Shown here piece by piece: positions 1-64,000 of a stretch of DNA of 64,000 nt. The translations under genes were made by a program, and so were the position numbers. Within the stretch, counting starts at the first letter, position 1; the number at the start of each line of letters is the position of its first letter. This stretch comes from Phragmitibacter sp. Lineage in GTDB: Bacteria > Verrucomicrobiota > Verrucomicrobiia > Verrucomicrobiales > Verrucomicrobiaceae. A model generated the notes under the pieces. It searched no databases, had not been told where the DNA came from, and was given only the letters and a program-made list of their open reading frames with translations. The stretch lies in contig JANYJH010000418.1 of the NCBI GenBank assembly GCA_025361865.1, positions 1 through 64,000 of the forward strand, given 5' to 3'.

Positions 1-1
1 T

Positions 2-1594
2 GAAGATGTCGTCGGCCTCGATGCGACCATCATCATGCATCCCAAGATCTGGGAAGCCTCCGGTCATACGGCGACCTTCGCTGACATGATGCGCGAGTGC
101 ACGCTCACGAACAAGCGCGTGCGCGCTGATCATGTGGAACCACAGAGCGGCACCGTCATGCAATTCACCAGCGCTCATTCGCCCACTGGCTGGAAGCTTG
201 ATCGCAAGCTCACCGTGCTCATGAAAGCAGGCGAGCACATCGAGAGCTTCCGTAAACGCGTCCGTCAGCTCGTGGCTCAAAATGCTGGTGAAGCCGCTGG
301 CAAGCCGGAAGAGATCGTGCTTGTTGGCGAAGAGAAAATCAACGTCGTTGAAGGCTCCGTGGACTTCCATCCAGAATCCGGCGGCTTGCTGAACGAGGCG
401 CGCCCTTTCAACCTCATGCTCAAGACCTACGTCGGCCCGACCGCCACGGAGGCTGATGTCGCCTATCTTCGTCCTGAAACGGCGCAGGCCATCTTCGCGC
501 AGTTCAAGAACGTCCTCGATTCCTCCCGCGTGAAGGTTCCCTTCGGCATCTGCCAGATCGGCAAAGCTTTCCGCAATGAAGTCACGCCGAAGAACTTCAC
601 GTTCCGCAGTCGCGAGTTTGAACAGATGGAACTCGAGTTCTTCATCAAGCCGGATGAAGCGGTCGAGATCATTCACGGCAACGTCGCCCAATGGAGCAAG
701 GGCGCTGACCTCAGCGAGCCGCAGCCGAATTGGGGCTGGGAAATGTGGCATCGTTATTGGGTCGAGCAGCGCACGAAGTTTTACGCCAGCATCGGCCTCG
801 GCACGGATGTTCTGGACTACTTCGAGCAGCCCAAGGAAGACCTCGCTCACTATGCCCGCGCTTGCGTTGACATCTTGTTCAAGTTCCCCTTCGGCACCGA
901 TGAACTCGAAGGCATCGCCGCGCGTGGCGACTTCGATTTGGGCCAGCATCAGAAGCACAGCGGCAAGCCGCAGGAGTTCTTTGATGACGAACTCAAGGCC
1001 GCCGTGGCCAAGCTCAGCGATGAGCAAAAGGAAGCCTTCATCCAGAAGCGCCTCGCCGAAGAAAACGCGAAGACCAAAGGCGCGCCGATGACCGAAGCCG
1101 AGGTGCGCACCTGGTTTGATCGTCTCTTCAAAGGCAACTACGTGCCGCACGTCATCGAGCCGTCCGCCGGTCTGGATCGTCTCGCTTTGGCCGTGCTCGC
1201 TAACGCTTTCGACGAGACCGAGAAGGTGGATGACAAGGGCAAGAAGGAAGTCATCACCGTCATGCACATTCATCCGCGCATCGCACCGATCAAGGTCGGC
1301 GTCTTCCCGCTCGTGAAGAACAAGCCGGAGATCGTCGGCAAGACCCGCGAAGTCTATGCCTTGCTCAAAAAGCACATGAACTGCTTCTACGACGAGACCG
1401 CCAGCATTGGCCGCCGCTATGCCCGTCAGGACGAAGCCGGCACCCCCTTCGGCGTGACCATCGACTTCGATACCCTCGGTGAAAAAGGCCCTGAGCTTCT
1501 GGACACCGTCACCGTTCGTGAACGCGACTCCCAGCAGCAGCACCGCGTGAAGATTAGCGAGCTACTCGGTTGGTTGCTGGAGCGGATTGCGTAA
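2..1594 (+). CDS. glyS: Glycyl-tRNA synthetase (dimeric class II), 5' end cut off by the window
   Basis: This enzyme charges tRNA-Gly with glycine in the cytosol. The frame is open from base 2 and already reads EDVVGLDATIIMHPKIWEAS, an internal motif of alpha2-type GlyRS, so the true start lies left of the window and roughly 70-100 residues are missing. Visible family features are the motif 2 region (AFRNEVTPKNF followed by REFEQMELEFF), motif 3 (PSAGLDRLALAVL) and a C-terminal anticodon-binding domain starting near RIAPIKVGVFPL. The arrangement is that of the single-chain type, not the alpha2beta2 GlyQ/GlyS type. The next gene starts 25 bases after the stop on the same strand. Confidence 0.96.
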   Translation, partial: EDVVGLDATIIMHPKIWEASGHTATFADMMRECTLTNKRVRADHVEPQSGTVMQFTSAHSPTGWKLDRKLTVLMKAGEHIESFRKRVRQLVAQNAGEAAGKPEEIVLVGEEKINVVEGSVDFHPESGGLLNEARPFNLMLKTYVGPTATEADVAYLRPETAQAIFAQFKNVLDSSRVKVPFGICQIGKAFRNEVTPKNFTFRSREFEQMELEFFIKPDEAVEIIHGNVAQWSKGADLSEPQPNWGWEMWHRYWVEQRTKFYASIGLGTDVLDYFEQPKEDLAHYARACVDILFKFPFGTDELEGIAARGDFDLGQHQKHSGKPQEFFDDELKAAVAKLSDEQKEAFIQKRLAEENAKTKGAPMTEAEVRTWFDRLFKGNYVPHVIEPSAGLDRLALAVLANAFDETEKVDDKGKKEVITVMHIHPRIAPIKVGVFPLVKNKPEIVGKTREVYALLKKHMNCFYDETASIGRRYARQDEAGTPFGVTIDFDTLGEKGPELLDTVTVRERDSQQQHRVKISELLGWLLERIA

Positions 1595-1619
1595 TCAAAA
1601 ATGCCCGAGGGCTTGTGGA

Positions 1620-3305
1620 ATGAAAACCTCCTTCTTCAAGCCCATCCTCCTCCGCGCCTACCGTGCGGGAGTGCTGGTGCTCATCGCGTGGCTGCTGCAT
1701 CGGCAGCACGTTTGGTTGGCGGCTCAGAGTCACGCGCCGCATAGCCTTGAGGAGGTGAGGAAGTTCCTGCCGGAGGCGGCTTCGTTGGGTGACGTACAGC
1801 CGGAGAATGGCCTGCAACGGGTGCTAGATAAAGACGGTGAAACTGAGGGCTTCATCGCGGAGACTTCGCCGTTGTCTGACGACATCATCGGCTATGCGGG
1901 ACCGACGAATTCCTTGATCGTTTTCGATGTCAAAGCGCGCGTCGTAGGAGTGAAGCTGTTGCGGAGTGAGGACACGCCAGAGCACGTCAAAAAAATCACA
2001 GCGAGCGGGTCATTTTTTCAGGCGTTCAAGAAGCTTAAACTCGGCGCGATGGATGAGCCGCCCAAAGTGGATGCGGTGAGCGGGGCCACCTTGACCAGCG
2101 CGGCCATCACGGAAGGTGTGCTCAGAAGATTAGGTCAGCACGCGCCTTCTCTGCGGTTTCCCCAGGAGATCACGATCAAGGAAGTTCGCGCCTTGGTCCC
2201 TGATGCGCGGACGCTGGACCCGCTTCCACAAAAGCACGGCTTGCTGGCGGTAAAGGACAGCACAGGGAAAGTCATCGCCCAGGCTGGCCGCACGGCACCT
2301 AGCGCAGACAGCGTGATTGGGTATCGCGGGCCATCGGATTGCTTGTTCATTTTGAGTGCTGATGGCTTCAAGTTACAGGCGTTGGATTTGCGAAAGAGCT
2401 TCGATACGCCCGAGTATGTCGGCTATGTGACGGGGGATCAATTTTATCTCAAAAGCTTCAACGGCATGACCGTGGAGAGCCTCGCCGGCCTCGACTTTGA
2501 CAAGGCGGGCGTGGAAGGCGTTTCGGGGGCCACGCAGACCAGTTACGCGGTGGCGCAAGGCTTGAAGAAGCGGGCTAAGACGTTGATAGCTCCGCCGAAG
2601 AAGAGTTTGCTAAGTGCTTATCTTCCGAAGGCTGCTGACTGGGGGCTGCTGGCCGTCATCGTCGTGTCGCTGATCATGACATTCACTTCGTTGCGCGGTC
2701 GGTCATGGGCGCGCTGGTTGCATCAAAGCCTGCTCATTGGCTATGCGGGCCTGTATTGCGGGGCCTTGCTTTCTCAGGGCCTTCTCGTGGGCTGGGCCAA
2801 GCACGGGCTGCCTTGGCAAAACGCACCCTCTCTCGTTTTACTGGCGGCGTTCGCGCTTGCGGTGCCACTATTCTTTCGACGCCAATTCTACTGCCATCAC
2901 TATTGCCCTCATGGAGCCTTGCAGCAGTGGGTGGCGCATCGTTTGCCCTGGCAGATCAAGGTTCCTACGACCTTGGGCAACTGGCTGGAGAAGATCCCCG
3001 CAGCGCTGCTGCTGATGGTGCTGGTCATCGGCATACTCGGGCTGAAGGTGGACATCAATGGCCTAGAAGCCTTCGATGCGTGGCTCATCCGAGTAGCGGG
3101 AACGAGCGCCGTCGTCATCGCTGTCGTGGGTCTGCTGGCCTCGTTGTTCATGCCTATGGCCTACTGCCGATATGGATGCCCGACGGGCGCGCTGCTGAAG
3201 TTCGTTCGCTACACGGGCGAGGCGGATTGCTTTGGCAAAAAGGATGCCTGGGCACTGGGCTTCGTTTTGATCGCGGTCTTACTGCCGATGCTCCGTGGCC
3301 ACTGA
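1620..3305 (+). CDS. NosR/NapH-like membrane protein with two FMN-binding domains
   Basis: Predicted flavin and iron-sulfur electron carrier spanning the inner membrane, 561 residues. I chose ATG 1620 because the peptide then opens with a membrane anchor (about residues 5-25); 1587 is also open but overlaps glyS. Two extracytoplasmic FMN-binding domains follow, each with the covalent flavinylation motif SGAT (Thr157 in SGATLTS, Thr305 in SGATQTS). About six membrane helices come next, with two CxxxCP motifs (Cys425/429 and Cys516/520) of the NosR/NapH 4Fe-4S type. A C-terminal ferredoxin domain is absent, so it is shorter than NosR. The apbE gene starts 5 bases downstream and would supply the flavin attachment. 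The redox partner is unknown, and no nos or nqr genes are nearby. Confidence 0.85.
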   Translation: MKTSFFKPILLRAYRAGVLVLIAWLLHRQHVWLAAQSHAPHSLEEVRKFLPEAASLGDVQPENGLQRVLDKDGETEGFIAETSPLSDDIIGYAGPTNSLIVFDVKARVVGVKLLRSEDTPEHVKKITASGSFFQAFKKLKLGAMDEPPKVDAVSGATLTSAAITEGVLRRLGQHAPSLRFPQEITIKEVRALVPDARTLDPLPQKHGLLAVKDSTGKVIAQAGRTAPSADSVIGYRGPSDCLFILSADGFKLQALDLRKSFDTPEYVGYVTGDQFYLKSFNGMTVESLAGLDFDKAGVEGVSGATQTSYAVAQGLKKRAKTLIAPPKKSLLSAYLPKAADWGLLAVIVVSLIMTFTSLRGRSWARWLHQSLLIGYAGLYCGALLSQGLLVGWAKHGLPWQNAPSLVLLAAFALAVPLFFRRQFYCHHYCPHGALQQWVAHRLPWQIKVPTTLGNWLEKIPAALLLMVLVIGILGLKVDINGLEAFDAWLIRVAGTSAVVIAVVGLLASLFMPMAYCRYGCPTGALLKFVRYTGEADCFGKKDAWALGFVLIAVLLPMLRGH

Positions 3306-3310
3306 ACTTT

Positions 3311-4261
3311 ATGAAGTGGCTTCTCGCAGTTTCTTTCGCGCTGATACTGGCTGACTGCAAGCGCTCCCCTGCCCTTCTGAAGGTCTCCGGCAAAGCAATG
3401 GGCACCGCTTGGGAGGCCACGTTTATTGACTCGAAACTAAGCAAAAACGAAGCGCAGGATCTCATTCAAAACCGCATGGATGAACTGGAGGCGATCTTCA
3501 CGAACTGGCGTCCGAACTCCCCCGTCTCCCAGTTCAACGATTCCCGAAATACGAACTGGCAATCCGTGCCTCAAGAGTTGGTCGAGGTTGTGAAGTTCGC
3601 GCAAGAAATCAGCGGAGCGACGGACGGAGCCTTTGATGTGACTTGCGCGCCGCTCCTGGATCTATGGGGCTTCGGAGCGAAAGGCCGCGTGAAGACGCCG
3701 CCTTCAGATGAAGCTCTCGCCATGACTAAAGCGCACTGCGGCTGGCGGAAGCTGGAGTTTCAAATGAATCCGCCCGCACTCAGAAAGACGGACGCCGAAC
3801 TTCAGATCAACGTGTCCGCCTTGGTGGAAGGCTATGCGGGGGACGACATCAAGCGCCGGCTTCTCGCTCGCGGCATTGAAAACTTCCTGCTGAACTCAGG
3901 TGAGTTCACGGCTCACGGTTATAACGCGGAAGGTTTGCCGTGGAGAGTGGGCATTCAAGAACCCGATGAAGTCCAAGGAAGGACCGTCGCTGCGATGCCG
4001 CTTACGGATCAGGCCCTCGCCACCTCAGGAACCTATCGCCAGTTCTTTGAATACGAGGGCAAACGATACCCGCACGTCCTGGATGCCCGCACAGGAAAGC
4101 CCGTGACGCATCAGCTCCCATCTGTCAGCGTCATCGCGGATTCGTGTTTCATCGCGGATGGCTGGGCCACGGCGCTCTTGATCTTGGGGCCTGTGGAGGG
4201 TCCGGCACTGGCTAAGAAACGCGGCTTATCAGCCTTCTTCTTGGAAGCCAGAGAGCCTTGA
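3311..4261 (+). CDS. apbE: FAD:protein FMN transferase (ApbE family)
   Basis: ApbE transfers FMN from FAD to a threonine of exported FMN-binding domains in a Mg-dependent reaction outside the cytoplasmic membrane. The 316-residue product has a short hydrophobic signal ending in ILADC, probably a lipobox, although Asp just before the Cys is unusual. Family motifs are AMGTAWEATF near residue 30, LLNSGEFTAHG near 200, and GTYRQFFEYEGKRYPHVLDA near 245. The open frame extends upstream inside the previous gene, but ATG 3311 is the only start giving an export signal. It is 5 bases behind a protein with two flavinylation motifs, its obvious substrate. Confidence 0.92.
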   Translation: MKWLLAVSFALILADCKRSPALLKVSGKAMGTAWEATFIDSKLSKNEAQDLIQNRMDELEAIFTNWRPNSPVSQFNDSRNTNWQSVPQELVEVVKFAQEISGATDGAFDVTCAPLLDLWGFGAKGRVKTPPSDEALAMTKAHCGWRKLEFQMNPPALRKTDAELQINVSALVEGYAGDDIKRRLLARGIENFLLNSGEFTAHGYNAEGLPWRVGIQEPDEVQGRTVAAMPLTDQALATSGTYRQFFEYEGKRYPHVLDARTGKPVTHQLPSVSVIADSCFIADGWATALLILGPVEGPALAKKRGLSAFFLEAREP

Positions 4262-4323
4262 AAGGCTAACTGAAAACAGAAAGCCTTGTAATTATAAGGG
4301 CAGGCAGGCGGGATGGAGCAGTC

Positions 4324-4420
4324 GGGTATTATCCCTGATAAAACGCCATAATAATGCGACTCAAACCTTGACCGTTCGTCAAGGTGGATAATAATAGGGT
4401 TAATACGGGGTTATTACCCC
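4324..4420 (+). promoter_or_regulatory. Cluster of inverted repeats before the ribbon-helix-helix gene
   Basis: Within 100 bases there are GGGTATTATCCC (4324-4335) and GGGGTTATTACCCC (4407-4420), both near-perfect palindromes with an AT core and G/C ends, plus a related half-palindrome GGATAATAATAGGG (4386-4399). A separate perfect stem CCTTGAC/GTCAAGG (4366-4384) sits between them. The last palindrome ends 8 bases before the start codon of a predicted ribbon-helix-helix protein. Such proteins usually repress their own operon, so these are candidate operators; that role is inference. Confidence 0.45.
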
Positions 4421-4428
4421 ATCATCTC

Positions 4429-4674
4429 ATGGCTCGCCCCTCCAACACTTCTGAAATGGTCAGCATGAGCGTCTCGCTCACGCGCCAGATGGCGGGGTAT
4501 CTGGAAGACCTAGCCATTGAAGGCACGTATGGCGGTGGGAACCCCCAGGACGTGATGAAATTCCTGCTCAACAACGCCATCAACCAGCTCTTCGAAAAGG
4601 GAGCGCTGGAGCGGAAAAAATATAGGGCCTTGGGCGAAGGCAAAGTGGCTCTTGCAGAAGACATCAAGAATTAA
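4429..4674 (+). CDS. Small ribbon-helix-helix (Arc/CopG-like) DNA-binding protein
   Basis: An 81-residue protein starting at ATG 4429. Residues 9-50 read as a beta strand followed by two helices: VSMSVSLTRQMAGYLEDLA, then a GTYGG turn, then DVMKFLLNNAINQLFEKG. This is the pattern of ribbon-helix-helix regulators and of the antitoxins built on that fold. The charged tail may be disordered. A 70-residue ORF of unknown function follows after 14 bases, so the pair could be a two-gene unit, but the partner does not look like a known toxin. AT-cored palindromes directly upstream are plausible binding sites. Fold assignment is from pattern only. Confidence 0.65.
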   Translation: MARPSNTSEMVSMSVSLTRQMAGYLEDLAIEGTYGGGNPQDVMKFLLNNAINQLFEKGALERKKYRALGEGKVALAEDIKN

Positions 4675-4688
4675 CCTCACTCAGAACC

Positions 4689-4901
4689 ATGACTGCACAA
4701 CTAGAAAACACTGAGGATATAGCCGCTACACTGGCCTTCATCGTCCAGAGCCGCACCCGCAGCACAGGCAGCCAAAGAGCCGCTGCGGATGAAGAGGTGA
4801 AGCTGCAAATGCTCGCTTATGAAATCAGCCGCTATGAGCCAGAAATGGCAGACGAGTTGGCTTACGAAGGCTGTCAAAAGCTCCAAGCCGCAACTTGGTA
4901 A
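4689..4901 (+). CDS. Hypothetical protein, 70 residues
   Basis: I do not recognise this protein. It is predicted to be helical, acidic and soluble, with no signal peptide, Cys pair or catalytic motif. It begins MTAQLENTEDIAATLAFIVQ and ends CQKLQAATW. It lies 14 bases after the ribbon-helix-helix gene on the same strand and is probably cotranscribed. The antisense frame over the same bases is also open, so coding status rests mainly on position and spacing. Confidence 0.5.
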   Translation: MTAQLENTEDIAATLAFIVQSRTRSTGSQRAAADEEVKLQMLAYEISRYEPEMADELAYEGCQKLQAATW

Positions 4902-4958
4902 CAGTCAGACAGTTCCGCTTGTCAGTCGCGGCTGTCTCCCCATGATGAGGTTGAGTCT

Positions 4959-5612
4959 ATGATAAGCCGCCTTCTCCTCCGTTCCTTTCTGCTGGTCACG
5001 ATTACCAGCACGTTTTCCAACTGCGGCATGATGCCGAAGATGCCCTCGGTTCATCTGCCTAAAGTCCACATTCCGTTCACGGGCTCCAGTGATTCCGCAT
5101 CATCTGAAGACCCTCATGCCGATTACAATGTGAACAGCCTTCTCGGCTACGGTCACACCTTGCAATTGACCGCTTATCACGGCCTCCGCTCTCCGAGCAA
5201 GTTCTTCAGCAAGACGCTCATGGTGGATAAGAACGGACGGCTAGACCTTGGCAAAGCAGGCAAGGTCCAAGTCGGCGGTCTGACCGCGCTGCAAGCGGTG
5301 CGTCAGCTCGAAGGAGCCTTCCGCAGACAGCAGGGAGAGAGCATCATCACGGTGCATCTGAAGCAGATCGAAGATGTGCCTTTGGTCACCATCCTCGGGG
5401 CCGTGCGTAAACCGGGCCTGATCCAGTGGTTTGACGGATTGGATGTGGTCCATACCCTGCCATACGTTGGTGGACGGGATGCGCGCAGTATCGGACGTGC
5501 GATCTACCTCACGCACAACGGCGCACGTAAGTTCTATGCGAATACGAGCGGCGAGGAAGATACTCTGATTCTTGAGCAAGGTGACATCGTAGAATTCTCC
5601 GGCGACCTCTAA
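4959..5612 (+). CDS. Polysaccharide export (Wza-like) lipoprotein
   Basis: 217 residues. The N-terminus carries a signal ending in STFSNC, read as a lipobox with Cys22 lipidated. A Pro-rich spacer is followed by a poly-export domain (residues about 65-130: LLGYGHTLQLTAYHGLR, then VDKNGRLDLGKAGKVQVGGL) and one SLBB-like segment (about 140-200: VTILGAVRKPGLIQW). The family forms or lines outer-membrane export channels for capsule or exopolysaccharide. It is shorter than Wza, and no glycosyltransferase or Wzc-type kinase lies nearby, so the exported polymer is not indicated. Confidence 0.78.
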   Translation: MISRLLLRSFLLVTITSTFSNCGMMPKMPSVHLPKVHIPFTGSSDSASSEDPHADYNVNSLLGYGHTLQLTAYHGLRSPSKFFSKTLMVDKNGRLDLGKAGKVQVGGLTALQAVRQLEGAFRRQQGESIITVHLKQIEDVPLVTILGAVRKPGLIQWFDGLDVVHTLPYVGGRDARSIGRAIYLTHNGARKFYANTSGEEDTLILEQGDIVEFSGDL

Positions 5613-5624
5613 CTCTGACGCACT

Positions 5625-6095
5625 ATGTTCGACTACTCAAACAATGATCAGCGCGGTGGAAGCAGCCCCAGTGGGCAATGGGTGGGCACCATTCCGCTCC
5701 GCATCGGCAGTGCTTTGGTTCTGCTTTACCTCCACACCTGGCAGCAGGCCGTTTCCGGCTGGCGCTTCCTCTGGCATCAACAACCGTGGGATTTACCCGC
5801 GTTGATCACGAAGGCTTCACTTCCTTATCATGATCCTCTGGCCATCATCACCGCGACCATCGGCATCTCCGTGACCGTGAGTTGGCTTCTGGGATTCCTC
5901 ACGCGCTTCTTCGCCTTCATCTTCATCCCGCTTGTTTTAGGCGCGCTGTTGGCCGCGAATCGGCTCGGCGAATACACCGCTGCGGAGACGGCCATGCTCT
6001 ACCTATTCATCTCGTTCACCCTGCTCATCACGGGCTCCGGCTGGTTCTCCGCAGACGCGCTCTTCAAGATCAAGCGCACCAAGAAGAAGCGCTGA
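5625..6095 (+). CDS. DoxX-like integral membrane protein
   Basis: 156 residues with about four membrane helices (roughly 25-45, 72-92, 97-117, 122-142) and a basic C-terminus. The pattern PLRIGSALVLLYLHTW at the first helix, and the length, match the DoxX/SURF4-type small membrane family, whose members have varied or unknown roles. It lies 12 bases after the polysaccharide export gene. Its stop overlaps the ruvC start by one base (TGATG), so translation is probably coupled. No specific function can be assigned. Confidence 0.65.
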   Translation: MFDYSNNDQRGGSSPSGQWVGTIPLRIGSALVLLYLHTWQQAVSGWRFLWHQQPWDLPALITKASLPYHDPLAIITATIGISVTVSWLLGFLTRFFAFIFIPLVLGALLAANRLGEYTAAETAMLYLFISFTLLITGSGWFSADALFKIKRTKKKR

Positions 6096-6622
6096 TGCCC
6101 CCCGCTCCTTCAGTTCCGCTGCGCGTGCTCGCCGTTGATCCGGCCTTGCGAAAGACAGGCTACGCGATTCTGGAACAAAGCGGCAAGACCATCACGGCAG
6201 TGACTTATGGAGTCATCGAGAATCCGACGAAGCTACTGCAATCCGGCTGCCTCGTGGCCATTCGGGAGCGTCTCTCTGATCTCATCAAGGAGCATCGGCC
6301 CACAGAATGCGCCATCGAGAGCACCATCTTCGTGCAGAGTTATAAGACTGCGATCGTGCTCGGCAGCGTGCGCGGAGCCGTCCTCATCGCCGCCGCTGAA
6401 CACGGCCTGCCCATCTACGACTACGCTCCGCGCGAAGTGAAACAAGCCGCCGTCGGTCGCGGTGGCGCAGATAAGACGCAGGTCGCCTTCATGATCCGCT
6501 CGATGCTTCGACTTCGCGAGACACCACCAGCCGATGCGGCGGATGCCTTGGCAGTGGGCATCGCTCATTTCCAGGCAGCTAGTGGCCATGCGGCAAGGCA
6601 GGATGTAAGGGCGAGGGCTTGA
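6095..6622 (+). CDS. ruvC: Holliday junction resolvase RuvC
   Basis: The RuvC dimer cuts Holliday junctions bound by RuvAB during recombinational repair. The 175-residue protein starts at ATG 6095, overlapping the previous stop by one base; a longer frame exists but only this start gives a normal N-terminus. The four catalytic acids are present: Asp15 (LAVDPALRKTGYAIL), Glu75 (AIESTIF), Asp147 and Asp150 (DAADAL). The APREVKQAAVGRGGADK segment is the usual DNA-contact region. ruvA and ruvB are not in the window. The gene converges on the zinc-binding lipoprotein gene with a 19-base gap. Confidence 0.95.
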   Translation: MPPAPSVPLRVLAVDPALRKTGYAILEQSGKTITAVTYGVIENPTKLLQSGCLVAIRERLSDLIKEHRPTECAIESTIFVQSYKTAIVLGSVRGAVLIAAAEHGLPIYDYAPREVKQAAVGRGGADKTQVAFMIRSMLRLRETPPADAADALAVGIAHFQAASGHAARQDVRARA

Positions 6623-6641
6623 TGGACAGACGCTCTCGATT

Positions 6642-7556
6642 CTACTCCACTGCCTCCATCGCTTTCACATTCTCCTTCATCACATCCAGCCAAGTGCCTT
6701 TGTCGGGCACGTTCGCGCAGGGGTCGAAAACCACGCTGCTCAAGTTCAGCGCTTTGATCTTTTCCACGGATTCTTTCGCGGGCTCTCCCTCCCAGACGAA
6801 CCACTTGGCAGGATGCGTGGCGATGATCTTCTTCAAGTCGTCCATCTGCGCTTCCGTCGGCACCTCTTCCGGCTCCCAGAGCACATGCTTGAGATTGATA
6901 TGGTAGCGTCGCGCCCAGTATTGATAAATGGGATGTGACGCCATCATGGGCTGATCCGCCAGTTTCTTCCCAACGGTCTGCATTCTGGCATCCAACTCCA
7001 ACAGTTCACGCTTCAGCAAATCGAAGTTCAACGCGAACATCTCGATGCTCTCCGGCTTGAGCTTTTGTAAGGCCGCGCAGATGGCATCGGCTTGGGAGAG
7101 TGCTTGATCAAAGTCGAGCCACGTCGTGAAGGCGGTGCCGTTGTGAGAGTGCGTTCCATCCTTCCCGTGGCTGTGAGTGACTGCATCCTTGATCTCAATG
7201 AAGCGGTCATGGAAGCCGGAAGAAGTGTCAACCATACGGCTCTCTGGCAAGGTCACCTTCTCCGCCCACTTCGAGTAAGTCGCGCCGTTCATGAGGATCA
7301 TATCCGCCTGCTGAAACGCCGCTATTTGGGCGTCATTCGGTTGCCAGAACGCCGGGTCTTGATCCTTCGGTGCGGGGAACACGACATCGACTTCTGTCGA
7401 GCCGATACGCTCCGCGAAGTAGGCCAGCGGATAGTTCGTTACGAAGATCTGCGGGCGGCTGCTCTTCTTCGGTGTCGCTTCTGAGGTTGGTGGTGCTTTC
7501 TTGCAACCGCAAATCAGCGCCGCAGTGATCAGGGTAAGGGCCAGGGTATTTCTCAT
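6642..7556 (-). CDS. Zinc/metal-binding lipoprotein (ZnuA/TroA family)
   Basis: Predicted solute-binding lipoprotein that captures Zn2+ (or Mn2+) in the periplasm. 304 residues: signal ending in ALICGC (lipidated Cys18), then a TroA fold of two lobes joined by a long helix. A His-rich loop of the ZnuA type (HSHGKDGTHSHNG) is visible around residue 130. Candidate metal ligands are His in ASHPIYQYWARRY and Asp in VVFDPCAN. No ABC permease or ATPase gene is adjacent, so it must work with a transporter encoded elsewhere. Its start overlaps the upstream GDPD gene by four bases (ATGA). Confidence 0.8.
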   Translation of the reverse strand: MRNTLALTLITAALICGCKKAPPTSEATPKKSSRPQIFVTNYPLAYFAERIGSTEVDVVFPAPKDQDPAFWQPNDAQIAAFQQADMILMNGATYSKWAEKVTLPESRMVDTSSGFHDRFIEIKDAVTHSHGKDGTHSHNGTAFTTWLDFDQALSQADAICAALQKLKPESIEMFALNFDLLKRELLELDARMQTVGKKLADQPMMASHPIYQYWARRYHINLKHVLWEPEEVPTEAQMDDLKKIIATHPAKWFVWEGEPAKESVEKIKALNLSSVVFDPCANVPDKGTWLDVMKENVKAMEAVE

Positions 7557-8284
7557 GGGTTCTCCTCTAGATAACGGAGGATCGACCCTGGTGCATTCGT
7601 CATAATGCCATCCACGCCCGCATTGATGAACTGCCGCGCTCTTCGGCCATCATCTACAGTCCAGACATTCAGCTTCAGGCCCGCATCATGAACAGATTGG
7701 ATCATCTCTCCATCCAAAGCCCATTCATGCGAGATATTGAGCGCATCAAATGAAGCGCTGATCGTCTTTTCAAAAATCTTCTCCCATCGTGGTGACTTCC
7801 AGGGACGGTCAATGGTCCAACCGACAGCGCAGGGAAGTTGCTGTTTGATGGCCAGCATCACCTCGTAATCGAAACCGATCAGCACCATCTGTTCGGGTGT
7901 GAGCGGGCTCGCTTCCAAAACACGTTCGAGTTCAGGAAGGATCTCCATGCCTGTCTTGATCTCAATGTAAACACGCAGATCTGCTGGCACGGTGGCTAGG
8001 ACCTCTTCGAGTAACGGAATCTTCTCACCACTCCATCGCGCGGACTTCCATGACCCCGCGTCCAGTTGTTGGAGAGCCTTGGCTGTTCGGAGCTTTACCA
8101 TGTCCACTGAGCCTGCCGTGCGACGCAGGTCCTCATCATGAATCACCATGATACAACCTTCTTTTGAGAGGCGGACATCCAACTCCACTCCAGTAGCACC
8201 TTGTTCCCAAGCGAGCCGGAATGCAGCCAGAGTATTCTCCGGTGCATCCTGCGAAGCTCCACGGTGGGCTATGATTTCAGCCAT
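7553..8284 (-). CDS. Glycerophosphodiester phosphodiesterase (UgpQ/GlpQ family)
   Basis: Hydrolyses glycerophosphodiesters to glycerol 3-phosphate and an alcohol. 243 residues with no signal peptide, so probably cytosolic like UgpQ. The TIM-barrel active-site motifs are present at the N-terminus: IAHRGASQDAPENT, then GATGVELDVRLSKEG and VIHDEDLRRT, which supply the catalytic His pair and the metal-binding Glu/Asp. The C-terminal LNVWTVDDGRRARQFINAGV is also typical. It is translationally coupled to the metal-binding lipoprotein gene and divergent from the porin-urt operon. Confidence 0.9.
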   Translation of the reverse strand: MAEIIAHRGASQDAPENTLAAFRLAWEQGATGVELDVRLSKEGCIMVIHDEDLRRTAGSVDMVKLRTAKALQQLDAGSWKSARWSGEKIPLLEEVLATVPADLRVYIEIKTGMEILPELERVLEASPLTPEQMVLIGFDYEVMLAIKQQLPCAVGWTIDRPWKSPRWEKIFEKTISASFDALNISHEWALDGEMIQSVHDAGLKLNVWTVDDGRRARQFINAGVDGIMTNAPGSILRYLEENP

Positions 8285-8424
8285 ATCCTAGAATGGCACA
8301 GCTTCCAAGCGACGCCAGCACAAGTGCCACAAGTTCATGCAGATGGGGAAACCAAGCATGAGAACTAATGCTCATTCAGGTCAAATCAGCACCGTTAATA
8401 CACTTATAAACAATACATTAATTA

Positions 8425-8441
8425 TTGGCATCTACGCTGCT
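8425..8441 (+). promoter_or_regulatory. Candidate sigma-54 promoter for the porin-urt operon
   Basis: TTGGCATCTACGCTGCT has GG at 8427-8428 and GC at 8439-8440, the exact -24/-12 spacing, and matches TGGCA and TGC of the consensus TGGCACG-N4-TTGCW. Transcription would start near 8452, giving a leader of about 54 bases. The 221-base region between the divergent GDPD and porin genes is AT-rich. No convincing NtrC site was found by eye. Confidence 0.5.
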
Positions 8442-8505
8442 ATTCAGAGCAAGTCGCAATCACAAGATTGCTCAACAACAACGACAACAACCAAGAATAA
8501 ACAAC

Positions 8506-9318
8506 ATGATGAAAATCAATACACGCGGACTCAGAAAAAATCTGTGGATCCTTGCTGCAGCGGCACTCGTCGCACCGGCAATGTCCTTCGCTGGAACGAC
8601 ATCGGCCAAAGCACCAGTCACAGTGGCTCCCCCAGAGGAACCATTCGTCACGGGCAGCTTGTCCGTCACTTATGACACCCACTTTGTATCTTGGGGCCAG
8701 GACATCTGGGCTGCAGGCAATTCATGGAAGGATTCACTCATCCACCCAAACCTTGAGTTGGACTTCAACCTCGGAGGCGGTCTTCAGGCTTACTTCAACA
8801 CTTGGTGGGACATCAATGACCTCGCTCAGTCGAGCATCGGCAATCGCATCCAAGAAGTGGATGTGAACGTCGGTCTCTACTACACGATGGGCAAGACGAA
8901 GTTCCAACTCGGCTACGGCTCCTGGAACTACGCCAGCCAGACTGAGCACATCATTGACGGCAAAGTGTCCTACACAGGATTCTACGGCCTCAATCCTTGG
9001 CTCGCTCTTCACGGCCGCGTGGCAGATGGTATCCCTCTCTCCACAGGTCTTGTGACCCAGCTCGGTATTGCTCCTGGCTTTAAGGTCGGCCCAGTTGACT
9101 TCAGCGTGCCTATCGCTGCAACAGCTGACACTGACAACTTCCACGGCGGCAAAGCTGGCTTCGGCTACGTTTCCGTCGGCCTCACCGCTTCCGTGCCTCT
9201 CTCGAAGCACGTCAGCTTTGGCGTGGGTGTTACTTACTACCACACCAACGGCAGCGTGATCGTGAACCCAACGGAAGACTTCGTTACCGGTTCCGCGACA
9301 CTCGGCGTGAGCTTCTAA
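8506..9318 (+). CDS. Predicted outer-membrane beta-barrel protein (porin-like)
   Basis: 270 residues starting at ATG 8506 (or 8509). A signal peptide ends around AMSFA|G. The mature part alternates polar and hydrophobic residues in about ten strands (for example LELDFNLGGGLQAYF, VDVNVGLYYTMGKTKFQLGYGSW, GFGYVSVGLTASVPL) and ends in GVSF; a terminal Phe is the usual BAM recognition signal. No close family is recognisable by eye. It stands directly before urtA behind a shared promoter candidate, so a role as an outer-membrane channel for urea or amides is a reasonable guess, not shown by sequence. A hairpin separates it from urtA. Confidence 0.75.
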   Translation: MMKINTRGLRKNLWILAAAALVAPAMSFAGTTSAKAPVTVAPPEEPFVTGSLSVTYDTHFVSWGQDIWAAGNSWKDSLIHPNLELDFNLGGGLQAYFNTWWDINDLAQSSIGNRIQEVDVNVGLYYTMGKTKFQLGYGSWNYASQTEHIIDGKVSYTGFYGLNPWLALHGRVADGIPLSTGLVTQLGIAPGFKVGPVDFSVPIAATADTDNFHGGKAGFGYVSVGLTASVPLSKHVSFGVGVTYYHTNGSVIVNPTEDFVTGSATLGVSF

Positions 9319-9347
9319 TTCAGAAGTTCTCTTCCTGACCTAATTAC

Positions 9348-9377
9348 GCTCTCCGGCCCCTCAAAAGGCCGGAGAGC
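9348..9377 (+). terminator. Stem-loop between the porin-like gene and urtA
   Basis: GCTCTCCGGCC (9348-9358) pairs perfectly with GGCCGGAGAGC (9367-9377) over 11 bp with an 8-base loop. There is no U-tract after it, so it may act as a partial terminator or a 3' end protector of the upstream message, not as a full stop. Confidence 0.6.
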
Positions 9378-9406
9378 CTCATACACCACCACCCGCATTC
9401 TTCAAT

Positions 9407-10669
9407 ATGAAACTCAGAAGCCTTGTTAAAACCTCTCTCTTCGCAGCAGCAGGTCTGCTCGCCACTACCAGCCTTCACGCTGCTGACACAGTCAAAGTAG
9501 GCGTCCTCCATTCCCTGAGCGGCACGATGGCCATCAGCGAAACCTCACTGCGCGACATCCTCCTTTTCACCTTTGATGAGATCAACGCCAAGGGTGGTGT
9601 TCTCGGCAAAATGATCGAGCCCGTCGTCGTTGACGGTGCTTCCAACTGGCCTCTCTTCGCGGAGAAAGCCAAGCAGCTTCTCGAACAGGACAAGACCGCC
9701 GTTACCTTCGGTTGTTGGACTTCAGTAAGCCGTAAATCTGTGCTTCCTGTATTTGAAGAAAAGAAGGGCCTCCTCTTCTACCCAGTTCAGTATGAAGGTG
9801 AGGAACTTTCCCCGAATATCTTCTACACCGCTGAAGCCGTAGGTCAGCAGGCCACACCTGCTATCGACTACCTCCTCGCCCAAGGCGTGAAGAAGTTCTA
9901 CCTCCTCGGCACTGACTACGTCTATCCACAGACCACCAACCTCGTGCTCCTTGAGTATCTCTTGAGCAAAGGCGTGCCTCTCGAAAACATCGGTGGCGGC
10001 TTCAAGAAAGACGAAACGGGCAAGATCATCGCTGCTGGTAAATACACCCCCTTCAGCCACACCGACTACCAGCAGATCATCGCTGAAATCAAGCAATTCA
10101 GCGCAGGCGGCAACGCTGCTGTAGTTAGCACGCTGAACGGCGACACCAACGTTCCTTTCTTCAAGGAATACGCTGCTGCCGGCCTCACCGCTGAAAGCTG
10201 CCCCGTCGTCAGCTTCTCCATTTCCGAAGATGAGTTCCGTGGCCTTCCCGCCAAGCAGCTCGTCGGTCAGCTCGGCTGCTGGACCTACTTCCAGTCCATC
10301 AAGTCCCCTGCGAACGAGAAGTTCTTGGCTAATTTCCAAGCTTGGCTCGCCAAGTCCACCGTTCCCGGCATCGTCAAAGAAGGCCGCGTAACCTGCTCCC
10401 CTATGGTTCTCAGCTATGACGGCGTTTACCTTTGGAAAGCAGCCGTGGAAAAGGCAGGTTCCTTCGATGTGGATAAAGTGACTGCGGCTCTTGAGTCCGG
10501 TATCAGCTTCGATGGCCCTGGCGGCACGGTGACCACCCAAAAGAATCACCACGTAACCAAGAACGTCTTCATCGGTGAAACGAAAGCGGACGGCCAGTTC
10601 AAGATTCTAAAGACCTTCGACAACGTCTATGGTGAACCCTTCCTGAAGGGCACCTTCAAGGCGAAGTGA
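9407..10669 (+). CDS. urtA: Urea ABC transporter substrate-binding protein UrtA
   Basis: Periplasmic receptor for urea feeding UrtBCDE. 420 residues; signal peptide cleaved after TSLHA. The mature protein opens with [19 protein letters not shown], followed by [17 protein letters not shown] and [19 protein letters not shown], all characteristic of UrtA rather than branched-chain amino acid receptors. It is the first of five ordered urt genes. A long stem-loop between it and urtB would favour excess receptor over membrane subunits. Confidence 0.95.
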
Positions 10670-10702
10670 TAAAATTCTTCGTTCTTAGTAGGGACTGAAG
10701 TT

Positions 10703-10753
10703 CCCCCGCAGACCGTTAAAGCTTTACTGGGAGGTTAAGCAGGTCTGCGGGGG
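10703..10753 (+). terminator. Long stem-loop between urtA and urtB
   Basis: CCCCCGCAGACC (10703-10714) pairs perfectly with GGTCTGCGGGGG (10742-10753) over 12 bp around a 27-base loop. It lies 33 bases after the urtA stop. Position and strength fit a partial terminator or mRNA stabiliser that raises receptor levels over permease; the poly-U tail of a classical terminator is missing. Confidence 0.55.
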
Positions 10754-10825
10754 TAATTCTCTCAGAAGCCAGTAAACATCACTGGCATGAGAGGTGCTTG
10801 TCAAGATACGAAATCCATCGCACGT

Positions 10826-12559
10826 ATGATCTCATTGACCCGTTTTGCCTGTTCGTTTCTTCTTCTCACCGCCGTGGGAAACATGCGTGGAGCCACTGCC
10901 CCAGATGCCGCTCAAGCCAGCATCCGCGCCACCATTGACCAAGCGCTCACCAGCACTGACAGTGCAGAACAGACGAAGCTCATTCGCAGTCTTTCCGTCA
11001 CTGGCGGCCCTTACGCGGCTCAGATCCTTGCTCTCTGGAGAGAAGGAAACATCTTTCTTTACAAGGCCCCTGACGGCAAAAAGATTCCCGTTACGTTAGT
11101 GGAAACCAAGGACGCCCAAGGCCTCCAAGCTGCCATCAAAGTGATTGATGGCACACCTCTTACCGGACCAGATGGTAAGCCTATATCTTTAAAATTCAGT
11201 CTGCTCGAAAGCGCTGAAACCGACGCCAGTCTGCGCAAAGCCATTAAGGACGTGAACGACATGGCTGCCTTGGCCGATCCTGATGTGAAGCTTCGCATCC
11301 GCGCCGTGCAAAGTGTCGCGAATGAACAGAACCCCGCAAAGCTCCCCGCTCTGGAAGCCCGCCTTACGCTGGAACAAGACCCGTTGGTCAAACGCACCAT
11401 TCATGAGTCCATCGCGCTCATCACCTTGAAAACAGGCGAGATGAAGCAACGCATCGCTGCTTGCGTCGAACTTGGAAACCTCGGATCGATCCCCAGCCAA
11501 GACGCGCTAAAAGCGACCGTCACTTCAGCCACGAAGGAAGGCCAGGCCGATCTCGCCAAAGCTGCCGATACTGCTTTGAGTCAGATCGCCAGTCACGTCA
11601 CTTTCGTGAACACCATCGGGACCATGTTCCGTGGTTTATCGCTCGGTTCCATCTTGCTCGTAGTCGCCATTGGTCTCGCCATCACCTTCGGCCTGATGGG
11701 CGTCATCAATATGGCTCACGGCGAACTACTCGTGGTCGGTGCTTACACGACTTATGTGGTGCAGTGCATCTTCGGCCCCGGCTTGGCCATCTCCCCCTTC
11801 GGATTCAGCTTCTCGATCCCCGGCTTCCATGCCACAGGCGCAGCTTACGATGCCTACTTCATCCTCGCGCTGCCCTTCAGCTTTATCATGGCCGCACTCG
11901 TCGGTGTTGCTCTGGAACGCTGCGTCATCCGCTTCCTCTACTCACGTCCGCTGGAATCACTGCTCGCGACTTGGGGTGTATCGCTCCTGCTTCAGCAGCT
12001 CTTCCGCCTCACCTTCGGCTCCAACAATGTCCAAGTGGACAGCCCTTCCTGGCTCTCCGGTAACTGGACGGTGAATGACATCCTCTTCGGTTGGAACCGC
12101 GTGTTCGTGATCGTATTCGCCGTGCTCATCATCGTGCTGACTTGGCTGGTGCTGAACAAGACACCGCTGGGTCTTCTCATTCGCGCCGTCATGCAGAAGC
12201 GGGACATGGCCGCCTGTATGGGCGTGCGCACGGAGCGCGTGAACATGCTCACTTTCGGCTTCGGCAGCGGCTTGGCAGGACTCGCTGGAGCGTTCCTTTC
12301 CCAAGTCGGAAACGTTGGCCCCAGCCTTGGTCAAAGCTACATCGTGGACAGCTTCATGACCGTCGTGGTGGGCGGTGTGGGGAACATCATCGGCACCGTG
12401 ATCAGCGCGCTGGGCATCGGTATTGTGGATCAATCGCTGCAACAGATTCTTGGCAATCCCGTGCTCGGAAAAATCCTCGTGCTCGGTGCCATTATCCTGT
12501 TCCTCCAATGGAAACCGCAGGGTCTCTTTGTCACGAAGAGCCGCAGCTTGGAGTCCTAG
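10826..12559 (+). CDS. urtB: Urea ABC transporter permease UrtB
   Basis: Inner-membrane permease of the LivH type. ATG 10826 is preferred over 10787 because it gives a clean signal peptide (MISLTRFACSFLLLTAVGN). Like other UrtB proteins it has an exported N-terminal domain of about 250 residues, built of helices and a short KIPVTLVET beta segment, before the eight or so membrane helices start at SLGSILLVVAIGLAITFGLMG. The GVINMAHGELLVVGAYTTYV motif is typical. The 46-base gap to urtC holds no obvious signal. Confidence 0.93.
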   Translation: MISLTRFACSFLLLTAVGNMRGATAPDAAQASIRATIDQALTSTDSAEQTKLIRSLSVTGGPYAAQILALWREGNIFLYKAPDGKKIPVTLVETKDAQGLQAAIKVIDGTPLTGPDGKPISLKFSLLESAETDASLRKAIKDVNDMAALADPDVKLRIRAVQSVANEQNPAKLPALEARLTLEQDPLVKRTIHESIALITLKTGEMKQRIAACVELGNLGSIPSQDALKATVTSATKEGQADLAKAADTALSQIASHVTFVNTIGTMFRGLSLGSILLVVAIGLAITFGLMGVINMAHGELLVVGAYTTYVVQCIFGPGLAISPFGFSFSIPGFHATGAAYDAYFILALPFSFIMAALVGVALERCVIRFLYSRPLESLLATWGVSLLLQQLFRLTFGSNNVQVDSPSWLSGNWTVNDILFGWNRVFVIVFAVLIIVLTWLVLNKTPLGLLIRAVMQKRDMAACMGVRTERVNMLTFGFGSGLAGLAGAFLSQVGNVGPSLGQSYIVDSFMTVVVGGVGNIIGTVISALGIGIVDQSLQQILGNPVLGKILVLGAIILFLQWKPQGLFVTKSRSLES

Positions 12560-12605
12560 TTCCGATCAATGACACATCTGTCATTCTCACCCCACTTCCA
12601 CTCTT

Positions 12606-13748
12606 ATGACCCAACCCCTTCATAAACGCGAAAGCCTCTGGTTCGCCGCTGTCGCCTTCCTCCTCGTGATCCTGCTCCCCTTGGCGGATGCCTTCGGAAT
12701 CATAGATCACTTCACGCTGAACACCTGGGGTAAGTATCTGTGCTACGCGATCCTCGCCATTTCGGTGGATCTACTATGGGGCTACACCGGTTTGCTCAGT
12801 CTTGGCCAAGCCCTGTTCTTCAGCCTCGGCGGTTACATGTTCGGCATGTATCTCCTGCTCATGATCGGCAAGATGGGCCAATATAAAAGCGATCTCCCGG
12901 ACTTCATGGTGTTCCTCGGTCACACGCAGTTGCCCAGCTTTTGGAAGCCTTTCTACTACTTCCCGTTCGCCGCATTGATGGTCGTGCTACTGCCCGGTTT
13001 GCTCTCATCCGTGTTCGGTTACTTGGCCTTCCGTTCCCGTATCAAAGGCGTTTACTTCTCCATCCTTACCCAAGCGCTCACCTACGGAGCGGCGCTTATG
13101 TTCTTCCGCAATGACATGACGATGGGTGGTAACAACGGCTTCACGGACTTCCGCTTCGTCCTTGGCTACGATGTGCGCAGCCCCGGAACGAAACGTGGTT
13201 TGTTCATCGCCACCGCCGTGCTCCTGCTCGGCGTCTATGCCCTTTGCCGTTGGCTCACCAAGACCAAGTTCGGCCTCATCCAACGAGCCGTGCGCGACAG
13301 TGAAAACCGCGTGCTCTTCTCCGGTTATGCAGCGGCCAACTACAAGCTGTTCGTCTTCGTTCTCAGTGGCGTCATCGCCGCTCTCGGTGGAGCCCTCTAT
13401 GTGCCTCAGGTCGGCATCATCAATCCCAGCGAAATGACTACTGAGAAGTCCCTCGAAGCCGTCGTCTGGGTCGCCGTGGGAGGCCGTGGGACCTTGGTCG
13501 GGCCCGTCATCGGAGCCATCAGCGTGAACGCCTTGAAGAGCTACGCCACGCGCGCCTTCCCTGATCTCTGGCCGCTCCTGATGGGCACCATGTTCATCCT
13601 CATCGTGCTCTTTATGCCGAAGGGAATCGTCGGTCTGCCCACCCAGTTACATCACTATTGGAACCACTGGCGACACCATCGCAAGCCTTCGCCGGAGGAA
13701 GAAGAAGCCACCGCCGAGCTCACCACCAAACCCACTTCCGCAGAATGA
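12606..13748 (+). CDS. urtC: Urea ABC transporter permease UrtC
   Basis: Second permease, LivM type, 380 residues with about ten membrane helices. Recognisable segments are [20 protein letters not shown] and the coupling-loop region [15 protein letters not shown] near residue 230. The tail after residue 345 is charged and Glu-rich (EEEEATAEL). The stop overlaps the urtD start (ATGA at 13745-13748), so the two are translationally coupled. Confidence 0.95.
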
Positions 13749-14503
13749 ACAAGTTCCTCCTCTCCGCTGAAGGTTTGAATAAATCCTTCTCAGGCTTCAA
13801 AGCCATCAATAACCTCTCTTTCTACCTCGAAACGGGAGAGCTTCGCACGGTCATCGGGCCGAATGGGGCCGGCAAGACCAGCTTCCTCGATCTCATCACA
13901 GGCCGAACGAAACCGGACACGGGCACTTTGAACTTCGAGAACAATGACCTGCTTCCCATGAACGAGTATGAGATTTACCGACTCGGTATCGGTCGGAAAT
14001 TTCAGACGCCCACCGTCTATACCGACCACACTGTTTTCGAGAACCTCTACCTCAGCCTCGGTGGATCACGCGGCGTCTGGAACAGCATCTTCACCCGCAT
14101 CAAACCGGAGCAGAAACAGCGCATTGAAGAAGTGCTGGAGATCATCAAGCTCACCGAGAAGGCCCAGTGGAAAGCCGGAGCCCTCGCCCACGGTCAGAAG
14201 CAATGGTTGGAGATCGGAATGCTCTTGGCTCAAAACGCAAAGCTCCTCCTTGTGGATGAGCCCGCTGCTGGCATGACGGATGAAGAAACACACCGCACGG
14301 GTGAGCTGCTTCTCTCGCTGGCAGGCAAGCACACCATCGTCGTCATCGAGCATGACATGACCTTCGTCCGCCAGATTTCCAAGAACGGTCGCGTCACCGT
14401 TTTGCATCAGGGCTCCGTCCTTTGTGAAGGCTCCGTGGACTATGTGCAGAGCAATGAAAAAGTCGTCGAAGTCTATCTCGGCCGCAAAGCCAAGACCGTT
14501 TAG
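13745..14503 (+). CDS. urtD: Urea ABC transporter ATPase UrtD
   Basis: 252-residue ATPase of the LivG type. Walker A is GPNGAGKTS (about residue 38), Walker B is [15 protein letters not shown], and the signature loop reads [12 protein letters not shown], the form usual in UrtD in place of LSGGQ. The start at ATG 13745 overlaps urtC by four bases; longer in-frame readings lie entirely inside urtC. It is followed by one of the GCGAAG palindromes, then urtE. Confidence 0.95.
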
Positions 14504-14510
14504 AAATTTC

Positions 14511-14604
14511 ACCGCGAAGGCGCGAGGTCGCGAAGATTTTTCTTAATCCAATCTTTTACCATTACCTTAACTCTCAGCCCTTCGCGTCCTCGCGCCTTCG
14601 CGGT
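14511..14604. repeat. GCGAAG inverted repeat, copy A (urtD-urtE gap)
   Basis: Left arm 14511-14535 begins ACCGCGAAGGCGCGAGG; right arm 14580-14604 ends CCTCGCGCCTTCGCGGT. The arms are reverse complements at 24 of 25 positions, with a 44-base AT-rich loop. The left arm starts 8 bases after the urtD stop. Three related elements occur in the urease genes. Confidence 0.9.
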
Positions 14605-14621
14605 TAAACACTCTCTTTCCT

Positions 14622-15332
14622 ATGAGTAATACATTAGAACTTCGCGGACTCCACGCCTCCATCGGCGGCAGTCGCATCCTGCGCGGCATCGACTTCGACG
14701 TGCCGGAGAAATCCGTCTTCTGCCTCATGGGCCGCAACGGAGTCGGCAAGACCTCCACTCTCCGCTCCATCGTCGGTCTCATGGCCACGCAAAGCGGCCA
14801 CATCAACTTCGTCGGCCACGAACTCAACAGCCTCCGAGCCGAAGAACGCGCCCGACTCGGCCTTGGCTACGTCCCGCAGGGACGCGATGTCTTCCCGCAT
14901 CTTACTGTTGAAGAGAACCTCTACATCGGCCCCGTCGCCCGTGGCACCAAAGGCAAGATCAAAGGCTTGCTCGACCGCGTTTTTACCCTCTTCCCGATTC
15001 TTAAAGAGTTCCTTCCCCGCAAAGGCGGCATGTTGAGCGGTGGTCAGCAGCAACAGCTCGCCATCGCCCGTGCCTTGCTTACCGAGCCCAAGCTCCTCAT
15101 CCTCGACGAACCCACCGAAGGCATCCAACCCAACATCATTGATCAGATCGGTGACGCTATCAAAATGCTCCGCGCCGAAGGCCAAATGAGCATCCTCCTC
15201 GTTGAACAATATCTCGATTTCTGCAAGGAACTCGGAGACACCTTTGCCATTCTCGAGCGCGGAGCCGTCGCCGCCTCCGGGCCCATGTCTGACTTGAGTG
15301 AAGAAGTGATCAAGAAGTATCTGACGGTGTAG
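14622..15332 (+). CDS. urtE: Urea ABC transporter ATPase UrtE
   Basis: 236-residue ATPase of the LivF type and last urt gene. Walker A is GRNGVGKTST (about residue 38), signature MLSGGQQQQLAIARALL, Walker B LLILDEPTEGIQPN, switch His replaced by Gln in LLVEQYLDF, as is normal for UrtE/LivF. It is separated from urtD by a palindromic repeat and converges on the nucleotidyltransferase gene with a 5-base gap. Confidence 0.95.
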   Translation: MSNTLELRGLHASIGGSRILRGIDFDVPEKSVFCLMGRNGVGKTSTLRSIVGLMATQSGHINFVGHELNSLRAEERARLGLGYVPQGRDVFPHLTVEENLYIGPVARGTKGKIKGLLDRVFTLFPILKEFLPRKGGMLSGGQQQQLAIARALLTEPKLLILDEPTEGIQPNIIDQIGDAIKMLRAEGQMSILLVEQYLDFCKELGDTFAILERGAVAASGPMSDLSEEVIKKYLTV

Positions 15333-15337
15333 GATCT

Positions 15338-16099
15338 TCAAAGACCTTTCAGTCGAACACGCACCAGCAAGTCATTGAGTGCTGCTCTGGTTTGATCGCT
15401 CGGCAATTCAATCAACTGGCTGGCCTCAAACGCGGACTGTAGTTCAGCCCTTAAGCGATCATATTCACTCTGATGAAAAGCAATGTCTGCATCGTCCAAA
15501 GTGGATTGCTCTGGCCCAGCGAGTTTTCGTGAAATGAGTTCTGGTAAATAAGGAAGCTTAAAAGACTCGTTCAAAGTTACGAGGTTCGCCTCAATCACAC
15601 CCGTGCGCATGAGCCAGATGCCAGTGAGAAGAACGCGATAGACATACAGCAAGGGCTTCACCCGACGCGGCGACTCCTTAAGGAACAGCTCCCACTGCGT
15701 CTCTGAAAATCCAAAGTAATGATGCGAGTGATGGCGGGTAATGCACCCTTTCGCGAGGTCCTTCAATTCTGCGTGTTCCGTCGTTCCCAAGACCACCAGC
15801 GGCGAGAACAACTGCTCCAAAACATAGCCATTCTTCTTCAACAGCATGCCGAAGAATTTCTTAATATCATGGCTCACGATGTCCATCTCCAGTCCTTCGA
15901 TGAAGCGTTCGTCCTGAACGGTCTCGTCAGAGACATCCAGCCCCACGATCTTCTCAAGCGGCAATACATGAACCCCGCGCAGATCAAAGTCTGAGTCCGG
16001 CGAGGGGAAGCCATAGAGATGCGCTCCACTGATGGTGGCGAACAGCAAGGGATAAGGCTGTGCAGCCGTGATGCGATGGAGGCGTGGGTCAATGGTCAT
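15338..16099 (-). CDS. RlaP-like nucleotidyltransferase, first of two
   Basis: 253 residues starting at ATG 16099. The polymerase-beta type active site is clear near residue 30: SGAHLYGFPSPDSDFDLRG, giving the GS-like turn and the DxD metal-binding acids, followed by MDIVSHDIKKFFGMLLKKN with a third acid. This is the pattern of the RlaP (RNA-ligase-associated) family, nucleotidyltransferases often encoded with RNA ligases and HD enzymes in proposed RNA-repair operons. No RNA ligase gene is in the window. It overlaps the HD-domain gene by 11 bases, so the two are almost surely cotranscribed. The substrate is unknown. Confidence 0.78.
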   Translation of the reverse strand: MTIDPRLHRITAAQPYPLLFATISGAHLYGFPSPDSDFDLRGVHVLPLEKIVGLDVSDETVQDERFIEGLEMDIVSHDIKKFFGMLLKKNGYVLEQLFSPLVVLGTTEHAELKDLAKGCITRHHSHHYFGFSETQWELFLKESPRRVKPLLYVYRVLLTGIWLMRTGVIEANLVTLNESFKLPYLPELISRKLAGPEQSTLDDADIAFHQSEYDRLRAELQSAFEASQLIELPSDQTRAALNDLLVRVRLKGL

Positions 16100-16727
16100 G
16101 ATTCGTATTAAGAAGTCGTATGGATGAGAACAAGTTTTCTCTCGCCTGCTCTTCATATCTAGATCTAAAGGAGACCGTCTGGAAGATCACGGGACGATCA
16201 AGAAACATCTGAAGAATAGCTGCACGTTTCTCCCTGAAAATAGGTTCAGGAACCCAGGCATACTCCTGTCTGATCTCCCTCTCGTATTGCCGAAAGCGCT
16301 CGCTGGTTTGACCAAGAATCGCCAGATCAATATCCATGAGTAGTGGCGCATCCACATCCACGCTGGAGTCATGAGTCTTGGTTGCCAACACAAGCCGCTC
16401 AATTTTGTTCAACCTATCGACCGACACCCCGGCTTCGGAGAGGCATTGGACGGCGACTTCCGCACTGCGCTCTTCATTGTCCGGTGCTTTCGGATCATAA
16501 ACAACATCATGAAACCAGAGGGCCAACTCAATGTTGGCAGCATCTTCTGCGTGATCATGAACAACGCTGAACTCGTTCAAGCAGTCCTCCAGATGTTGAA
16601 GCGTATGATAATGGCGTTGAGGTTCCGACCATGCGCTCATCAAGCGCTGATACCATACTTGGACATCTCCGGTCGCATCCACCGATTGCCAGAGTTTCCG
16701 CCATTTTGAATGAGTGATCATGTTCAT
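16089..16727 (-). CDS. HD-domain metal-dependent phosphohydrolase
   Basis: 212 residues. The HD signature is visible: RHYHTLQHLEDCL (first His), LALWFHDVVYDP (His-Asp pair) with NEERSAEVA, and MDIDLAILG (distal Asp). The family of small soluble HD proteins that begin with WxxLxxxYSEPxRHYH-type segments has no firm substrate. It is sandwiched between two related nucleotidyltransferases, overlapping one by 11 bases and lying 25 bases after the other, which suggests joint action on a nucleotide or RNA end. Start taken at ATG 16727; ATG 16721 is equally possible. Confidence 0.8.
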   Translation of the reverse strand: MNMITHSKWRKLWQSVDATGDVQVWYQRLMSAWSEPQRHYHTLQHLEDCLNEFSVVHDHAEDAANIELALWFHDVVYDPKAPDNEERSAEVAVQCLSEAGVSVDRLNKIERLVLATKTHDSSVDVDAPLLMDIDLAILGQTSERFRQYEREIRQEYAWVPEPIFREKRAAILQMFLDRPVIFQTVSFRSRYEEQARENLFSSIRLLNTNHDH

Positions 16728-16752
16728 GATGGGTCAGTGCTTCGGGTAACAC

Positions 16753-17673
16753 TCATTCTTTCGCAGCTAGCCGTCTCGCTTTGATTAGGAACTCATTCGC
16801 CGCCTCATAGTCCGGTCTCTCCGGCAACTTGGTTGCTTGCAGAGCCTTCTCAAAGTCCAGGTGTAAGACCTGCCGCCAAGCTTCGACCTCTTCCCATGAA
16901 ATTTCACCGCGCTTCAAGGCAAGCAGCCGATCTCGATGTGCCTCGACGCGCACTGGAACCCGTCCCTCTCTCAAGGCCCCCGCTCCGCTGATGAGCAGAC
17001 GGAGAAGATGCATGGCGTGTTTCCATCGAATCTGGCCTTGGTTCCGACGATCCTGCTCGATCTTCTTGAACTGACTCATGGCATAACCATTGAAAGTCTG
17101 GAAGATCATCTGAGAAAGGAAGCTGTCCCGTATCGCGAGCAATTCCTCGCCAACTGGCGTCAGCTTATCCACGAGGGGTGAATACAGGCACTCAAGGATG
17201 TTTGGGTTCGCCTTGAGAGCCATGGTGAGAAACTTCTGAAGCTCCCAGTAACAGCTCTGGGCGGCGTTATCCTCGAACTGCTCAGGAGCACCATAAAGCG
17301 ACCACTGAAGATCCGCGGGAGCGAGGTAGATCCCGCGCAAATCAGTATCTGAATCTTCCGTTTCAAGACCGTAAGCACGAGAGCCGATGACGCAGCGATA
17401 CATGACACAAGATTCGAGATCGAAATTCTGTGAGCCCGTGGCGCTGATCAGACGATCTTTGAAATGCTTCAGCACCTCCAATTCTTCACGTAGCAAAGAA
17501 GCCTCAAAACCATCTGGAAAGCGCACAAGAAAATGTAACTCTGCGCCACAAGGGGTGCGTGTCACCACACCGACAGCGCCGCGAGGATGCACGATGGCAT
17601 TATTCGTTCCTCTCGCCGGAATCAGGATAACGACCTGCGTTCCAGCGTGAATGTTATGAAGTTGATGAGACAT
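16753..17673 (-). CDS. RlaP-like nucleotidyltransferase with N-terminal barrel domain, second of two
   Basis: 306 residues starting at ATG 17673. Residues 1-75 look like a small beta-barrel (VVILIPARGTNN, then GAVGVVTRTPCGAELHFLVRF). The nucleotidyltransferase core begins at VIGSRAYGLETEDSDTDLRG with the GS turn and DxD acids; the third acidic position appears to be Glu in YWELQKFLTMALK. It differs from the first copy in the extra domain and in this residue, so the pair is not a recent duplication. It opens a three-gene minus-strand unit and is divergent from the urease operon. Confidence 0.75.
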   Translation of the reverse strand: MSHQLHNIHAGTQVVILIPARGTNNAIVHPRGAVGVVTRTPCGAELHFLVRFPDGFEASLLREELEVLKHFKDRLISATGSQNFDLESCVMYRCVIGSRAYGLETEDSDTDLRGIYLAPADLQWSLYGAPEQFEDNAAQSCYWELQKFLTMALKANPNILECLYSPLVDKLTPVGEELLAIRDSFLSQMIFQTFNGYAMSQFKKIEQDRRNQGQIRWKHAMHLLRLLISGAGALREGRVPVRVEAHRDRLLALKRGEISWEEVEAWRQVLHLDFEKALQATKLPERPDYEAANEFLIKARRLAAKE

Positions 17674-17848
17674 ATTTCTAAACCTTAACCGTGTGCCCAT
17701 GCATCAACTGAAACAAGCGTAATTTAAATTGGGGAGAAGGCCCCTGTTTGTGAATTAACTGCGTGCTTTAAACAGGCAATCCTAGACATAAGCACCGCTT
17801 TTGCCTTTAATTCTGCAAAGTGGACAATCCCTCCAAGAGGTTCCCTTT

Positions 17849-17864
17849 TGGCCTGTTCCTTGCT
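17849..17864 (+). promoter_or_regulatory. Candidate sigma-54 promoter for the urease operon
   Basis: TTGGCCTGTTCCTTGCT has GG at 17850-17851 and GC at 17862-17863 and matches TGGC, the G at position 7 and TTGCT of the consensus. The expected transcript start, near 17875, is about 14 bases before the hupE start codon. The 215-base divergent region otherwise shows only AT-rich sequence. Confidence 0.55.
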
Positions 17865-17888
17865 TATCCATTACCAGCATTCATTTCC

Positions 17889-18500
17889 ATGAGATCACGC
17901 ACCCTCTCCGCCTTCAAGCTCGCGCCTGTCCTCACGCTTTGCGGCACTTTGGCCGCTCATGCGCATCCGGGTCACTATCATCCTCCGCAGGAAGTGGATG
18001 AGTTCGATACGGAGAGTTTCATGTCGGCGGTGACGCATCCTTTCACCGGTCTGGATCATCTCATGGTGGCGCTCGCCATTGGGGCGCTGGCTTATCTGAT
18101 GGGCAAGCGGCTGGGCACGATGCTTTCGGCGTTGTTTATGGGAGCGCTCGCGCTGGGCTTCATCGTAGGCAAGGCTGGATTATCAGTGCCGATGCTTGAG
18201 CAAGGTCTGGCCTTATCTGTTTTCGGCGTCGGGGCTTTGTTGATCGCTCATCAAAAGGCTGGTTCGATGATCTGCTTTAGCATTGCCACCGTGATCGGTT
18301 TCTGGCACGGGAACGCGCACGGCGTGGAGATGTCGAACACGATCCTCGGCCTCGGCTTGGGTTTGGGCACGATGAGCGCCGTTCTTCTCGGGGTCGGGGC
18401 CGCTCAGATGATGACGCTGCATTCATCTAAGGCCGTGCGTTATGCGGGCGTCGCGGTTGCCATCACGGGCCTAGTGCTCTGTATGGCGCGTTTTGCTTGA
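17889..18500 (+). CDS. ureJ: HupE/UreJ family nickel permease-like protein
   Basis: 203 residues with a signal peptide cleaved after LAAHA, leaving HPGHYHP at the new N-terminus (possible metal ligands), then six membrane helices. The family motif HPFTGLDHLMVALAIGALA is present at about residue 55, and FWHGNAHGVEM near 140. HupE/UreJ proteins are secondary nickel carriers found in hydrogenase and urease operons. ATG 17889 is chosen because it places the signal at the N-terminus. It precedes ureA by 21 bases, so it probably supplies Ni2+ to the urease encoded downstream. Confidence 0.88.
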   Translation: MRSRTLSAFKLAPVLTLCGTLAAHAHPGHYHPPQEVDEFDTESFMSAVTHPFTGLDHLMVALAIGALAYLMGKRLGTMLSALFMGALALGFIVGKAGLSVPMLEQGLALSVFGVGALLIAHQKAGSMICFSIATVIGFWHGNAHGVEMSNTILGLGLGLGTMSAVLLGVGAAQMMTLHSSKAVRYAGVAVAITGLVLCMARFA

Positions 18501-18521
18501 ACCTGAACCACGCCCAATCAC

Positions 18522-18824
18522 ATGCACCTTTCCCCGCGTGAACAGGAGAAGCTTATGGTCGTGGTGGCCGCAGATCTTGCGCGCCGTCGTCGTGACCGAG
18601 GCCTGAAATTGAACTATCCCGAAGCCGTCGCGCTCATCACTGCGGAGATCTTCGAAGGAGCCCGCGATGGCCGTTCCGTCGCTGATCTGATGAGCTACGG
18701 CACGACGATCATCAAACGCGAAGAGGTCATGGAAGGCGTCGCGGAGATGATTCATGAAGTGCAAGCCGAGGCCACATTCCCCGATGGCACGAAGCTCGTC
18801 ACCGTTCATAACCCTGTAAGATGA
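18522..18824 (+). CDS. ureA: Urease gamma subunit
   Basis: 100 residues, the normal length. It opens [20 protein letters not shown] and contains [21 protein letters not shown] and MHE-type ending [20 protein letters not shown], all diagnostic. It forms the (alpha beta gamma)3 urease with UreB and UreC. Five bases separate its stop from a GCGAAG palindrome that fills the gap to ureB. Confidence 0.97.
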
Positions 18825-18829
18825 AATCA

Positions 18830-18900
18830 ACCGCGAAGATGCGAGGTCGCGAAGTTTTCTTATTTCAGTTCCTTCCTTCGAGTCCTCGCGCCTTCGCGGT
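18830..18900. repeat. GCGAAG inverted repeat, copy B (ureA-ureB gap)
   Basis: Left arm 18830-18854 begins ACCGCGAAGATGCGAGG; right arm 18876-18900 ends CCTCGCGCCTTCGCGGT, nearly complementary, with a 21-base loop. It occupies almost the whole 90-base ureA-ureB gap, without disturbing either frame. Confidence 0.9.
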
Positions 18901-18914
18901 TACCCCTTATTCTA

Positions 18915-19226
18915 ATGATCCCAGGTGAATACATTCTCTCCGCCAGTGGCGATCTTTATGCCAACGTCGGTTTGGCCACGAAGACGCTCGTTGTCTCGAA
19001 CACGGGCGATCGTCCCATTCAGGTGGGCAGTCACTTCCACTTCTATGAGGTCAATGCTGCGCTGTCCTTTGATCGCGCAGCTTCGCTAGGCTTCCGTCTC
19101 GATATTCCTGCGGGCACAGCGGTGCGCTTTGAACCCGGCGACATGCGGGAAGTCAACCTCGTAGCCTTCGCTGGCAAGCGCGAGATGTATGGCCTGAATA
19201 ACCTCGTCGATGGCCCGCTGCCGTGA
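18915..19226 (+). CDS. ureB: Urease beta subunit
   Basis: 103 residues. It begins [13 protein letters not shown] and contains [48 protein letters not shown] and [16 protein letters not shown], the standard beta-subunit sequence. The stop at 19224-19226 overlaps a GTG that opens the inserted GxxExxY frame. In most urease operons ureC follows directly; here about 490 bases intervene. Confidence 0.97.
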
Positions 19227-19669
19227 ATACGTTTCGATTACACCGCGAAGACGCGAAGGCGCGAAGGTTGGATGAGTATACGGAGGCTCTGGGGGCAAAG
19301 GTTGTAGGGGCGGTGTTTCAGGTTCATAAAGAGTTGGGTCCAGGGTTACTGGAGTCTGTCTATGAAGTCTGTCTGGCGCATGAATTCAGTCGCCAAGGCA
19401 TCGGCTTTGAGCGGCAGGTATCGCTTCCAATTCAATACAAAGGTCTAAAGCTGGATGCCGGTTTGCGCCTCGACATGATCGTGCAGAACCAGATCGTTTT
19501 AGAACTCAAAGCGATAGAAAATCTGCTGCCTGTCCATCAAGCACAGTTGATGACTTATCTAAAACTGAGCGGTCACTCGCTCGGCTTTCTCATCAACTTC
19601 AACGTCCCGCTCATCAAAGAAGGCATCAAGCGTGTCATCTTCCATCACTCCTCTCAGCCTAAAGACTAA
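19223..19669 (+). CDS. GxxExxY protein (PD-(D/E)XK-like) inserted between ureB and ureC
   Basis: About 125-148 residues. The family signature is [18 protein letters not shown] (GxxExxY), followed by [18 protein letters not shown], which supplies the Asp and ExK of a PD-(D/E)XK nuclease fold, then [16 protein letters not shown]. The biochemical role of the family is not established. GTG 19223 is the first start, but residues 7-15 (HREDAKARR) are encoded by the arm of a GCGAAG repeat, so a later start such as TTG 19268 is possible. The gene lies almost entirely between the two arms of that repeat and has nothing to do with urease; it looks like cargo or core of a mobile element. Confidence 0.85.
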
Positions 19670-19698
19670 CCCTTTCAAAACCCTCGCGCCTTCGCGGT
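19242..19698. mobile_element. GCGAAG inverted repeat, copy C, enclosing the GxxExxY gene
   Basis: The left arm (19242-19266, beginning ACCGCGAAGACGCGAAGG) and a shortened right arm (19682-19698, CCTCGCGCCTTCGCGGT) are the same sequences that flank only 21-44 bases in the other copies, but here they enclose 415 bases holding the GxxExxY frame. The outer 17 bases of the right arm are intact; its inner 8 bases are missing. No target-site duplication is evident. Confidence 0.65.
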
Positions 19699-19720
19699 TA
19701 AAAATTCATCTTTCCATCCC

Positions 19721-21442
19721 ATGCGCATCACCCGCAAACAACACGCCAGCATGTTCGGCCCCACGGTGGGCGATCAAGTGCGGCTCGCTGACACGGAACT
19801 GTTCATCGAAGTCGAGCGCGATCTCATCGCCGAACGCGGTGGCTACGGTAACGAAGTGAAGTTCGGCGGCGGCAAGGTCATCCGCGATGGCATGGCGCAG
19901 TCACCGCTCGCACTGGACGCGGATTGCCTTGATCTCGTCATCACGAACGCGCTCATCATCGACGCGGTGCAAGGCATCATCAAAGCGGACATCGGCATCA
20001 AGCACGGCCGCATCGTCGGCATCGGTCATGCAGGCAATCCCTTGCTGCAAGACGGCGTGGATATGGTCATCGGCGCGGGCACAGAAGTCATCGCCGGAGA
20101 AGGCTGCATCATCACGGCGGGCGGCATTGACACTCACATCCATTTCATCTGTCCGCAGCAGATCGAGCACGCGCTCGCCAGCGGCGTGACCACCATGCTG
20201 GGCGGCGGCACGGGCCCCACGCATGGCACTTACGCGACCACTTGCACGCCTGGCATCTGGAACATGCACCGCATGTTGGAAGCGGCGGATGAGTATCCGA
20301 TGAACATCGGTTTTCTCGGCAAAGGTAACTGCTCGACGATGCCGCCTTTGCGTGAGCAAGTCATCGCCGGAGCCATCGGCCTGAAGCTCCATGAAGACTG
20401 GGGCACGACGCCAGCGGCCATCGATACTTGCTTGAGCGTCGCGGATGAACTTGATGTGCAGGTGGCCATTCATACGGACACGCTCAATGAAGCAGGCTTT
20501 CTCGAAGCCACGCTCAAAGCCTTCAAAGGACGCACCATTCACACGTTCCATTCAGAAGGCGCAGGCGGCGGTCACGCGCCGGACATCATTCGCGTTTGCG
20601 GTGAAAACAACGTGCTGCCATCCTCCACGAATCCGACGCGGCCTTATACCGTGAACACGATCGATGAGCATCTCGACATGCTCATGGTCTGCCATCATCT
20701 CGATTCAAAAATTCCTGAAGACGTGGCCTTCGCCGAGTCCCGCATCCGTCCTGAAACCATCGCTGCGGAAGACATGCTGCATGATCTCGGAGCCATCTCC
20801 ATGATGTCCAGCGACAGCCAAGCGATGGGTCGCATCGGCGAAGTCATCACGCGCACCTGGCAAACAGCGCACAAGATGAAGACGCAATTCGGCAAGCTGG
20901 AAGGCCCGTCCCATCAGGCCGCTGACAACTTCCGCGCCTTGCGCTACGTGGCCAAATACACGCTCAATCCCGCCATCGCGCACGGTATCTCGCATGAAGT
21001 GGGCAGCATCGAAATCGGTAAGCTCGCCGACCTCGTCGTGTGGAAGCCCGCGTTCTTCGGCGTCAAACCGGAAGTCATTCTCAAAGGCGGCCTCATCGCG
21101 ATGGCGAACATGGGCGATCCGAACGCCAGCATTCCCACGCCGCAGCCGACGTTCTATCGCCCGCAGTTCGCCGCGCATGGTCGCGCGAAGTTCAGCACCT
21201 CGCTCACCTTCGTGAGCGCCGTGTCCCTTGAACAAGGCATCGTGAAGCAACTCGGCCTCGGCAAAAGACTGAGCTCCGTCCGCAACTGCCGCAACATCGG
21301 CAAGACGCACATGAAATGGAATGACGCACTGCCGAAAATCGAAGTCGATCCCGAGACCTACACGGTGAAAGCTGATGGTCGTGAACTGCGCTGCGAACCA
21401 GCAAGCGTGCTGCCGATGGCGCAGCGGTATTTCTTGTTCTAA
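19721..21442 (+). CDS. ureC: Urease alpha subunit (catalytic)
   Basis: 573 residues; hydrolyses urea to ammonia and carbamate at a dinuclear Ni centre. All active-site elements are visible: [10 protein letters not shown] (two His ligands, about residue 137), GLKLHEDWG (carbamylated Lys), HTDTLNE and [15 protein letters not shown] (His ligands), MVCHHLD (flap His) and [11 protein letters not shown] (Asp ligand). The N-terminus [27 protein letters not shown] is standard. Function appears intact despite the foreign insertion just upstream. It is 8 bases before ureE. Confidence 0.98.
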
Positions 21443-21450
21443 GCTCGTCC

Positions 21451-21882
21451 ATGCATCTCATTAATCGTATGGTCGCGGAGCGCTCGCTGCGTCCTGATGG
21501 CGAACAAATCAAGCTCATCGCTGAGCGCCGACTGTTCCTGAAACGTCGCTGGCGAGCCTTGGCTGAAGACGGAACGGAGTTTGGATTTGATCTCGAATCA
21601 CGCCTCACTCATGGCTGTGTTTTCCATCAAACGGAGCTGGTGGATTATGTCATCTGGCAGGAGCCGGAGTTGGTTTATCAACTCTCGATTGGCGAGCTAA
21701 ACTTTGCCGCGCTCGTGGGCTGGAAAGTCGGCAATCTTCACTTTCCGGTGCAGATCGTGGACGGCTTCATTCGCATCACGCATGATCCGGCCATTGCTCA
21801 ATTGCTCGAGCGCGAGGGCTGGCCTCATGAAGAAGTGAGCGTCGTGTTTAACCCTTTGAAAGTGATGCCTCATGCTTCCTGA
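21451..21882 (+). CDS. ureE: Urease accessory protein UreE (nickel metallochaperone)
   Basis: 143 residues. N-terminal peptide-binding domain (ERSLRPDGEQIKLIAERRLFLKRRW region) and C-terminal metal-binding domain with GWKVGNLHFPVQIV and EGWPHEEV. It delivers Ni2+ to the UreDFG-apourease complex. It lacks the long His-rich tail of some UreE proteins and ends MPHAS. Its last 11 bases overlap the first codons of the extended ureF frame. Confidence 0.88.
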   Translation: MHLINRMVAERSLRPDGEQIKLIAERRLFLKRRWRALAEDGTEFGFDLESRLTHGCVFHQTELVDYVIWQEPELVYQLSIGELNFAALVGWKVGNLHFPVQIVDGFIRITHDPAIAQLLEREGWPHEEVSVVFNPLKVMPHAS

Positions 21883-22660
21883 TGATAGTCGTAGCATAGG
21901 CGTCCCGCCTGTGAGTGGTGCAGACGTCTCGTCTGCATCCGACTCCAAAGCATCAGGCTGGAAGCCTGATCTACCCACAGGCTGGAAGCCTGTGCCACAC
22001 TGGCTTCCTTGGCTCTTGCAGGTGAATGATTCGCAGTTTCCTTCGGGAGCTTATGCGCATTCGATGGGGCTTGAGGAGCTGACTCAGCGTGGTCTGGTGA
22101 AGAAGCCGGAGGATGTAGAGAAGTTTCTTCATCAGCAGATTCTGCCCAGCCTTCGCGCCTTTGAACTCCCCTTCCTTGCGAAAGCTCATGCCGCTGCCGC
22201 TGCGGCGGATTTACAGGCGTTGCGCGCACTTGATGACGAACTCGACGCCTGGAAACTCGCGGCTGAACTGCGCAATGCGAGCCGACAACTCGGCTCGCGT
22301 CGTCTCTCGCTGATTCGGAAGCTCGATCCTGCGCCGTTGCTGGAGGACTACGCGAACTCCGAGGCACCCTGCCATCACCTCATCGTTTGCGCGTTGGAAC
22401 TCCGGCAGCTTCCGGTCACCGCAGCAGCCTGCGCCTTCGCCCAACAGACGGTCAGCGGCTATGCCACGTCTGCGATGAAACTCGTGCGCATGGGACAGGA
22501 AAAGTGCCAGCTCATGATTCGTGGCGCGATGCTTGCTTTGTCACCGCATCTCGAAGCCGCAGTCACGCAGCCGCCCGAACGCATCGGTTGGTTTAATCCA
22601 CTGCTGGAGATCGCCTCCATGCGACACGCCCGCGCGAACGAACGACTTTTCATCTCCTAA
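21872..22660 (+). CDS. ureF: Urease accessory protein UreF with a repeat-encoded N-terminal extension
   Basis: UreF bridges UreD and the GTPase UreG during Ni insertion. The normal family start corresponds to [23 protein letters not shown], near residue 48. The preceding 40 or so residues (containing GWKPD and GWKPVPHW) are encoded by a block of four small palindromes and have no counterpart in UreF. The only upstream ATG in frame is 21872, which overlaps ureE by 11 bases. Either the protein carries the extra peptide, or translation starts at a non-ATG codon inside the repeat. The remainder, to [15 protein letters not shown] and beyond, is intact. Confidence 0.9.
21898..21994. repeat. Four tandem short palindromes inside the 5' end of ureF
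   Basis: Hairpins with 3-base loops follow one another: AGGCG/CGCCT (21898-21910), GCAGACG/CGTCTGC (21920-21936), ATCAGGCT/AGCCTGAT (21952-21970) and CACAGGCT/AGCCTGTG (21976-21994). The last two share the core AGGCTGGAAGCCT. The block keeps the ureF frame open and adds about 33 codons. Confidence 0.9.
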
Positions 22661-22661
22661 C

Positions 22662-23273
22662 ATGAGCAATACCAGACCCATTCGCATCGGCGTCGGCGGC
22701 CCCGTCGGCTCCGGCAAAACCATGTGCGTCCTTCGCCTCTCGCAATGGCTCAAGGACGAGTATTCACTGGCCGTCATCACGAACGACATCTACACCCGCG
22801 AAGATGCCGAGTTCCTGCTTCGCCAAAACGTGCTGCCAGCGGATCGCGTCATCGGCGTCGAGACTGGAGGCTGTCCGCACACGGCCATCCGTGATGACAC
22901 CAGCATGAACATGGCGGCGGTCATTGAGTTGGAAAAACGTCATCCTGATCTGAAGCTCATCCTCATCGAAAGCGGCGGCGACAATCTCTCCGCGACGTTC
23001 TCACCTGAACTCGTCGATGCCTACATCTATGTGATCGACGTTGCGGAAGGCGATAAGATCCCACGCAAAGGTGGCCCCGCCATCCGCACGAGCGACTTGC
23101 TGCTCATCAACAAAACCGAACTCGCACCCTATGTCGGCGCTGATCTCGACCTCATGGCGCGCGATGCGAAGAAGCAGCGCGGTGAGCGCCCCGTCATCTT
23201 CGCGGATCTCAAGTCCAGCAAGGGCAAGGACGAGTTGATCGGCTGGCTCAAGCTCGAGTATCTCTTTGTTTAA
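22662..23273 (+). CDS. ureG: Urease accessory GTPase UreG
   Basis: 203 residues. P-loop GGPVGSGKT at about residue 11, the [14 protein letters not shown] motif with the Cys-Pro-His Ni/Zn site, [19 protein letters not shown], and the NKTEL guanine-specificity motif. GTP hydrolysis drives Ni transfer into apourease. ATG 22662 follows the ureF stop by one base; longer in-frame readings run inside ureF. Its TAA stop forms the first base of the next GCGAAG repeat. Confidence 0.97.
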
Positions 23274-23343
23274 CCGCGAAGGCGCGAGGACGCGAAGCAT
23301 GAAGCCTTTAAATCTTAACTTCGCGCCTTCACGTCTTCGCGGT
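23273..23343. repeat. GCGAAG inverted repeat, copy D (ureG-ureD gap)
   Basis: Left arm 23273-23297 begins ACCGCGAAGGCGCGAGG at the last base of the ureG stop codon; right arm 23319-23343 ends CACGTCTTCGCGGT. The loop is 21 bases, as in copy B. The right arm has drifted more than in copies A and B. Confidence 0.9.
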
Positions 23344-23360
23344 GCCCCTCTTCCGCGACC

Positions 23361-24158
23361 ATGAAAGGCCACCTGCATCTCACCTGCTCCCTCGGCACCA
23401 ATGGCGAGAGCTATCTGCGCGAGCAGTCCTTCCGGGCCCCGCTGCATCTGAGCAAGCCGCATCACGATGCAGGAGCGCTAGTCGTGAACATAGTGAACCC
23501 CACAGCGGGCATCTTTGATGATGATGAAATTGATCTCAAGGTCACCGTCGAAGCCGATGCCAGCCTAGTGCTCACGACTCCAAGTTCAGGTCGTGTCTAT
23601 CGGTCACGTAATGGCGCAGACGCCCGCGTGAAGCAGGAGCTACGTGTCGAGACCGGAGCCTTCCTTGAGTTCTATCCGGAGCCATTCATTCCTCATGCCG
23701 GGGCGCGCTATCATCAGCGCAATACCATCCGCGTGGCTGAAGGCGGCTCGTTGATCTTCTTTGAATGGCTCTCGCCGGGTCGTGTAGCCAGCGGTGAAGC
23801 ATTTCTTTACGACGAGCTTTGCTGGGACACCGATGTCATCTTTGGCAGCAAGGTGGTGGCTCGGGAGCGTTACACATTGAATCCCAAAGATGAATCACTG
23901 AGCGGATTGAATGCGACTTTTGAGAACGCTCATTACCTCGGCTGCTTCGTGCTGGGCGCGTTCCCCTTTCCTCATGCGGAGATTGAAGCCTTGGGGAATG
24001 ACTCAGTTTATCTTGGAGCTGGCCCATTGATTGCAGGAGGATGGACGATCAAGGCCATCTGCCGTGACTCGCTTCATGCGCGTAGGACGCTTTCGGCACT
24101 GCGCGGGATTCTCTATGCAGCGATGAAGAAAGAGGCTCCTTCCTTGGGTCGGTTTTGA
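23361..24158 (+). CDS. ureD: Urease accessory protein UreD (UreH)
   Basis: 265 residues. Family segments are ALVVNIVNPTAGIFDDDEIDL, LVLTTPSSGRVYRS, LEFYPEPFIPHAGARY and FFEWLSPGRVASGE. UreD is the scaffold that binds apourease and channels Ni from UreG/UreF. It is last in the operon here rather than first, as in several non-enteric operons. It converges on the res gene with an 11-base gap. Confidence 0.93.
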   Translation: MKGHLHLTCSLGTNGESYLREQSFRAPLHLSKPHHDAGALVVNIVNPTAGIFDDDEIDLKVTVEADASLVLTTPSSGRVYRSRNGADARVKQELRVETGAFLEFYPEPFIPHAGARYHQRNTIRVAEGGSLIFFEWLSPGRVASGEAFLYDELCWDTDVIFGSKVVARERYTLNPKDESLSGLNATFENAHYLGCFVLGAFPFPHAEIEALGNDSVYLGAGPLIAGGWTIKAICRDSLHARRTLSALRGILYAAMKKEAPSLGRF

Positions 24159-24169
24159 AACCTAATAGA

Positions 24170-27100
24170 TTATGATTTCCCAGTCTGCCATAGGCGATTC
24201 AATCCCTGCACCCACTGCACCAGCGCCGCCTTCGCCTCAGCGGGTTGGGTCAACGGCTTCTCCTGATGCGCCACCCGCGTGTTGCGGAAGTCATTGATCA
24301 ACTTCACCTCGCTCAACAGCGTCTTCGCATCAGCGAAATGAAACTCCGTTTTGATGTCCTCGAACACGCCCGTGAGCTTCGCATTGTCGTGCAGTGCGTA
24401 GTCGAGCACGCTGCGCAGCAGGCCCAGCGGTGACACGCCGGTCTTGAAAACCAGCGTCTTCTTCAGGTTCCGACTCATCTCTTGATAGTGCCGATGCGTC
24501 TTCGCATCCACGCTCGCGAGGTAAGGATCAAACCAATCGCGCTGCGCCACCATGTTATTCGGCATGTGTTTGGTGAGCTTTTGCAAAAGCAGACTCTTCG
24601 CCGCTTCATCAACGACTCCGAGCAACGCCGTGAACACGGGCGCGTAGTTCACGCCCTGCTTTTTCTCAAAGAAACGGTAGAGCGAGATGGCTTCATCCGC
24701 AGCCTTGCGCAGACGTTCAGGGAGCGCCGCAAGCAGCGTGTCATCAACGATTGCTTGCGTCTCTACCGCCTTGGCTTCCAGCAAGCCATGTGCGGCGAAC
24801 AATGGCAGATCTTCTTGAAACTTCTGCTCGTTGATGAGGTCATTGAGCGACGGGGCGCACATGCGCACCAGCTCCGTTATGGTGTGGCCTTGGAAGCGCT
24901 GAAAGACGCCTTCGGGCACGAAGACGTATTCCCACTTCGCCTGCTTGGTGGAGGCGGCCTTGCACCATTCCACGGCGGCACGCGCTTTGATGGGCACGTC
25001 CTTGTCCACCTGGCCCTTAGTCTCGATGAGGTAATACTGATCCGGCGTGGTGCGCACAAAAAAATCCGGCGTGTAGAAGGCCAGACGCATTCCGTCTGAG
25101 AGGTAGTCAATGCGCAAGCATTGCGGCCCGCCGTTCTTGGCAAACGTGGCGACATCTGTGGCCTTGTCAGCAAGTTCGGTAAAGGCCGACTCCAGCGTGC
25201 GGTTGCAGGGCACTAGATTGAAGATAGTGCGTCCCGCCTGCCGCACCGGGCGGCGTTCACTGGTGGTTACTTGATATGCTTTCCATGAGGACAGCATCAC
25301 TGGCGATGCCTCTGCTCTGCGCATTTGCGTCTGCACTGTCTTCGCGCGGATCAACGGGACAAATATCGCCCGCACATGTTCGCGCACATCACTATCCGCC
25401 AGACGTTTGATCACATCCTGATCAAAAAGTGAGACGGCTTTGCCAAAGATCATCACCTCTAGGAACTTCTCGATCAGCGGCCCGAGCACCTGATGAGTGC
25501 CGCGCACCTTGCAGATGTGTTCGAGTTCCTGTTCAAAGAACGAGATCGCGCCATAGCCTGACTCCAGCAGCGACAGACTTACTTTCATGTGCTCTACGAC
25601 TTCACCCGTGATGAGATGCCTCCCCTCATATTGCACCTCAGTTGGTCCGTGCTCGCCGATGGGCAGTGGCTTGTAACTACTGAATGAAGTCTGAACTTCT
25701 GCCAGCGTGATCGGCCCCAGGACAGGCAGCGTTTGATTCGCTGCCGTGAGTCGGGGGATGGCTATGTCCAACGTTTCCGAATCCTTCTTTGCCGTATCAG
25801 GATAAATGGAAATAGTCGTAGTCGGCATCTGCTCGACATCCACCATTTCGATGTTCAAGCCTTCTTGGGCGAGCTCATCACGATACAGACGGGCAAAGGC
25901 TTCATGCTCGATCACGGCCACAACTTCATTCGCCTGCCCCGGTGGCGTCATGCGTCGCAGACCACGGCCCAGTGTTTGCTCGGGCAAGATGCCTGCCTTG
26001 CTGCTATAGGCGCGCAGTGGCACGATGGTCGTCACGTTCTTCACGTCCCAGCCTTCACGAAGCATCAGCACGCTCACGATGCAGAAATACTGGCTGTTGT
26101 TTCCATCCAGTTCCCGGCTCAGTTTGCGCAGCACTTTCAGGTCTTCATCGCTGATGTCCTTGTCGCTCTCCACAAACTCCTCGCGCGCCTCTGCGCCTTT
26201 GCCGATCTTCTTGATCTTGCCCTTGAGGTTTGTGTGCAGGTTGATCGTGCGGCCGTTCAGTTCCTTGAAGACGGTGTCGCCATTGAGCCGCGCGGTGATT
26301 TCATCGGCGGCTTTCGTGTCCTCGCACATGATGAAGAGCAGCGGCTTCTTCCCGCTCTTGAGCCATTCATCACGGCTCTTCAGCCAGCGCTCATAGCCGA
26401 GCTTGATGTGCATCTCATACTTCCAGGCCGCGTTGTCCGTGGCCTGCTCCACCAGCTTCCCAGCGCGGCCAATGATCGGCGTCTTCACAATCCCTGCATC
26501 CACGGCCTCGCCGAGTGGCGTGTCGCAGACGATGTGCTTGAAGTAGTTCGCCTTGTTGTCCTTCGGCGTGGCGGAGAAACCGAGCTGCGCCACGAGGCCA
26601 CCATTCGTGCGTTTGCGGATCGTATCGTGGAGATACTTGATCGCCTCATTCCACGCGGAGTCGGGGTCCCAGACGTGATGCGCTTCATCGTTCAGCACCA
26701 TCACGCGCTGATGACCCGTGATGCGCTCACGCAGCGCAGCGCTCGTGTCGAGCGCCTTGGCCTTGCTTACACTCGGCCCCATCCAGTCGTGCATCTCACC
26801 GCTCTTCCGCTCGCGCGTGTTGTCGAAGAGGCGGTGAATGTTCGTCAGGTAAAGCGTGCCACCCGTGCTCGCGCCGCTGGCCTCGTCTTGCAGCACGGTA
26901 GTGAGATTCCAGTCACCGCGCCATTCCACGGGGATGAGGGGATCATGGTCAAAGATGTCCGGCCCGCCACCCTCCGGTTTGAAGTCTTCCTTCAAGCGCT
27001 CAAACACCGTCAGATTCGGCGCTACCACGACGAAGTGCCGCGCCATCGGCGAGTCGCTTTCGCGTAGCGCATGGAAGTAGCTCCAAACAATGGCAAGGCT

Positions 27101-27574
27101 CATCACCTTCGTCTTGCCGGAGCCGGTCGCCATCTTGAAGGCGAAGCGCGTCCATGCGTCCTCTTCCTCCGTAACGCCGAGCGCGGCAGTCTCCGCATGA
27201 GCACCGCCAAACTCGGCGATGAGTTGCGACAGGCAATCCACGCCACGCACCTCCTTCAGATACACCATAGTCTCCACCGCCTCCCGCTGGCAGAAGTAAT
27301 AGCGGAACTCATTTCCGCCGACGCTATGCGCACGGCCAAACCAATGATTCAGCAGATAGCGTGAGGTATCACTCGCACCAGGGTAGAACGACTCCCGCCA
27401 CATCTTCACTTCCGCGCGGAGGTTCTGCGCGATGCCGATGTGGCTCGGTCTGCGGCCCTGGCGTTCATCCGCACCTACTCCGCTTTCGGCGCGCACGCGG
27501 TGTTTCGTCGGTTCTTCCCATGCGGCGAAGAGAGGTTCCAGCGATTCCTTCTTGATGGTGAGTTCTTCGCTCAT
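24170..27574 (-). CDS. res: Type III restriction enzyme Res subunit with HEPN-like tail
   Basis: 1134 residues. Superfamily 2 translocase motifs in order: Walker A MATGSGKTK (148-156), DEAH (296-299), FSATP (333-337), and QTLGRGLRR (533-541). A nuclease domain follows with TPDFF (Asp837) and LIETKG (Glu851, Lys853), a PD-(D/E)XK site. The last 150 residues form an additional helical domain ending in DFRNTRVAHQE (1096-1105), resembling the R-N-xxx-H motif of HEPN domains. The start is preceded by GGAGG and overlaps the mod stop (ATGA). Together with Mod it should cut DNA with unmodified, head-to-head sites. Confidence 0.92.
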   Translation of the reverse strand: MSEELTIKKESLEPLFAAWEEPTKHRVRAESGVGADERQGRRPSHIGIAQNLRAEVKMWRESFYPGASDTSRYLLNHWFGRAHSVGGNEFRYYFCQREAVETMVYLKEVRGVDCLSQLIAEFGGAHAETAALGVTEEEDAWTRFAFKMATGSGKTKVMSLAIVWSYFHALRESDSPMARHFVVVAPNLTVFERLKEDFKPEGGGPDIFDHDPLIPVEWRGDWNLTTVLQDEASGASTGGTLYLTNIHRLFDNTRERKSGEMHDWMGPSVSKAKALDTSAALRERITGHQRVMVLNDEAHHVWDPDSAWNEAIKYLHDTIRKRTNGGLVAQLGFSATPKDNKANYFKHIVCDTPLGEAVDAGIVKTPIIGRAGKLVEQATDNAAWKYEMHIKLGYERWLKSRDEWLKSGKKPLLFIMCEDTKAADEITARLNGDTVFKELNGRTINLHTNLKGKIKKIGKGAEAREEFVESDKDISDEDLKVLRKLSRELDGNNSQYFCIVSVLMLREGWDVKNVTTIVPLRAYSSKAGILPEQTLGRGLRRMTPPGQANEVVAVIEHEAFARLYRDELAQEGLNIEMVDVEQMPTTTISIYPDTAKKDSETLDIAIPRLTAANQTLPVLGPITLAEVQTSFSSYKPLPIGEHGPTEVQYEGRHLITGEVVEHMKVSLSLLESGYGAISFFEQELEHICKVRGTHQVLGPLIEKFLEVMIFGKAVSLFDQDVIKRLADSDVREHVRAIFVPLIRAKTVQTQMRRAEASPVMLSSWKAYQVTTSERRPVRQAGRTIFNLVPCNRTLESAFTELADKATDVATFAKNGGPQCLRIDYLSDGMRLAFYTPDFFVRTTPDQYYLIETKGQVDKDVPIKARAAVEWCKAASTKQAKWEYVFVPEGVFQRFQGHTITELVRMCAPSLNDLINEQKFQEDLPLFAAHGLLEAKAVETQAIVDDTLLAALPERLRKAADEAISLYRFFEKKQGVNYAPVFTALLGVVDEAAKSLLLQKLTKHMPNNMVAQRDWFDPYLASVDAKTHRHYQEMSRNLKKTLVFKTGVSPLGLLRSVLDYALHDNAKLTGVFEDIKTEFHFADAKTLLSEVKLINDFRNTRVAHQEKPLTQPAEAKAALVQWVQGLNRLWQTGKS

Positions 27575-29499
27575 ACCTCCACCTCCAGCGTGATGCTCGT
27601 ATCGCAGCCAAAGACATCCACGACCTTCACGCAGAGGATGTGCTTGCCGCGCTTATCATAGACGTGTCCGGCAGCGCTCACGGTTTTCAGACTGCGATCC
27701 TTCCGTGTGCGATAGTCCTGCCAGTGATGGTTGAAAGGCTTGTCTGGATGCCAGTCGAAATCCACGGCCCAGAAATCAATGAAGTCCATGCCGCTCTTCA
27801 CCGCACGTTCCTTCAGCGCCTCCAGTTCCTTCCCAGGAACTTCGGAGAGCGAGGGCAGGAACTTCATCAGCTTTACGTCCACGACGCGCATTGTAGTTCC
27901 GCCTTTAGGCGGACTCGATGCTGACTTTCCGCCTGAAGGCGGAACTACATTGCGAATAACCACTTCCGCTTCCAGCACGGCCATCTCCAGGAAGGGCGGC
28001 GGGGACTTGCGATTCTTCTCCATGATCTCGCGCGGGATGGGCACCAGCTTCATGCGCACTCCCAGCTCGGCTTCGAGCGCGAGCGTGTAGGTGCGCAGCT
28101 CCATCTCGAACTTCCACGCCAGGCAATACACCTCGCGTCCTCCCGCAGCGCTCACCGCCTCGGCCACGGCACGGGCTTCGACTCGCGTGAAGACACCATC
28201 AATCCCATCCACATGGCAGAAGGCTCCCGCCTTCCGGCCATGCAAGAGCGGGTTCGACGGGGAGGTGAGCACCTCGCTCTTGAAGAACTCCAGCACCAAG
28301 CGCCGATGTTCCTCCTCCGCGCCTTTCAGCCGATCCTTCTGCCACCACTGGCGCTCGTAGCGCCCGAGGTTATAGACATCGAAGGCGCGATACGTCTGCC
28401 CGCCGTCATGCAGCTTGCGTTGCAACTCGATCAAACGCTTCCGGCTTGTGTGGATGGCGAAGCGTCCGAGATCGGACATGATCCAGCGACGGCCAAGACG
28501 TTCCGCGACTGCGCCAGTCGTGCCGCTGCCGCAGAAGAAGTCGGCAACGAGATCGCCTTCATTGCTGCTGGCTTTGATGATGCGTTCGAGCAACGCCTCT
28601 GGCTTTTGAGTCGCGTAAAAAACTGATTCGCCAGCCGAATTATTGATCTTATCTAAAGACCACACATCATCTACGACAACCCCATCAGAAATGGCTTCGT
28701 CCAGGTAACGCTTAACTCGGGTTCCGCCTCCAGCATCGGACAGAACATACTCACGATTATTCTCATCAAACAGCACCTTCTGTTTTCTACGTTTCACATA
28801 CTCTTCCTTGGATTCCCACTGCTCGAAGAATGAGTTAAAAGAAGGAGAATTCCCTTTGCTGTAAAAGAGCAAGCTGTCGTGACGCTTCTCATAGCCACGT
28901 TTTAATTTTTTGTTCCATCCACTGTAGTTCCAAGCAATCTCGTTGTTGTATGCAGTATCCGAGAAGATTTCGTCGAGAATAACACGAAGCATTGAGTTCA
29001 CGCGCCAATCGCAATGCACATAAATGCTGCCCGTCTCAGATAAAAGTTCGCGCATCAGAGTCAGCCGCTCATACATCATGTGCAGATACGAGTCAGTGCC
29101 TTTGCCCCACATGTCACGGTAGGCCACCATCTCCAGCGTGGATTGATCCTTCTCGACGGTCTCCTTCCCGTCACCGATGGGCACATCCATCGTGAAGTCC
29201 GCGCCCACGTCGAAGGGCGGATCAATGTAGATGAGATCAACCTTGCCTTTGAACTCCTTCAGGAGGCTGGCCATGACCAGCTTGTTGTCGCCCCAGATGA
29301 GGCGGTTACGGAAGTCATCGCGCTTTCTGCCACCGAGCTGTTTTTCAAACAAGTCCATCTGGCCCTCCGCTTCGGCGCGCTGGCGTGGCTCGTCCACGGT
29401 CTCGATCTTCTGCATGGGCAGCGACCACGCGGCGATGTCCACCTCACGGCGGCGTCCGTATTCGTCGTATTTCCCGTCCCACACCAGTTCGGTGCGCAT
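27571..29499 (-). CDS. mod: Type III DNA methyltransferase (Mod)
   Basis: 642 residues from ATG 29499 (MRTELVWDGKYDEYG), the usual start region for this family. Motif IV DPPF is at 93-96 and motif I FFCGSGTTGAVA near 321-332, the order of beta-class adenine-N6 methyltransferases. The target recognition domain lies between them and is AT-richer than the rest. The frame is open a further 43 codons upstream, but those encode palindromic repeats. Residues about 517-536 (NVVPPSGGKSASSPPKGGTT) are encoded by an inserted 58-base inverted repeat that keeps the frame. Four-base overlap with res. Confidence 0.92.
   Translation of the reverse strand: MRTELVWDGKYDEYGRRREVDIAAWSLPMQKIETVDEPRQRAEAEGQMDLFEKQLGGRKRDDFRNRLIWGDNKLVMASLLKEFKGKVDLIYIDPPFDVGADFTMDVPIGDGKETVEKDQSTLEMVAYRDMWGKGTDSYLHMMYERLTLMRELLSETGSIYVHCDWRVNSMLRVILDEIFSDTAYNNEIAWNYSGWNKKLKRGYEKRHDSLLFYSKGNSPSFNSFFEQWESKEEYVKRRKQKVLFDENNREYVLSDAGGGTRVKRYLDEAISDGVVVDDVWSLDKINNSAGESVFYATQKPEALLERIIKASSNEGDLVADFFCGSGTTGAVAERLGRRWIMSDLGRFAIHTSRKRLIELQRKLHDGGQTYRAFDVYNLGRYERQWWQKDRLKGAEEEHRRLVLEFFKSEVLTSPSNPLLHGRKAGAFCHVDGIDGVFTRVEARAVAEAVSAAGGREVYCLAWKFEMELRTYTLALEAELGVRMKLVPIPREIMEKNRKSPPPFLEMAVLEAEVVIRNVVPPSGGKSASSPPKGGTTMRVVDVKLMKFLPSLSEVPGKELEALKERAVKSGMDFIDFWAVDFDWHPDKPFNHHWQDYRTRKDRSLKTVSAAGHVYDKRGKHILCVKVVDVFGCDTSITLEVEV
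27892..27949. repeat. 58-base inverted repeat inserted in frame in mod
   Basis: Outer arms TGTAGTTCCGCC (27892-27903) and GGCGGAACTACA (27938-27949) are perfect 12-base inverted repeats. Inside are two minor hairpins (CCGCC-TTTA-GGCGG and CCGCC-TGAA-GGCGG). It adds about 19 Pro/Gly/Ser-rich residues near the Mod C-terminus without a stop or frameshift. Confidence 0.9.
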
Positions 29500-29513
29500 G
29501 AGGGAGAGCGGGT

Positions 29514-29625
29514 GGGGACTGGCCGGTCCCCAGTTGAAGGACGCGTTGGCGTCCTTGTCTGTATGTGCAGGCATGGCTGTTCGCTGCGTGAACACAGCAC
29601 GCGGGACGCGGGACGCGCGCGTCCC
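29514..29625. repeat. Block of palindromes upstream of mod
   Basis: Three strong palindromes: GGGGAC...GTCCCC (29514-29531), AAGGACGC-GTTG-GCGTCCTT (29537-29556) and the perfect 16-mer GGGACGCGCGCGTCCC (29610-29625). They fill most of the 136 bases between mod and the carboxylase gene and remain open in the mod frame for 43 codons, giving a possible extended N-terminus that I consider non-native. Confidence 0.85.
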
Positions 29626-29635
29626 CAACCGCTAC

Positions 29636-32600
29636 CTACAACTCAATCGCCATCAAGTTCTGCCCTGGTGAGACTGACTGACCTTCGCGACCCAGCACGG
29701 CTGACACACGACCGGCGACGGGTGACTGCACATTGATCTCCATCTTCATGGCTTCAACGAGCGCGACGGTTTGGCCGCTTTCGACGACATCACCTTCAGC
29801 GACGAGGAGCTTCCAGAGGCTTCCATTGACGGGGCTTTGAATGGCTTCGTGACCGTCTTGGATAACGTATTCCTCCGTCTCTTCAATGACTGTGGCATCC
29901 GCTGAAGCCGCGACATTAAGGCCGTCCGCTTCCCAGCGCTGGCGCTCTTCATGGAAAGCTTGCTGCTGCTGAGCCTTGAAGGTGTTGATGCTCTCGGCTT
30001 CGCGTTGGAGAAATGCATGATAATCGCTGAGGCGGAAGGTGGTGGTCTCAATGCGCGGCACGAATCGGCCTTGCGGAAAGTCACGGCGGAGTTCGAGCAG
30101 TTCCTCGGCACTCACGAGATAGAACCGCACCTGATCAAAGAAGCGCAAGAGCCACGGCTTGCCGGGCTCGAAGCTTTGCGTGGAACGATGACGATTCCAC
30201 ATCTGAATCGTGCGCCCGACGAACTGATAGCCACCGGGGCCTTCCATGCCGTAGATGCACATGTAAGCGCCGCCGATGCCCACGGCATTCTCGGGCGTCC
30301 AAGTGCGCGCTGGATTGTATTTGGTCGTGACGAGGCGATGCCGTGGATCCAGCGGCGTGGCCACTGGTGCGCCCAGATAGACATCACCCAAACCGAGCAC
30401 GAGGTAGCTCGCGGCAAAGACGATGCGCTGAACCTCTTCGATGGAATCGAGGCCGTTGATGCGGCGGATGAATTCGATGTTGCTCGGACACCACGGCGCG
30501 TCAGGCCGCACGGACTGCGTGTATTTGCGGATGGCCTCTTGCGTTGAAGGATCATCCCATGAGAGCGGCAGATGGACGATGCGCGATGGCACTTCGATCT
30601 CTTCCACGGAAGGCAGACTGCGACGCGCCTCTTCGACGATTTGAATCACGTCAGCCGATGACAAGATGCGGCTATCAAAATGAATCTGGAGGGAGCGGAT
30701 GCCGGGCGTGAGATCAATGATGCCGCGCACCTTCTTCTTTTGCAGCGCGAGGTAAATCGCGTGGCCCCAGAAACGCAGTTGGATGTCCAAGACAAGCGGG
30801 CCGAACTCGACCAATAGATACCGATCACCCGACGGACGATAGACGATCTCCGGGCTGTCAGGCTGCGTGGGAATGCGGAGCAACTCCGCGCTGGTGGTTG
30901 GAATCTCAGACGCCAGAGTCGTAGCGGGTGATGAAGATGAAGGTGTTAGCAGCGTCTCAATCGCGTCCTCCTGCGCTTGTTCCAGGCTGTGGGCTTGCGC
31001 TTCATTCAGTCGGCAGAAGCGGACTTTATCACCGGGTCGTAACTGACCGAGCTTCCACAGTTCTGCTTGCACGATCACGGCTGGACAAACGAAACCACCG
31101 AGGCTGGGTCCATCCGGGCCGAGCAAGATGGGCATGTCTCCGGTGAAGTCCACAGAGCCTACGCCATAAGCATTGTCGTGAATATTGGAAGGATGCAGAC
31201 CTGCTTCGCCGCCGTCAGAGCGCGCCCATTCAGGCTTCGGGCCGATCAAGCGGACGCCCGTGCGCGCGGAGTTATAATGAACTTCCCACTCGCTCGTGAA
31301 GAACGTTTCGATGTCACTTTGAGCAAAGAACTCTGGGCAACCATGGGGACCATAGAGGACGCCGATGCGCCAGAGATGATCATACTGTGGTTGTAATAAC
31401 GGTGACAAAGCGGACGCCACAGGCGCATCATTGCTTGATCCAAGAGGCAACACATCACCGACGCGCAAGGCCCGCCCTGCATGGCCTCCGAGATTCCCCA
31501 AGGTAAAAGTCGAACGACTGCCCAAATACAAAGGCACATCAAAGCCGCCTTTCACGGCGAGATAAGCGCGACAGCCAGGCCCACTGGCAGCGCCGATTTT
31601 CAGCGTCTGGCCCACTCTGATCAAGCGAGGAGTCCAGAAGGACAGCGTTTCACCATCCACCTCAGCGGGCATCATAGCGCCGGTTAGACAAACCCAGGTC
31701 TCCGCATTGAAGCGCAGCGTCGGGCCACTCACAGTGATCTCCAATCCGGCGGCGTCATCGGCGTTGCCGATCAGACGATTGGCCAGTCGAAAGGCCAGAG
31801 GATCCATCGCTCCTGAGGGCGGCACGCCGACTTCCCAATAGCCGAGGCGACCGGGATAATCCTGCACCGTCGTCATCGTTCCCGAAGCCATCACATCCAC
31901 GGTGCGCGGCGCATAAGCAAAGGTGCCTAGCGCCCGCGTGGTCATGCGTCCCTCAGTGAAGACATCACTCCTCATGATCTGCCGGAGGTATTCGAGGTTC
32001 GTCTCGATGCCCGCCAGCTTCGTCTCTTCCAGCGCCGCCGTCATCTTCGCCATCGCCTCGGCACGATCAGCTCCATGCACGATGATTTTTGCCAGCAGCG
32101 GATCGTAGTAAGGCGTCACTTCAGAGCCCGTGCTGATCCAGCCATCACAGCGCACCGCAGGCGGAAAACTGACATGCGTGAGCACCCCGCAGGAAGGCTG
32201 GAAGTCCTTGTTCGGGTCTTCGGCATAGACGCGGACTTGGATCGCGCAGCCCTGCCTTTCGATCTTTAACTGCTCCAACCAAAGCTCGGTTCCCGCTGCG
32301 ATGTGGATCATCCATTCTACGAGATCAAAGCCCGTCACCTCTTCTGTCACGGTGTGCTCCACTTGCAGGCGAGTATTGACTTCGAGGAAGAAGAAGTCGC
32401 CAGAGTCCGCATCGAAAACAAACTCCACGGTGCCTGCGGAACGGTAGTTCACAGACTTCGCGAGCCGCACCGCCGCATCCCAGAGCTGATGCCGCGTGGT
32501 CTCGCTGAGGTTCGGCGCGGGTGTCTCTTCGATGACCTTTTGATTGCGACGTTGCGTTGAACAATCGCGCTCGCCCAAGGCGATGACGCCGCCTTTACCA

Positions 32601-33250
32601 TCACCGAAAATCTGCACTTCGATGTGCCGCGCATTGACCACGAACTTCTCCAGAAACACGCCTCCATCCCCGAAGCTCGCCGTGCCCTGGCGCACCACGG
32701 AGGCATAAGCGCTTTGCAGAGAGTCGGCATCATCACAACGTCTCATGCCGATCCCGCCGCCGCCCGCCGTGCTCTTCAGCATCACGGGATAGCCAATACG
32801 CGCCGCTTCATGCAAAGCTTCCTCAGCGGTCTTCAGCAGTCCCGTTCCCGGCACCAATGGCACACCGCAAGCGATGGCATGTTCCCGTGCCGTGTGCTTC
32901 AAACCAAAGGAGCGCATCTGCTGCGGCGTAGGGCCGATGAAGGCCAGACCAGCGGCTTCACAGGCTTCCGCAAACGCCGCATTTTCACTGAGCAATCCAT
33001 AGCCGGGATGCACGGCATTGGCACCTGAGAGCTTCGCCACTTCGAGCAGTCGCGCTTGATTCAGATAGCTCGCCGCCACTTGCGGAGGCCCGAGCAAATA
33101 GGCTTCATCTGCCATCGCCACATGCGGCGCATCGCGATCCGCTTCTGAATAAACAGCCACCGAACCCACGCCGAGCTTCTTCAATGTGCGGATGATCCGG
33201 CAGGCGATCTCACCCCGATTAGCGATCAAGACTTTGGCAAAGAGAGGCAT
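29636..33250 (-). CDS. Biotin-dependent urea-type carboxylase, probably guanidine carboxylase
   Basis: 1204 residues. Domain order: biotin carboxylase (1-450; [17 protein letters not shown]-grasp [22 protein letters not shown]), carboxyltransferase made of KipA-like (about 460-780; [27 protein letters not shown]) and KipI-like (about 810-1050) halves, and biotin carrier (1130-1204) with biotinyl Lys1169 in EAMKME. Family members carboxylate urea or guanidine using ATP and bicarbonate. The neighbouring DUF1989 pair, a Gdx-like exporter and an independent urease favour guanidine as substrate. The TTG one codon earlier is open; ATG 33250 overlaps the SMR stop (TGATG). No allophanate hydrolase follows. 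Confidence 0.9.
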
Positions 33251-33582
33251 CAATTTGAGGAAGTTAATTTAAGACCGATCACGCCGATGAGCACCAGCGC
33301 GATGAGGCCGAGTTGCAACGGACTGCGTGATTCACCGAGCATGATCATGCCATACACGACGGTGCCGATAGCGGCCAATCCGCTCCACACCGCGAAGGCC
33401 ACACCGAGCGGTAGGCCCTTCATCGCGTAGTTGAGTAATACTGCGGTGATGATGCCCGCAATGATTCCCCACACTGATGGCCAAAGTTGCGTGAAGCCTC
33501 GCGAATAATACATGCCGATGCCGAATAGAGCTTCCGCGATGGCGGCTAAAATCAGGTAGATCCAGTCAAGCGTCAGTCCCAT
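33250..33582 (-). CDS. Small multidrug resistance family exporter, Gdx (guanidinium) type
   Basis: 110 residues, four membrane helices, functional as a dual-topology dimer. The proton/substrate Glu17 lies in [21 protein letters not shown] and the C-terminal [10 protein letters not shown] resemble the guanidinium exporters (Gdx, formerly SugE) more than EmrE-type drug pumps. It overlaps the DUF1989 gene upstream by 10 bases and the carboxylase downstream by one base, so it is part of that pathway. Export of excess guanidinium is the likely role. Confidence 0.85.
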
Positions 33583-34220
33583 ATCAGAAGCCGCACAGGC
33601 GTGGGGTTGTAGGCGTTGCAGGGGTTGTTAAGCTGGGGGCAATTTGAGATAAGACACAGCACATCCATCTCCGCACGCATCTCCACATAAGCGCCGCCCG
33701 CGCTAACGCCGTCTTCAAAGGAAAGCCCTCCGGCGGGAGTCACCGGCACGTTCATGAAGAAGTTTATATTGTGCGTGATGTCGCACTTCGTCACGCCATG
33801 TCCCGAGTGCGCGATGGTCTTCAGGAAGGTGTCACGACAACTGTGCATCGGTCGCTTTTCGATGGCGTATCGGACTTGATTGCTCTCCGCAGCGCAGGCT
33901 CCGCCGATCGTATCATGCCGACCACAAGTGTCCGCTGTGATCGTCAGCAAAACATGGCCTTCACTGGACATGAGCTTCGTGCCCGTCGTCAGATAAATGC
34001 CACCCTGTTCACGAATCGTATCCTGCGCGCTGTAACGATCCGTGAGGTCGTGAGCGTTATAGAATAAGGTGTCAACGGCCTGATTGCCTTCAAGATCAAG
34101 GATACGAAACGTTTGCCCGAGCTTGATTTCGTGAATCCATCCTTCGCCTGCGGGCAGGACGTGATCATAGACCGCATAGGCTGGATCAAGCGAGCTTTCA
34201 GTGTAAACAAGAGTGCTCAT
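33573..34220 (-). CDS. DUF1989 urea-carboxylase-associated protein 2 (carboxyguanidine deiminase subunit)
   Basis: 215 residues from ATG 34220 ([26 protein letters not shown], cut here for length); longer readings overlap the next gene. Core motifs are [31 protein letters not shown] and [14 protein letters not shown]. Members of this pair were long called urea-carboxylase-associated proteins; biochemical work showed that such pairs are carboxyguanidine deiminases making allophanate and ammonia. It forms an apparent heteromer with the paralogue 11 bases upstream. Confidence 0.85.
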
Positions 34221-34231
34221 GGAAGGGCAAA

Positions 34232-34963
34232 TCAAAGTCCGGCGAACAGGCGTTCCGTGAGGATGAAGCTGCGTTGATTCTCCGCGCGAAGGTTCCGACA
34301 ATGGTCGTCAGCACCCGGTGGTGGCGTCTTCAGCACCGCGAGCTTGATGGGCTTCGGCGCATAAGCCGGATTCGGATCAAGCGGATGCTGGCAAGTGTTC
34401 AGCACCACGAGGACGTTCATCTCAGCCCGCAGATCAACTGTGTCACCGGCCTTCGAGTTGCCAGCATGAAAGCTCATCAGGCCCGCCTCATCAACGTCCA
34501 ATCGGCTAAAGAAATTCGCATTGGCCACGAGGTCACGTTTGCCTAACCCATGCTTGCCCAGCTCAATGAGGAAGTTGTCGTGTGCATTGCGATACCAGTC
34601 ATTGCGATGCTGCTGGTAAGAGGCTTCGCCATACTTCTTCCGCACCAGCGCGGTATGGCCATGACCACCCAAAGGATCATGCCAACCGACGGAGTCCGCC
34701 GTGATGCTGAGCAGCGCGTGCCCCATATCACTCATCAAGACATGACCGCGCGTGAGCTTGGCCGTGTATTGGGCCTTGAGCGTGTCAGGAAGGTTCAACC
34801 GATCCAACGGCGCATCCGCATTGTAAGCCATGAGGCCGACGTTCGCCCCGTCTTCGAGAGCCGTGATCCGCAGCGTGTGATGTCGTCGCAGTTTCCACGA
34901 CCCCATGCCACCACCGGGAATGCGGTCTTCAAAAAGAAGCGTTTCGATGAGGTCGTGTGGCAT
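34232..34963 (-). CDS. DUF1989 urea-carboxylase-associated protein 1 (carboxyguanidine deiminase subunit)
   Basis: 243 residues. It is a paralogue of the next gene: [35 protein letters not shown] and [17 protein letters not shown] align with the partner, but it has a longer C-terminus. Conserved His and Asp in the WHDPLGGH segment and Cys/His in the partner probably form the metal or catalytic site. It begins the four-gene DUF1989-DUF1989-SMR-carboxylase unit behind VapBC and has its own possible sigma-54 promoter. Confidence 0.85.
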
Positions 34964-34989
34964 GGCCGGGAATCAGTTCGCATGATGTA

Positions 34990-35005
34990 TTCCAAAGTCG
35001 TGCCA
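34990..35005 (-). promoter_or_regulatory. Possible sigma-54 promoter before the DUF1989 operon
   Basis: On the minus strand TGGCACGACTTTGGAA matches the -24 half perfectly (TGGCACG) but has GA instead of GC at -12 (34992-34991). A start near 34979 would give a 16-base leader. The weak -12 half makes this the least secure of the five candidates. Confidence 0.35.
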
Positions 35006-35061
35006 GGGATATAGGTAATGCTTCCCATTCGCTGAGCGAGGGTGCGTGATGAGCCTAAACC

Positions 35062-35502
35062 TTAGGGCTTCAAGTGAAAGAATCGAAGTCCTTTGAAATG
35101 CTTGAAATCCGAATCGAATGAGACAAGTCGTGATGATGTGGCCTGTGATAGCGCTGCGAGATAAGCATCTGTCCACCGATGGTTCGGGAAGTGGTCTGGT
35201 TCTGTCAGAGTGCTGAAATGCAGTTCCAAGTCAGATGGATCAGCCATGAGCGTCACTTCCGGCAAAGAACGAAAGTTGCGATAGGCCTGCCAAATTTCAG
35301 AGGGTGCAAACGGTTGGCCGTGCATGACTTTTGAGTTCGTGGCTAGACGTAGCAAGCCAAGCATGCTCACACGACAGAACGCTATCTGAGACGAGCTTTC
35401 TTCCTCCCAGTAACGCCGTGCTCTGAAGTGATGGGCATGGTTTTCATCTGCAAGAGCGAGCCAGACGTTGATGTCCAGGAGATCAATGGGCCCGCTTGGC
35501 AT
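35062..35502 (-). CDS. vapC: PIN-domain toxin (VapC family)
   Basis: 146 residues. PIN ribonuclease acids are visible: LLDINVWLALAD (first Asp), a Glu/Asp region around residues 50-95, TDAYLAAL and SFDSDFKHFKG near the C-terminus. VapC toxins cleave specific tRNAs or rRNA unless bound by VapB. The start overlaps vapB by 20 bases. The pair stands inside the nitrogen cluster between the TIM-barrel and DUF1989 genes, on the same strand. Confidence 0.88.
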   Translation of the reverse strand: MPSGPIDLLDINVWLALADENHAHHFRARRYWEEESSSQIAFCRVSMLGLLRLATNSKVMHGQPFAPSEIWQAYRNFRSLPEVTLMADPSDLELHFSTLTEPDHFPNHRWTDAYLAALSQATSSRLVSFDSDFKHFKGLRFFHLKP

Positions 35503-35746
35503 CGTCTTGGTCGAGAATTTTCTGAATCTGTGCGTTCCTCAGCGCTGGTATGGTTTTGCCCGTAGCGCGTCGAGCTGGCGGCAAGGGACTGCGGCTTGGA
35601 CTAGCCAGCGACGTTGAACCTATATGGCCGTAGAGCCCCGCCTCCACATAAGTCGTGAGGAGGTCTTTCATTTTCAGACTTTGCCGTGCGGCTTGAGCCT
35701 TGAGTTCACGAAACAAAGGGTCTGGAATATCCAGCGTTGTTCTCAT
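35483..35746 (-). CDS. vapB: VapB-type antitoxin
   Basis: 87 residues. The N-terminus MRTTLDIPDPLFRELKAQAA is a ribbon-helix-helix DNA-binding segment; the rest is probably disordered and binds the toxin (ending IQKILDQDDAKRAH). It overlaps vapC by 20 bases. A palindrome directly before the start codon is a likely autoregulatory operator. Confidence 0.85.
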   Translation of the reverse strand: MRTTLDIPDPLFRELKAQAARQSLKMKDLLTTYVEAGLYGHIGSTSLASPSRSPLPPARRATGKTIPALRNAQIQKILDQDDAKRAH

Positions 35747-35772
35747 AAAGCATTTTTACATTTTGATGCTTT
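35747..35772. promoter_or_regulatory. Inverted repeat before vapB, candidate operator
   Basis: AAAGCAT (35747-35753) and ATGCTTT (35766-35772) are perfect inverted repeats separated by 12 AT-rich bases, immediately upstream of the vapB start codon, where VapBC complexes normally bind. Confidence 0.5.
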
Positions 35773-35818
35773 GATGTCAACCTCGGCACTCCAAGCTCTT
35801 CATGCTCACTTTATCCAA

Positions 35819-36682
35819 TTAGGCCGCAACGAGCATCATCGCAGCTCTCCGCTTCGCGAAGTTCTCGCGCTGGCGATAAGCCATCCAGCGGTTGATGTTA
35901 TCGAGGTCAGCGACAGGTGCCTTGGTGTAAGGCAGCGTGTGCAAATAGCCATCCGGGCCGAACTCCGGCGTCATGGTGGTGAACTCCCGTTGCTGGCTGG
36001 AATGGGCATCCCAGATGGCGGACCACCACCTGTCATGCGCGTCCAAGGCGGCGCGATATTCCGGCGCGGCGGGATGCGGAACCTGCGGGCCCTGGTCATA
36101 GCCGACCCTCGCGTGGATGTGGTGAGCATGCTTCGCGCAGAGGGCCAGCACCTCCGGCTCGGTGTCCATCACGAGGCGCTCCGCGACTACACACCAGTGG
36201 GAGAAGTCGCATGTCAGTTTAAGCTTGGGTAGTTGCAGTAGGATGTCCCGCGTTACCCAAGGGTTGAACAGGGAGCGACTGCGATGCGTTTCAAAACTGG
36301 CCGTGATTCCCAAGCGTTCTGAGATGGCGATGATGCTGCCGAAGAATTCCACGCTCTTCGAGACAGGCCACGCATCACAACCGCCGACGACCGTGAGAAA
36401 CAGCGGATCAAGCTCCATCGCCGCATCCGCCTGCCGCATGAAAGAAGAGAGATGCGTCTCCATCGTGGCTCCACTCTCCGGCACATAACTGCCTGCCGTC
36501 GTGATCTCCGCGATGAACTGAAGATCCTCAGCTTTGAGCTCCCTACAAAAATCTGCGCGCGCCCCTGCCGTCCTCGGGGCCTGTCCTTCGATGCCATCAA
36601 AGCCGTAGCTCTCGGCATTAGCAACGGCGGATGAGAGAGGGCCTTGGTGTCCCCAGAGGCTTTGAAATAATCGGAGTTCCAT
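35819..36682 (-). CDS. Sugar phosphate isomerase/epimerase-like TIM-barrel protein
   Basis: 287 residues of the xylose-isomerase-like (AP endonuclease 2) fold: SYGFDGIEGQ near residue 28, FIAEITTAGSYVP, LGITASFETHRSRSL (Glu/His), LTCDFSHWCVV (Asp/His) and HIHARVGYDQGPQVPHP (His-x-His region), which together form the usual metal site at the barrel mouth. Substrates in this family vary widely. It lies 2 bases after the SUMF1-like gene, so it belongs to the Rieske-SUMF1 unit and presumably acts on the same compound. Specific reaction unknown. Confidence 0.72.
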   Translation of the reverse strand: MELRLFQSLWGHQGPLSSAVANAESYGFDGIEGQAPRTAGARADFCRELKAEDLQFIAEITTAGSYVPESGATMETHLSSFMRQADAAMELDPLFLTVVGGCDAWPVSKSVEFFGSIIAISERLGITASFETHRSRSLFNPWVTRDILLQLPKLKLTCDFSHWCVVAERLVMDTEPEVLALCAKHAHHIHARVGYDQGPQVPHPAAPEYRAALDAHDRWWSAIWDAHSSQQREFTTMTPEFGPDGYLHTLPYTKAPVADLDNINRWMAYRQRENFAKRRAAMMLVAA

Positions 36683-36684
36683 GT

Positions 36685-37407
36685 TCAGGGAATATGAGGG
36701 GTTAGATCGTTAGTGGCGATTCGGAAACCTAAGTTATCGCGTTGCGCAAAGGCTGGAAGATGATCACGCCATGAGCTGCGCAACAGTCGCGGCAGATAGT
36801 CCCAAGCACCGCCGCGGACTACGCGCTGAGCAGGCTCGCCACCGTTCATCCAAGCACTGCCGTCCGCAGGCGCAGCTTCATAACTTTGATGCCAGACATC
36901 AGCCACCCACTCGCCGACATTCCCGTGCAGGTCATACAATCCGAAGCCGTTCGCGGGGTAAGAACCAACCGACGTGCGGTGTCCCAGACCGATGCGTCGG
37001 CCATTTTCATGGTAGAGGAAGTTGGCGTATACGGTATTGATCTCGCTCCCACAAGCAAACGGCGTGCCAGAACCCGCACGGCACGCGTATTCCCACTCCG
37101 CTTCGCTTAATAAGCGGAACTTATGGCCCGTTTCATGACTCAACCACTGAGTGTAAGCAACGGCATCATGCCAGGTGACATTGACCGCAGGCAGCATCGG
37201 AGCATCACCCTCCGCATGTTCAGGTCGAAAGGCGCAGAACTCATCCACGGTCACGGGATAACGGCCCACCGCGATGTCTTGCGCAAGGCAAACCTGATGC
37301 GCCGGGCGCTCGGTGTCGTTGGCGAACTTGTCATCCGCAGACTCGCCCATCATGAATTCACCCGCAGGCAAGCGCACCAGATCAGGCATGGGAAACGGTG
37401 TGCTCAT
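36685..37407 (-). CDS. SUMF1/formylglycine-generating-enzyme-fold protein
   Basis: 240 residues from ATG 37407, overlapping the Rieske stop by one base. FGE-sulfatase domain motifs: VRLPAGEFMMGES, PAVNVTWHDAVAYTQWLS, FRLLSEAEWEYACRAG, GLYDLHGNVGEWVADVW and RVVRGGAWDYLPRLLRSSWRDH. The two Cys that bind copper in true formylglycine-generating enzymes should fall within this last segment and are absent, and no sulfatase gene is nearby. A different catalytic or binding role is therefore likely. Coupling to a Rieske oxygenase suggests a pathway-specific function. Confidence 0.78.
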   Translation of the reverse strand: MSTPFPMPDLVRLPAGEFMMGESADDKFANDTERPAHQVCLAQDIAVGRYPVTVDEFCAFRPEHAEGDAPMLPAVNVTWHDAVAYTQWLSHETGHKFRLLSEAEWEYACRAGSGTPFACGSEINTVYANFLYHENGRRIGLGHRTSVGSYPANGFGLYDLHGNVGEWVADVWHQSYEAAPADGSAWMNGGEPAQRVVRGGAWDYLPRLLRSSWRDHLPAFAQRDNLGFRIATNDLTPHIP

Positions 37408-38753
37408 CAGCGTTGACCGGCCGCAGCAGCACGATCTTCCGTAGGAAACAAGCCGCGAGCACGCGCTCCAAGATAACGTTGGAATAACCAAATCGACATC
37501 TCCAAATGACTCAGCCGACCTCGTTGATAACCGCTCGCGTAATAACTGCGCTGGACGCCGACACACATCTCCATGTCTTCCAGATGAAAGTTTACGCTGG
37601 CTTCCGTGCCACACTTCAGCCGTTCCGCGAAGTCCGGTAATTGCGTCGTCGCACGCGGCACGAGCAACATCGTCAGCAATGTATGCCGATGCGGACCCTC
37701 GGGTTGAATGCGATACCAGATCAGGCAATCCGGCACATAAGCGAGCAGCATACTGGGATAGCCCAGCGTCAGTCCCCATTCAAAACGGTCCCGCTCATCC
37801 AAGCCGGGAATGACGGGGAAAGTCGCCCGTTCCCTTCCCTCGGCTTGTGCCTGGGTGATGGCCTCGCGTTCCTTCACGCCATAAGGCAGATGGCAGCGAA
37901 TGTAATGGGCCCGCTCCTCTTCCGTCCAAGTATCACGCGCAGGCATCATGGGCTGCAAGGTCTGCGAATGCGCACCGACGTGATGATACGATTCCATGAA
38001 GTTCTCGACGATGACTTTCCAGTTGAAGGGGCATGCCCATTCGCGCGCATCCACGATGACCATGTCCTGATCCGCCCACTTGGCCAAATGGTCGCTGAAG
38101 CCGCTCCATTGCTGGGCTGGCGTTTGTGAGGCAGCGCCATCCAAGTTCACCAGGATGAAGCCGTTCCAGACTTCCGAACGAAACTCTCGCAAGCCCCATT
38201 CGCTGCGATGAAAGCCCTCCGCCGCGTGCATCTCAGGGCAGGCTTTCAGGCCGCCATCCAGCTCGAAAGTCCATGAGTGATAAGGGCAAAGAAACAGCCT
38301 CGTGTGCCCGCCACCTGATGCTCCTTCGCGCGCTTCCGCAGGCCCATGACCGAAGCCCGGCGGCATGATGTCCATGCCGCGATGAGGACAGGAACGGGAG
38401 AGAACGCGAATGCGTTGATCCTTATCACGCACCACTACGAGCGGTTCACCGAGCAGTTCCAGCGTAATGAAGTCACCGGCTTTCTCAACTTGCGAGACGT
38501 GGGTGACGCTCAACCAACCGGCCCGCAAGAGATGCTTCTCTTCCCATCGGTAGAAGGCATCGCTGGCATACGCACCCGCCGGTAGGGTCAGGCTCTGCGC
38601 CAGTGGCCGATCCGCGCAGGCTTGCACCTCAGCCAACAAGGCGGGCAGCGCGGCTTCGTCCGCCTTAGGATCACGAGCCAAGGTTTGCGGCATATTGAGC
38701 CGATGATTGAAGTCGCAAGCGGCGCGGGTCTGAGGTTCGCTGATGACAGACAT
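37407..38753 (-). CDS. Rieske non-heme iron oxygenase, alpha subunit
   Basis: 448 residues. Rieske 2Fe-2S ligands are SCPHRGMD (Cys122, His124) and FLCPYHSW (Cys156, His159). The mononuclear iron site reads ENFMESYHHVGAH with Asn251, Glu254, His257 and His262 in the normal spacing. The overall form resembles quaternary-amine and N-demethylating oxygenases such as choline or carnitine monooxygenase-like proteins. A 20-residue Gly/Ala-rich insertion (about 133-150) lies between the two Rieske ligand pairs. No reductase gene is in the cluster, so electrons must come from elsewhere. In context, oxidative N-dealkylation of the imported substrate is a plausible role; substrate unknown. Confidence 0.85.
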   Translation of the reverse strand: MSVISEPQTRAACDFNHRLNMPQTLARDPKADEAALPALLAEVQACADRPLAQSLTLPAGAYASDAFYRWEEKHLLRAGWLSVTHVSQVEKAGDFITLELLGEPLVVVRDKDQRIRVLSRSCPHRGMDIMPPGFGHGPAEAREGASGGGHTRLFLCPYHSWTFELDGGLKACPEMHAAEGFHRSEWGLREFRSEVWNGFILVNLDGAASQTPAQQWSGFSDHLAKWADQDMVIVDAREWACPFNWKVIVENFMESYHHVGAHSQTLQPMMPARDTWTEEERAHYIRCHLPYGVKEREAITQAQAEGRERATFPVIPGLDERDRFEWGLTLGYPSMLLAYVPDCLIWYRIQPEGPHRHTLLTMLLVPRATTQLPDFAERLKCGTEASVNFHLEDMEMCVGVQRSYYASGYQRGRLSHLEMSIWLFQRYLGARARGLFPTEDRAAAAGQR

Positions 38754-38786
38754 ACCATTCGAGAGGGTTTGAATGCATGATTTGCA

Positions 38787-39689
38787 CTACTCAACATCAT
38801 CGCCTGCATTCGTGAGTTTAATCATGGGCAGCTTGTCCTCTTCCACCTCGACGGGCGGATGAATGAGTTCTTCCAGACGCAATTTCAGTGAGAGATAAGC
38901 GGGCTCAACAAACTGATCAGGGCTCCGAGGACGAGGCACGGGGTTCTCGATGAACTCGACGACGCGACCCGGATTGGTGCCCAGCACAAGGATGCGATCC
39001 GCCAGATACGCGGCTTCTTCGAGGTCATGCGTGATGAAGAGAATGGTGACATCCACCTTCTTCCAAATCTGCAAAAGATAGCTCTGCATCTGGCAGCGCG
39101 TCTGGGCATCCAGCGCGGCAAAGGGCTCATCCATGATGAGGATGCGTGGCTCATTGGCGAGTGCGCGGGCGATGGCGACGCGTTGTTTCATGCCGCCGGA
39201 AAGCTCATGCGGGTAGGAGTCCTCCACCTTGGAAAGGCCCACCATATCGAGCCACTGACGCGCTTCGTTTTCAGCGGTGAACTTGTCCTTGCCCCGCATT
39301 TCCAGACCGAACATGACATTGCGTTTCACGGTGAGCCAAGGGAACAAGGTGTAGCCTTGAAAGACCATGCCGCGATCATGACCGGGGCCGGTAACGGCTT
39401 TGCCATCCAACAATATTTGGCCGCCCGTGGCTTCATCAAGTCCGGCGACAATGCGGATAAAGGTGGACTTCCCGCAACCTGATGGGCCGATGACGCAGAT
39501 GAATTCACGACGATGAATGTCCAGCGTGATGCCATCGAAGACGGTGTGCGTGGAGCCGTTCGTGCCGAACTTCTTCTCCAGATTCTGCACGCTCAATAGG
39601 ACGGGGCGTTGACGGATGCGATCAAAGCGCGTGGCCACTTCCGGCGCGAGATCGCGGTAGTCAGGGAGAGTGGATTCCTTCGCGCTCAT
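38787..39689 (-). CDS. ABC transporter ATPase, nitrate/taurine (NMT1) type
   Basis: 300 residues. Walker [11 protein letters not shown]-loop [14 protein letters not shown], signature [16 protein letters not shown], Walker [17 protein letters not shown], switch [14 protein letters not shown]: all features of the SsuB/TauB/NrtD group. It overlaps the permease gene by four bases (ATGA). Energises uptake of the substrate bound by the adjacent receptor. Confidence 0.93.
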
Positions 39690-40717
39690 GCTTGGGAAGG
39701 CTGGGGTGAAGTCTTTTTAGGAAGCAGCTTCGCCCACCAGGATGGGGCTGATTTGGATGACTGGGCTTTGCGCTTCCAAGGGAAGATGATGCGTCCAATC
39801 CAAGCCAGGAGCAGATCGGATGAGAAGCCGATGACGCCGATCATCATGATGGCCGCATAGACGTTATCGAAGTTCCGGTAGCGGGCCTGCTGATTGATAA
39901 AGTAGGTGATGCCGGACATGGTGCCGACGATTTCTGCGACGATGAGATAGGTCCATGCCCAGCCTAAAAGGATGCGCATGTCTGTGTAGATGTCTGAGAT
40001 GGAAGCGGGGATGACGACGCGACGCACGAGCTTCCAGCCTGATGCGCCGAGCGTCTGTGAGGCTTCGATCAAGGCGGGGTCCACTTTGCGAACGGTGTTC
40101 GCGATAACGAGCACTTGTTGGAAGAAGGTGCCGATGAAAATGACGGCGATTTTTGGCCCGTCATCAATGCCCAAGATAGCCACGCAAAGGGCTCCAAAGG
40201 CGGGTGCCGGAAGATAGCGGAAGAACTCGATGAACGGCTCCTGAAGCCGTGAGAAGAAGCGATACGTTCCGCACATGATGCCGAGGGGAACGCCGAAAAG
40301 TGAGGAGATAAAGAAGCCCCAGCAGATCGTGCGGATACTGTGGGCCAGGCTCTCATGCAGCCACGGTTCATTGGGCAATCGGGGCTCTGTGGTGAATGCG
40401 GTGTAGAAGGCCAGTGCTACTTTATGCGGCGGCGGGAGATAGACGGGATTCACGGCATAGCCTTCCGGCACCGTGCCGCCTGCGGCTTTGACCTTGGCCA
40501 GTTCGCGGTCGTAGTCAGCTCTCGGGACATCCATGTCATCCGTGAAATAGTCCACATCACCGGGCACGGTGACGTGAACCAGAGGATGCCAAAGCCACGG
40601 CACATAACTGACGGCGGACCATAGCAGGAGCGGAGCCAGAAACGAAAAGAGGGTGAGCATGAGCCGCCGATTCCCGGGCAACTCCTGCTTCAATCCCAAC
40701 CAATCCCGGTGTGCCAT
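39686..40717 (-). CDS. ABC transporter permease, nitrate/taurine (NMT1) type
   Basis: 343 residues with about six membrane helices. The EAA coupling loop reads [22 protein letters not shown]. Between the first helix and the core there is a periplasmic or linker segment of about 75 residues ([20 protein letters not shown] onward), longer than in typical SsuC; this is seen in permeases of urea-carboxylase regions. It starts 17 bases after the receptor gene. Confidence 0.9.
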
Positions 40718-40734
40718 AGCAAATGTAACGGGGA

Positions 40735-41703
40735 TTATTTCATGCCATTCACAATGCCGGGAGATAGGTAGCTCTCTGGCTTCTGCGAGACTTTATAGAC
40801 CTTGTTATCCATGTTGAATTTGTTCCCGAGCGTCATGGAACCATAGATGGAATCTAAGCCCTCGCCCTTCTTGAAAGCGGCTTGGGCCTCTTTGAGTGTG
40901 AGGAAGTGAGTGCCGGGAACATTGCTGGCGTAGTCCGCCACATCCGCTCCGACCTTGGCAGCCATGATCTTCACGGCATCGTCTTTGGTCTTGGGATCGA
41001 GGATGTAATCAACGCACTTGTAGAAGACCTTTACGACCTTCTCCCAGTCTTCCTTGTTCTTCGCGAAGCTCGTCGGGCTGACCGCGAGGACATCGTAGAT
41101 GAGGCCCTTCGCTTCAGCGCTTGTGAAGAGTTTCTTAGAGCCTGCAACTTGCTTCAGCGCTTGACCGGAAGACGGATACCATGCGCCAATCGCAGCCACT
41201 TTACCGGAGCCGAGCGTCTGTGGTGTCTCGTTGGTCGGCGTGTTCACCAACTCCACATCGGACTGCTTCAGACCATTGACCTCTAGCGCTTTCAGGAGCA
41301 GCAGATGCTCAACCAGGGTCAGCTCAACACCGACCTTCTGCCCCTTCAGATCCTTGATGGAATTAATGCCGGGCTTGCCCACGATCATGTCGCTGCCGTC
41401 GCTGTAATCAAGCAGGGCGATGATCTTGCTCTTCGCCCCATTCGCGCCGTTCACCAGCGCATCCGTGGCGACGACCGTTACCGCGTCCACCTTGCCCGCA
41501 GAGAAGGCATCTAGTGAGGGCAGGTAATCGAACCAAGAGAGTTCAACATCAACGCCAGCTTCCTTGAACCAGCCTTTTTGTTTGGCGACTTCGAGGACGG
41601 TGTAGCCCGGCCAGTCAGAGTAGGCGATCTTGAGCGTTTCGCCGCGCACGGCGAGGGCTGAGAAGAGTCCCAGCAGCGTAAGGGTGAGTGCTTTAAGTTT
41701 CAT
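40735..41703 (-). CDS. ABC transporter substrate-binding protein, urea-carboxylase-region type
   Basis: 322 residues from ATG 41703, which gives a signal peptide cleaved after ALAVRG/E; longer readings lack it. The fold is NMT1/SsuA-like: LKIAYSDWPGYTVLEVAKQKG, VDAVTVVATDALVNGANGA, DLKGQKVGVELTLVEHLLL. Receptors of this subtype recur next to urea/guanidine carboxylase genes in other bacteria, which supports a guanidine-like or amide substrate instead of sulfonate or nitrate. Confidence 0.88.
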   Translation of the reverse strand: MKLKALTLTLLGLFSALAVRGETLKIAYSDWPGYTVLEVAKQKGWFKEAGVDVELSWFDYLPSLDAFSAGKVDAVTVVATDALVNGANGAKSKIIALLDYSDGSDMIVGKPGINSIKDLKGQKVGVELTLVEHLLLLKALEVNGLKQSDVELVNTPTNETPQTLGSGKVAAIGAWYPSSGQALKQVAGSKKLFTSAEAKGLIYDVLAVSPTSFAKNKEDWEKVVKVFYKCVDYILDPKTKDDAVKIMAAKVGADVADYASNVPGTHFLTLKEAQAAFKKGEGLDSIYGSMTLGNKFNMDNKVYKVSQKPESYLSPGIVNGMK

Positions 41704-41749
41704 GTTCGTTTTGGGTTTAGCAGTGGTGCTTATGAATGATGAGTTTTCA

Positions 41750-42574
41750 TTAGTTTGAGTGGCTGAAGACGGTCGTGGTGCGCGCCCAGTCGAGGGGAGG
41801 CTTCTCCGATCTCGCTCGCGTAATTGTATCGGCAAGACTCATGCCAATAAGCCGCAGCAACGCCTGACCATAGGTAGCGTTACCTATGCCCGGCGTGCCT
41901 GTGGTGCCGTTCGCGCTGGTGTTCGCGACCATCCACGGGAAGACACGGTGGGCCGTGCGATCAGGATCGGCAGCGATGGGGAGCGCCTCTTGCCGAACCG
42001 ACTCCGGCGCGAGGAATGACATGAGATTGGTCTCGGCCTCATTCGCGTGCCAGTCGTCCGCGTCCTTCGTGAATGCCTTGGCGATCTCTGGCGACAAGGC
42101 CCAAGTGTTCCTCATCGCGATGGAAAACTGGCCAACCAAATCGAAGCGCAAACGGTCCACCGCTACTCGTAATGCGGCATCATTCCCGTAGTGGGAATTC
42201 ACGATGATGAGCTGCTCCCAGCCCGTGCCGACGCACCAGCGGGCGATGTCCTTCACGGTGTTGATCAATGTCTCGTGGAAGATCGCGAGGGTTCCGGGCC
42301 ACTTCTCCGTGTGACCGATGGAGACACTTATCTTCACCGTTGGAAGCACAGGCACGCCGGTCAGCGCTGACGCAAAGGCACACGCAGAAGTAGCGATGAC
42401 GCTGTCCGTGTTCAGCGGCAGATGCGGGCCGTGTTGCTCCGTCGCTCCGATGGGCAGAAGCAGCGTCTTCATGCCGCTGTCCTGCAAAGCCCGCACCTGC
42501 GGCCAAGCCAGCTCTTCCAAAAAGACGGGCTGCACCGGAAGCGGCTCTGCCAGACGTGACATCCAATCAAGCAT
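41750..42574 (-). CDS. Creatininase-family amidohydrolase
   Basis: 274 residues. Metal ligands of the creatininase fold are visible: PIGATEQHGPHLPLNTD (Glu, His, Asp), IIVNSHYGNDAAL (His), and DWHANEAETNLM (His, Glu), with GHTEKWPGTLAI in place of the usual GxSxEHxxFPGT. Family members open cyclic amides or deformylate pyrimidine derivatives. Between glnT and the transporter genes it probably hydrolyses the imported compound, for example a cyclic ureide or creatinine-like ring; the exact substrate is not determined by sequence. Confidence 0.82.
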   Translation of the reverse strand: MLDWMSRLAEPLPVQPVFLEELAWPQVRALQDSGMKTLLLPIGATEQHGPHLPLNTDSVIATSACAFASALTGVPVLPTVKISVSIGHTEKWPGTLAIFHETLINTVKDIARWCVGTGWEQLIIVNSHYGNDAALRVAVDRLRFDLVGQFSIAMRNTWALSPEIAKAFTKDADDWHANEAETNLMSFLAPESVRQEALPIAADPDRTAHRVFPWMVANTSANGTTGTPGIGNATYGQALLRLIGMSLADTITRARSEKPPLDWARTTTVFSHSN

Positions 42575-42589
42575 GAGGGCGGCGTTGAG

Positions 42590-43951
42590 TTAATAGAGAC
42601 GTGCGTATTTATCGATCTCCCACTGGCTGACCGTCTGGTGGTATTCCTCCCATTCGGCACGCTTGTAAGTGATGAATTCCTGCTTCAAGGCCGAACCAAG
42701 AACCTGCTCGGTGAAAGGATCGTCTTCAAAGGCCTGCACCGCTTCACCCAAGTTACGCGGCAGGGCTTGGACGCCACGTTGAGCAAGCTCGGCATCACTG
42801 AACTCATAGAGATTCTCTGTCTGCGGACTACCCGGATCAAGACCTTCACGAATGCCTTCAAGTCCCGCCGCCAGAACGAGCGCGGCGGCCAGATAAGGAT
42901 TGCAAGCCGAGTCTGCATTGCGCGATTCACACCGACCACCACCCATCGGCACGCGGATGGAATTGGTGCGGTTGTTGGTGCCGAATGAATTGAAGACTGG
43001 AGCCCATGAATAGTAACCCATCGCGCCGCGCCTGATGAGCCGCTTGTAGCTGTTTACGGTCGGCGCAAAGGCTGCACACAGCGCGCGTCCATGCTTGATG
43101 ATTCCAGCGATGAAGGAGTATCCCAGCGGAGTCAGCCCAAGCCCTTTCGCGTCTTGAGCAGGGTCTTGTTTGAAGAGATTCGCGCCGCTTACGAGATCAT
43201 AGAGCGACATGTTGAAGTGTGCTCCGTTGCCCGTTTTATCGGCGAAGGGCTTCGGCATGAAGGTCGCGAGCAAGCCGTGATCAGAGGCGATCTTCTTCGC
43301 CAGATGGCGGAAGAAAATATAGCGGTCCGCCATCGTCAAAGCATCGGCATACTTGAAGTCGAACTCGAACTGAGAGTTACCGTCTTCATGATCAAACGAG
43401 TAAACATCCCAGCCTAAACCGTTGAGCGTATCCACGATGCTCGTGACCATTTCATACTGATCAAAGAAGCGCTTAATATCATAGCAGCTCTTCATCAGAT
43501 CATCATCCTGGTTCGGCACATAGAGCTTCCCCTGCCCGTCTAGCTTCACGAAATAGACTTCACATTCGATGCCCAGATTCAGCCCGAAACCCATGTCTGC
43601 GGCTTGTTTTAATACGTTCTTCAGCGCGACGCGCGTCTGGATGGGATACGGCTCGCCATGAAAGGTATTGTCCGCTGGATACCACATGACCTCTTGTTTC
43701 CAAGGCAGTCGGATACCGCGATCAAGATCAGGAACGGAGGCGATTTCATCCTCGTTTGGCGATTGCCCAAGACCGTCCAACGCATAGCCCGTGTAAAGTT
43801 CCGATCCCTGCGCGAAGTCCTTAAAATGGGCGATGGGAACGATCTTCCCTTTCGGCACTCCGTGAATATCCACGTAAGCTCCGATGCAATATTTGATGCC
43901 ATCGGCGACCAGTTGCTTTTCGATCTCAGCGAGTTCAGCAGGCGTTTTCAT
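42590..43951 (-). CDS. glnT: Glutamine synthetase, type III (GlnT)
   Basis: 453 residues. It has the GS beta-grasp N-terminus ([19 protein letters not shown]) and catalytic ATP/Mg motifs: [11 protein letters not shown] (Glu), [24 protein letters not shown] (His), [17 protein letters not shown] and [37 protein letters not shown] (cut in practice to its key Arg and Glu). Lacks the Tyr adenylylation loop of GlnA. Converts the ammonia released by the pathway to glutamine. Fifteen bases separate it from the creatininase gene. Confidence 0.9.
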
Positions 43952-43966
43952 CTCGCCTATAAGTTC

Positions 43967-43982
43967 AGCAATGACCGAGCCG
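43967..43982 (-). promoter_or_regulatory. Candidate sigma-54 promoter before glnT
   Basis: On the minus strand CGGCTCGGTCATTGCT has GG/GC at exact -24/-12 spacing and matches GGC, CG and TTGCT of the consensus (two informative mismatches). A start near 43956 would leave only about five bases before the ATG, which is unusually short. Confidence 0.4.
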
Positions 43983-43998
43983 TGACCGATAGGAAGAG

Positions 43999-44766
43999 CT
44001 ACCTATTCAGCGTCGTGCCATCGGCTTGATGCTGAATGAAAGGCTGCAAGGCGCATAACATCGCCGCGTGTCGGTTCTCGACTCCCAGCTTGGAGAAGAT
44101 CTTTTCCATGTGGTGTTTCACCGTGTGAGGACTGATGCCTAAGATGGTGCCAATTTCAGAATTCGACTTCCCTTGGCTCACCCAGAGAAGCACTTCGCGC
44201 TCGCGTTTACTCAGCGTCTCTTCCGCTGTCCTCGGCCTCGCCACCTGCACCGGGCGACGGTTGACGTAATGGCCCTTCACCGGAATATCAAAGCCTGCCA
44301 CGCCGACGCAGCGACCCTGAAAAAAGATCGGCGCGACCTGGCTGATGATGACGGCCTTACGACCATCCGCAGGCAGGTATTCATACGGAGCCATCGTCAC
44401 TTCCTGCTGCTGGCGGATCGGGATCAGGTAGTAATCGCCGACGCCCGGCTCGTCATAGCCGACGTTCGGCTCCAGACAAAGTCCGCGCTGGGTGCGCTTC
44501 CAAAGCGGCGCGTATCGGCCAGAGGCATCATGCCCTTCGTGATTGGCAAAATCACAGTCGCGGCCATCCAAGGCATTCGGTTCCCAGATAGTCCACACGC
44601 CCCAGAACTCCGGGTGCCGCTCCAACGTCGTGCGCAAGATGTCGCTGAGAATGCGGCGATCCGTCACGCCCAGCGCCTTAAGCGAGCTAAGGCAGTTAGC
44701 GAGGTCACGCGAGACGCCGGAATCAGCGATGATAGGAAGAGTTTGCACGGCAGGCTGGAACACCAT
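43999..44766 (-). CDS. LuxR-family regulator with N-terminal Cache-like sensor domain
   Basis: 255 residues with no membrane helix. Residues about 20-165 match the distal half of a dCache fold ([66 protein letters not shown]), here cytosolic. A LuxR helix-turn-helix follows: [18 protein letters not shown] and [18 protein letters not shown]. Cache domains often bind amino acids or amines. It stands 47 bases before glnT and is the likely specific regulator of the cluster downstream. A sigma-54 match overlaps the annotated start, so translation may begin at a downstream GTG (44748). Confidence 0.85.
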
Positions 44767-44768
44767 TC

Positions 44769-44784
44769 AGCACGAGCCATGCCA
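44769..44784 (-). promoter_or_regulatory. Candidate sigma-54 promoter overlapping the LuxR gene start
   Basis: On the minus strand TGGCATGGCTCGTGCT has -24 GG at 44783-44782 and -12 GC at 44771-44770, with matches at TGGCA, G7 and TGCT. Transcription near 44758 would begin inside the annotated frame; GTG 44748 would then be the start codon. Confidence 0.4.
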
Positions 44785-44825
44785 GCGAGCTGAGACGGAT
44801 GGATCAGCTTTAATGAGGGGGCAAA

Positions 44826-44843
44826 CCGCCGAAGGCTCGGCGG
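44826..44843 (-). terminator. Hairpin after the respiratory operon
   Basis: CCGCCGA/TCGGCGG, a perfect 7-bp stem with a 4-base loop, lies 14 bases after the DUF420 stop, at the end of the 19-kb minus-strand run. The flanking ACTAC links it to the GGCGGAACTAC palindrome family found in mod, so it may be a repeat serving as terminator. No clear U-tract. Confidence 0.55.
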
Positions 44844-44857
44844 ACTACTTTCTTGAC

Positions 44858-45277
44858 CTACACAAACCAAACGTAACAGAACAGATAAACCAGCACGCCT
44901 GTCACAGAGACATACAACCATACGGGGAACGTCCACCGCGCGATGCGCTTATGCTTGTCAAAGCGCTGCTTCACCGCTGGGATCACGGTCAGGATGACCA
45001 TCGGCAGATTAACGATGGCGAGCACGACGTGCGTGAACAGCATCACATAGTAGAAGATCTTGATGAAGCCCTTGCCCGGAAACGGCACATGGCCGGCATT
45101 GAAATGATAGACGAGGTAACTGGTCAGGAAGGCGGATGAGACCAGCAAGGTCAGTATCATGAAGCAGATGTGCGCGCTCTTCTTGTTCATCTTGATGCTG
45201 GCCCAGCCGGACAGCAAGAGGACGGTGGCAGCGGCATTGAGCGTGGCGTTGAGCGCAGGGAGATCGGCAATGTTCAT
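44858..45277 (-). CDS. DUF420 membrane protein
   Basis: 139 residues with four membrane helices (about 8-25, 40-60, 78-100, 116-136). It contains the family's conserved segment HICFMILTLLVSSAFLTSYL with H and Y, and LFTHVVLAIVNLPMV. DUF420 proteins are regularly found next to sco and ctaA/ctaB in Gram-positive and other oxidase clusters and are assumed to help assemble the oxidase, without proof. Overlaps the sco stop by four bases and ends the operon. Confidence 0.88.
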   Translation of the reverse strand: MNIADLPALNATLNAAATVLLLSGWASIKMNKKSAHICFMILTLLVSSAFLTSYLVYHFNAGHVPFPGKGFIKIFYYVMLFTHVVLAIVNLPMVILTVIPAVKQRFDKHKRIARWTFPVWLYVSVTGVLVYLFCYVWFV

Positions 45278-45972
45278 GGCTGGGGAGTGGCGGGCTCTTT
45301 AAGCAGGGTCTGGATGTCTTTGCGGATTTTTTCGCGCCAGAACTTGGCGAATTCGGGGTCGGCACTGCCGATGTCATACATGCCGCGCACATTGCCCTGC
45401 TTGTCCACGAGAGCGACTTTCATGTCGTGAAGGAATTTGTCATCGGGTGAGAGCCGATCTTTCTCCGGCACGTCCTGCACGGCGAGGAAGCCGAAATACT
45501 TGGTCATGTAATGGCGCACCTCATCCATCGGGCCGTTCACGAACCACCAGTTATCTCCCTTCACCCCGAAGCGCGAGGTAAAGTCCTGAAGCACTTCCGG
45601 TGTGTCGGTTGGGTCCACGCTGAAGGATAGAAAATGGATACCAGGATCGCTGCCCACGTCTTGATAGAGCTTGAGCAATTCACCCACCACGCCCGGACAA
45701 CCACGCGGGCAATGCGTATAAACCCAGCAGGCGACGAGCACCTTGCCCTGCACGTTTTTAAGCTCCACGGTCTTCCCGCTGCGCTCGGTAAGCACGAGAT
45801 TCTTCTCCAGTTTCGAGAGCATGGGCAGTCGGCTTTCGCCATGATTGGCCATGCTTTCCTGCTTCAAACGCAGAAGGTAAGACTCAAACACGACCAATCC
45901 CAGTGCAGCGATGATGATAGGAATCCAGATGCTCAGCGGATGGATGCGCCGTTTGGGAGGTAGTTCAGTCAT
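45274..45972 (-). CDS. sco: SCO1/SenC copper chaperone for the CuA site
   Basis: 232 residues: one N-terminal membrane anchor (about 15-32) and a thioredoxin fold. The copper-binding motif is THCPRGCP (Cys-x3-Cys), and the third ligand His is in FLHDMKVALVD. SCO proteins insert copper into CuA of subunit II. Fits its position behind ctaA-ctaB and the oxidase genes. Confidence 0.92.
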   Translation of the reverse strand: MTELPPKRRIHPLSIWIPIIIAALGLVVFESYLLRLKQESMANHGESRLPMLSKLEKNLVLTERSGKTVELKNVQGKVLVACWVYTHCPRGCPGVVGELLKLYQDVGSDPGIHFLSFSVDPTDTPEVLQDFTSRFGVKGDNWWFVNGPMDEVRHYMTKYFGFLAVQDVPEKDRLSPDDKFLHDMKVALVDKQGNVRGMYDIGSADPEFAKFWREKIRKDIQTLLKEPATPQP

Positions 45973-45985
45973 AGTCGAAAAGGGG

Positions 45986-46945
45986 TCAGGGACGAATCCA
46001 GAAGAGTGCGCAGATGATGTAAATCAGCGGCAGATACATCAGTGTGAAGAAGAACAATTTACGGGCGCTGGCACGATCACGCTGCTGCATGAAACGCCAC
46101 GCATACCAGACCAATACGAGATTGAGCGCGATGCTGGCGGGAGCGAATCCGATGCTGACGCAATTCGTAAGCACCGGATGAAGCGTGAGCAATAACGCGG
46201 CGATGGAAAACAGCATGGCCAGATTAGAAGTGGTCCGGCCACTCTCATCTTCATTCGCCCACATCACGAAGCCGCCCTTCCGATACTCATCGCGATACAT
46301 CCAGTTGATGGCCAGAAAATGCGGGAGCTGCCAGAGAAACAGCAACAGAAAAAGATACACCGCACCGGGGGCGAAAACAAGATCACTGCGGAAATACGGG
46401 GCTCCCTCAGGAGGCGCACCAGCGGCTCCCGCCCAGCCAATCAGCGGCGGCAAGGCCCCTGATACCGCGCCAACAATGGTGTTCCAGGCCGACTTCTGCT
46501 TCATCGGCGTATAAATGAAAAGATACACTCCCAGGGTCATCGCGCATAAAACGGCGGCCTCCAGATTGACCATCTTCGCCAAATGAATGAGGGCGAAGGC
46601 ACTCAACAACCAACCCAACCCAAAGGCCAGTCCGGGCTCTACGCGACGCGATGGCAGAGGTCGGTCCGCCGTGCGTTTCATGAGCGCGTCCGGCTCCATC
46701 TCCATGAGTTGATTGAAGATCGCCGCGCCGAAAGCCGCCAGCGCACCTCCGATCAAAGTGTGCGTCAACAGAGCCCCTGACCAGTCAGGAGAGCGATGCA
46801 GCCAGAAGCCGACGAACGTGCTCACCAGCACCAGAAAACTCAGCCGGAACTTCGTCAGCGTCATGAAATCCGCACGGGACATGCCCAGCGCTGGCGACGC
46901 AGTGGTTCCATCCGTTTTGGCTTCATTCATGGCGGTGGATTCCAT
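45986..46945 (-). CDS. ctaB: Protoheme IX farnesyltransferase (heme O synthase)
   Basis: 319 residues, about nine membrane helices. Prenyltransferase motif NQLMEMEPDALMKRTADRPLP (Asn and Asp ligands for Mg-pyrophosphate) at about residue 80, and a second acidic loop around YRDEYRKGGFVMW. Converts heme B to heme O, which CtaA makes into heme A for the aa3 oxidase. N-terminal 25 residues are polar and variable. Confidence 0.94.
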   Translation of the reverse strand: MESTAMNEAKTDGTTASPALGMSRADFMTLTKFRLSFLVLVSTFVGFWLHRSPDWSGALLTHTLIGGALAAFGAAIFNQLMEMEPDALMKRTADRPLPSRRVEPGLAFGLGWLLSAFALIHLAKMVNLEAAVLCAMTLGVYLFIYTPMKQKSAWNTIVGAVSGALPPLIGWAGAAGAPPEGAPYFRSDLVFAPGAVYLFLLLFLWQLPHFLAINWMYRDEYRKGGFVMWANEDESGRTTSNLAMLFSIAALLLTLHPVLTNCVSIGFAPASIALNLVLVWYAWRFMQQRDRASARKLFFFTLMYLPLIYIICALFWIRP

Positions 46946-46971
46946 ACAGCATCTTCCTTATAAAACCAATG

Positions 46972-48051
46972 CTATCCCTTCAACTCCGACTCCGTGATGC
47001 TGGCTCGCACGAGCACCATGAGCACAAAGGAAGTCGCGAGGATGATCAATCCATTGATGACATGGAAATTGGTCACCCAGAACTTCTTCACCGTCAGGAT
47101 CACATACACGCCGAGCGTAAGCTGGGCGATGGGCAGCGCGATGAGCAGCACGGGTATCCAGCGGAGGTTGTCCTGTTTGGCGAGTAATCTTTTCGTCACC
47201 AGAGCCGTCATAATGGAAACGCTGAACACGACCAAGGCCCATGCCTTGTGCATGAACAACGCGACGAGATCAAACGAGCGTCCCCAAGGAACCAAGTCTC
47301 CGCCAGTAGTCAAAACATCGACCGCCGCCAAATCAAAACGATGCGTGTGACGGATGATGGCACCGAACACGAGCTGCATGAAGACCACGAAGAAGAAGAA
47401 CGTAGTCAGCTTCACCAAGCCAGCGCGCATCTGCGCCGGAACCAGCATGGGTCGCTTCCCCCAAGTCGGCGAGGACACCATCGCGATGGCTATCAGCAGG
47501 CAATAGAAAAGCTGGCCGAGGCAACCATGCACGATACCGTAGTGGTCGGATACCATGAGCACGCGAATGCCACCGAGAACCGCCTGACTGACGACGACGA
47601 TGATGGCTGAATTTGTCAGTTTAAGGAGCAGGGGCCAGCGGCGTGTCAGCAACCCTTTGATCAACCAAGTGATGCAGCCCGCCCCGCCGAGCACGACGAC
47701 GGTCCATGAACTCTTGCTGCCTCCTACAATAATCGCGGCGACGGCACCAGCCAACAAGGGAACCTCATACCAAGGTTGAAGATTGATCCTCCACTGCCAG
47801 ACAAACATCGTCAGCACTAGAAGGCCCACCGTTCCCGCCAGGAGTCGGTGCCCATGCTCCAACATGAACGGCGTGATGTGCAGCCAGCCTTGCGGATTCA
47901 GCGAGCCATTGCTCAGAGGCCAGTCTCCAAAGGCCATGCCCGCGTGTTCCGTGGTCGTGGCCGCTCCCCACCAGATCAGCAGGGCTCCGATGAATAAGGT
48001 GAAAACAGAGAACTGATGGAACCGGGGCGAAGCAGTGCGGGGCGAAGTCAT
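46972..48051 (-). CDS. ctaA: Heme A synthase (COX15/CtaA)
   Basis: 359 residues with eight membrane helices in two four-helix halves. Conserved His ligands occur in FMLEHGHRLLAGTVG and GCLGQLFYC region, and in the second half (IRHTHRFDLAAVD, LFMHKAWALV, TNFHVINGLI). Oxidises heme O to heme A. Gap to ctaB 26 bases, gap to ctaC 83 bases. Confidence 0.93.
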   Translation of the reverse strand: MTSPRTASPRFHQFSVFTLFIGALLIWWGAATTTEHAGMAFGDWPLSNGSLNPQGWLHITPFMLEHGHRLLAGTVGLLVLTMFVWQWRINLQPWYEVPLLAGAVAAIIVGGSKSSWTVVVLGGAGCITWLIKGLLTRRWPLLLKLTNSAIIVVVSQAVLGGIRVLMVSDHYGIVHGCLGQLFYCLLIAIAMVSSPTWGKRPMLVPAQMRAGLVKLTTFFFFVVFMQLVFGAIIRHTHRFDLAAVDVLTTGGDLVPWGRSFDLVALFMHKAWALVVFSVSIMTALVTKRLLAKQDNLRWIPVLLIALPIAQLTLGVYVILTVKKFWVTNFHVINGLIILATSFVLMVLVRASITESELKG

Positions 48052-48134
48052 CAGGCGAAGAGTCGAACTTATAGAGGACTACGCCTCACAGGAACAATGG
48101 GCTACAAAACCCGAGGTTCCCCGCTCACCAAGGA

Positions 48135-48941
48135 TCAGCGTGAAGCCAACGGAGCTGGCTGGGCAGCCGAAGCTTTGATTGCCTCTTCGCTGTTGTCTTT
48201 GAGGAAGGCATCGAATTCTTTCTCGCTCACGACCGTGAGTTTGGCTTTCATGCCGGAGTGACCGACGCCGCAAAGCTGACCACAGATGATGTCCCATTCG
48301 CCTGTCTTGGTCGGGCGGAACCAGATGTGAGCACGCACACCAGGAGTAGCGTCTTGAGCAATGCGCATGGGCACGAGTGCGAGGTTGTGAATCACGTCCT
48401 TGCTCGTCACGTCGATGATGATCGGGCGACCCACGGGAATGGTCATTTCTCCAGATTTCACGAAGTCATCTTTGCCATTCGGGTCTTTTAGATCGCGGCC
48501 AATCATGTTGCCCGCACTGGTATTTACAAAGCGGAGCTCTTGGTTGCCGAGATTACCGTCCAAACCAGCATACTGGAAGCTCCAGTTAAACTTCTCACCG
48601 ACGGCACGTAGCTTGACCACGTCAGGCCCCATCGGGTATTGCTCGGACTGGGTTGACCACAAGGGGATAGCAAAGCCCAGTAGCAGAATGATTTCAACAA
48701 TCACCACCCCGATCTCAATGTGCGTAGAAGCATGACCGCGAACGCCGATGTAGTCTGCGTTGGGGTTGTTTGATTTACGGAACTTCGTGAAGACGATGGC
48801 CAGAAAGGTGGACCATCCGACGAAAAGCAACAGCATGAACCACTGAATGAGGCCAAGCATGTGATCAACCATTTCACCGTGCTCTGAGGCCAGCCCAGGA
48901 ACGCCGAGGAGATTGTTGAGTGAAGTAATCAGGGCAAACAT
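48135..48941 (-). CDS. ctaC: Cytochrome c oxidase subunit II
   Basis: 268 residues: two membrane helices (about 30-52 and 76-95) and a periplasmic cupredoxin domain. All CuA ligands are present: His185 (VIHNL), Cys220, Glu/Cys224, His228 and Met231 (CGQLCGVGHSGM). There is no fused cytochrome c domain, so it is an aa3-type rather than caa3-type subunit; electrons probably come from the separate mono-heme proteins encoded in the same operon. Confidence 0.95.
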   Translation of the reverse strand: MFALITSLNNLLGVPGLASEHGEMVDHMLGLIQWFMLLLFVGWSTFLAIVFTKFRKSNNPNADYIGVRGHASTHIEIGVVIVEIILLLGFAIPLWSTQSEQYPMGPDVVKLRAVGEKFNWSFQYAGLDGNLGNQELRFVNTSAGNMIGRDLKDPNGKDDFVKSGEMTIPVGRPIIIDVTSKDVIHNLALVPMRIAQDATPGVRAHIWFRPTKTGEWDIICGQLCGVGHSGMKAKLTVVSEKEFDAFLKDNSEEAIKASAAQPAPLASR

Positions 48942-48955
48942 AGTCGTGAGAGAGG

Positions 48956-49144
48956 TCAGGAGTTGGGGTCAGTAAATTCGCGCTGCTTGCGGGCGAAGTT
49001 GAACATGATCTTGAGCACGATGCCCAGCATCACGAACACGACGCCGACCATGAAGAAAACCGCCAAGTTCGCAGCTTTAGCGACTTCGGTGCCTTGATCG
49101 GGAAGGCAGGTGGCACAGGCCAGAAGTGAAGGGAGAAGATTCAT
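48956..49144 (-). CDS. Small membrane protein of the oxidase operon, 62 residues
   Basis: Starting at ATG 49144, one base after the upstream stop. A Cys pair CATC near residue 11, one helix (about 26-50: LAVFFMVGVVFVMLGIVLKIM) and a charged tail. Not recognised; similar tiny proteins accompany oxidase genes in related clusters. It may be an accessory oxidase subunit. Confidence 0.6.
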   Translation of the reverse strand: MNLLPSLLACATCLPDQGTEVAKAANLAVFFMVGVVFVMLGIVLKIMFNFARKQREFTDPNS

Positions 49145-49145
49145 A

Positions 49146-49352
49146 TCAGGCTTCGATGTCCTTCCATTTCTTGATGACGAACCAGACGCCGTAAACCGCC
49201 AAGGCAATAGCGAGCGAGCCGCTCAGGTTCGATGCGGTGACGACTTGCAGTTCGATAGCCGCCTTGGGATCATTATAGGCCCATCCCCAGAACCCTGCGG
49301 AACACAGGATCGCGAGGAAAATCAAGACCACATGGAATCCCTTGAGAGACAT
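49146..49352 (-). CDS. Small membrane protein of the oxidase operon, 68 residues
   Basis: Two predicted helices (about 6-26 and 42-62) and a KKWKDIEA tail. It is not a recognisable homologue of known subunits but sits between ctaF and ctaC with gaps of one and three bases, so it is very probably translated with them. Confidence 0.62.
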   Translation of the reverse strand: MSLKGFHVVLIFLAILCSAGFWGWAYNDPKAAIELQVVTASNLSGSLAIALAVYGVWFVIKKWKDIEA

Positions 49353-49355
49353 AAA

Positions 49356-49688
49356 TTACTTGGATGAGAAGGCGTCGAAATGCAAAGGGCTCGACTGGGC
49401 CAAGTGGGTTAGGAAGAACAGCGCGAACGTGAAGAAAACGGTGAAGACCAAGAACTTGTAAACAATGCCCCGCTCATTCTTCAAATGCATGAAGACGAAG
49501 AGTTGGAAGGCTACCTGCGTAGCGGCGATGAGCAGGCCCAAGACGATGTGCGAGGTCGTGCTGGACAGCAGATTGAAGATGGAACAGCTCAAGGCTGAAC
49601 CGATCATCAGGCCAAGACCGCCCAGCCAGATCTGACGGCTTTGCTTGCTAAAGTCGGCGGCGCTTGGTGTGGTAGTTTCTTCAGACAT
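49356..49688 (-). CDS. ctaF: Cytochrome c oxidase subunit IV (prokaryotic, CtaF type)
   Basis: 110 residues with three membrane helices. The segment IAATQVAFQLFVFMHLKNERG is diagnostic of the bacterial subunit IV family (also CyoD-like). A polar N-terminus of 20 residues precedes the first helix. It lies 24 bases after ctaE. Confidence 0.88.
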   Translation of the reverse strand: MSEETTTPSAADFSKQSRQIWLGGLGLMIGSALSCSIFNLLSSTTSHIVLGLLIAATQVAFQLFVFMHLKNERGIVYKFLVFTVFFTFALFFLTHLAQSSPLHFDAFSSK

Positions 49689-49712
49689 GGAGAGTGATTA
49701 AGTAAGAGTGTC

Positions 49713-51089
49713 TTAGAAAAGGTAGAGAACAGGGAAAACGATCATCCAAACAATATCTACAAAGTGCCAGAAGAGACCGCCCACTTCCACGCGGTTGGTC
49801 AGATGCTCAGGGTCGGTCTTGTAGAGCCCGCCGTTGAAGAAGAGGAAATAGGCCAGAACGAGAGCGCCACCGACGATGTGCAATCCGTGAAGGCTCGTCA
49901 TCGCGAAGTAGATCGCGTAATAGTTGTGATACTTGGGAGTGAAATTGGAGTAGAAAGCCACGTCTTTCTTGAGGATGGCGACTTCAGGATGGTGATGCTC
50001 TTCATGCGTGGCGGGTGCGACCTCCGCATGGTCTTTCATTTCTGCTTTGCCAGCTTCTTTCGCTTCATGCACGGGCGCACCAGCTTCACTATGAAGGCTT
50101 ATGGGCATCGTGAAGGCCTCACGCACAAAGTCCGTATCACCGAGGCTTCCACCTGATTTGCTCTTCTCTGCTTTTTGCTTCAAGAAAGCTGTTTTCCAAT
50201 CGCCACCCAAGACACGCCAAGCATCTGCTTTTTCAACGAGTTCATAGGCGTGGGATAAGCTCTTCTCGCCAGCAGGAATGGCTTGGCGGAGGTCCACCTT
50301 ATCCACTTCCAGACGAAGGGTGTCATCTTCGAGCTTTCCTTCGAGCACCGTTCCATCACGGAAGGTGGCTTTGGTGCCGTCGTAAGAAATCAGAGCGGAG
50401 GGAGTAATCGCGAACTTAAGCGGGGCCGTTGCAGTGTATTTGATTTCCGGTTGCTTCTTGCTGAAGGCCTCGCTGACCACGCTGCTCACGGTTGCCTTGT
50501 CCAAGACCACGACTTTTCCCGTCGCATCTTTGAACTCAGGCTTGGAATCCACCAAGTAACCCAAAAAGTTACCATCAGAGCCTGGGGTGATGAAAGGCAT
50601 GTTGAAATTGAGCAAGCCCTTCTCGTTGGGACGGGAAGCAAGTGTCACCGTCTTCACATCTAAGAACTTGATCTTGTAACCGCCTTCAGCCAAGTGGCCC
50701 TCCAGCACGCTGCCATCCTGAAGACGGACGCCGTAGTGGTGGAACTTGTCGCCATACTCACGGATTTTGATGGTCATGAAAGCGACCGACAAAAGTAACG
50801 TCGCCGCCATAAAGATCTGATAGCGACGGAAGTTCCGCATCTTCAGCGAGAGCCACGCCTGAAGCACCGTGATAGAGGAGAGGATCAGGATGAGGGTGTT
50901 GACGAAACCCGCTTGGACGTTGAGAACGTGAGTCGGCCAGGGTGTGTCCGATGCCAGACGAAGGAAGATGTAAGCGGAGAACAAACCGCCAAACAGCATG
51001 ACTTCGGAAGCGAGGAATAACCAGATGGCGATCTTGGCGTTCCAAAAACCCGTGTCGGGCCGAGCTTTTACAGTGTAGGGAATGTCCAT
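49713..51089 (-). CDS. ctaE: Cytochrome c oxidase subunit III with a large inserted soluble domain
   Basis: 458 residues, more than twice the normal length for the five-helix form. Helices 1-3 (about 18-40, 58-80, 90-108) and 4-5 (about 385-417, 436-456) are standard, including YYAIYFAMTSLHGLHIVGG and GGLFWHFVDIVWM. Between them residues 115-385 form a polar insertion. It contains two similar beta-rich units (119-150 with RLQDGSVLEGHL; 240-267 with TFRDGTVLEGKL) and a His/Glu/Ala-rich linker (350-368). The frame is continuous with no stop, so this is a real domain. Role unknown. Confidence 0.92.
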   Translation of the reverse strand: MDIPYTVKARPDTGFWNAKIAIWLFLASEVMLFGGLFSAYIFLRLASDTPWPTHVLNVQAGFVNTLILILSSITVLQAWLSLKMRNFRRYQIFMAATLLLSVAFMTIKIREYGDKFHHYGVRLQDGSVLEGHLAEGGYKIKFLDVKTVTLASRPNEKGLLNFNMPFITPGSDGNFLGYLVDSKPEFKDATGKVVVLDKATVSSVVSEAFSKKQPEIKYTATAPLKFAITPSALISYDGTKATFRDGTVLEGKLEDDTLRLEVDKVDLRQAIPAGEKSLSHAYELVEKADAWRVLGGDWKTAFLKQKAEKSKSGGSLGDTDFVREAFTMPISLHSEAGAPVHEAKEAGKAEMKDHAEVAPATHEEHHHPEVAILKKDVAFYSNFTPKYHNYYAIYFAMTSLHGLHIVGGALVLAYFLFFNGGLYKTDPEHLTNRVEVGGLFWHFVDIVWMIVFPVLYLF

Positions 51090-51132
51090 CAGTCGGAATC
51101 AGAGTGAAATTTGGCGATCAGAACAGCAGATG

Positions 51133-52974
51133 CTAGTGCTCGGCATGAGTCAGCTTTTCCTCGGGCACTTCACCTTCGGCAAGCCACTGTGGCGTGTAAT
51201 CAGTCGATGCACCGGGAACGCTGTATTCGTAAGGACCGCGATGAACCACGGGTTCAAAATTGAAGTTGCCATGTCCCGGAGGGGTTGGGGTCGCCCACTC
51301 AAGAGTCGTCGCGTGCCAAGGATTATCGCAAGTCACTTTCTTGCCGCCCTTGATACTGAGGAAGACATTCAAGATGAAAGGAATCTGCGACAGCGCTAGG
51401 CACCATGCGGCAATAGACATCACCTCATTCAACCAAAGCAGGTGGCGAGTCGTGTCTTCAAAGGCCATGCCGCCGTTATACCAGCGACGATGGAAACCAG
51501 CGAGACCTTGAATGAACATCGGAGCAAAGAGGAAGTTCATGCAAATCAGTGAGGGCCAGAAATGAAGACGTCCCAACGTTTCGTTCATAAACCTGCCCGT
51601 GATCTTGGGATACCAGTGATAGATACCTGCGAAGAGCGCGAAGATCGTTCCGGGAGCCACAACGTAGTGAAAGTGGCCGATGACATAGTAAGTGTCATGC
51701 AAGAATAGATCCGTCATGCTGAAGGCGAGAGGCAATCCTGTTAGGCCGCCAATACCGAACATGGGTAGGAACGCGCAGGCAAAAAGCATCGGCGTATTGA
51801 AACGGATGGAACCGCCCCAAAGGGAAATCATCAGACAAGTCAGGAGAACGACTGAGGGCACTGAGATGGAGACCGTCGTTATCTGGAAGAAAGTGCTGAC
51901 GACAGCGCCCATGCCTGTGAGATACATGTGGTGAGCCCAAACAATAAAGCTGAAGAAGCCGAGCACCAAAGCCGCATAGACCATCGTTTTGTGACCCCAC
52001 AAGGGACGACGGATATTACAAGGAATGATGTCGCTCACGATGCAAAACGCAGGGAGGATCAAAACGTAAACCTCAGGATGCGCGAGGAACCAGAATAAAT
52101 GCTGGTAGAGCAACGGGCTGCCACCGCCTGCGATGTCCAAGTGGCGGTTGGAATCCAATAATCCCGTAGGAAGGAAGAAACTGGAACCAAAGAGACGGTC
52201 AAAGAGCTGGAGAACCGCAGCCACTTCCAGCGGCGGGAAGGCCAAGAGTAGTAAGAAGGCAGTTACCAACATGCCCCAGACGAAGAAAGGCATTCTCATC
52301 CAAGTCATACCCTTGCAGCGCAAGTTGATGATGGTCGTGATGATATTGACCGACCCCAGCAGAGATGAGGAAATCAGGAAGACCATGGCCATAAGCCACT
52401 GGGTCTGCCCGGAGAAGAAGACATCTTTGACATCCATCTGCGTGGTGGAAGCCAATGGGGAATAGTTCGTCCAGCCACTCTGCGCTGCGCCTGAGGGCAT
52501 GAAGAAACTCATCATCATCAAGACACCGCCGATGAGATTAAGCCAATAGCTCCAAGCGTTGAGCTTAGGGAAGGCCATATCAATCGCGCCGATCTGAAGG
52601 GGGACAAGGTAGTTCCCGAAAGCACCGAAAGCCAAGGGCACAACACCCAAGAACACCATGATGGTTCCATGCATGGCCCCAAACATATTGTAAAGCTCGG
52701 GGCTCACTACTCCGCCTGGTGCCCAGCGATCACCGAGGAACGCACCAATGAGGGGCATCGGCTTGTCAGGATAAGCGATGCTCCAGCGCATCACCATCAT
52801 CAAGAAGAAACCAGCGAGCAGGAAGACCAAGGAGGTAAGTCCATACTGAATACCGATCACCTTGTGGTCGGTGGAAAAGATATACTTGTAGATGAAGCTC
52901 TGCTTCGGATGGGCCTCATGCGCGTGATCATGGGCTTCACCGTGGAGTTCTTCGTGTGTAATGGCGGCGCTCAT
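51133..52974 (-). CDS. ctaD: Cytochrome c oxidase subunit I (aa3-type, catalytic)
   Basis: 613 residues. The binuclear centre is complete: LAHPEVYVLILP (CuB His and cross-linked Tyr), WAHHMYLTG (CuB His pair) and IGHFHYVVAPG (heme a3 and heme a His). The low-spin heme His of helix II is in MFGAMHGTIMVF. It reduces O2 to water and pumps protons. This is the only intact oxidase centre in the cluster. Confidence 0.97.
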   Translation of the reverse strand: MSAAITHEELHGEAHDHAHEAHPKQSFIYKYIFSTDHKVIGIQYGLTSLVFLLAGFFLMMVMRWSIAYPDKPMPLIGAFLGDRWAPGGVVSPELYNMFGAMHGTIMVFLGVVPLAFGAFGNYLVPLQIGAIDMAFPKLNAWSYWLNLIGGVLMMMSFFMPSGAAQSGWTNYSPLASTTQMDVKDVFFSGQTQWLMAMVFLISSSLLGSVNIITTIINLRCKGMTWMRMPFFVWGMLVTAFLLLLAFPPLEVAAVLQLFDRLFGSSFFLPTGLLDSNRHLDIAGGGSPLLYQHLFWFLAHPEVYVLILPAFCIVSDIIPCNIRRPLWGHKTMVYAALVLGFFSFIVWAHHMYLTGMGAVVSTFFQITTVSISVPSVVLLTCLMISLWGGSIRFNTPMLFACAFLPMFGIGGLTGLPLAFSMTDLFLHDTYYVIGHFHYVVAPGTIFALFAGIYHWYPKITGRFMNETLGRLHFWPSLICMNFLFAPMFIQGLAGFHRRWYNGGMAFEDTTRHLLWLNEVMSIAAWCLALSQIPFILNVFLSIKGGKKVTCDNPWHATTLEWATPTPPGHGNFNFEPVVHRGPYEYSVPGASTDYTPQWLAEGEVPEEKLTHAEH

Positions 52975-53017
52975 AGGAGTTCCAAACTAAAGGGCAGTAA
53001 TGCGGACGGTAATTTAA

Positions 53018-53749
53018 TTATTTCTTGGTCGCTGGATCGGGAGCGGCGACAGGGGCGGCGGTTGCTCCAGGGCCCGCAGGGATTTCACCAGGACAATTCA
53101 TCTCTTTATACTTCTCGAGATCAGTTGGCGACCAAGGACCGACATGATCCTTCACTTCGGCGCGGACTTTGGCCACCATTTGCTTGGTCACCATCGGAGC
53201 CTGATTTCCCCAGCTATTACGCACGTAGGTGAGGACATTGGCAATCTCATCATCAGACATCACAGGAGGCATCATCACGTTGTTGTAGGAGGCTCCTTTG
53301 ACACTCACCGGACCCGCAAGGCCGTGCATGGCGATACGTGCGATACGCTCGGTTCCGCCCAAGACCCACTCTGAACCCGCCAGCGGAGGAATAGCACCAG
53401 GTTGCCCCAAGCCCGTTGGCTGATGACAGCCCTGACAGTTGTTGAAGACCGTAGAGCCTTTTTTCATGGCCAACTGGAAAGCATCCAACTGTGGACCGGT
53501 CACAATACCAGCTCCACGCGGATCAATCGGGCGTTCAATAAAAGGATTGCTCTTTTCAGAATCAAAGCCGCCGACATAAGCACCCGCATAGCCACCGCCG
53601 AGGATGGTCATGATCATCATGCCAACAATCACCCACAGAGGCGTCGGCTCCCGTCCTGCTACCACATCAGGATTCTCGCGCTTCACTGCGGCATGAAGGC
53701 GATCCAGATCAGTATTATCGAAGTTTTGTGGTTGGTTCATGGCATCCAA
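53018..53749 (-). CDS. Membrane-anchored mono-heme cytochrome c (CcoP-like)
   Basis: 243 residues: cytosolic N-terminus, one helix (about 37-60), then a cytochrome c domain with heme motif CQGCH (105-109) and axial Met in VMMPPVMSDDE. The tail is Pro/Ala-rich. Single-heme, unlike di-heme CcoP, but placed like CcoP after ccoN-ccoO. It may carry electrons from ACIII to CuA of the aa3 oxidase. Gap of 3 bases to ccoO. Confidence 0.85.
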   Translation of the reverse strand: MDAMNQPQNFDNTDLDRLHAAVKRENPDVVAGREPTPLWVIVGMMIMTILGGGYAGAYVGGFDSEKSNPFIERPIDPRGAGIVTGPQLDAFQLAMKKGSTVFNNCQGCHQPTGLGQPGAIPPLAGSEWVLGGTERIARIAMHGLAGPVSVKGASYNNVMMPPVMSDDEIANVLTYVRNSWGNQAPMVTKQMVAKVRAEVKDHVGPWSPTDLEKYKEMNCPGEIPAGPGATAAPVAAPDPATKK

Positions 53750-53752
53750 TGA

Positions 53753-54436
53753 TTACTTTTTGGCCGCTGTGTCAGCGACTACCTCACCTGGTATTGGCGC
53801 GTCCTTCTTGAGTGAAAGCAGGTAGTTGACCAACTCTTCAGCTTCAGCCGTGGGCACTACTTCATAGCCCTTTTCAGGTGCGAAAGCTGCGGGTAGTTTG
53901 AGCGCTTTCGGCGAGCCTGCGGCTTGTATCGGCTGAACTTTGTAGAGGTGGCGGAATCCAGGCATGATGCTCCACTTGTTTACGGCTTGAGGAGAGTAAA
54001 GGTGCTCGTGAATTTCCAATCTGCTCTTATCTGCCAAGCGGTAGCCTGCATTGGTCAAATCAGGACCATTGCGTTGCACTCCAAGGTAAGCATAAGGTTC
54101 AAACATGTAATCGCGCTGAGTGCTCGGACGGATAGGTTGCGCAGGCGTTTCTGCTTGGTCGCTCCCCCAGCCCTTCTTCCAAGGATCGAGAATCCCTGCA
54201 AAGCCTGGACGGATCATTTGTGTGTGGCACTGGGTGCAGCCTTCCTTTGCGTAGATCAGTTGACCCTGACGGTAGATGCCTTTGCCGGGATAAGCACCTT
54301 CCATCCCATCACGCTCTTTGTCGTAGCTGAGAGTCGTGAGTTTCTGTGCGCTGATCGCAGGCACAACGATCAGTAACAACCACGGCAATCCGAAGCTGAT
54401 ACCGATTCCAATAACGAATTTCCGCAGACTGGTCAT
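53753..54436 (-). CDS. ccoO: CcoO-like mono-heme cytochrome c
   Basis: 227 residues: N-terminal anchor (about 8-28) and cytochrome c domain. GCTQCHTQMIRPG (heme Cys67/Cys70/His71) and RNGPDLTNAGYR and SIMPGF (Met158) are the signature of cbb3 subunit II. Alternates with a catalytically degenerate CcoN homologue upstream, so it serves electron transfer without a partner oxidase site of its own. Confidence 0.88.
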   Translation of the reverse strand: MTSLRKFVIGIGISFGLPWLLLIVVPAISAQKLTTLSYDKERDGMEGAYPGKGIYRQGQLIYAKEGCTQCHTQMIRPGFAGILDPWKKGWGSDQAETPAQPIRPSTQRDYMFEPYAYLGVQRNGPDLTNAGYRLADKSRLEIHEHLYSPQAVNKWSIMPGFRHLYKVQPIQAAGSPKALKLPAAFAPEKGYEVVPTAEAEELVNYLLSLKKDAPIPGEVVADTAAKK

Positions 54437-54454
54437 GCTCGAAGATGAATAAAT

Positions 54455-55930
54455 TTAGGCGGTGGCAGGTGCGTGGCTTTCTTCATGGTGAAGCAAGGTC
54501 GGGGCCACACTGCGACGGCCAAGACCTAATACCATGAGGACGAGATGAATAAAGAACCAAGCGTTGGACCACAGAATGAAGACCCAAGCCACCGTGCGGC
54601 CAATCAAATAGCCACGCGCATTGATGATGGAGCCCACAAAGGGCAGGTTCCAGTTACCCGGTGCGTTGATGCTGGCTCCCTGAGCCAAGCCACCCAGTAA
54701 CATACAAACGACCAAGGCTGCCGTTCCATAAACCGAGAACCAGAAATGACTGCGGATCAAACGAGCGCTGAGCCATTCACAGCCGCTGAGGCGGGGAACG
54801 ATGTAATAGATCGCCCCGAACATCGTCATGCTGAAGAAGCCGTAGATGGCGAGAATGTGGAATCCATATTCTGCATAAGTGAACTGCAAGAGTGAGCCTG
54901 TCCAGAAAGTGCCGAGCAAGGCCCCTACAGCGCTTAGCGCGAGATAACAAAATGATCCAACGAAGACGAATCGAAGCGTTGGGCTGGTCTCGATCAAGCC
55001 GTGGCGGCCTTCAGTGGAGATGTGGAAGTTCAGAGCCACGATACCCGCAGGCACCAGAAGAAGGATCATCACGGCACCCCCGATAGCTGGCATCCATGCA
55101 GGAAGAGGACCACCCATGTATTTTTGGATACCCGTCCAGCCACCTAAAAACGCCAAACCCCAGAAGCCGAGTGATGCCAACTGACTGCTGTAGATCGGCT
55201 GGCCTGTGATCTTGGGAAGATAATAGTAACAGGCCCCCAGACCGACCGGAACGAAGAACAGCAGGATCAGTGTGTTTACATACCAAGCATTGATCCCCGC
55301 AGCACTAGCGCCATTGAGACTGGAACCGAAGCAATGCAGGAAGAGGTTTGCGGTAAGATAAATCCAAGGGAACCAGAAACAGGCTCCGAGAATATACCAA
55401 GAAGTGATCATGAAGCCTTCACCTTCCTTGTGGGCACGGGCAAACATGCCAACTAGGCGGGTGGCGATCATTAGGAAGGAAATGGTGAAGATCGGCCAGA
55501 GATATTTCGGGAACTCAAGCCACTGCATCGAGGTGCTGCCGTGGAAGAGAATGCTGAGTAGTCCAAGGGTGACGGCGATATTCCAGAAGATGGTGGCGAT
55601 GATGACGGTGCTAGCCCCTTTAAGCTCTTGCCCAGTGCGGCGTGCCATCAACCAAATCATGGTGCCAAGACCAGCCTGCATGGCCCATCCGTAAATCAGG
55701 GCGTTCATGTGAGCAGGCTGGACGCGAGCATAATTCAGGAACCAAGTCCAATCAGAGTCCAAGAATTCAGGCGCGTAGAGCTTGACCGAGGAAACCAATC
55801 CCAGGACGGTAGCCGCCAGCAACCAGAGGGCTGCATTGGCGAAAAGAAACAGCACGGGGCCTTTCACAGAGCGGTCAATGGCCGCGCGGCGCAAGCTGTC
55901 TTCCAAGCTGGTGGTTTCTGTTGTCTCCAT
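54455..55930 (-). CDS. CcoN homologue lacking the O2-reducing centre
   Basis: 491 residues, about twelve helices, clearly aligned with cbb3 subunit I. Low-spin heme ligands are kept: His74 (QPAHMNALIYGW) and His358 (EYGFHILAIYG). The CuB ligands are gone: the helix VI His of WWYGHN is Val218 (AWYVN) and the HH pair is Gln269-Lys270 (GWTGIQKY). The high-spin heme His two residues before His358 is Gly356. No other membrane His could substitute. The frame is intact and uniform, so it is not a pseudogene. Probable role: heme b membrane electron-transfer subunit with CcoO. Not expected to reduce O2 or NO. Confidence 0.85.
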   Translation of the reverse strand: METTETTSLEDSLRRAAIDRSVKGPVLFLFANAALWLLAATVLGLVSSVKLYAPEFLDSDWTWFLNYARVQPAHMNALIYGWAMQAGLGTMIWLMARRTGQELKGASTVIIATIFWNIAVTLGLLSILFHGSTSMQWLEFPKYLWPIFTISFLMIATRLVGMFARAHKEGEGFMITSWYILGACFWFPWIYLTANLFLHCFGSSLNGASAAGINAWYVNTLILLFFVPVGLGACYYYLPKITGQPIYSSQLASLGFWGLAFLGGWTGIQKYMGGPLPAWMPAIGGAVMILLLVPAGIVALNFHISTEGRHGLIETSPTLRFVFVGSFCYLALSAVGALLGTFWTGSLLQFTYAEYGFHILAIYGFFSMTMFGAIYYIVPRLSGCEWLSARLIRSHFWFSVYGTAALVVCMLLGGLAQGASINAPGNWNLPFVGSIINARGYLIGRTVAWVFILWSNAWFFIHLVLMVLGLGRRSVAPTLLHHEESHAPATA

Positions 55931-55951
55931 GATGTTATTGTAGAATGAAAA

Positions 55952-56335
55952 TCACTTAGGTGCGGAAGCAGGAGCGGGCGCGGGTGCTGCTGGCGGAGCA
56001 GCGGGCGGTGGCGTTGCGGCTGCTTTCAAAGCGGTTGCTGATCCAGGCACAACAACGGTGGTGGTCGTCATTTTAGGCGTCTTGATCTGCTCTGCTGCCT
56101 TGGCGAAGATGGGAGCGGCGTTGGTTGTAAGTCCGTATTTCTCAAGTAGCGCCGCCTGTTCAGTGGCGACGTCCGCTTTCTTTTGCAGGCGCACCGGGCT
56201 CTGCGGATCTGCGGGCTTACCACCTGCGAATCCTTGGATAAGGGCTGCAAGAATGGTGAACGTGACAAAGGCAGCCAAGGTGCCGAGAAGCACCGAAACA
56301 GCGTTGGAAGATGAAGTGGTCGTCGTGGATGACAT
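55952..56335 (-). CDS. Small membrane-anchored protein between actF and the CcoN-like gene
   Basis: 127 residues: Thr/Ser-rich N-terminus, one helix (about 14-36), a helical stretch (50-90: LQKKADVATEQAALLEKYGL), and a Pro/Ala-rich tail ending in APASAPK. Not recognised. Gaps of 7 and 21 bases to its neighbours place it in the operon; it could tether ACIII to the next complex. Confidence 0.62.
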   Translation of the reverse strand: MSSTTTTSSSNAVSVLLGTLAAFVTFTILAALIQGFAGGKPADPQSPVRLQKKADVATEQAALLEKYGLTTNAAPIFAKAAEQIKTPKMTTTTVVVPGSATALKAAATPPPAAPPAAPAPAPASAPK

Positions 56336-56342
56336 GATAAGA

Positions 56343-57662
56343 TCAGTTCACTGCTTTCACAGACTCAAGGAGACGTGGATCACGGCAAGGGTAAAGACTG
56401 GCCGTTGCAAGGCGACGGAGATAAGCCCAGCCGACAATCCCACCAATACCTAAAAAGGCTGCTAGATCACCCCACCAAGCTCCATCATACCAGAGGACGG
56501 TTCCATGCGAGAGTGAAGGCGCACGCTCGGGGATGATGAGCCAGTAAATGTCTGCAAAGTGCATGATCAAGACCCAAGCGCACACCCAGACAATGGAGTC
56601 GGGTTTCTTCTTGCGACCAGCCGAGAGTAAAAGCACGAAGGTCAGCACGAAGTGCCCCCAAACGAGGATGTTGCTCAGATACCACCAGTTGTTCGTATTG
56701 CGGAGAATGAAGAAGCGAGTTTCCTCAGTGATGTTCGCATACCAGATCAGGAAGAACTGACTGAAAGCGATGTAAGCCCAGAAAACGGTGAAGGCGAACA
56801 ACAGCTTGCCCATCAAGTGGTAGTGCTCCATCGAGACGATCTTCTTCAGATAGCCATGACTGCGAACATAGCTTAGTGCGATGATCGAGAGCGCCATTGA
56901 GGACCAGGCGCCACCGGCAAAGATATAAACACCCCACATGGTCGAGAACCAAGTGTAGTCCATAGACATCACCCAATCGACGGCGGAGAAGGTTACGGCC
57001 AGAGCATAAAAGAGCAGTGGGAAGGCGCAGAAGGCACGGGCACGGAAGGAGTGCTTGAAGTCGCCATCCCCATCCTGCTTGATAGACCAGCGGCGAAGCA
57101 AGGTGGCCATACCGCCCAAGAAGACGAAGTAGAGCACGGCGCGAAGCGTCCAGAAGGGAATGTTCAGGTAGCCAAATTTTGCCACCAAGATATGCAAGTG
57201 ATGATTGGTATGAGAGGCTTCTTCCAAGCCTTTTAAGGTATCACCACCAGCCGCTGCGGCTGCGTCTTGATGGGCAACAATCCATTCCCAAAGCGCGTTT
57301 TTGAAGGGCGAGAAGAAGATCAGCGGAAGAGCGAATACCGCCATCACGCGGATATTGCCTGCCAAGTTCTCAAAGAATCGACGGACCGCAACGCTCCAGC
57401 CGGAATTGGAAATATGCTGGAGCATGGTCCAGAAAAGACCGCCGTTCGTGATAGTGAAGAAGAAGAAGAAGGCGAAGAGCCAGCTGTAAGCAAATTCCTT
57501 CTGACGCTGTTCCCCGAGCAGACCAAACATGTAGCACGCAGAAATGAGCAGGCCGAGAGCACCGACGCCTAAAAAGATGCCGTTGAGTTTAGAGACCTTG
57601 GACAGCTCCATTCGTTCCCCGTCACGCGGGAGATCATCAAGAGTAATGGGATGAGCGCTCAT
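56343..57662 (-). CDS. actF: Alternative complex III subunit ActF
   Basis: 439 residues from ATG 57662 (MSAHPITLDDLPRDGERMEL), the only start not inside actE. About ten membrane helices of the NrfD/PsrC type. ActF is the smaller of the two such proteins of alternative complex III (quinol:cytochrome c oxidoreductase) and helps form the proton half-channel. Typical segments are TITNGGLFWTMLQHISNSGW and DWVMSMDYTWFSTMWG. Confidence 0.9.
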   Translation of the reverse strand: MSAHPITLDDLPRDGERMELSKVSKLNGIFLGVGALGLLISACYMFGLLGEQRQKEFAYSWLFAFFFFFTITNGGLFWTMLQHISNSGWSVAVRRFFENLAGNIRVMAVFALPLIFFSPFKNALWEWIVAHQDAAAAAGGDTLKGLEEASHTNHHLHILVAKFGYLNIPFWTLRAVLYFVFLGGMATLLRRWSIKQDGDGDFKHSFRARAFCAFPLLFYALAVTFSAVDWVMSMDYTWFSTMWGVYIFAGGAWSSMALSIIALSYVRSHGYLKKIVSMEHYHLMGKLLFAFTVFWAYIAFSQFFLIWYANITEETRFFILRNTNNWWYLSNILVWGHFVLTFVLLLSAGRKKKPDSIVWVCAWVLIMHFADIYWLIIPERAPSLSHGTVLWYDGAWWGDLAAFLGIGGIVGWAYLRRLATASLYPCRDPRLLESVKAVN

Positions 57663-57673
57663 GCTTGAAATAC

Positions 57674-58324
57674 TTACTTGGCTGCTGGCTTGGACGCCTG
57701 TTGCAGAGTGCGAACGTAGGCCACAATAGCCCAGCGATCCTGCACTGAAATGTTGGCACCATAGGAACCCATCTGGTTCCAACCATTGGCAATCGTGTCG
57801 TAGATTTTCCCATCAGGGCGGTAAAGCGGGCTGGCTGAATCATCAAAACCAACTGCTGTCAGTTCCGCTGGAAGCACGGTGCTGTATTTGGTGAACACGC
57901 CTTTCCCATTACCAGAGAGGCCGTGGCAGATGGCACAGTTGATATTGAATCGCTCCTGTCCGCGCTTGATCAAAGCGGGAGTCACAGCGATCTCTGTTGG
58001 GAAACCGTCGCCGTAGAAATCACCCACTTTGCCCGTGAAATAGTAGCTGGTTCCATGCGTGAATTCGTAATCTTGCGCTACAAATCCAGCGCTAGCGGGC
58101 TTTGTCGGAACCGCAAAACCCATAGGCACCGTGCCCGTGATAGGCTTCCGCATGGCATGACCATCAGCAAAGAAATCGCTAGGTTGCTGATACTTCACTT
58201 TCGCCTGATTTTTCATATCAGGGAAGATTTGGAAAGGCGGCTCCTCGAAGCGATGACCACGGAAACCCGCGAAACTCACCACGATGAGAGCGACAAAGAT
58301 ATAGCTGAGGAAGAAGTGTTTCAT
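57674..58324 (-). CDS. actE: Alternative complex III mono-heme cytochrome c subunit ActE
   Basis: 216 residues: N-terminal anchor or signal (4-20) and a cytochrome c domain with heme motif CAICHG (Cys130/Cys133/His134), preceded by RGQERFNINC. A Met ligand is likely in GWNQMGSYG. It passes electrons from ActA or ActB to the oxidase side. Gap of 17 bases after actD. Confidence 0.92.
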   Translation of the reverse strand: MKHFFLSYIFVALIVVSFAGFRGHRFEEPPFQIFPDMKNQAKVKYQQPSDFFADGHAMRKPITGTVPMGFAVPTKPASAGFVAQDYEFTHGTSYYFTGKVGDFYGDGFPTEIAVTPALIKRGQERFNINCAICHGLSGNGKGVFTKYSTVLPAELTAVGFDDSASPLYRPDGKIYDTIANGWNQMGSYGANISVQDRWAIVAYVRTLQQASKPAAK

Positions 58325-58341
58325 GGTCTTGCTCGTGGCGA

Positions 58342-58899
58342 TTACAGTTCGTCCTCCACCAACTCAATGTTCTTGCCGCCGACCTGCTCCAAAAAGGCTT
58401 TGGTCTCCGCCTGATGAAATTTAGGGTCGCGCGCTTCGATGCACACAATGAAGGTGTCATCCGAGAATTTCTTGAACTGCTTGGAAGCAAACAATGGGTG
58501 ATTCCAGCGAGGAAGTCCCATAAGCGCAAAGCAGCCGAACAGGGTGGTGAAGGCCGAGAAGAGAATGGTCAACTCGAACATGATTGGGAAGAACGCCGGA
58601 GTCGTGAAAATGTTCGTGGGCTTGGCCTGAACAATAGTCGGATAGATGAGAACCTGAGTGATGAAGGCAAGTGAAAACGCGGTCGTGGTGCCCGTCGCTC
58701 CACCGAAGAAAACGAACCAGGGCAAAATGGAGCGCTTCACACCCATCGCTTCATTCAAGCCGTGAACGGGATAAGGAGTGTGAACGTCCCAGCGTGAGAA
58801 TCCAGCGTCACGGATCTGTTCCGAGGCGTGATACACATCTACCGCGCTTTCAAACTCAGCGAGGTAACCGTGAACTTTTTTGAGGGTGGTCTTGGCCAT
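58342..58899 (-). CDS. actD: Alternative complex III subunit ActD (DUF3341)
   Basis: 185 residues with two membrane helices (about 58-80 and 99-125) and a cytosolic ferredoxin-like domain at the N-terminus (LKKVHGYLAEFESAVDVYHA; DAGFSRWDVHTPYPVHGL). DUF3341 is specific for ActD. No cofactor. Confidence 0.93.
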   Translation of the reverse strand: MAKTTLKKVHGYLAEFESAVDVYHASEQIRDAGFSRWDVHTPYPVHGLNEAMGVKRSILPWFVFFGGATGTTTAFSLAFITQVLIYPTIVQAKPTNIFTTPAFFPIMFELTILFSAFTTLFGCFALMGLPRWNHPLFASKQFKKFSDDTFIVCIEARDPKFHQAETKAFLEQVGGKNIELVEDEL

Positions 58900-58925
58900 G
58901 ATCGTTATAGTTCTCCTTCCCTCCG

Positions 58926-60386
58926 TTAAGCAGCGACAGGTGAGCCGGACTTGGCTTCTTCGAGTGCAATTTCATGAGGCCCACGTTCAGCGTGGCTATC
59001 AAAATGGGGGTCACTTTCAGGAAGCACACCTTTCACTTCCGCAATCGCGATAACTGGAAGGAAGCGTATGAAGAGAAGGAAGTTCATCAGGAAGAAGCCA
59101 AAGGTTCCAACGAACGTCGTGATGTCCACCCAAGTAGGCTGGAAAGTCCTCCATGAGCCTGGCTGGAAGTGGCGCTCCAAGGTGGTGACGATGATCACAT
59201 ACCGCTCATACCACATGCCCGCGTTCACAAACATACAAACGACCATGACAGCGCCCAAGTTTTTACGGCACCACTTGGACCAGAAGACTTGCGGAGCAAT
59301 GACGTTGCAGAAAAACATCGCGTAGTAATTCCACGATGATGGGCTGTAGAGACAGCGGAGGAGGAACGCTTGGCCTTCATACGGATTGCCGCTGTAATAG
59401 GCCATGAACAATTCCATGCAATAGGCGTAACCAACGATCGTTCCGGTGAGGAGAATGATCTTCGCCATGTTGTCGATGTGCTTCGACGTGATCAAATCTT
59501 CCAAGCCGTAGATCTTGCGCACTGGAATCATTAGGGTGAGCACCATTGCAAAGCCGCCGAAAATAGCGCCAGCCACGAAGTAAGGAGGGAAGATGGTCGT
59601 GTGCCAACCAGGGACGATCGAAGTGGCAAAGTCGAACGAAACGACGGAGTGAACCGAGAGCACCAGTGGTGTTGAAAGAGCCGCCAAGAGCAGATAGGCC
59701 ATTTCGTAGTGATTCCACTGACGATTACCACCGCGCCATCCGAGAGCGAAGAATCCGTAGAGCATCTTTCTAATGCCGGGCTTGCAGCGATCACGAAGTG
59801 TTGCCAAATCAGGAACAAGGCCCAAGAACCAGAACAAGACTGAAACGGTGAAGTAAGTGGAAACCGCGAACACATCCCAGAGCAGAGGTGATTTGAAGTT
59901 CTGCCAGATGGCATTGGCATTCGGAACTGGAGCGAGGAACCAAACCATCCAAACACGGCCAACGTGGAACGCAGGGAACAAGCCCGCGCACATCACCGCG
60001 AACAAAGTCATGGCTTCAGAGGCACGGTTAACAGCGGTGCGCCACTTCTGACGAGTCAGGAATAAAATGGCAGAAATGAGTGTTCCCGCGTGACCAATAC
60101 CGATCCAGAAAACGAAGTTCGTGATGTCCCAAGCCCACGCAACTGGCTGCTTCTGACCCCAAACCCCCACACCTGTGGAAATAAGGTAGGCAAAGCAGCT
60201 TGCCATGATGACAGTCAAGCAAACCGAGGGGACGAAGAGCCACCACCAAAGGGCAGGCTGACGATTTTCAACGATCCCACAAATGCGGTTGGTGATCCAT
60301 CCGTAATTGCGGTTGTTGAGCACCAGCGGTTCACGCTCAAGAATGCGCGGTGTGCTGGGGGTTGAGACTGTCGCGGTTTGCGCCAT
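58926..60386 (-). CDS. actC: Alternative complex III quinol-binding subunit ActC (NrfD-like)
   Basis: 486 residues with about ten membrane helices. Family segments are [52 protein letters not shown] and [18 protein letters not shown]. ActC carries the menaquinol/quinol site near the periplasmic face. Gap of 11 bases from actB. Confidence 0.95.
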
Positions 60387-60397
60387 AGTGAGCTAAA

Positions 60398-63300
60398 TCA
60401 GAAGTTGTAAAGGCTGGCTTCCCCGGTCTTCCTGACGCGGTCAGTTTCAACGCTGGCCATCTCTGGATTCACGTTGCGGATACGGGCAAGGTAGCTCGTG
60501 CGTGGGCGAATCCCGAGATACTTGAGCACCTGATAATTACGTGGATTTTCCTTCCAAATATTGACCGTGCTCTTCTCGTTCGCGAGGTCGCCGAACATGA
60601 TGGCTTCAGCGGGGCAAGACGCCTGACAGGCGGTCTTAACTGCATCCGCAGCGATGCGAAGTTTGCTGGCGTCATCACGGGCCGCGCGACGTTGATTGAT
60701 CTTCGCGGCTTCAAGTCTTTGGACGCAGTAGGTGCATTTCTCGATCACACCACGCATACGAACGGTCACGTTCGGGTTCTTCTGGAGCTGAACCATTTCC
60801 TGCGGGTTCTTCTCGCCGAGAGGACCGGCGTAGAGATTGCGCACTTTACCTACAAGCGGGAGCTCCGTTTCGATCAGAGGGTTCCGCTTGTTGTAATCGA
60901 AGTAATTAAAACGACGCGCCGTGAACGGGCAGTTGTTGGCACAATAACGAGTGCCGATACAGCGGTTGTAAGCCATCGCATTGAGGCCGTCTTCTGTATG
61001 AACTGTCGCATTGACCGGGCAAACCGTTTCACAAGGAGCAGACTCACACTGCTGACAAGCCACCGGCTGATGAACCATTTCAGGATTCTCTAGCTCATTA
61101 AGACCTGGATCAGTGTCAACACTGTCCGTCGTCGCAAAGTAGCGATCCATACGAATCCAGTGCATCACACGACCACGGCGAACCTGATCCTTACCGACGA
61201 TGGCGATGTTGTTTTCACTCTGACAAGCCACGATACAAGCAGAACAGCCAATGCACTTAGCCAAATCAATGACCATGCCCCACTGGTGATTGTTCTCGTA
61301 ATCGAAGCCTTCGGGATTGTAATCCTCAGCCTCAGGATTCTTATCCTGCTTTTTACCAACGCGGCCTTTATAGAGAGCCAAATTCGTCGGAGGAATGTGG
61401 GAGTCCATCCCTTCCGTCGCGGCGAATTTCTCATTCTTCGCGAAACGCTCTTGGGTGCCTTCACGCACTTGAGCGCGGGCTTCCATCGTGTAGTTGTCCT
61501 GCGTAATGGCGAACTCGTAAAGATTCGCCGTCGCTTCAACCTTAGCGCCCGTTAGGACGAAATCAACAGCACTGGAACGCAGAGGATTGACATCAAAGCC
61601 GCGTTCTTTGCCGACGATGTTTGCCTGCTTTTGCCCGTAGCCGATGGGAAGCGTGATCGAGTTATGAGCGTGACCAGGACACTCAAGCGCAGCAACCTCA
61701 AGCGTCTTGCCGCCAACTGTCACCTTGATGGTGCTGTTTTCATAGCGATGGCTTTTAAGGCCCAAGGCGCGGAAGGTTTTGGGACTGAGCCAAGCGGCAT
61801 TATCCCAAGTCAATTTCGTGATCGGATCGGGCGCTTCTTGCAGCCAAGGATTCTCGGAGTAACGGCCATCCCAAACGGTGGCGTCAGGAGTGAAGACGAC
61901 TTCAAACGAATCTTTATCAGGTGCAATAGTGGGCTGAACCTTTTTCACCAAGCCTGCAATCACTCCACCGTTCACGGTAGCGCTGGCTTTTTCGTAACCT
62001 GATTTAGCCAAGAAGCCATCACGTAAGGTGACATTCCATTTCTCTTCATCCCAACCGCCAGCAATACCCTTGAAGGTCTCTTTGACGGATTCGTAGGCGA
62101 TGTCAGACACCGCAGGAGCAGGAGTTGCATTCGGGGCCGCCACGACTTTCTTGGGGGCCAATTCCTTTTTGCCAGCGAGAACTAGAAGAATTTCGTTGGC
62201 CGAAACGCCACCGAAGAGGGGTTGAATCATCGGCTGCACAATGGCGTAGGTGCCATCAGAACTACGAGCATCACCCCAAGACTCTAAATAGTGGGCTGCT
62301 GGGAGTGTCCATTTGGAGAACTTGGCAGTCAGATTATCGCTCTGGGCGAGATAAACCAACTCAGCACCACTGTCCTTGAGCGCACCAGTAAAACCAATGG
62401 CGTCAAAAGCCGGGTCAGTCTCCGTAAGCACAAAGAGATTTTTGAGCGACTTAGCTTTGAGGTCGGCCTGAAGCTCTTCAATCGTTCCGTTCGTCTGCGG
62501 CTCGACCTTGAGAATATCTACAGTGGAACCGAAGGAGTTCAGCGCGTTGTTAATGCCGATCACCAGCGCGTGAACCGCTTCACCATAGGTGGAGCCCGCC
62601 AGCACGAGCGACTTACCCTTGTTCGCAAAGAGGTCTTTCGCGGCCATCGCTATCCAAGGACGAATGTCCGCTGGAGCGGCGGATACAAGGCTAAGCGCGG
62701 ATTGTGAGAGCGCGCTATCGCCGGTCAGCTTGCCAATTTCGTCCGCGAGAACTGCGGTAGCCAACGGGATGAGCGAAGCGGCCAAAGGCTTGCGATGATC
62801 TGAGACGCCACCCGTCAAGGTGTAGCGATTCTCGATCACATAAAGACGGTTCATCTTGTCGCTTGCCTTACCCGGCGCGCGATTTTTCATGAAGTCGCGA
62901 ATGCCATTTTCGGACTGCGGATCAAGACCGAGGAAATCGCAATCCAGTGAGAAAACGATGTCAGCCTTACCGAGTTGAGGCAGCAGCTTGATGCCATCAC
63001 CAAGGAGAGTTTTAGCAGCGACAGCCGCACTGCTACGACGCACAGGCTCATAGGAATAAGCCTTCACCTTCGGAAGAGCCTTCTTCAACTCACCCAGTAA
63101 GCGGGCTTGTGTAGGCGAAGCACTTTCATTGAAGAGCAATCCTAAACCTTCACCACCACTCGCAGCCCACGCTTTGGACCAGTCAGCAAGCTGTGCCTGG
63201 AAACGAGCCCAGTCAGCTACTTCACCTGCATTAGGCCCTTCTTTTTTGAAGCCGTCAGCGCCCTCAACTTCAACCACCTCACCAAGCTCCTTGCGGAAGG

Positions 63301-63772
63301 AGAGCGTTTTGACGCGATCAGGGTTATAAAGATCCAAGACGGAGGCTTGGGCGAAAATATCCAAGCCACCAGCGAGAGGATGCAGCGAGTTCGCCTGCAA
63401 ATGAGTCGGGCGACCTTCATGAGTCGTCACCACCACTGGAGTTGCGCCCCACGCACGAGGAATCGTCGTGGTGTAAAGAAGCGGCTTACCCGGAATCATC
63501 CATTCCACATGCTTCGCAAAAGGAACTACTTTAGCCAGCGGACGACGGCAGCTAACGAGCGAAAGACCGCTCAGGGCAGCAGCGCCACCCATCATCTTCA
63601 TGAAATCACGACGGGAATTTTCGCGCTCATCCTCGGTCATGCCTTCCAAAGAAGGATCAAATTCACGGCCCAACCCCTCTTGGAATTCAGGCGCGTTCTC
63701 ATGCTCAGCAATACTGCGCCAGTAACGACGACCAGTTTTGAGGGGTTCAGGATGATGCCAAATCCGTTTCAT
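60398..63772 (-). CDS. actB: Alternative complex III subunit ActB (molybdopterin-oxidoreductase-like fused to FeS protein)
   Basis: 1124 residues. A Tat signal RRDFMK (54-59) precedes a hydrophobic stretch. Residues about 80-780 form the degenerate molybdopterin-oxidoreductase-like domain that binds no Mo in characterised ACIII. Residues about 840-1060 are an FeS domain: CIGCSACIVACQSENN, CQQCESAPCETVCPVN, CIGTRYCANNCPF and CTYCVQRLEAAK, sufficient for three 4Fe-4S and one 3Fe-4S clusters. It transfers electrons from quinol to ActA/ActE hemes. Intact. Confidence 0.95.
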   Translation of the reverse strand: MKRIWHHPEPLKTGRRYWRSIAEHENAPEFQEGLGREFDPSLEGMTEDERENSRRDFMKMMGGAAALSGLSLVSCRRPLAKVVPFAKHVEWMIPGKPLLYTTTIPRAWGATPVVVTTHEGRPTHLQANSLHPLAGGLDIFAQASVLDLYNPDRVKTLSFRKELGEVVEVEGADGFKKEGPNAGEVADWARFQAQLADWSKAWAASGGEGLGLLFNESASPTQARLLGELKKALPKVKAYSYEPVRRSSAAVAAKTLLGDGIKLLPQLGKADIVFSLDCDFLGLDPQSENGIRDFMKNRAPGKASDKMNRLYVIENRYTLTGGVSDHRKPLAASLIPLATAVLADEIGKLTGDSALSQSALSLVSAAPADIRPWIAMAAKDLFANKGKSLVLAGSTYGEAVHALVIGINNALNSFGSTVDILKVEPQTNGTIEELQADLKAKSLKNLFVLTETDPAFDAIGFTGALKDSGAELVYLAQSDNLTAKFSKWTLPAAHYLESWGDARSSDGTYAIVQPMIQPLFGGVSANEILLVLAGKKELAPKKVVAAPNATPAPAVSDIAYESVKETFKGIAGGWDEEKWNVTLRDGFLAKSGYEKASATVNGGVIAGLVKKVQPTIAPDKDSFEVVFTPDATVWDGRYSENPWLQEAPDPITKLTWDNAAWLSPKTFRALGLKSHRYENSTIKVTVGGKTLEVAALECPGHAHNSITLPIGYGQKQANIVGKERGFDVNPLRSSAVDFVLTGAKVEATANLYEFAITQDNYTMEARAQVREGTQERFAKNEKFAATEGMDSHIPPTNLALYKGRVGKKQDKNPEAEDYNPEGFDYENNHQWGMVIDLAKCIGCSACIVACQSENNIAIVGKDQVRRGRVMHWIRMDRYFATTDSVDTDPGLNELENPEMVHQPVACQQCESAPCETVCPVNATVHTEDGLNAMAYNRCIGTRYCANNCPFTARRFNYFDYNKRNPLIETELPLVGKVRNLYAGPLGEKNPQEMVQLQKNPNVTVRMRGVIEKCTYCVQRLEAAKINQRRAARDDASKLRIAADAVKTACQASCPAEAIMFGDLANEKSTVNIWKENPRNYQVLKYLGIRPRTSYLARIRNVNPEMASVETDRVRKTGEASLYNF

Positions 63773-63793
63773 GTATGATGCTTTGAGCGAAAA

Positions 63794-64000
63794 TTAACGG
63801 TGACAAGCAGCGCAGGTCTCAGGAGGAGCGACGCGCCAATGATCTTTGAGTTGAGTTCCAACTTCTTTTTGGGTCACCATTGGACCGTAGGTCTTGGCGG
63901 CAAGTTCTACCACTTTACCCCAATCTTTCGGGGCGTCGGCGGGCAACGAGTCCTCTTGCTTCAAACCCAGGAGCGTTTTGACCACTTGGTCCTCCTTGAT
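63794..64000 (-). CDS. actA: Alternative complex III multiheme cytochrome c ActA, C-terminal end only
   Basis: Open from base 64000 on the minus strand, so the start lies beyond the right edge. 68 codons are visible, ending in the heme motif ETCAACHR at the extreme C-terminus. Position directly before actB (gap 21 bases) and a terminal CxxCH fit the penta- or hexaheme ActA that begins ACIII operons. Confidence 0.8.
   Translation of the reverse strand: MKEDQVVKTLLGLKQEDSLPADAPKDWGKVVELAAKTYGPMVTQKEVGTQLKDHWRVAPPETCAACHR

Follow-up and report, generated by a model that had tools for sequence, protein, structure and literature searches.

In a window of 64,000 nucleotides from Phragmitibacter sp. 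(the whole stretch of DNA analysed), a gene for a membrane conduit with two predicted FMN attachment sites is followed by a gene for an ApbE flavin transferase. The conduit very probably acts in partnership with a secreted FAD enzyme. This assignment rests on protein domains, invariant sites, and the co-occurrence and adjacency of FAD enzyme, conduit and ApbE genes across genomes. The window pair may well supply the membrane-bound component of a respiratory module in which electrons flow inward from the extracytoplasmic FAD enzyme. Likely new is the FAD enzyme as partner of a known kind of conduit, here in a two-FMN variant.

Architecture, conservation and class of the conduit

The conduit ORF (Table 1) encodes a membrane protein of 561 aa, and 5 bases lie between its stop codon and the ATG of apbE. 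Pfam searches matched FMN_bind (E 6.4e-17) and Fer4_5 (PF12801, E 1.9e-12) in two stretches each. SGAT was found at residues 154-157 and 302-305, so that Thr157 and Thr305 are the predicted acceptor threonines. The two CxxxCP motifs read CHHYCP (from residue 425) and CRYGCP (from residue 516).

Table 1. Coordinates of the conduit and ApbE features in the window.
Feature	Position	Strand	Basis
Membrane conduit: TM1, two FMN_bind domains, six more TM helices with two CxxxCP	1620..3305	+	
TM1, predicted signal anchor, N-terminus inside, residues 8-26	1641..1697	+	Hydropathy; positive N-terminus read from sequence
FMN_bind domain 1, ~residues 41-177, RnfG-like fold	1740..2150	+	Pfam, VIA-align
Thr157 codon, predicted FMN attachment site 1 (SGAT)	2088..2090	+	
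FMN_bind domain 2, ~residues 181-327, RnfG/NqrC-like fold	2160..2600	+	Pfam, VIA-align
Thr305 codon, predicted FMN attachment site 2 (SGAT)	2532..2534	+	
NapH-like membrane part, TM2-TM7, residues 338-560	2631..3299	+	Fer4_5, hydropathy; model confidence low in places
First CxxxCP, C425-P430, predicted cytoplasmic side	2892..2909	+	
Second CxxxCP, C516-P521, predicted cytoplasmic side	3165..3182	+	
ApbE flavin transferase, 316 aa, N-terminal export-like segment	3311..4261	+	Pfam, E 5.1e-77

Domains 1 and 2 shared 31% identity over 134 positions (E 3e-21, two-sequence comparison) and are, as judged from their sequences, a tandem duplication. Structural alignment with VIA-align matched domain 1 to RnfG 8ahx_G (Z 11.7, 130 aligned, rmsd 3.1) and domain 2 to 9eri_G (Z 12.1, 137 aligned, rmsd 3.7); overall, matches to RnfG/NqrC ranged from Z 8.8 to 12.1 (130-140 residues, rmsd 3.1-3.7). 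The AlphaFold model of the conduit (mean pLDDT 75.1, pTM 0.57) was used for the FMN domains only, since several membrane segments scored below 50.

Hydropathy indicated seven hydrophobic helices. The loops bearing the CxxxCP motifs are Lys/Arg-rich, which by the positive-inside rule places the motifs inside and the C-terminus outside; the FMN domains are predicted to be extracytosolic. Iron-sulfur binding by the CxxxCP motifs is a Pfam label, and for the corresponding motifs of PceC the authors left iron-sulfur open and thought disulphides likelier (PMC5928378). ApbEs of such flavinylated systems are described as extracytosolic (PMC8238504). Fusions of the conduit to ApbE were found at loci L056, L155 and L108, and also at L107 and L109 (at L109 with both proteins in one frame by tblastn). 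Attachment of ApbE at the conduit C-terminus fits a C-terminus outside, because ApbE acts outside. The flavinylation consensus drifts to AGST/AGAT at L107/L108 (by eye).

The conduit was the sole Fer4_5-matched protein of the window genome and one of two matched by FMN_bind, the other lying on contig C36 beside an ApbE; six ApbE matches were obtained in total, two of them partial. Among 68 genomes of the own family (Verrucomicrobiaceae), 63 contained a conduit homologue (long matches with 45-59% identity), in four of them as fragments only (G035, G038, G050, G054), and in none of the 68 were two separate full-length copies found. Of the five named conduit loci, two were from Verrucomicrobium, one was from Prosthecobacter and two were from unclassified Verrucomicrobiaceae MAGs. 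For conservation analysis, 38 of 39 extracted sequences were aligned, window included, leaving out one with a truncated start. Thr157, Thr305, Cys425, Cys429, Cys516 and Cys520 were invariant in 38/38, and the motifs are therefore not due to chance. Thus, the two SGAT sites, the two CxxxCP motifs and the closely following ApbE of the preliminary description were all recovered, and its view of a NosR-like two-site membrane conduit with its own ApbE agrees with the Pfam domains.

Membrane proteins that combine FMN-bind and NapH-like parts are an already described class (Meheust et al. 2021, eLife, PMC8238504). There, the class is defined by a membrane protein of family PF12801 (or K19339) that spans the membrane several times, is encoded in a cluster with ApbE, and has FMN binding supplied either by an extracytosolic domain at its N-terminus or by a linked protein. 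Covalent FMN and quinone-linked electron transfer also belong to the definition and are predicted for the conduit. In the window, the PF12801 match and seven hydrophobic helices are combined with two FMN_bind stretches, on the membrane side predicted above, and with the adjoining apbE. By its architecture as read from the sequence, the conduit is a flavinylated 'NapH-like' protein, closest to RdhC/PceC, and hence of a kind already known. As in RdhC/PceC, FMN binding is placed on the outer side, in the stretch that joins the first helix to the second, a pair of CX3CP motifs is present and a C-terminal Fe-S domain is absent; in contrast, those proteins have one FMN domain instead of two, six predicted helices instead of seven, and a reductive dehalogenase as partner (PMC5928378). 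The reductive dehalogenase family PF13486 was matched in 0/68 family genomes, and in 0 control genomes either. From the NapH-like systems of PMC8238504 the conduit differs by its two FMN domains and by its predicted partner, a secreted PF12831 FAD enzyme; the terms PF12831, FAD-dependent and FAD binding have 0 occurrences each in the main text of that survey, according to which the reactions of the majority of NapH-like proteins remain unassigned.

NosR likewise has an N-terminal FMN domain and a NapH-like membrane part with CX3CP motifs, and the NosR model was the best NCBIfam label for the conduit, with 55.6 bits against a cut-off of 1000. NosR differs by two C-terminal 4Fe-4S motifs and its nos context, neither of which was found here. 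Only 40 residues follow the second CxxxCP, and no Pfam match to a C-terminal ferredoxin was obtained there; the preliminary description had likewise noted that this domain is missing. The nosZ model TIGR04246, the one nosZ model run, scored over cut-off in 3/68 family genomes and 0/14 control genomes; at E 0.001 it matched 13/68 family genomes, ten of them weakly. In the window genome (assembly 91.5% complete) it had no match. A function as NosR-type accessory of a nitrous oxide reductase could draw on the NCBIfam label and on the few family genomes with nosZ, but is very improbable given the low score, the absent ferredoxin and the window genome without a nosZ match. The earlier exclusion of a nos accessory is thereby upheld, with nosZ in 3/68 but the conduit in 63/68 family genomes, and dependence on a nitrous oxide reductase encoded elsewhere, named in the preliminary description as a possible refutation, found no backing in the nosZ search of the genome. 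Each FMN domain has the fold of RnfG/NqrC, whereas here the domains are fused to a NapH-like part. ApbE and three downstream neighbours were tested and lacked Rnf/Nqr families, consistent with the earlier statement that an rnf/nqr context is missing.

Probable pairing of the conduit with a secreted FAD enzyme

For identification of the candidate partner, a profile (A2) built from eight FAD proteins was used. At E 1e-40 or better it had one match in the window genome (E 2.5e-266), a gene located on another contig than the conduit (G000:C161, 5620-7986, minus strand, locus L133). The encoded protein of 788 aa matched PF12831 (E 1.2e-67) and Golvesin_C (E 2e-19) and has a signal-like N-terminus (by eye).

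A conduit profile (A1), built from the own family, was searched in 387 genomes of the phylum and matched 21 at E 1e-30, 19 of them strongly (E <= 1e-89). The two weak matches were G233, where the contig ends within the gene, and G251, which has only one FMN site. From this search 14 loci were examined, all outside the own family. At eight, a FAD_oxidored protein was encoded within ~3 kb of the conduit (Pfam run on three), and at a ninth (G359) the FAD gene was found by profile searches 490 bases from it; in G388, G377 and G226 it was on another contig. The gene order FAD enzyme, conduit, ApbE, overlapping or nearly so, was found at L161, L162, L170, L171, L112, L114 and L116. At L117 the conduit (421 aa) has a FAD neighbour and only one FMN domain, so the pairing does not require two FMNs. 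No paper on a pairing of FAD enzyme and conduit was found in the open-licence literature searched.

In G499 (L154), FAD enzyme and conduit were read in one frame of 1172 aa. This frame was set aside as proof of partnership, because the genes of relatives often overlap out of frame and one indel would fuse them, and because a signal peptide followed by the first helix of the conduit would place the FMN domains on the wrong side. The fusion of conduit and ApbE was judged more robust than this frame.

For the sister family, 195 genomes were drawn evenly. The conduit was present in 50, and the FAD enzyme in 83 at E 1e-100 and, above a score gap from 828 to 708 bits, in 50 at the strong level (E <= 1e-240). 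Conduit and strong FAD enzyme coincided in 49 genomes, and in 42/50 the two genes were within 5 kb. G519 had a strong FAD match without conduit, and G470 a conduit-ApbE without FAD match at E 1e-100. The Fisher value for this coincidence was 7e-44, ignoring kinship. When FAD presence was shuffled within genera, joint genomes numbered 35.8 on average and never more than 44, versus 49 observed (0/20000 trials); the shuffle took in the 104 of 195 genomes with a listed genus, the other 91 being without a match. Eight genera hold both states, with joint presence or absence of the two genes (g13, g14, g15, g16, g209, g210, g211, g213).

In the phylum sample (387 genomes, three candidates scored per genome), 21 had a FAD match at E <= 1e-250, and these included all 19 strong-conduit genomes. 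The remaining two, G074 and G087, had the FAD enzyme alone at this strict threshold. At FAD E 1e-100, 74 of 93 genomes were without conduit. The strict FAD and conduit thresholds were chosen after the score gap was seen, and 14 of the 19 strong-conduit genomes are also contained in the two family sets.

In the own family, both genes were present in 62/68 genomes (FAD counted at E 1e-40). G032 had the conduit only, G005, G066 and G063 the FAD enzyme only (in G063 as a weaker partial match), and G057 and G062 neither; five of these genomes are 52-87% complete and G062 92%. None of 19 compared pairs adjoin, and 2/19 share a contig at a distance of more than 200 kb. Conduit and FAD enzyme are tentatively regarded as near-universal in the own family and as gained and lost as a unit in the sister family.

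Own-family neighbourhoods were inspected at 41 loci (40 plus the window; conduit gene called in 39). ApbE was the gene directly after the conduit in 11 and was fused to it in 1, and apart from ApbE no neighbour was widely common across genera. A 785-aa protein (13 loci), a rhomboid-like protein (11 loci), a recombinase-like protein (8 loci) and a glyS-like gene 5' of the conduit (4 loci, the window and a few relatives), all counted by eye, were judged bystanders. The lack of a common neighbour other than ApbE, together with the G470 conduit and the fact that co-occurrence was examined for one candidate partner only, would fit a conduit that serves several or other redox partners (metal, thiols, enzymes), its co-occurrence with the FAD enzyme reflecting shared lifestyle or linkage. 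This is improbable in view of the joint presence or absence in the eight genera and of the adjacency in most conduit-bearing sister-family genomes, which argue for the FAD enzyme as partner.

Predicted reaction and direction of electron flow

The model of the FAD enzyme reached pLDDT 86.7 and pTM 0.78. Relatives of its FAD core included thiazole synthase, lipoamide dehydrogenase, flavocytochrome c3 and urocanate reductase (Z 16.3-17.6); alignment with flavocytochrome c3 (1jrx_A) gave Z 16.4 (226 aligned, rmsd 3.4) and with urocanate reductase (6t85) Z 16.3 (216 aligned, rmsd 3.1). Since reductases and dehydrogenases scored alike, the common FAD fold does not give the reaction. Among the matches listed (60 of 246), similarity between the profile of this PF12831 subfamily and solved structures was confined to the region of the FAD-binding motif, and no enzyme assay for the subfamily was found in the open-licence literature.

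The C-terminal module matched residues 920-1036 of xanthan lyase 6f2p by sequence (E 1.4e-10) and, as a single module, its structure over 136 columns (rmsd 2.2, 27% identity). The whole-model match to 6f2p (Z 18.7, 260 residues) had an rmsd of 26.9 because the two modules sit differently, and the single-module and sequence matches were relied on instead. For the N-terminal module no convincing sequence match was found in the PDB. Cry proteins, the top Foldseek rows for the model (rmsd 27-29), were disregarded for function. CBM84 was dropped as identity of the C-terminal module, because it belongs to endo-xanthanase and not to the matched xanthan lyase (PMC10049358). Shorter FAD proteins in several sister-family genomes are without the xanthan-lyase-like C-terminal module.

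Genes with a possible relation to sugar acids were found at L108, where a four-gene set encodes a SMP-30/gluconolactonase-type protein, a Zn-dehydrogenase, a gluconate 5-dehydrogenase-like SDR and a GntP permease. The set lies on the facing strand, and 3 bases separate its end from that of the convergent conduit-ApbE gene; the FAD gene precedes the latter. The complete cluster was found in one genome; outside it, an orthologue of the Zn-dehydrogenase (52.6%) lies near the FAD gene in the window genome and one of the SDR (66%) near the FAD gene at L136, a single additional locus in each case. A LacI-type regulator is divergently encoded beside the FAD gene at L146 and L148 (2/17 loci with FAD called), and the neighbours at L117 are a sulfatase and a heparinase-like protein. 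Together, the C-terminal module, the L108 cluster, the LacI-type regulators and the L117 neighbours provide modest evidence in favour of oxidation and of a carbohydrate substrate, which is considered rather probable.

In urocanate reductase and flavocytochrome c3, too, a second redox domain serves a FAD enzyme located outside the cytoplasm. As periplasmic reductases, they have electrons running the other way. In contrast, here PF12831 is combined with beta-sandwich modules, and the flavin partner is a separate membrane protein. With the same partners, the flow could be the reverse, from quinol via the conduit FMNs to a secreted FAD reductase of an organic acceptor, as suggested by the alignment of the FAD core with these two enzymes and by the characterised NapH-like systems, which serve the reduction of nitrous oxide and of organohalides (PMC8238504). 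The scores of dehydrogenases and disulphide reductases are in the same range, however (Z 16-17.6), so that the fold favours neither direction; an ethanol oxidase is reported in NapH-like clusters of 172 genomes (PMC8238504), the lactonase-type protein, GntP and aldonate-type dehydrogenases of L108 fit oxidation, and the FAD enzyme carries the carbohydrate-enzyme-like module. Reverse flow is accordingly held to be unlikely.

The preferred reading is inward flow. The secreted FAD enzyme would oxidise a carbohydrate or derivative outside the cytoplasmic membrane and pass electrons to FMN at Thr157 and/or Thr305, both FMNs having been attached by the neighbouring ApbE. From there, electrons would cross the seven-helix NapH-like part, in which both CxxxCP motifs are predicted to face the cytoplasm, and reach the quinone pool. 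Flavinylation, physical contact between the partners and quinone as inner partner are presumed in this scheme. The preliminary description had proposed that the conduit transfers electrons to an extracytoplasmic acceptor. Its role as a conduit holds, whereas the direction is more probably inward than outward: with a FAD oxidoreductase, its carbohydrate-enzyme-like module and the sugar-acid genes of one relative, entry from a donor is likelier than delivery to an acceptor.

Possibly, FAD dehydrogenase and double-flavin NapH-like conduit form an undescribed module by which sugars are oxidised outside without PQQ or cytochrome c; such a module would be the flavin counterpart of periplasmic glucose dehydrogenase. 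Carbohydrate degradation by these bacteria is ecologically important. With the partnership proposed here, one large NapH-like group would gain a concrete partner enzyme and a probable direction, an activity is suggested for a PF12831 subfamily, and extracellular oxidation is predicted to feed the respiratory chain without cytochromes along the route.

Conduit, ApbE and fused forms

The reading frame of the window ApbE is open in the 5' direction across the end of the conduit gene (window 2705-3310, within a 518-aa ORF), and a start at 3311 agrees with the export-like segment of the protein. Conduits carrying a C-terminal ApbE were encoded as polypeptides of 801-870 aa in genomes from three different families. 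At L154, the FAD-dependent oxidoreductase proposed as conduit partner and the conduit occupy one open frame, which is either a true fusion, whose topology is awkward, or a frameshift within a gene overlap.

Features at loci of the window's genome (L001) and its relatives
Feature	Coordinates	Strand	Size	Remarks
FMN_bind protein	L001:1465-2001	-	178 aa	SGAT site
Conduit with C-terminal ApbE	L056:8944-11349			one polypeptide
Conduit with C-terminal ApbE	L108:7923-10535			one polypeptide
Conduit with C-terminal ApbE	L155:7614-10223			one polypeptide
FAD oxidoreductase and conduit	L154:6228-9746	-	1172 aa	one open frame, then ApbE
ORF near and downstream of conduit	L059:11477-13606		710 aa
Distant FAD enzyme relative	L078:4671-6782	-		24-28% identity; near conduit, G044

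Other neighboring genes

In the L059 ORF, hydrophobic segments come after an ApbE-like domain that is divergent in sequence (27% identity). At L078 an ApbE lies near the conduit. A gene for a Na/Pi-cotransporter-PhoU protein, assigned by a Pfam run on L168 only, separates the FAD gene from the conduit in L159, L168 and L169, all on the same strand. Nitrous oxide reductase genes (nosZ) scored over the TIGR04246 cut-off in three of the 68 Verrucomicrobiaceae genomes; in one of these (G003), nosZ shares contig C7 with the conduit at a distance of approximately 44 kb.

FMN_bind and ApbE inventory of the window's genome

A genome-wide profile search recovered only two FMN_bind proteins. The second, at L001, has an ApbE nearby and adjoins an outer-membrane-like protein (recognized by eye); this locus is a system separate from the conduit, with flavinylation predicted from the SGAT site. 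ApbE matches numbered six (C31, C324, C36, C72, C281 and C360; two partial), and since they face only two FMN_bind proteins, part of the ApbE set would be expected to act on other targets.

Follow-up and report, generated by a model that had tools for sequence, protein, structure and literature searches.

The window, by which we mean the whole 64,000-nucleotide stretch of Phragmitibacter sp. DNA analysed, carries a respiratory gene cluster that consists of ActB-C-D-E-F followed by a small one-TM protein, a ligand-depleted homologue of CcoN, a homologue of CcoO, a cytochrome c and CoxA-C-D-B. All genes lie on the minus strand and were assigned as follows:

60398..63772, minus strand: ActB (molybdoenzyme-like and Fe-S domains), from conserved position and sequence
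58926..60386, minus strand: ActC, from conserved position (67-86% identity in relatives)
58342..58899, minus strand: ActD (PF11821, 1.9e-59)
57674..58324, minus strand: ActE, a mono-heme cytochrome c, from Pfam and conserved position
56343..57662, minus strand: ActF, from conserved position, with the start set at an ATG within the ORF
55952..56335, minus strand: small one-TM protein between ActF and the CcoN homologue (ORF without a Pfam match)
54455..55930, minus strand: ligand-depleted homologue of cbb3 subunit I (CcoN), 491 aa (PF00115, 3e-41; fold match to 3mk7_A)
53753..54436, minus strand: CcoO homologue, a membrane-anchored mono-heme cytochrome c with an intact CxxCH (FixO, 1e-15)
53018..53749, minus strand: membrane-anchored mono-heme cytochrome c, weakly CcoP-like (Cytochrom_C, 6e-12; TIGR00782, 1.5e-7, below cut-off)
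51133..52974, minus strand: CoxA, A-type (aa3) oxidase subunit I (COX1, 8e-131)
49713..51089, minus strand: CoxC with a long insert, from its place in the conserved cox block
49356..49688, minus strand: CoxD, from conserved position
48135..48941, minus strand: CoxB, with the CuA motif CGQLCGVGHSGM present (COX2, 2.5e-12)

CoxC measures 458 aa, its long insert falls between helices, and it is also long in many relatives within the order. A small ORF separates ActF and CcoN in nearly all loci, and many copies carry a motif like YGWVD..GVVRLPI..AMEL; the Pfam search of the window copy gave no match.

The CcoN homologue is read from an uninterrupted frame of 491 codons. A first-pass annotation of this DNA had described the frame as intact and flanked by an intact ccoO, and both points were borne out by the ORF, by the COX1 match (E = 3e-41) and by the FixO match and CxxCH motif of the neighbouring protein, so that a CcoO partner with a heme c motif is present. 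By sequence, the closest solved relative is P. stutzeri CcoN (3mk7_A, 3.6e-27), and the other near solved structures likewise belong to cbb3 subunit I. The AF2 model (pLDDT 94, pTM 0.93) has the 12-helix CcoN fold, and a Foldseek search with it returned 3mk7_A at TM 0.85/0.89, with top matches that were again all cbb3 subunit I. The two proteins thus share a fold, roughly 22% identity and an adjoining CcoO homologue and c-type cytochrome. The curated ccoN model TIGR00780 scored the window protein at 114 bits against a cut-off of 583, far too low for a true cbb3 identity, which was rejected. His130 stands in place of a Gly (G116 in P. stutzeri) that every other panel member from the order keeps.

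Metal ligands were located in three alignments: one with P. stutzeri CcoN, one with 45 family rows from the same order, and one with a panel spanning the class to which canonical CcoN was added. In the last of these, the positions of H60, H207, H257, H258, H345 and H347 are occupied by H, N, Q, K, F and I, respectively. The three CuB histidines are accordingly replaced by Asn219, Gln269 and Lys270, and the heme b3 ligand H345 by Phe357. The first-pass annotation had claimed that the CuB ligands are lost, and this stood, except that it had put the helix VI His at Val218 whereas H207 aligns with Asn219 (WYVN versus WYGH or WFAH), a position at which 20/45 close relatives still have His. Its placement of the His-His pair at Gln269-Lys270 agrees with our alignment of H257/H258, as does its statement that the heme b3 ligand is gone. 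The helix VII active-site Tyr251 is Gly263 here and Tyr in 0/65 order members, and Arg57, which we take to lie on the heme propionate side, is Gln71 (Arg in 0/65). The CcoN fold and the CcoO partner would fit an enzyme that still reduces oxygen or NO with unusual ligands elsewhere, but the active-site Tyr is lost, and, ligand positions aside, the best conserved His of the family in the CcoN-aligned core is H395, the counterpart of canonical H384, which is not a ligand; we give this explanation next to no weight. Relocated ligands were rejected: across the order family alignment, the membrane core that aligns with CcoN has gained no conserved His. A check for other membrane His residues at the CuB and b3 positions likewise did not overturn the earlier claim, and every CuB and heme b3 ligand is confirmed as lost.

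The low-spin heme b pair, H60/H347, was found to be incomplete. His74 occupies the H60 position, but helix X aligns without gaps both to P. stutzeri CcoN and to a six-His homologue that is 39% identical (L114, whose AF2 model is also well folded): GHSHLGLYGFF is set against GFHILAIYGFF, which pairs H345 with Phe357 and H347 with Ile359 and leaves His358 opposite the residue in between. Directly after helix X, the window protein and the 39% identical six-His homologue run through a long, nearly identical stretch (GFHILAIYGFFSMTMFGAIYYIVPRLSGCEW versus GHSHLGLYGFFTMIMFGAIYYIVPRLSGCEW). Since the helix is ungapped and this stretch follows it, His358 is best placed on the middle residue, opposite V346. 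The earlier view that both low-spin ligands remain therefore holds for His74 only, as His358 lies one residue off H347 and would need a one-residue slip. The same annotation had read the protein as a membrane electron carrier with a low-spin heme b on His74 and His358. The ligand position of His74, the nearness of His358 to H347 and the retention of both low-spin His in three depleted homologues (with Arg57 in two of them, see below) are in its favour. However, only one His stands at an axial ligand position in the alignment, where two facing ligands are expected, position 358 is mostly Gln, Asp or Glu in the order, residues that make no bis-His heme b, and Arg57 is absent from all 65 order members. 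We consider the heme b carrier unlikely. The wider part of the original proposal, an oxidase fold without an oxygen-reducing centre serving as a non-oxidase in an ACIII-aa3 cluster, was upheld.

Homologues were widespread. A match to the query, either of the window type or a canonical CcoN, was present in 51/57 near relatives and 218/286 class members, and was missing from a small-genome genus of the same order (g12). Named relatives with the protein include Prosthecobacter, Luteolibacter, Haloferula and Akkermansiaceae; the matches of the contig scan are close Verrucomicrobiales only, and other phyla were sampled only via a plasmid collection. The block ActB-C-D-E-F, CcoN, CcoO, cytochrome c is conserved across the order and the class, a few truncated or variant loci excepted, and CoxA comes next in only some of these loci. 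In a panel of 129 proteins of this kind, 109 were depleted, 19 had six His and one had Arg at position 207. H345 occurs in none of the 109 depleted proteins, H60 in 63, and both low-spin His in three, namely L078 and L087 of family f14, which keep the pair together with Arg57, and L043; in all three the CuB and b3 ligands are lost. The condition that the first-pass annotation had described does occur in the class, then, but in f14 and not in the family of the window protein. The exception at position 207 (L093) is a single copy that otherwise resembles a six-His ACIII-CcoN, and its Arg may be either the initial step of loss or an error.

Within Verrucomicrobiales, we compared the positions that are fixed in both canonical CcoN and six-His ACIII-CcoN. 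R57, W203, Y251, H337 and H345 were each retained in 0%, H347 in 2%, H257 in 3% and H258 in 11% of the proteins, and structural Trp, Pro and Gly residues, R55, R83, K228 and N289 were near 100%. The dN/dS of close pairs was 0.008-0.16 (0.25 in one distant pair of all-lost proteins), and the CxxCH of CcoO was intact in 127/127 homologues regardless of the state of CcoN. The lost ligands, the retained shell positions, the low dN/dS and the conserved CxxCH together indicate that the cofactor site has decayed, whereas selection still acts on the shell and the c hemes, and the loss is more than chance because it is common to a whole order on a scaffold under purifying selection. With a single catalytic residue left, the gene might be suspected of being a pseudogene in decay or an artefact of assembly, but the gene order is conserved class-wide in many independent assemblies, which makes this highly improbable. 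Pseudogene, frameshift and assembly error were all rejected, as frames were intact in nearly all homologues listed and dN/dS was mostly far below 0.2.

Several buried polar positions were nonetheless conserved in the order. His74 is His in 58/64 members (about 90%), position 270 is Lys, Arg or His in 56/64, and position 358 is Gln (28), Asp (17), His (7) or Glu (7) in 59/64. Positions 219 and 358 co-vary, with H219 accompanied by Q358 in 20/20 and S219 by Asp or Glu at 358 in 19/25 cases. The conservation of His74, of a polar 358 and of a basic 270 argues against a purely passive scaffold, and the polar set 74, 219, 269, 270 and 358 offers the strongest lead towards a possible role related to protons. 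The metal site would then have become a buried ionisable network (His74, Ser/His/Asn219, Gln269, Lys/Arg270, Gln/Asp/Glu/His358) serving to conduct or gate protons. By analogy with ActC and ActF, such a protein could be a cofactor-free ion-translocating subunit by ACIII, and a heme-copper oxidase fold without a redox cofactor would be an integral ACIII subunit across Verrucomicrobiae. The frequencies at 270 and 358 and the 219-358 co-variation fit a network of this kind. Against it, the equivalents of T215 and S240, presumably K-pathway positions, are mostly lost, no continuous pathway emerged, the co-variation may stem from kinship, and deeper depleted proteins lack the network, so that proton translocation, too, seems doubtful to us. 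Another possibility is that one heme persists with His74 as its sole ligand or paired with a residue other than His, giving a five-coordinate or sensor-like site. His74 is kept in Verrucomicrobiales and lost in deeper depleted lineages, so it may be under selection in the order; on the other hand, Arg57, H345 and H347 are all lost, and six order members have Phe at position 74 in the same gene context. We regard a single-heme site as rather improbable.

A careful tree was rooted on canonical CcoN and complemented by a second, larger quick tree. The stand-alone CcoN of one class member branched off first, followed by CcoN of Pseudomonadota CcoN-CcoO-cytochrome c gene sets and then by a grade of six-His ACIII-CcoN. 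The ACIII-CcoN clade was monophyletic with respect to canonical CcoN and the Pseudomonadota proteins (100/100 branch). Within the six-His grade, the depleted proteins grouped as a single clade (87/70; seen in 90% of bootstrap trees), which the larger quick tree also contained (97 SH-aLRT). Most likely, the depleted proteins are a single clade derived from six-His ancestors; given moderate support and several long rows, depletion may have had a second origin. The ligand-stripped CcoN is the rule across a large class, Verrucomicrobiae, and the homologues offer a natural gradation, from six His through the low-spin pair and a single His to none, in which the role of each cofactor and the contact between ACIII and oxidase could be studied.

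We then related ligand loss to the other oxidases of 31 genomes, with A-type oxidases called by COX1 score, whether adjacent or elsewhere in the genome. An A-type oxidase was present in 18/18 genomes with a depleted protein versus 7/13 six-His genomes (Fisher p = 0.002, with genomes counted as independent and kinship ignored). Within this sample, ligands were depleted only where another oxidase was present. In the window genome (91% complete), CoxA was the only COX1 match besides the CcoN homologue, and no bd oxidase was found. The association held at the genome level only: a strict tie to an adjacent CoxA was rejected, as several six-His clusters adjoin CoxA and many depleted ones do not. In two six-His genomes (G058 and G063), ACIII-CcoN was the only COX1 match, and in G063 (99% complete) a search for bd oxidase found none. 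The six-His form is therefore probably a real oxidase, and the ancestral form was probably a working oxidase as well.

Overall, we favour, with a probability of roughly 0.6, the reading that the CcoN homologue is a pseudo-oxidase descended from a true cbb3 (C)-type oxidase of the ACIII cluster and now a shell that holds the CcoO homologue and the cytochrome c. We base this on the ligand loss, the gene order, the selection on the gene, the fold, the c heme motifs, the derivation from six-His proteins and the second oxidase. In this reading, the protein has lost its binuclear centre, its active-site Tyr and, very probably, its low-spin heme too, and a heme-free state is likely if the pseudo-oxidase reading is right. 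As a membrane shell, it would keep the CcoO homologue and the neighbouring cytochrome c beside ACIII. Quinol electrons would pass via ActB, ActA and ActE to the c hemes of these two proteins and from there to CuA and heme a of CoxABCD, where the oxygen chemistry would take place. Gene order suggests that the CcoN homologue docks to ACIII and CoxABCD.

Compared with canonical cbb3 oxidases, the window protein lacks five of six metal ligands, Tyr251, Arg57 and H337, and its cluster has a mono-heme cytochrome instead of the di-heme CcoP. The six-His ACIII-CcoN of other Verrucomicrobiae (L082-L118 set) belong to the same clade and share the gene order and about 40% identity; they differ in keeping six His, Tyr251 and Arg57, and within the clade the window protein is a derived form with depleted ligands. 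The nearest outgroup, the three-gene CcoN-CcoO-cytochrome c oxidases of Pseudomonadota (Paraburkholderia pBN2, Azoarcus pAZKH, Indioceanicola), has the same ccoN-ccoO-cytochrome c order in the annotated two, but has six His and no adjoining ACIII. These genes lie on plasmids (L251, L252 and L253), one of them with Sco. CydB is a heme-free relative of CydA. Like the window protein, CydB and ActF are respiratory subunits that keep the fold of a redox-active relative with the site lost, but they have other folds and neither is a heme-copper oxidase. ActF is an ActC homologue without the quinol site (PMC5928083). ACIII genes also adjoin an A-type oxidase in Flavobacterium johnsoniae and Rhodothermus marinus, where the ACIII-aa3 and ACIII-caa3 supercomplexes transfer electrons directly via c hemes (PMC5928083, PMC8552683). 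The bridge there is ActA/ActE or the caa3 cytochrome domain, and the sections consulted describe no CcoN or CcoO homologue, so that bridging by CcoN and CcoO would set the cluster studied here apart from the supercomplexes reported there (PMC5928083, PMC8552683). A literature search for comparable ligand losses, with subscription papers largely outside its range, found no earlier report, and a ligand-stripped heme-copper oxidase homologue kept as a respiratory subunit is without precedent in the literature searched.

The reading also bears on verrucomicrobial methanotrophs. A review places a C-type oxidase beside ACIII in Opitutaceae and methanotrophs (PMC8498564), cbb3 has been counted among the terminal oxidases (PMC8498564, PMC10205796), and the ACIII-adjacent gene has been called a cbb3-type oxidase and linked to high oxygen affinity (PMC6688271). 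The published methanotroph 'cbb3 oxidase' beside ACIII (L234, L235, L236) appears to be a ligand-free CcoN of the depleted kind. A search of four genomes of family f12 turned up no further ccoN (best TIGR00780 score 34 bits), which suggests that the methanotroph 'cbb3 oxidase' is the pseudo-oxidase, and the inference of cbb3-based high oxygen affinity in these organisms needs to be re-checked. Family f12 carried pMMO in 6/6 genomes tested, and its ACIII-adjacent CcoN, which has neither a helix II nor a helix X ligand, is followed by CcoO, cytochrome c and CoxA.
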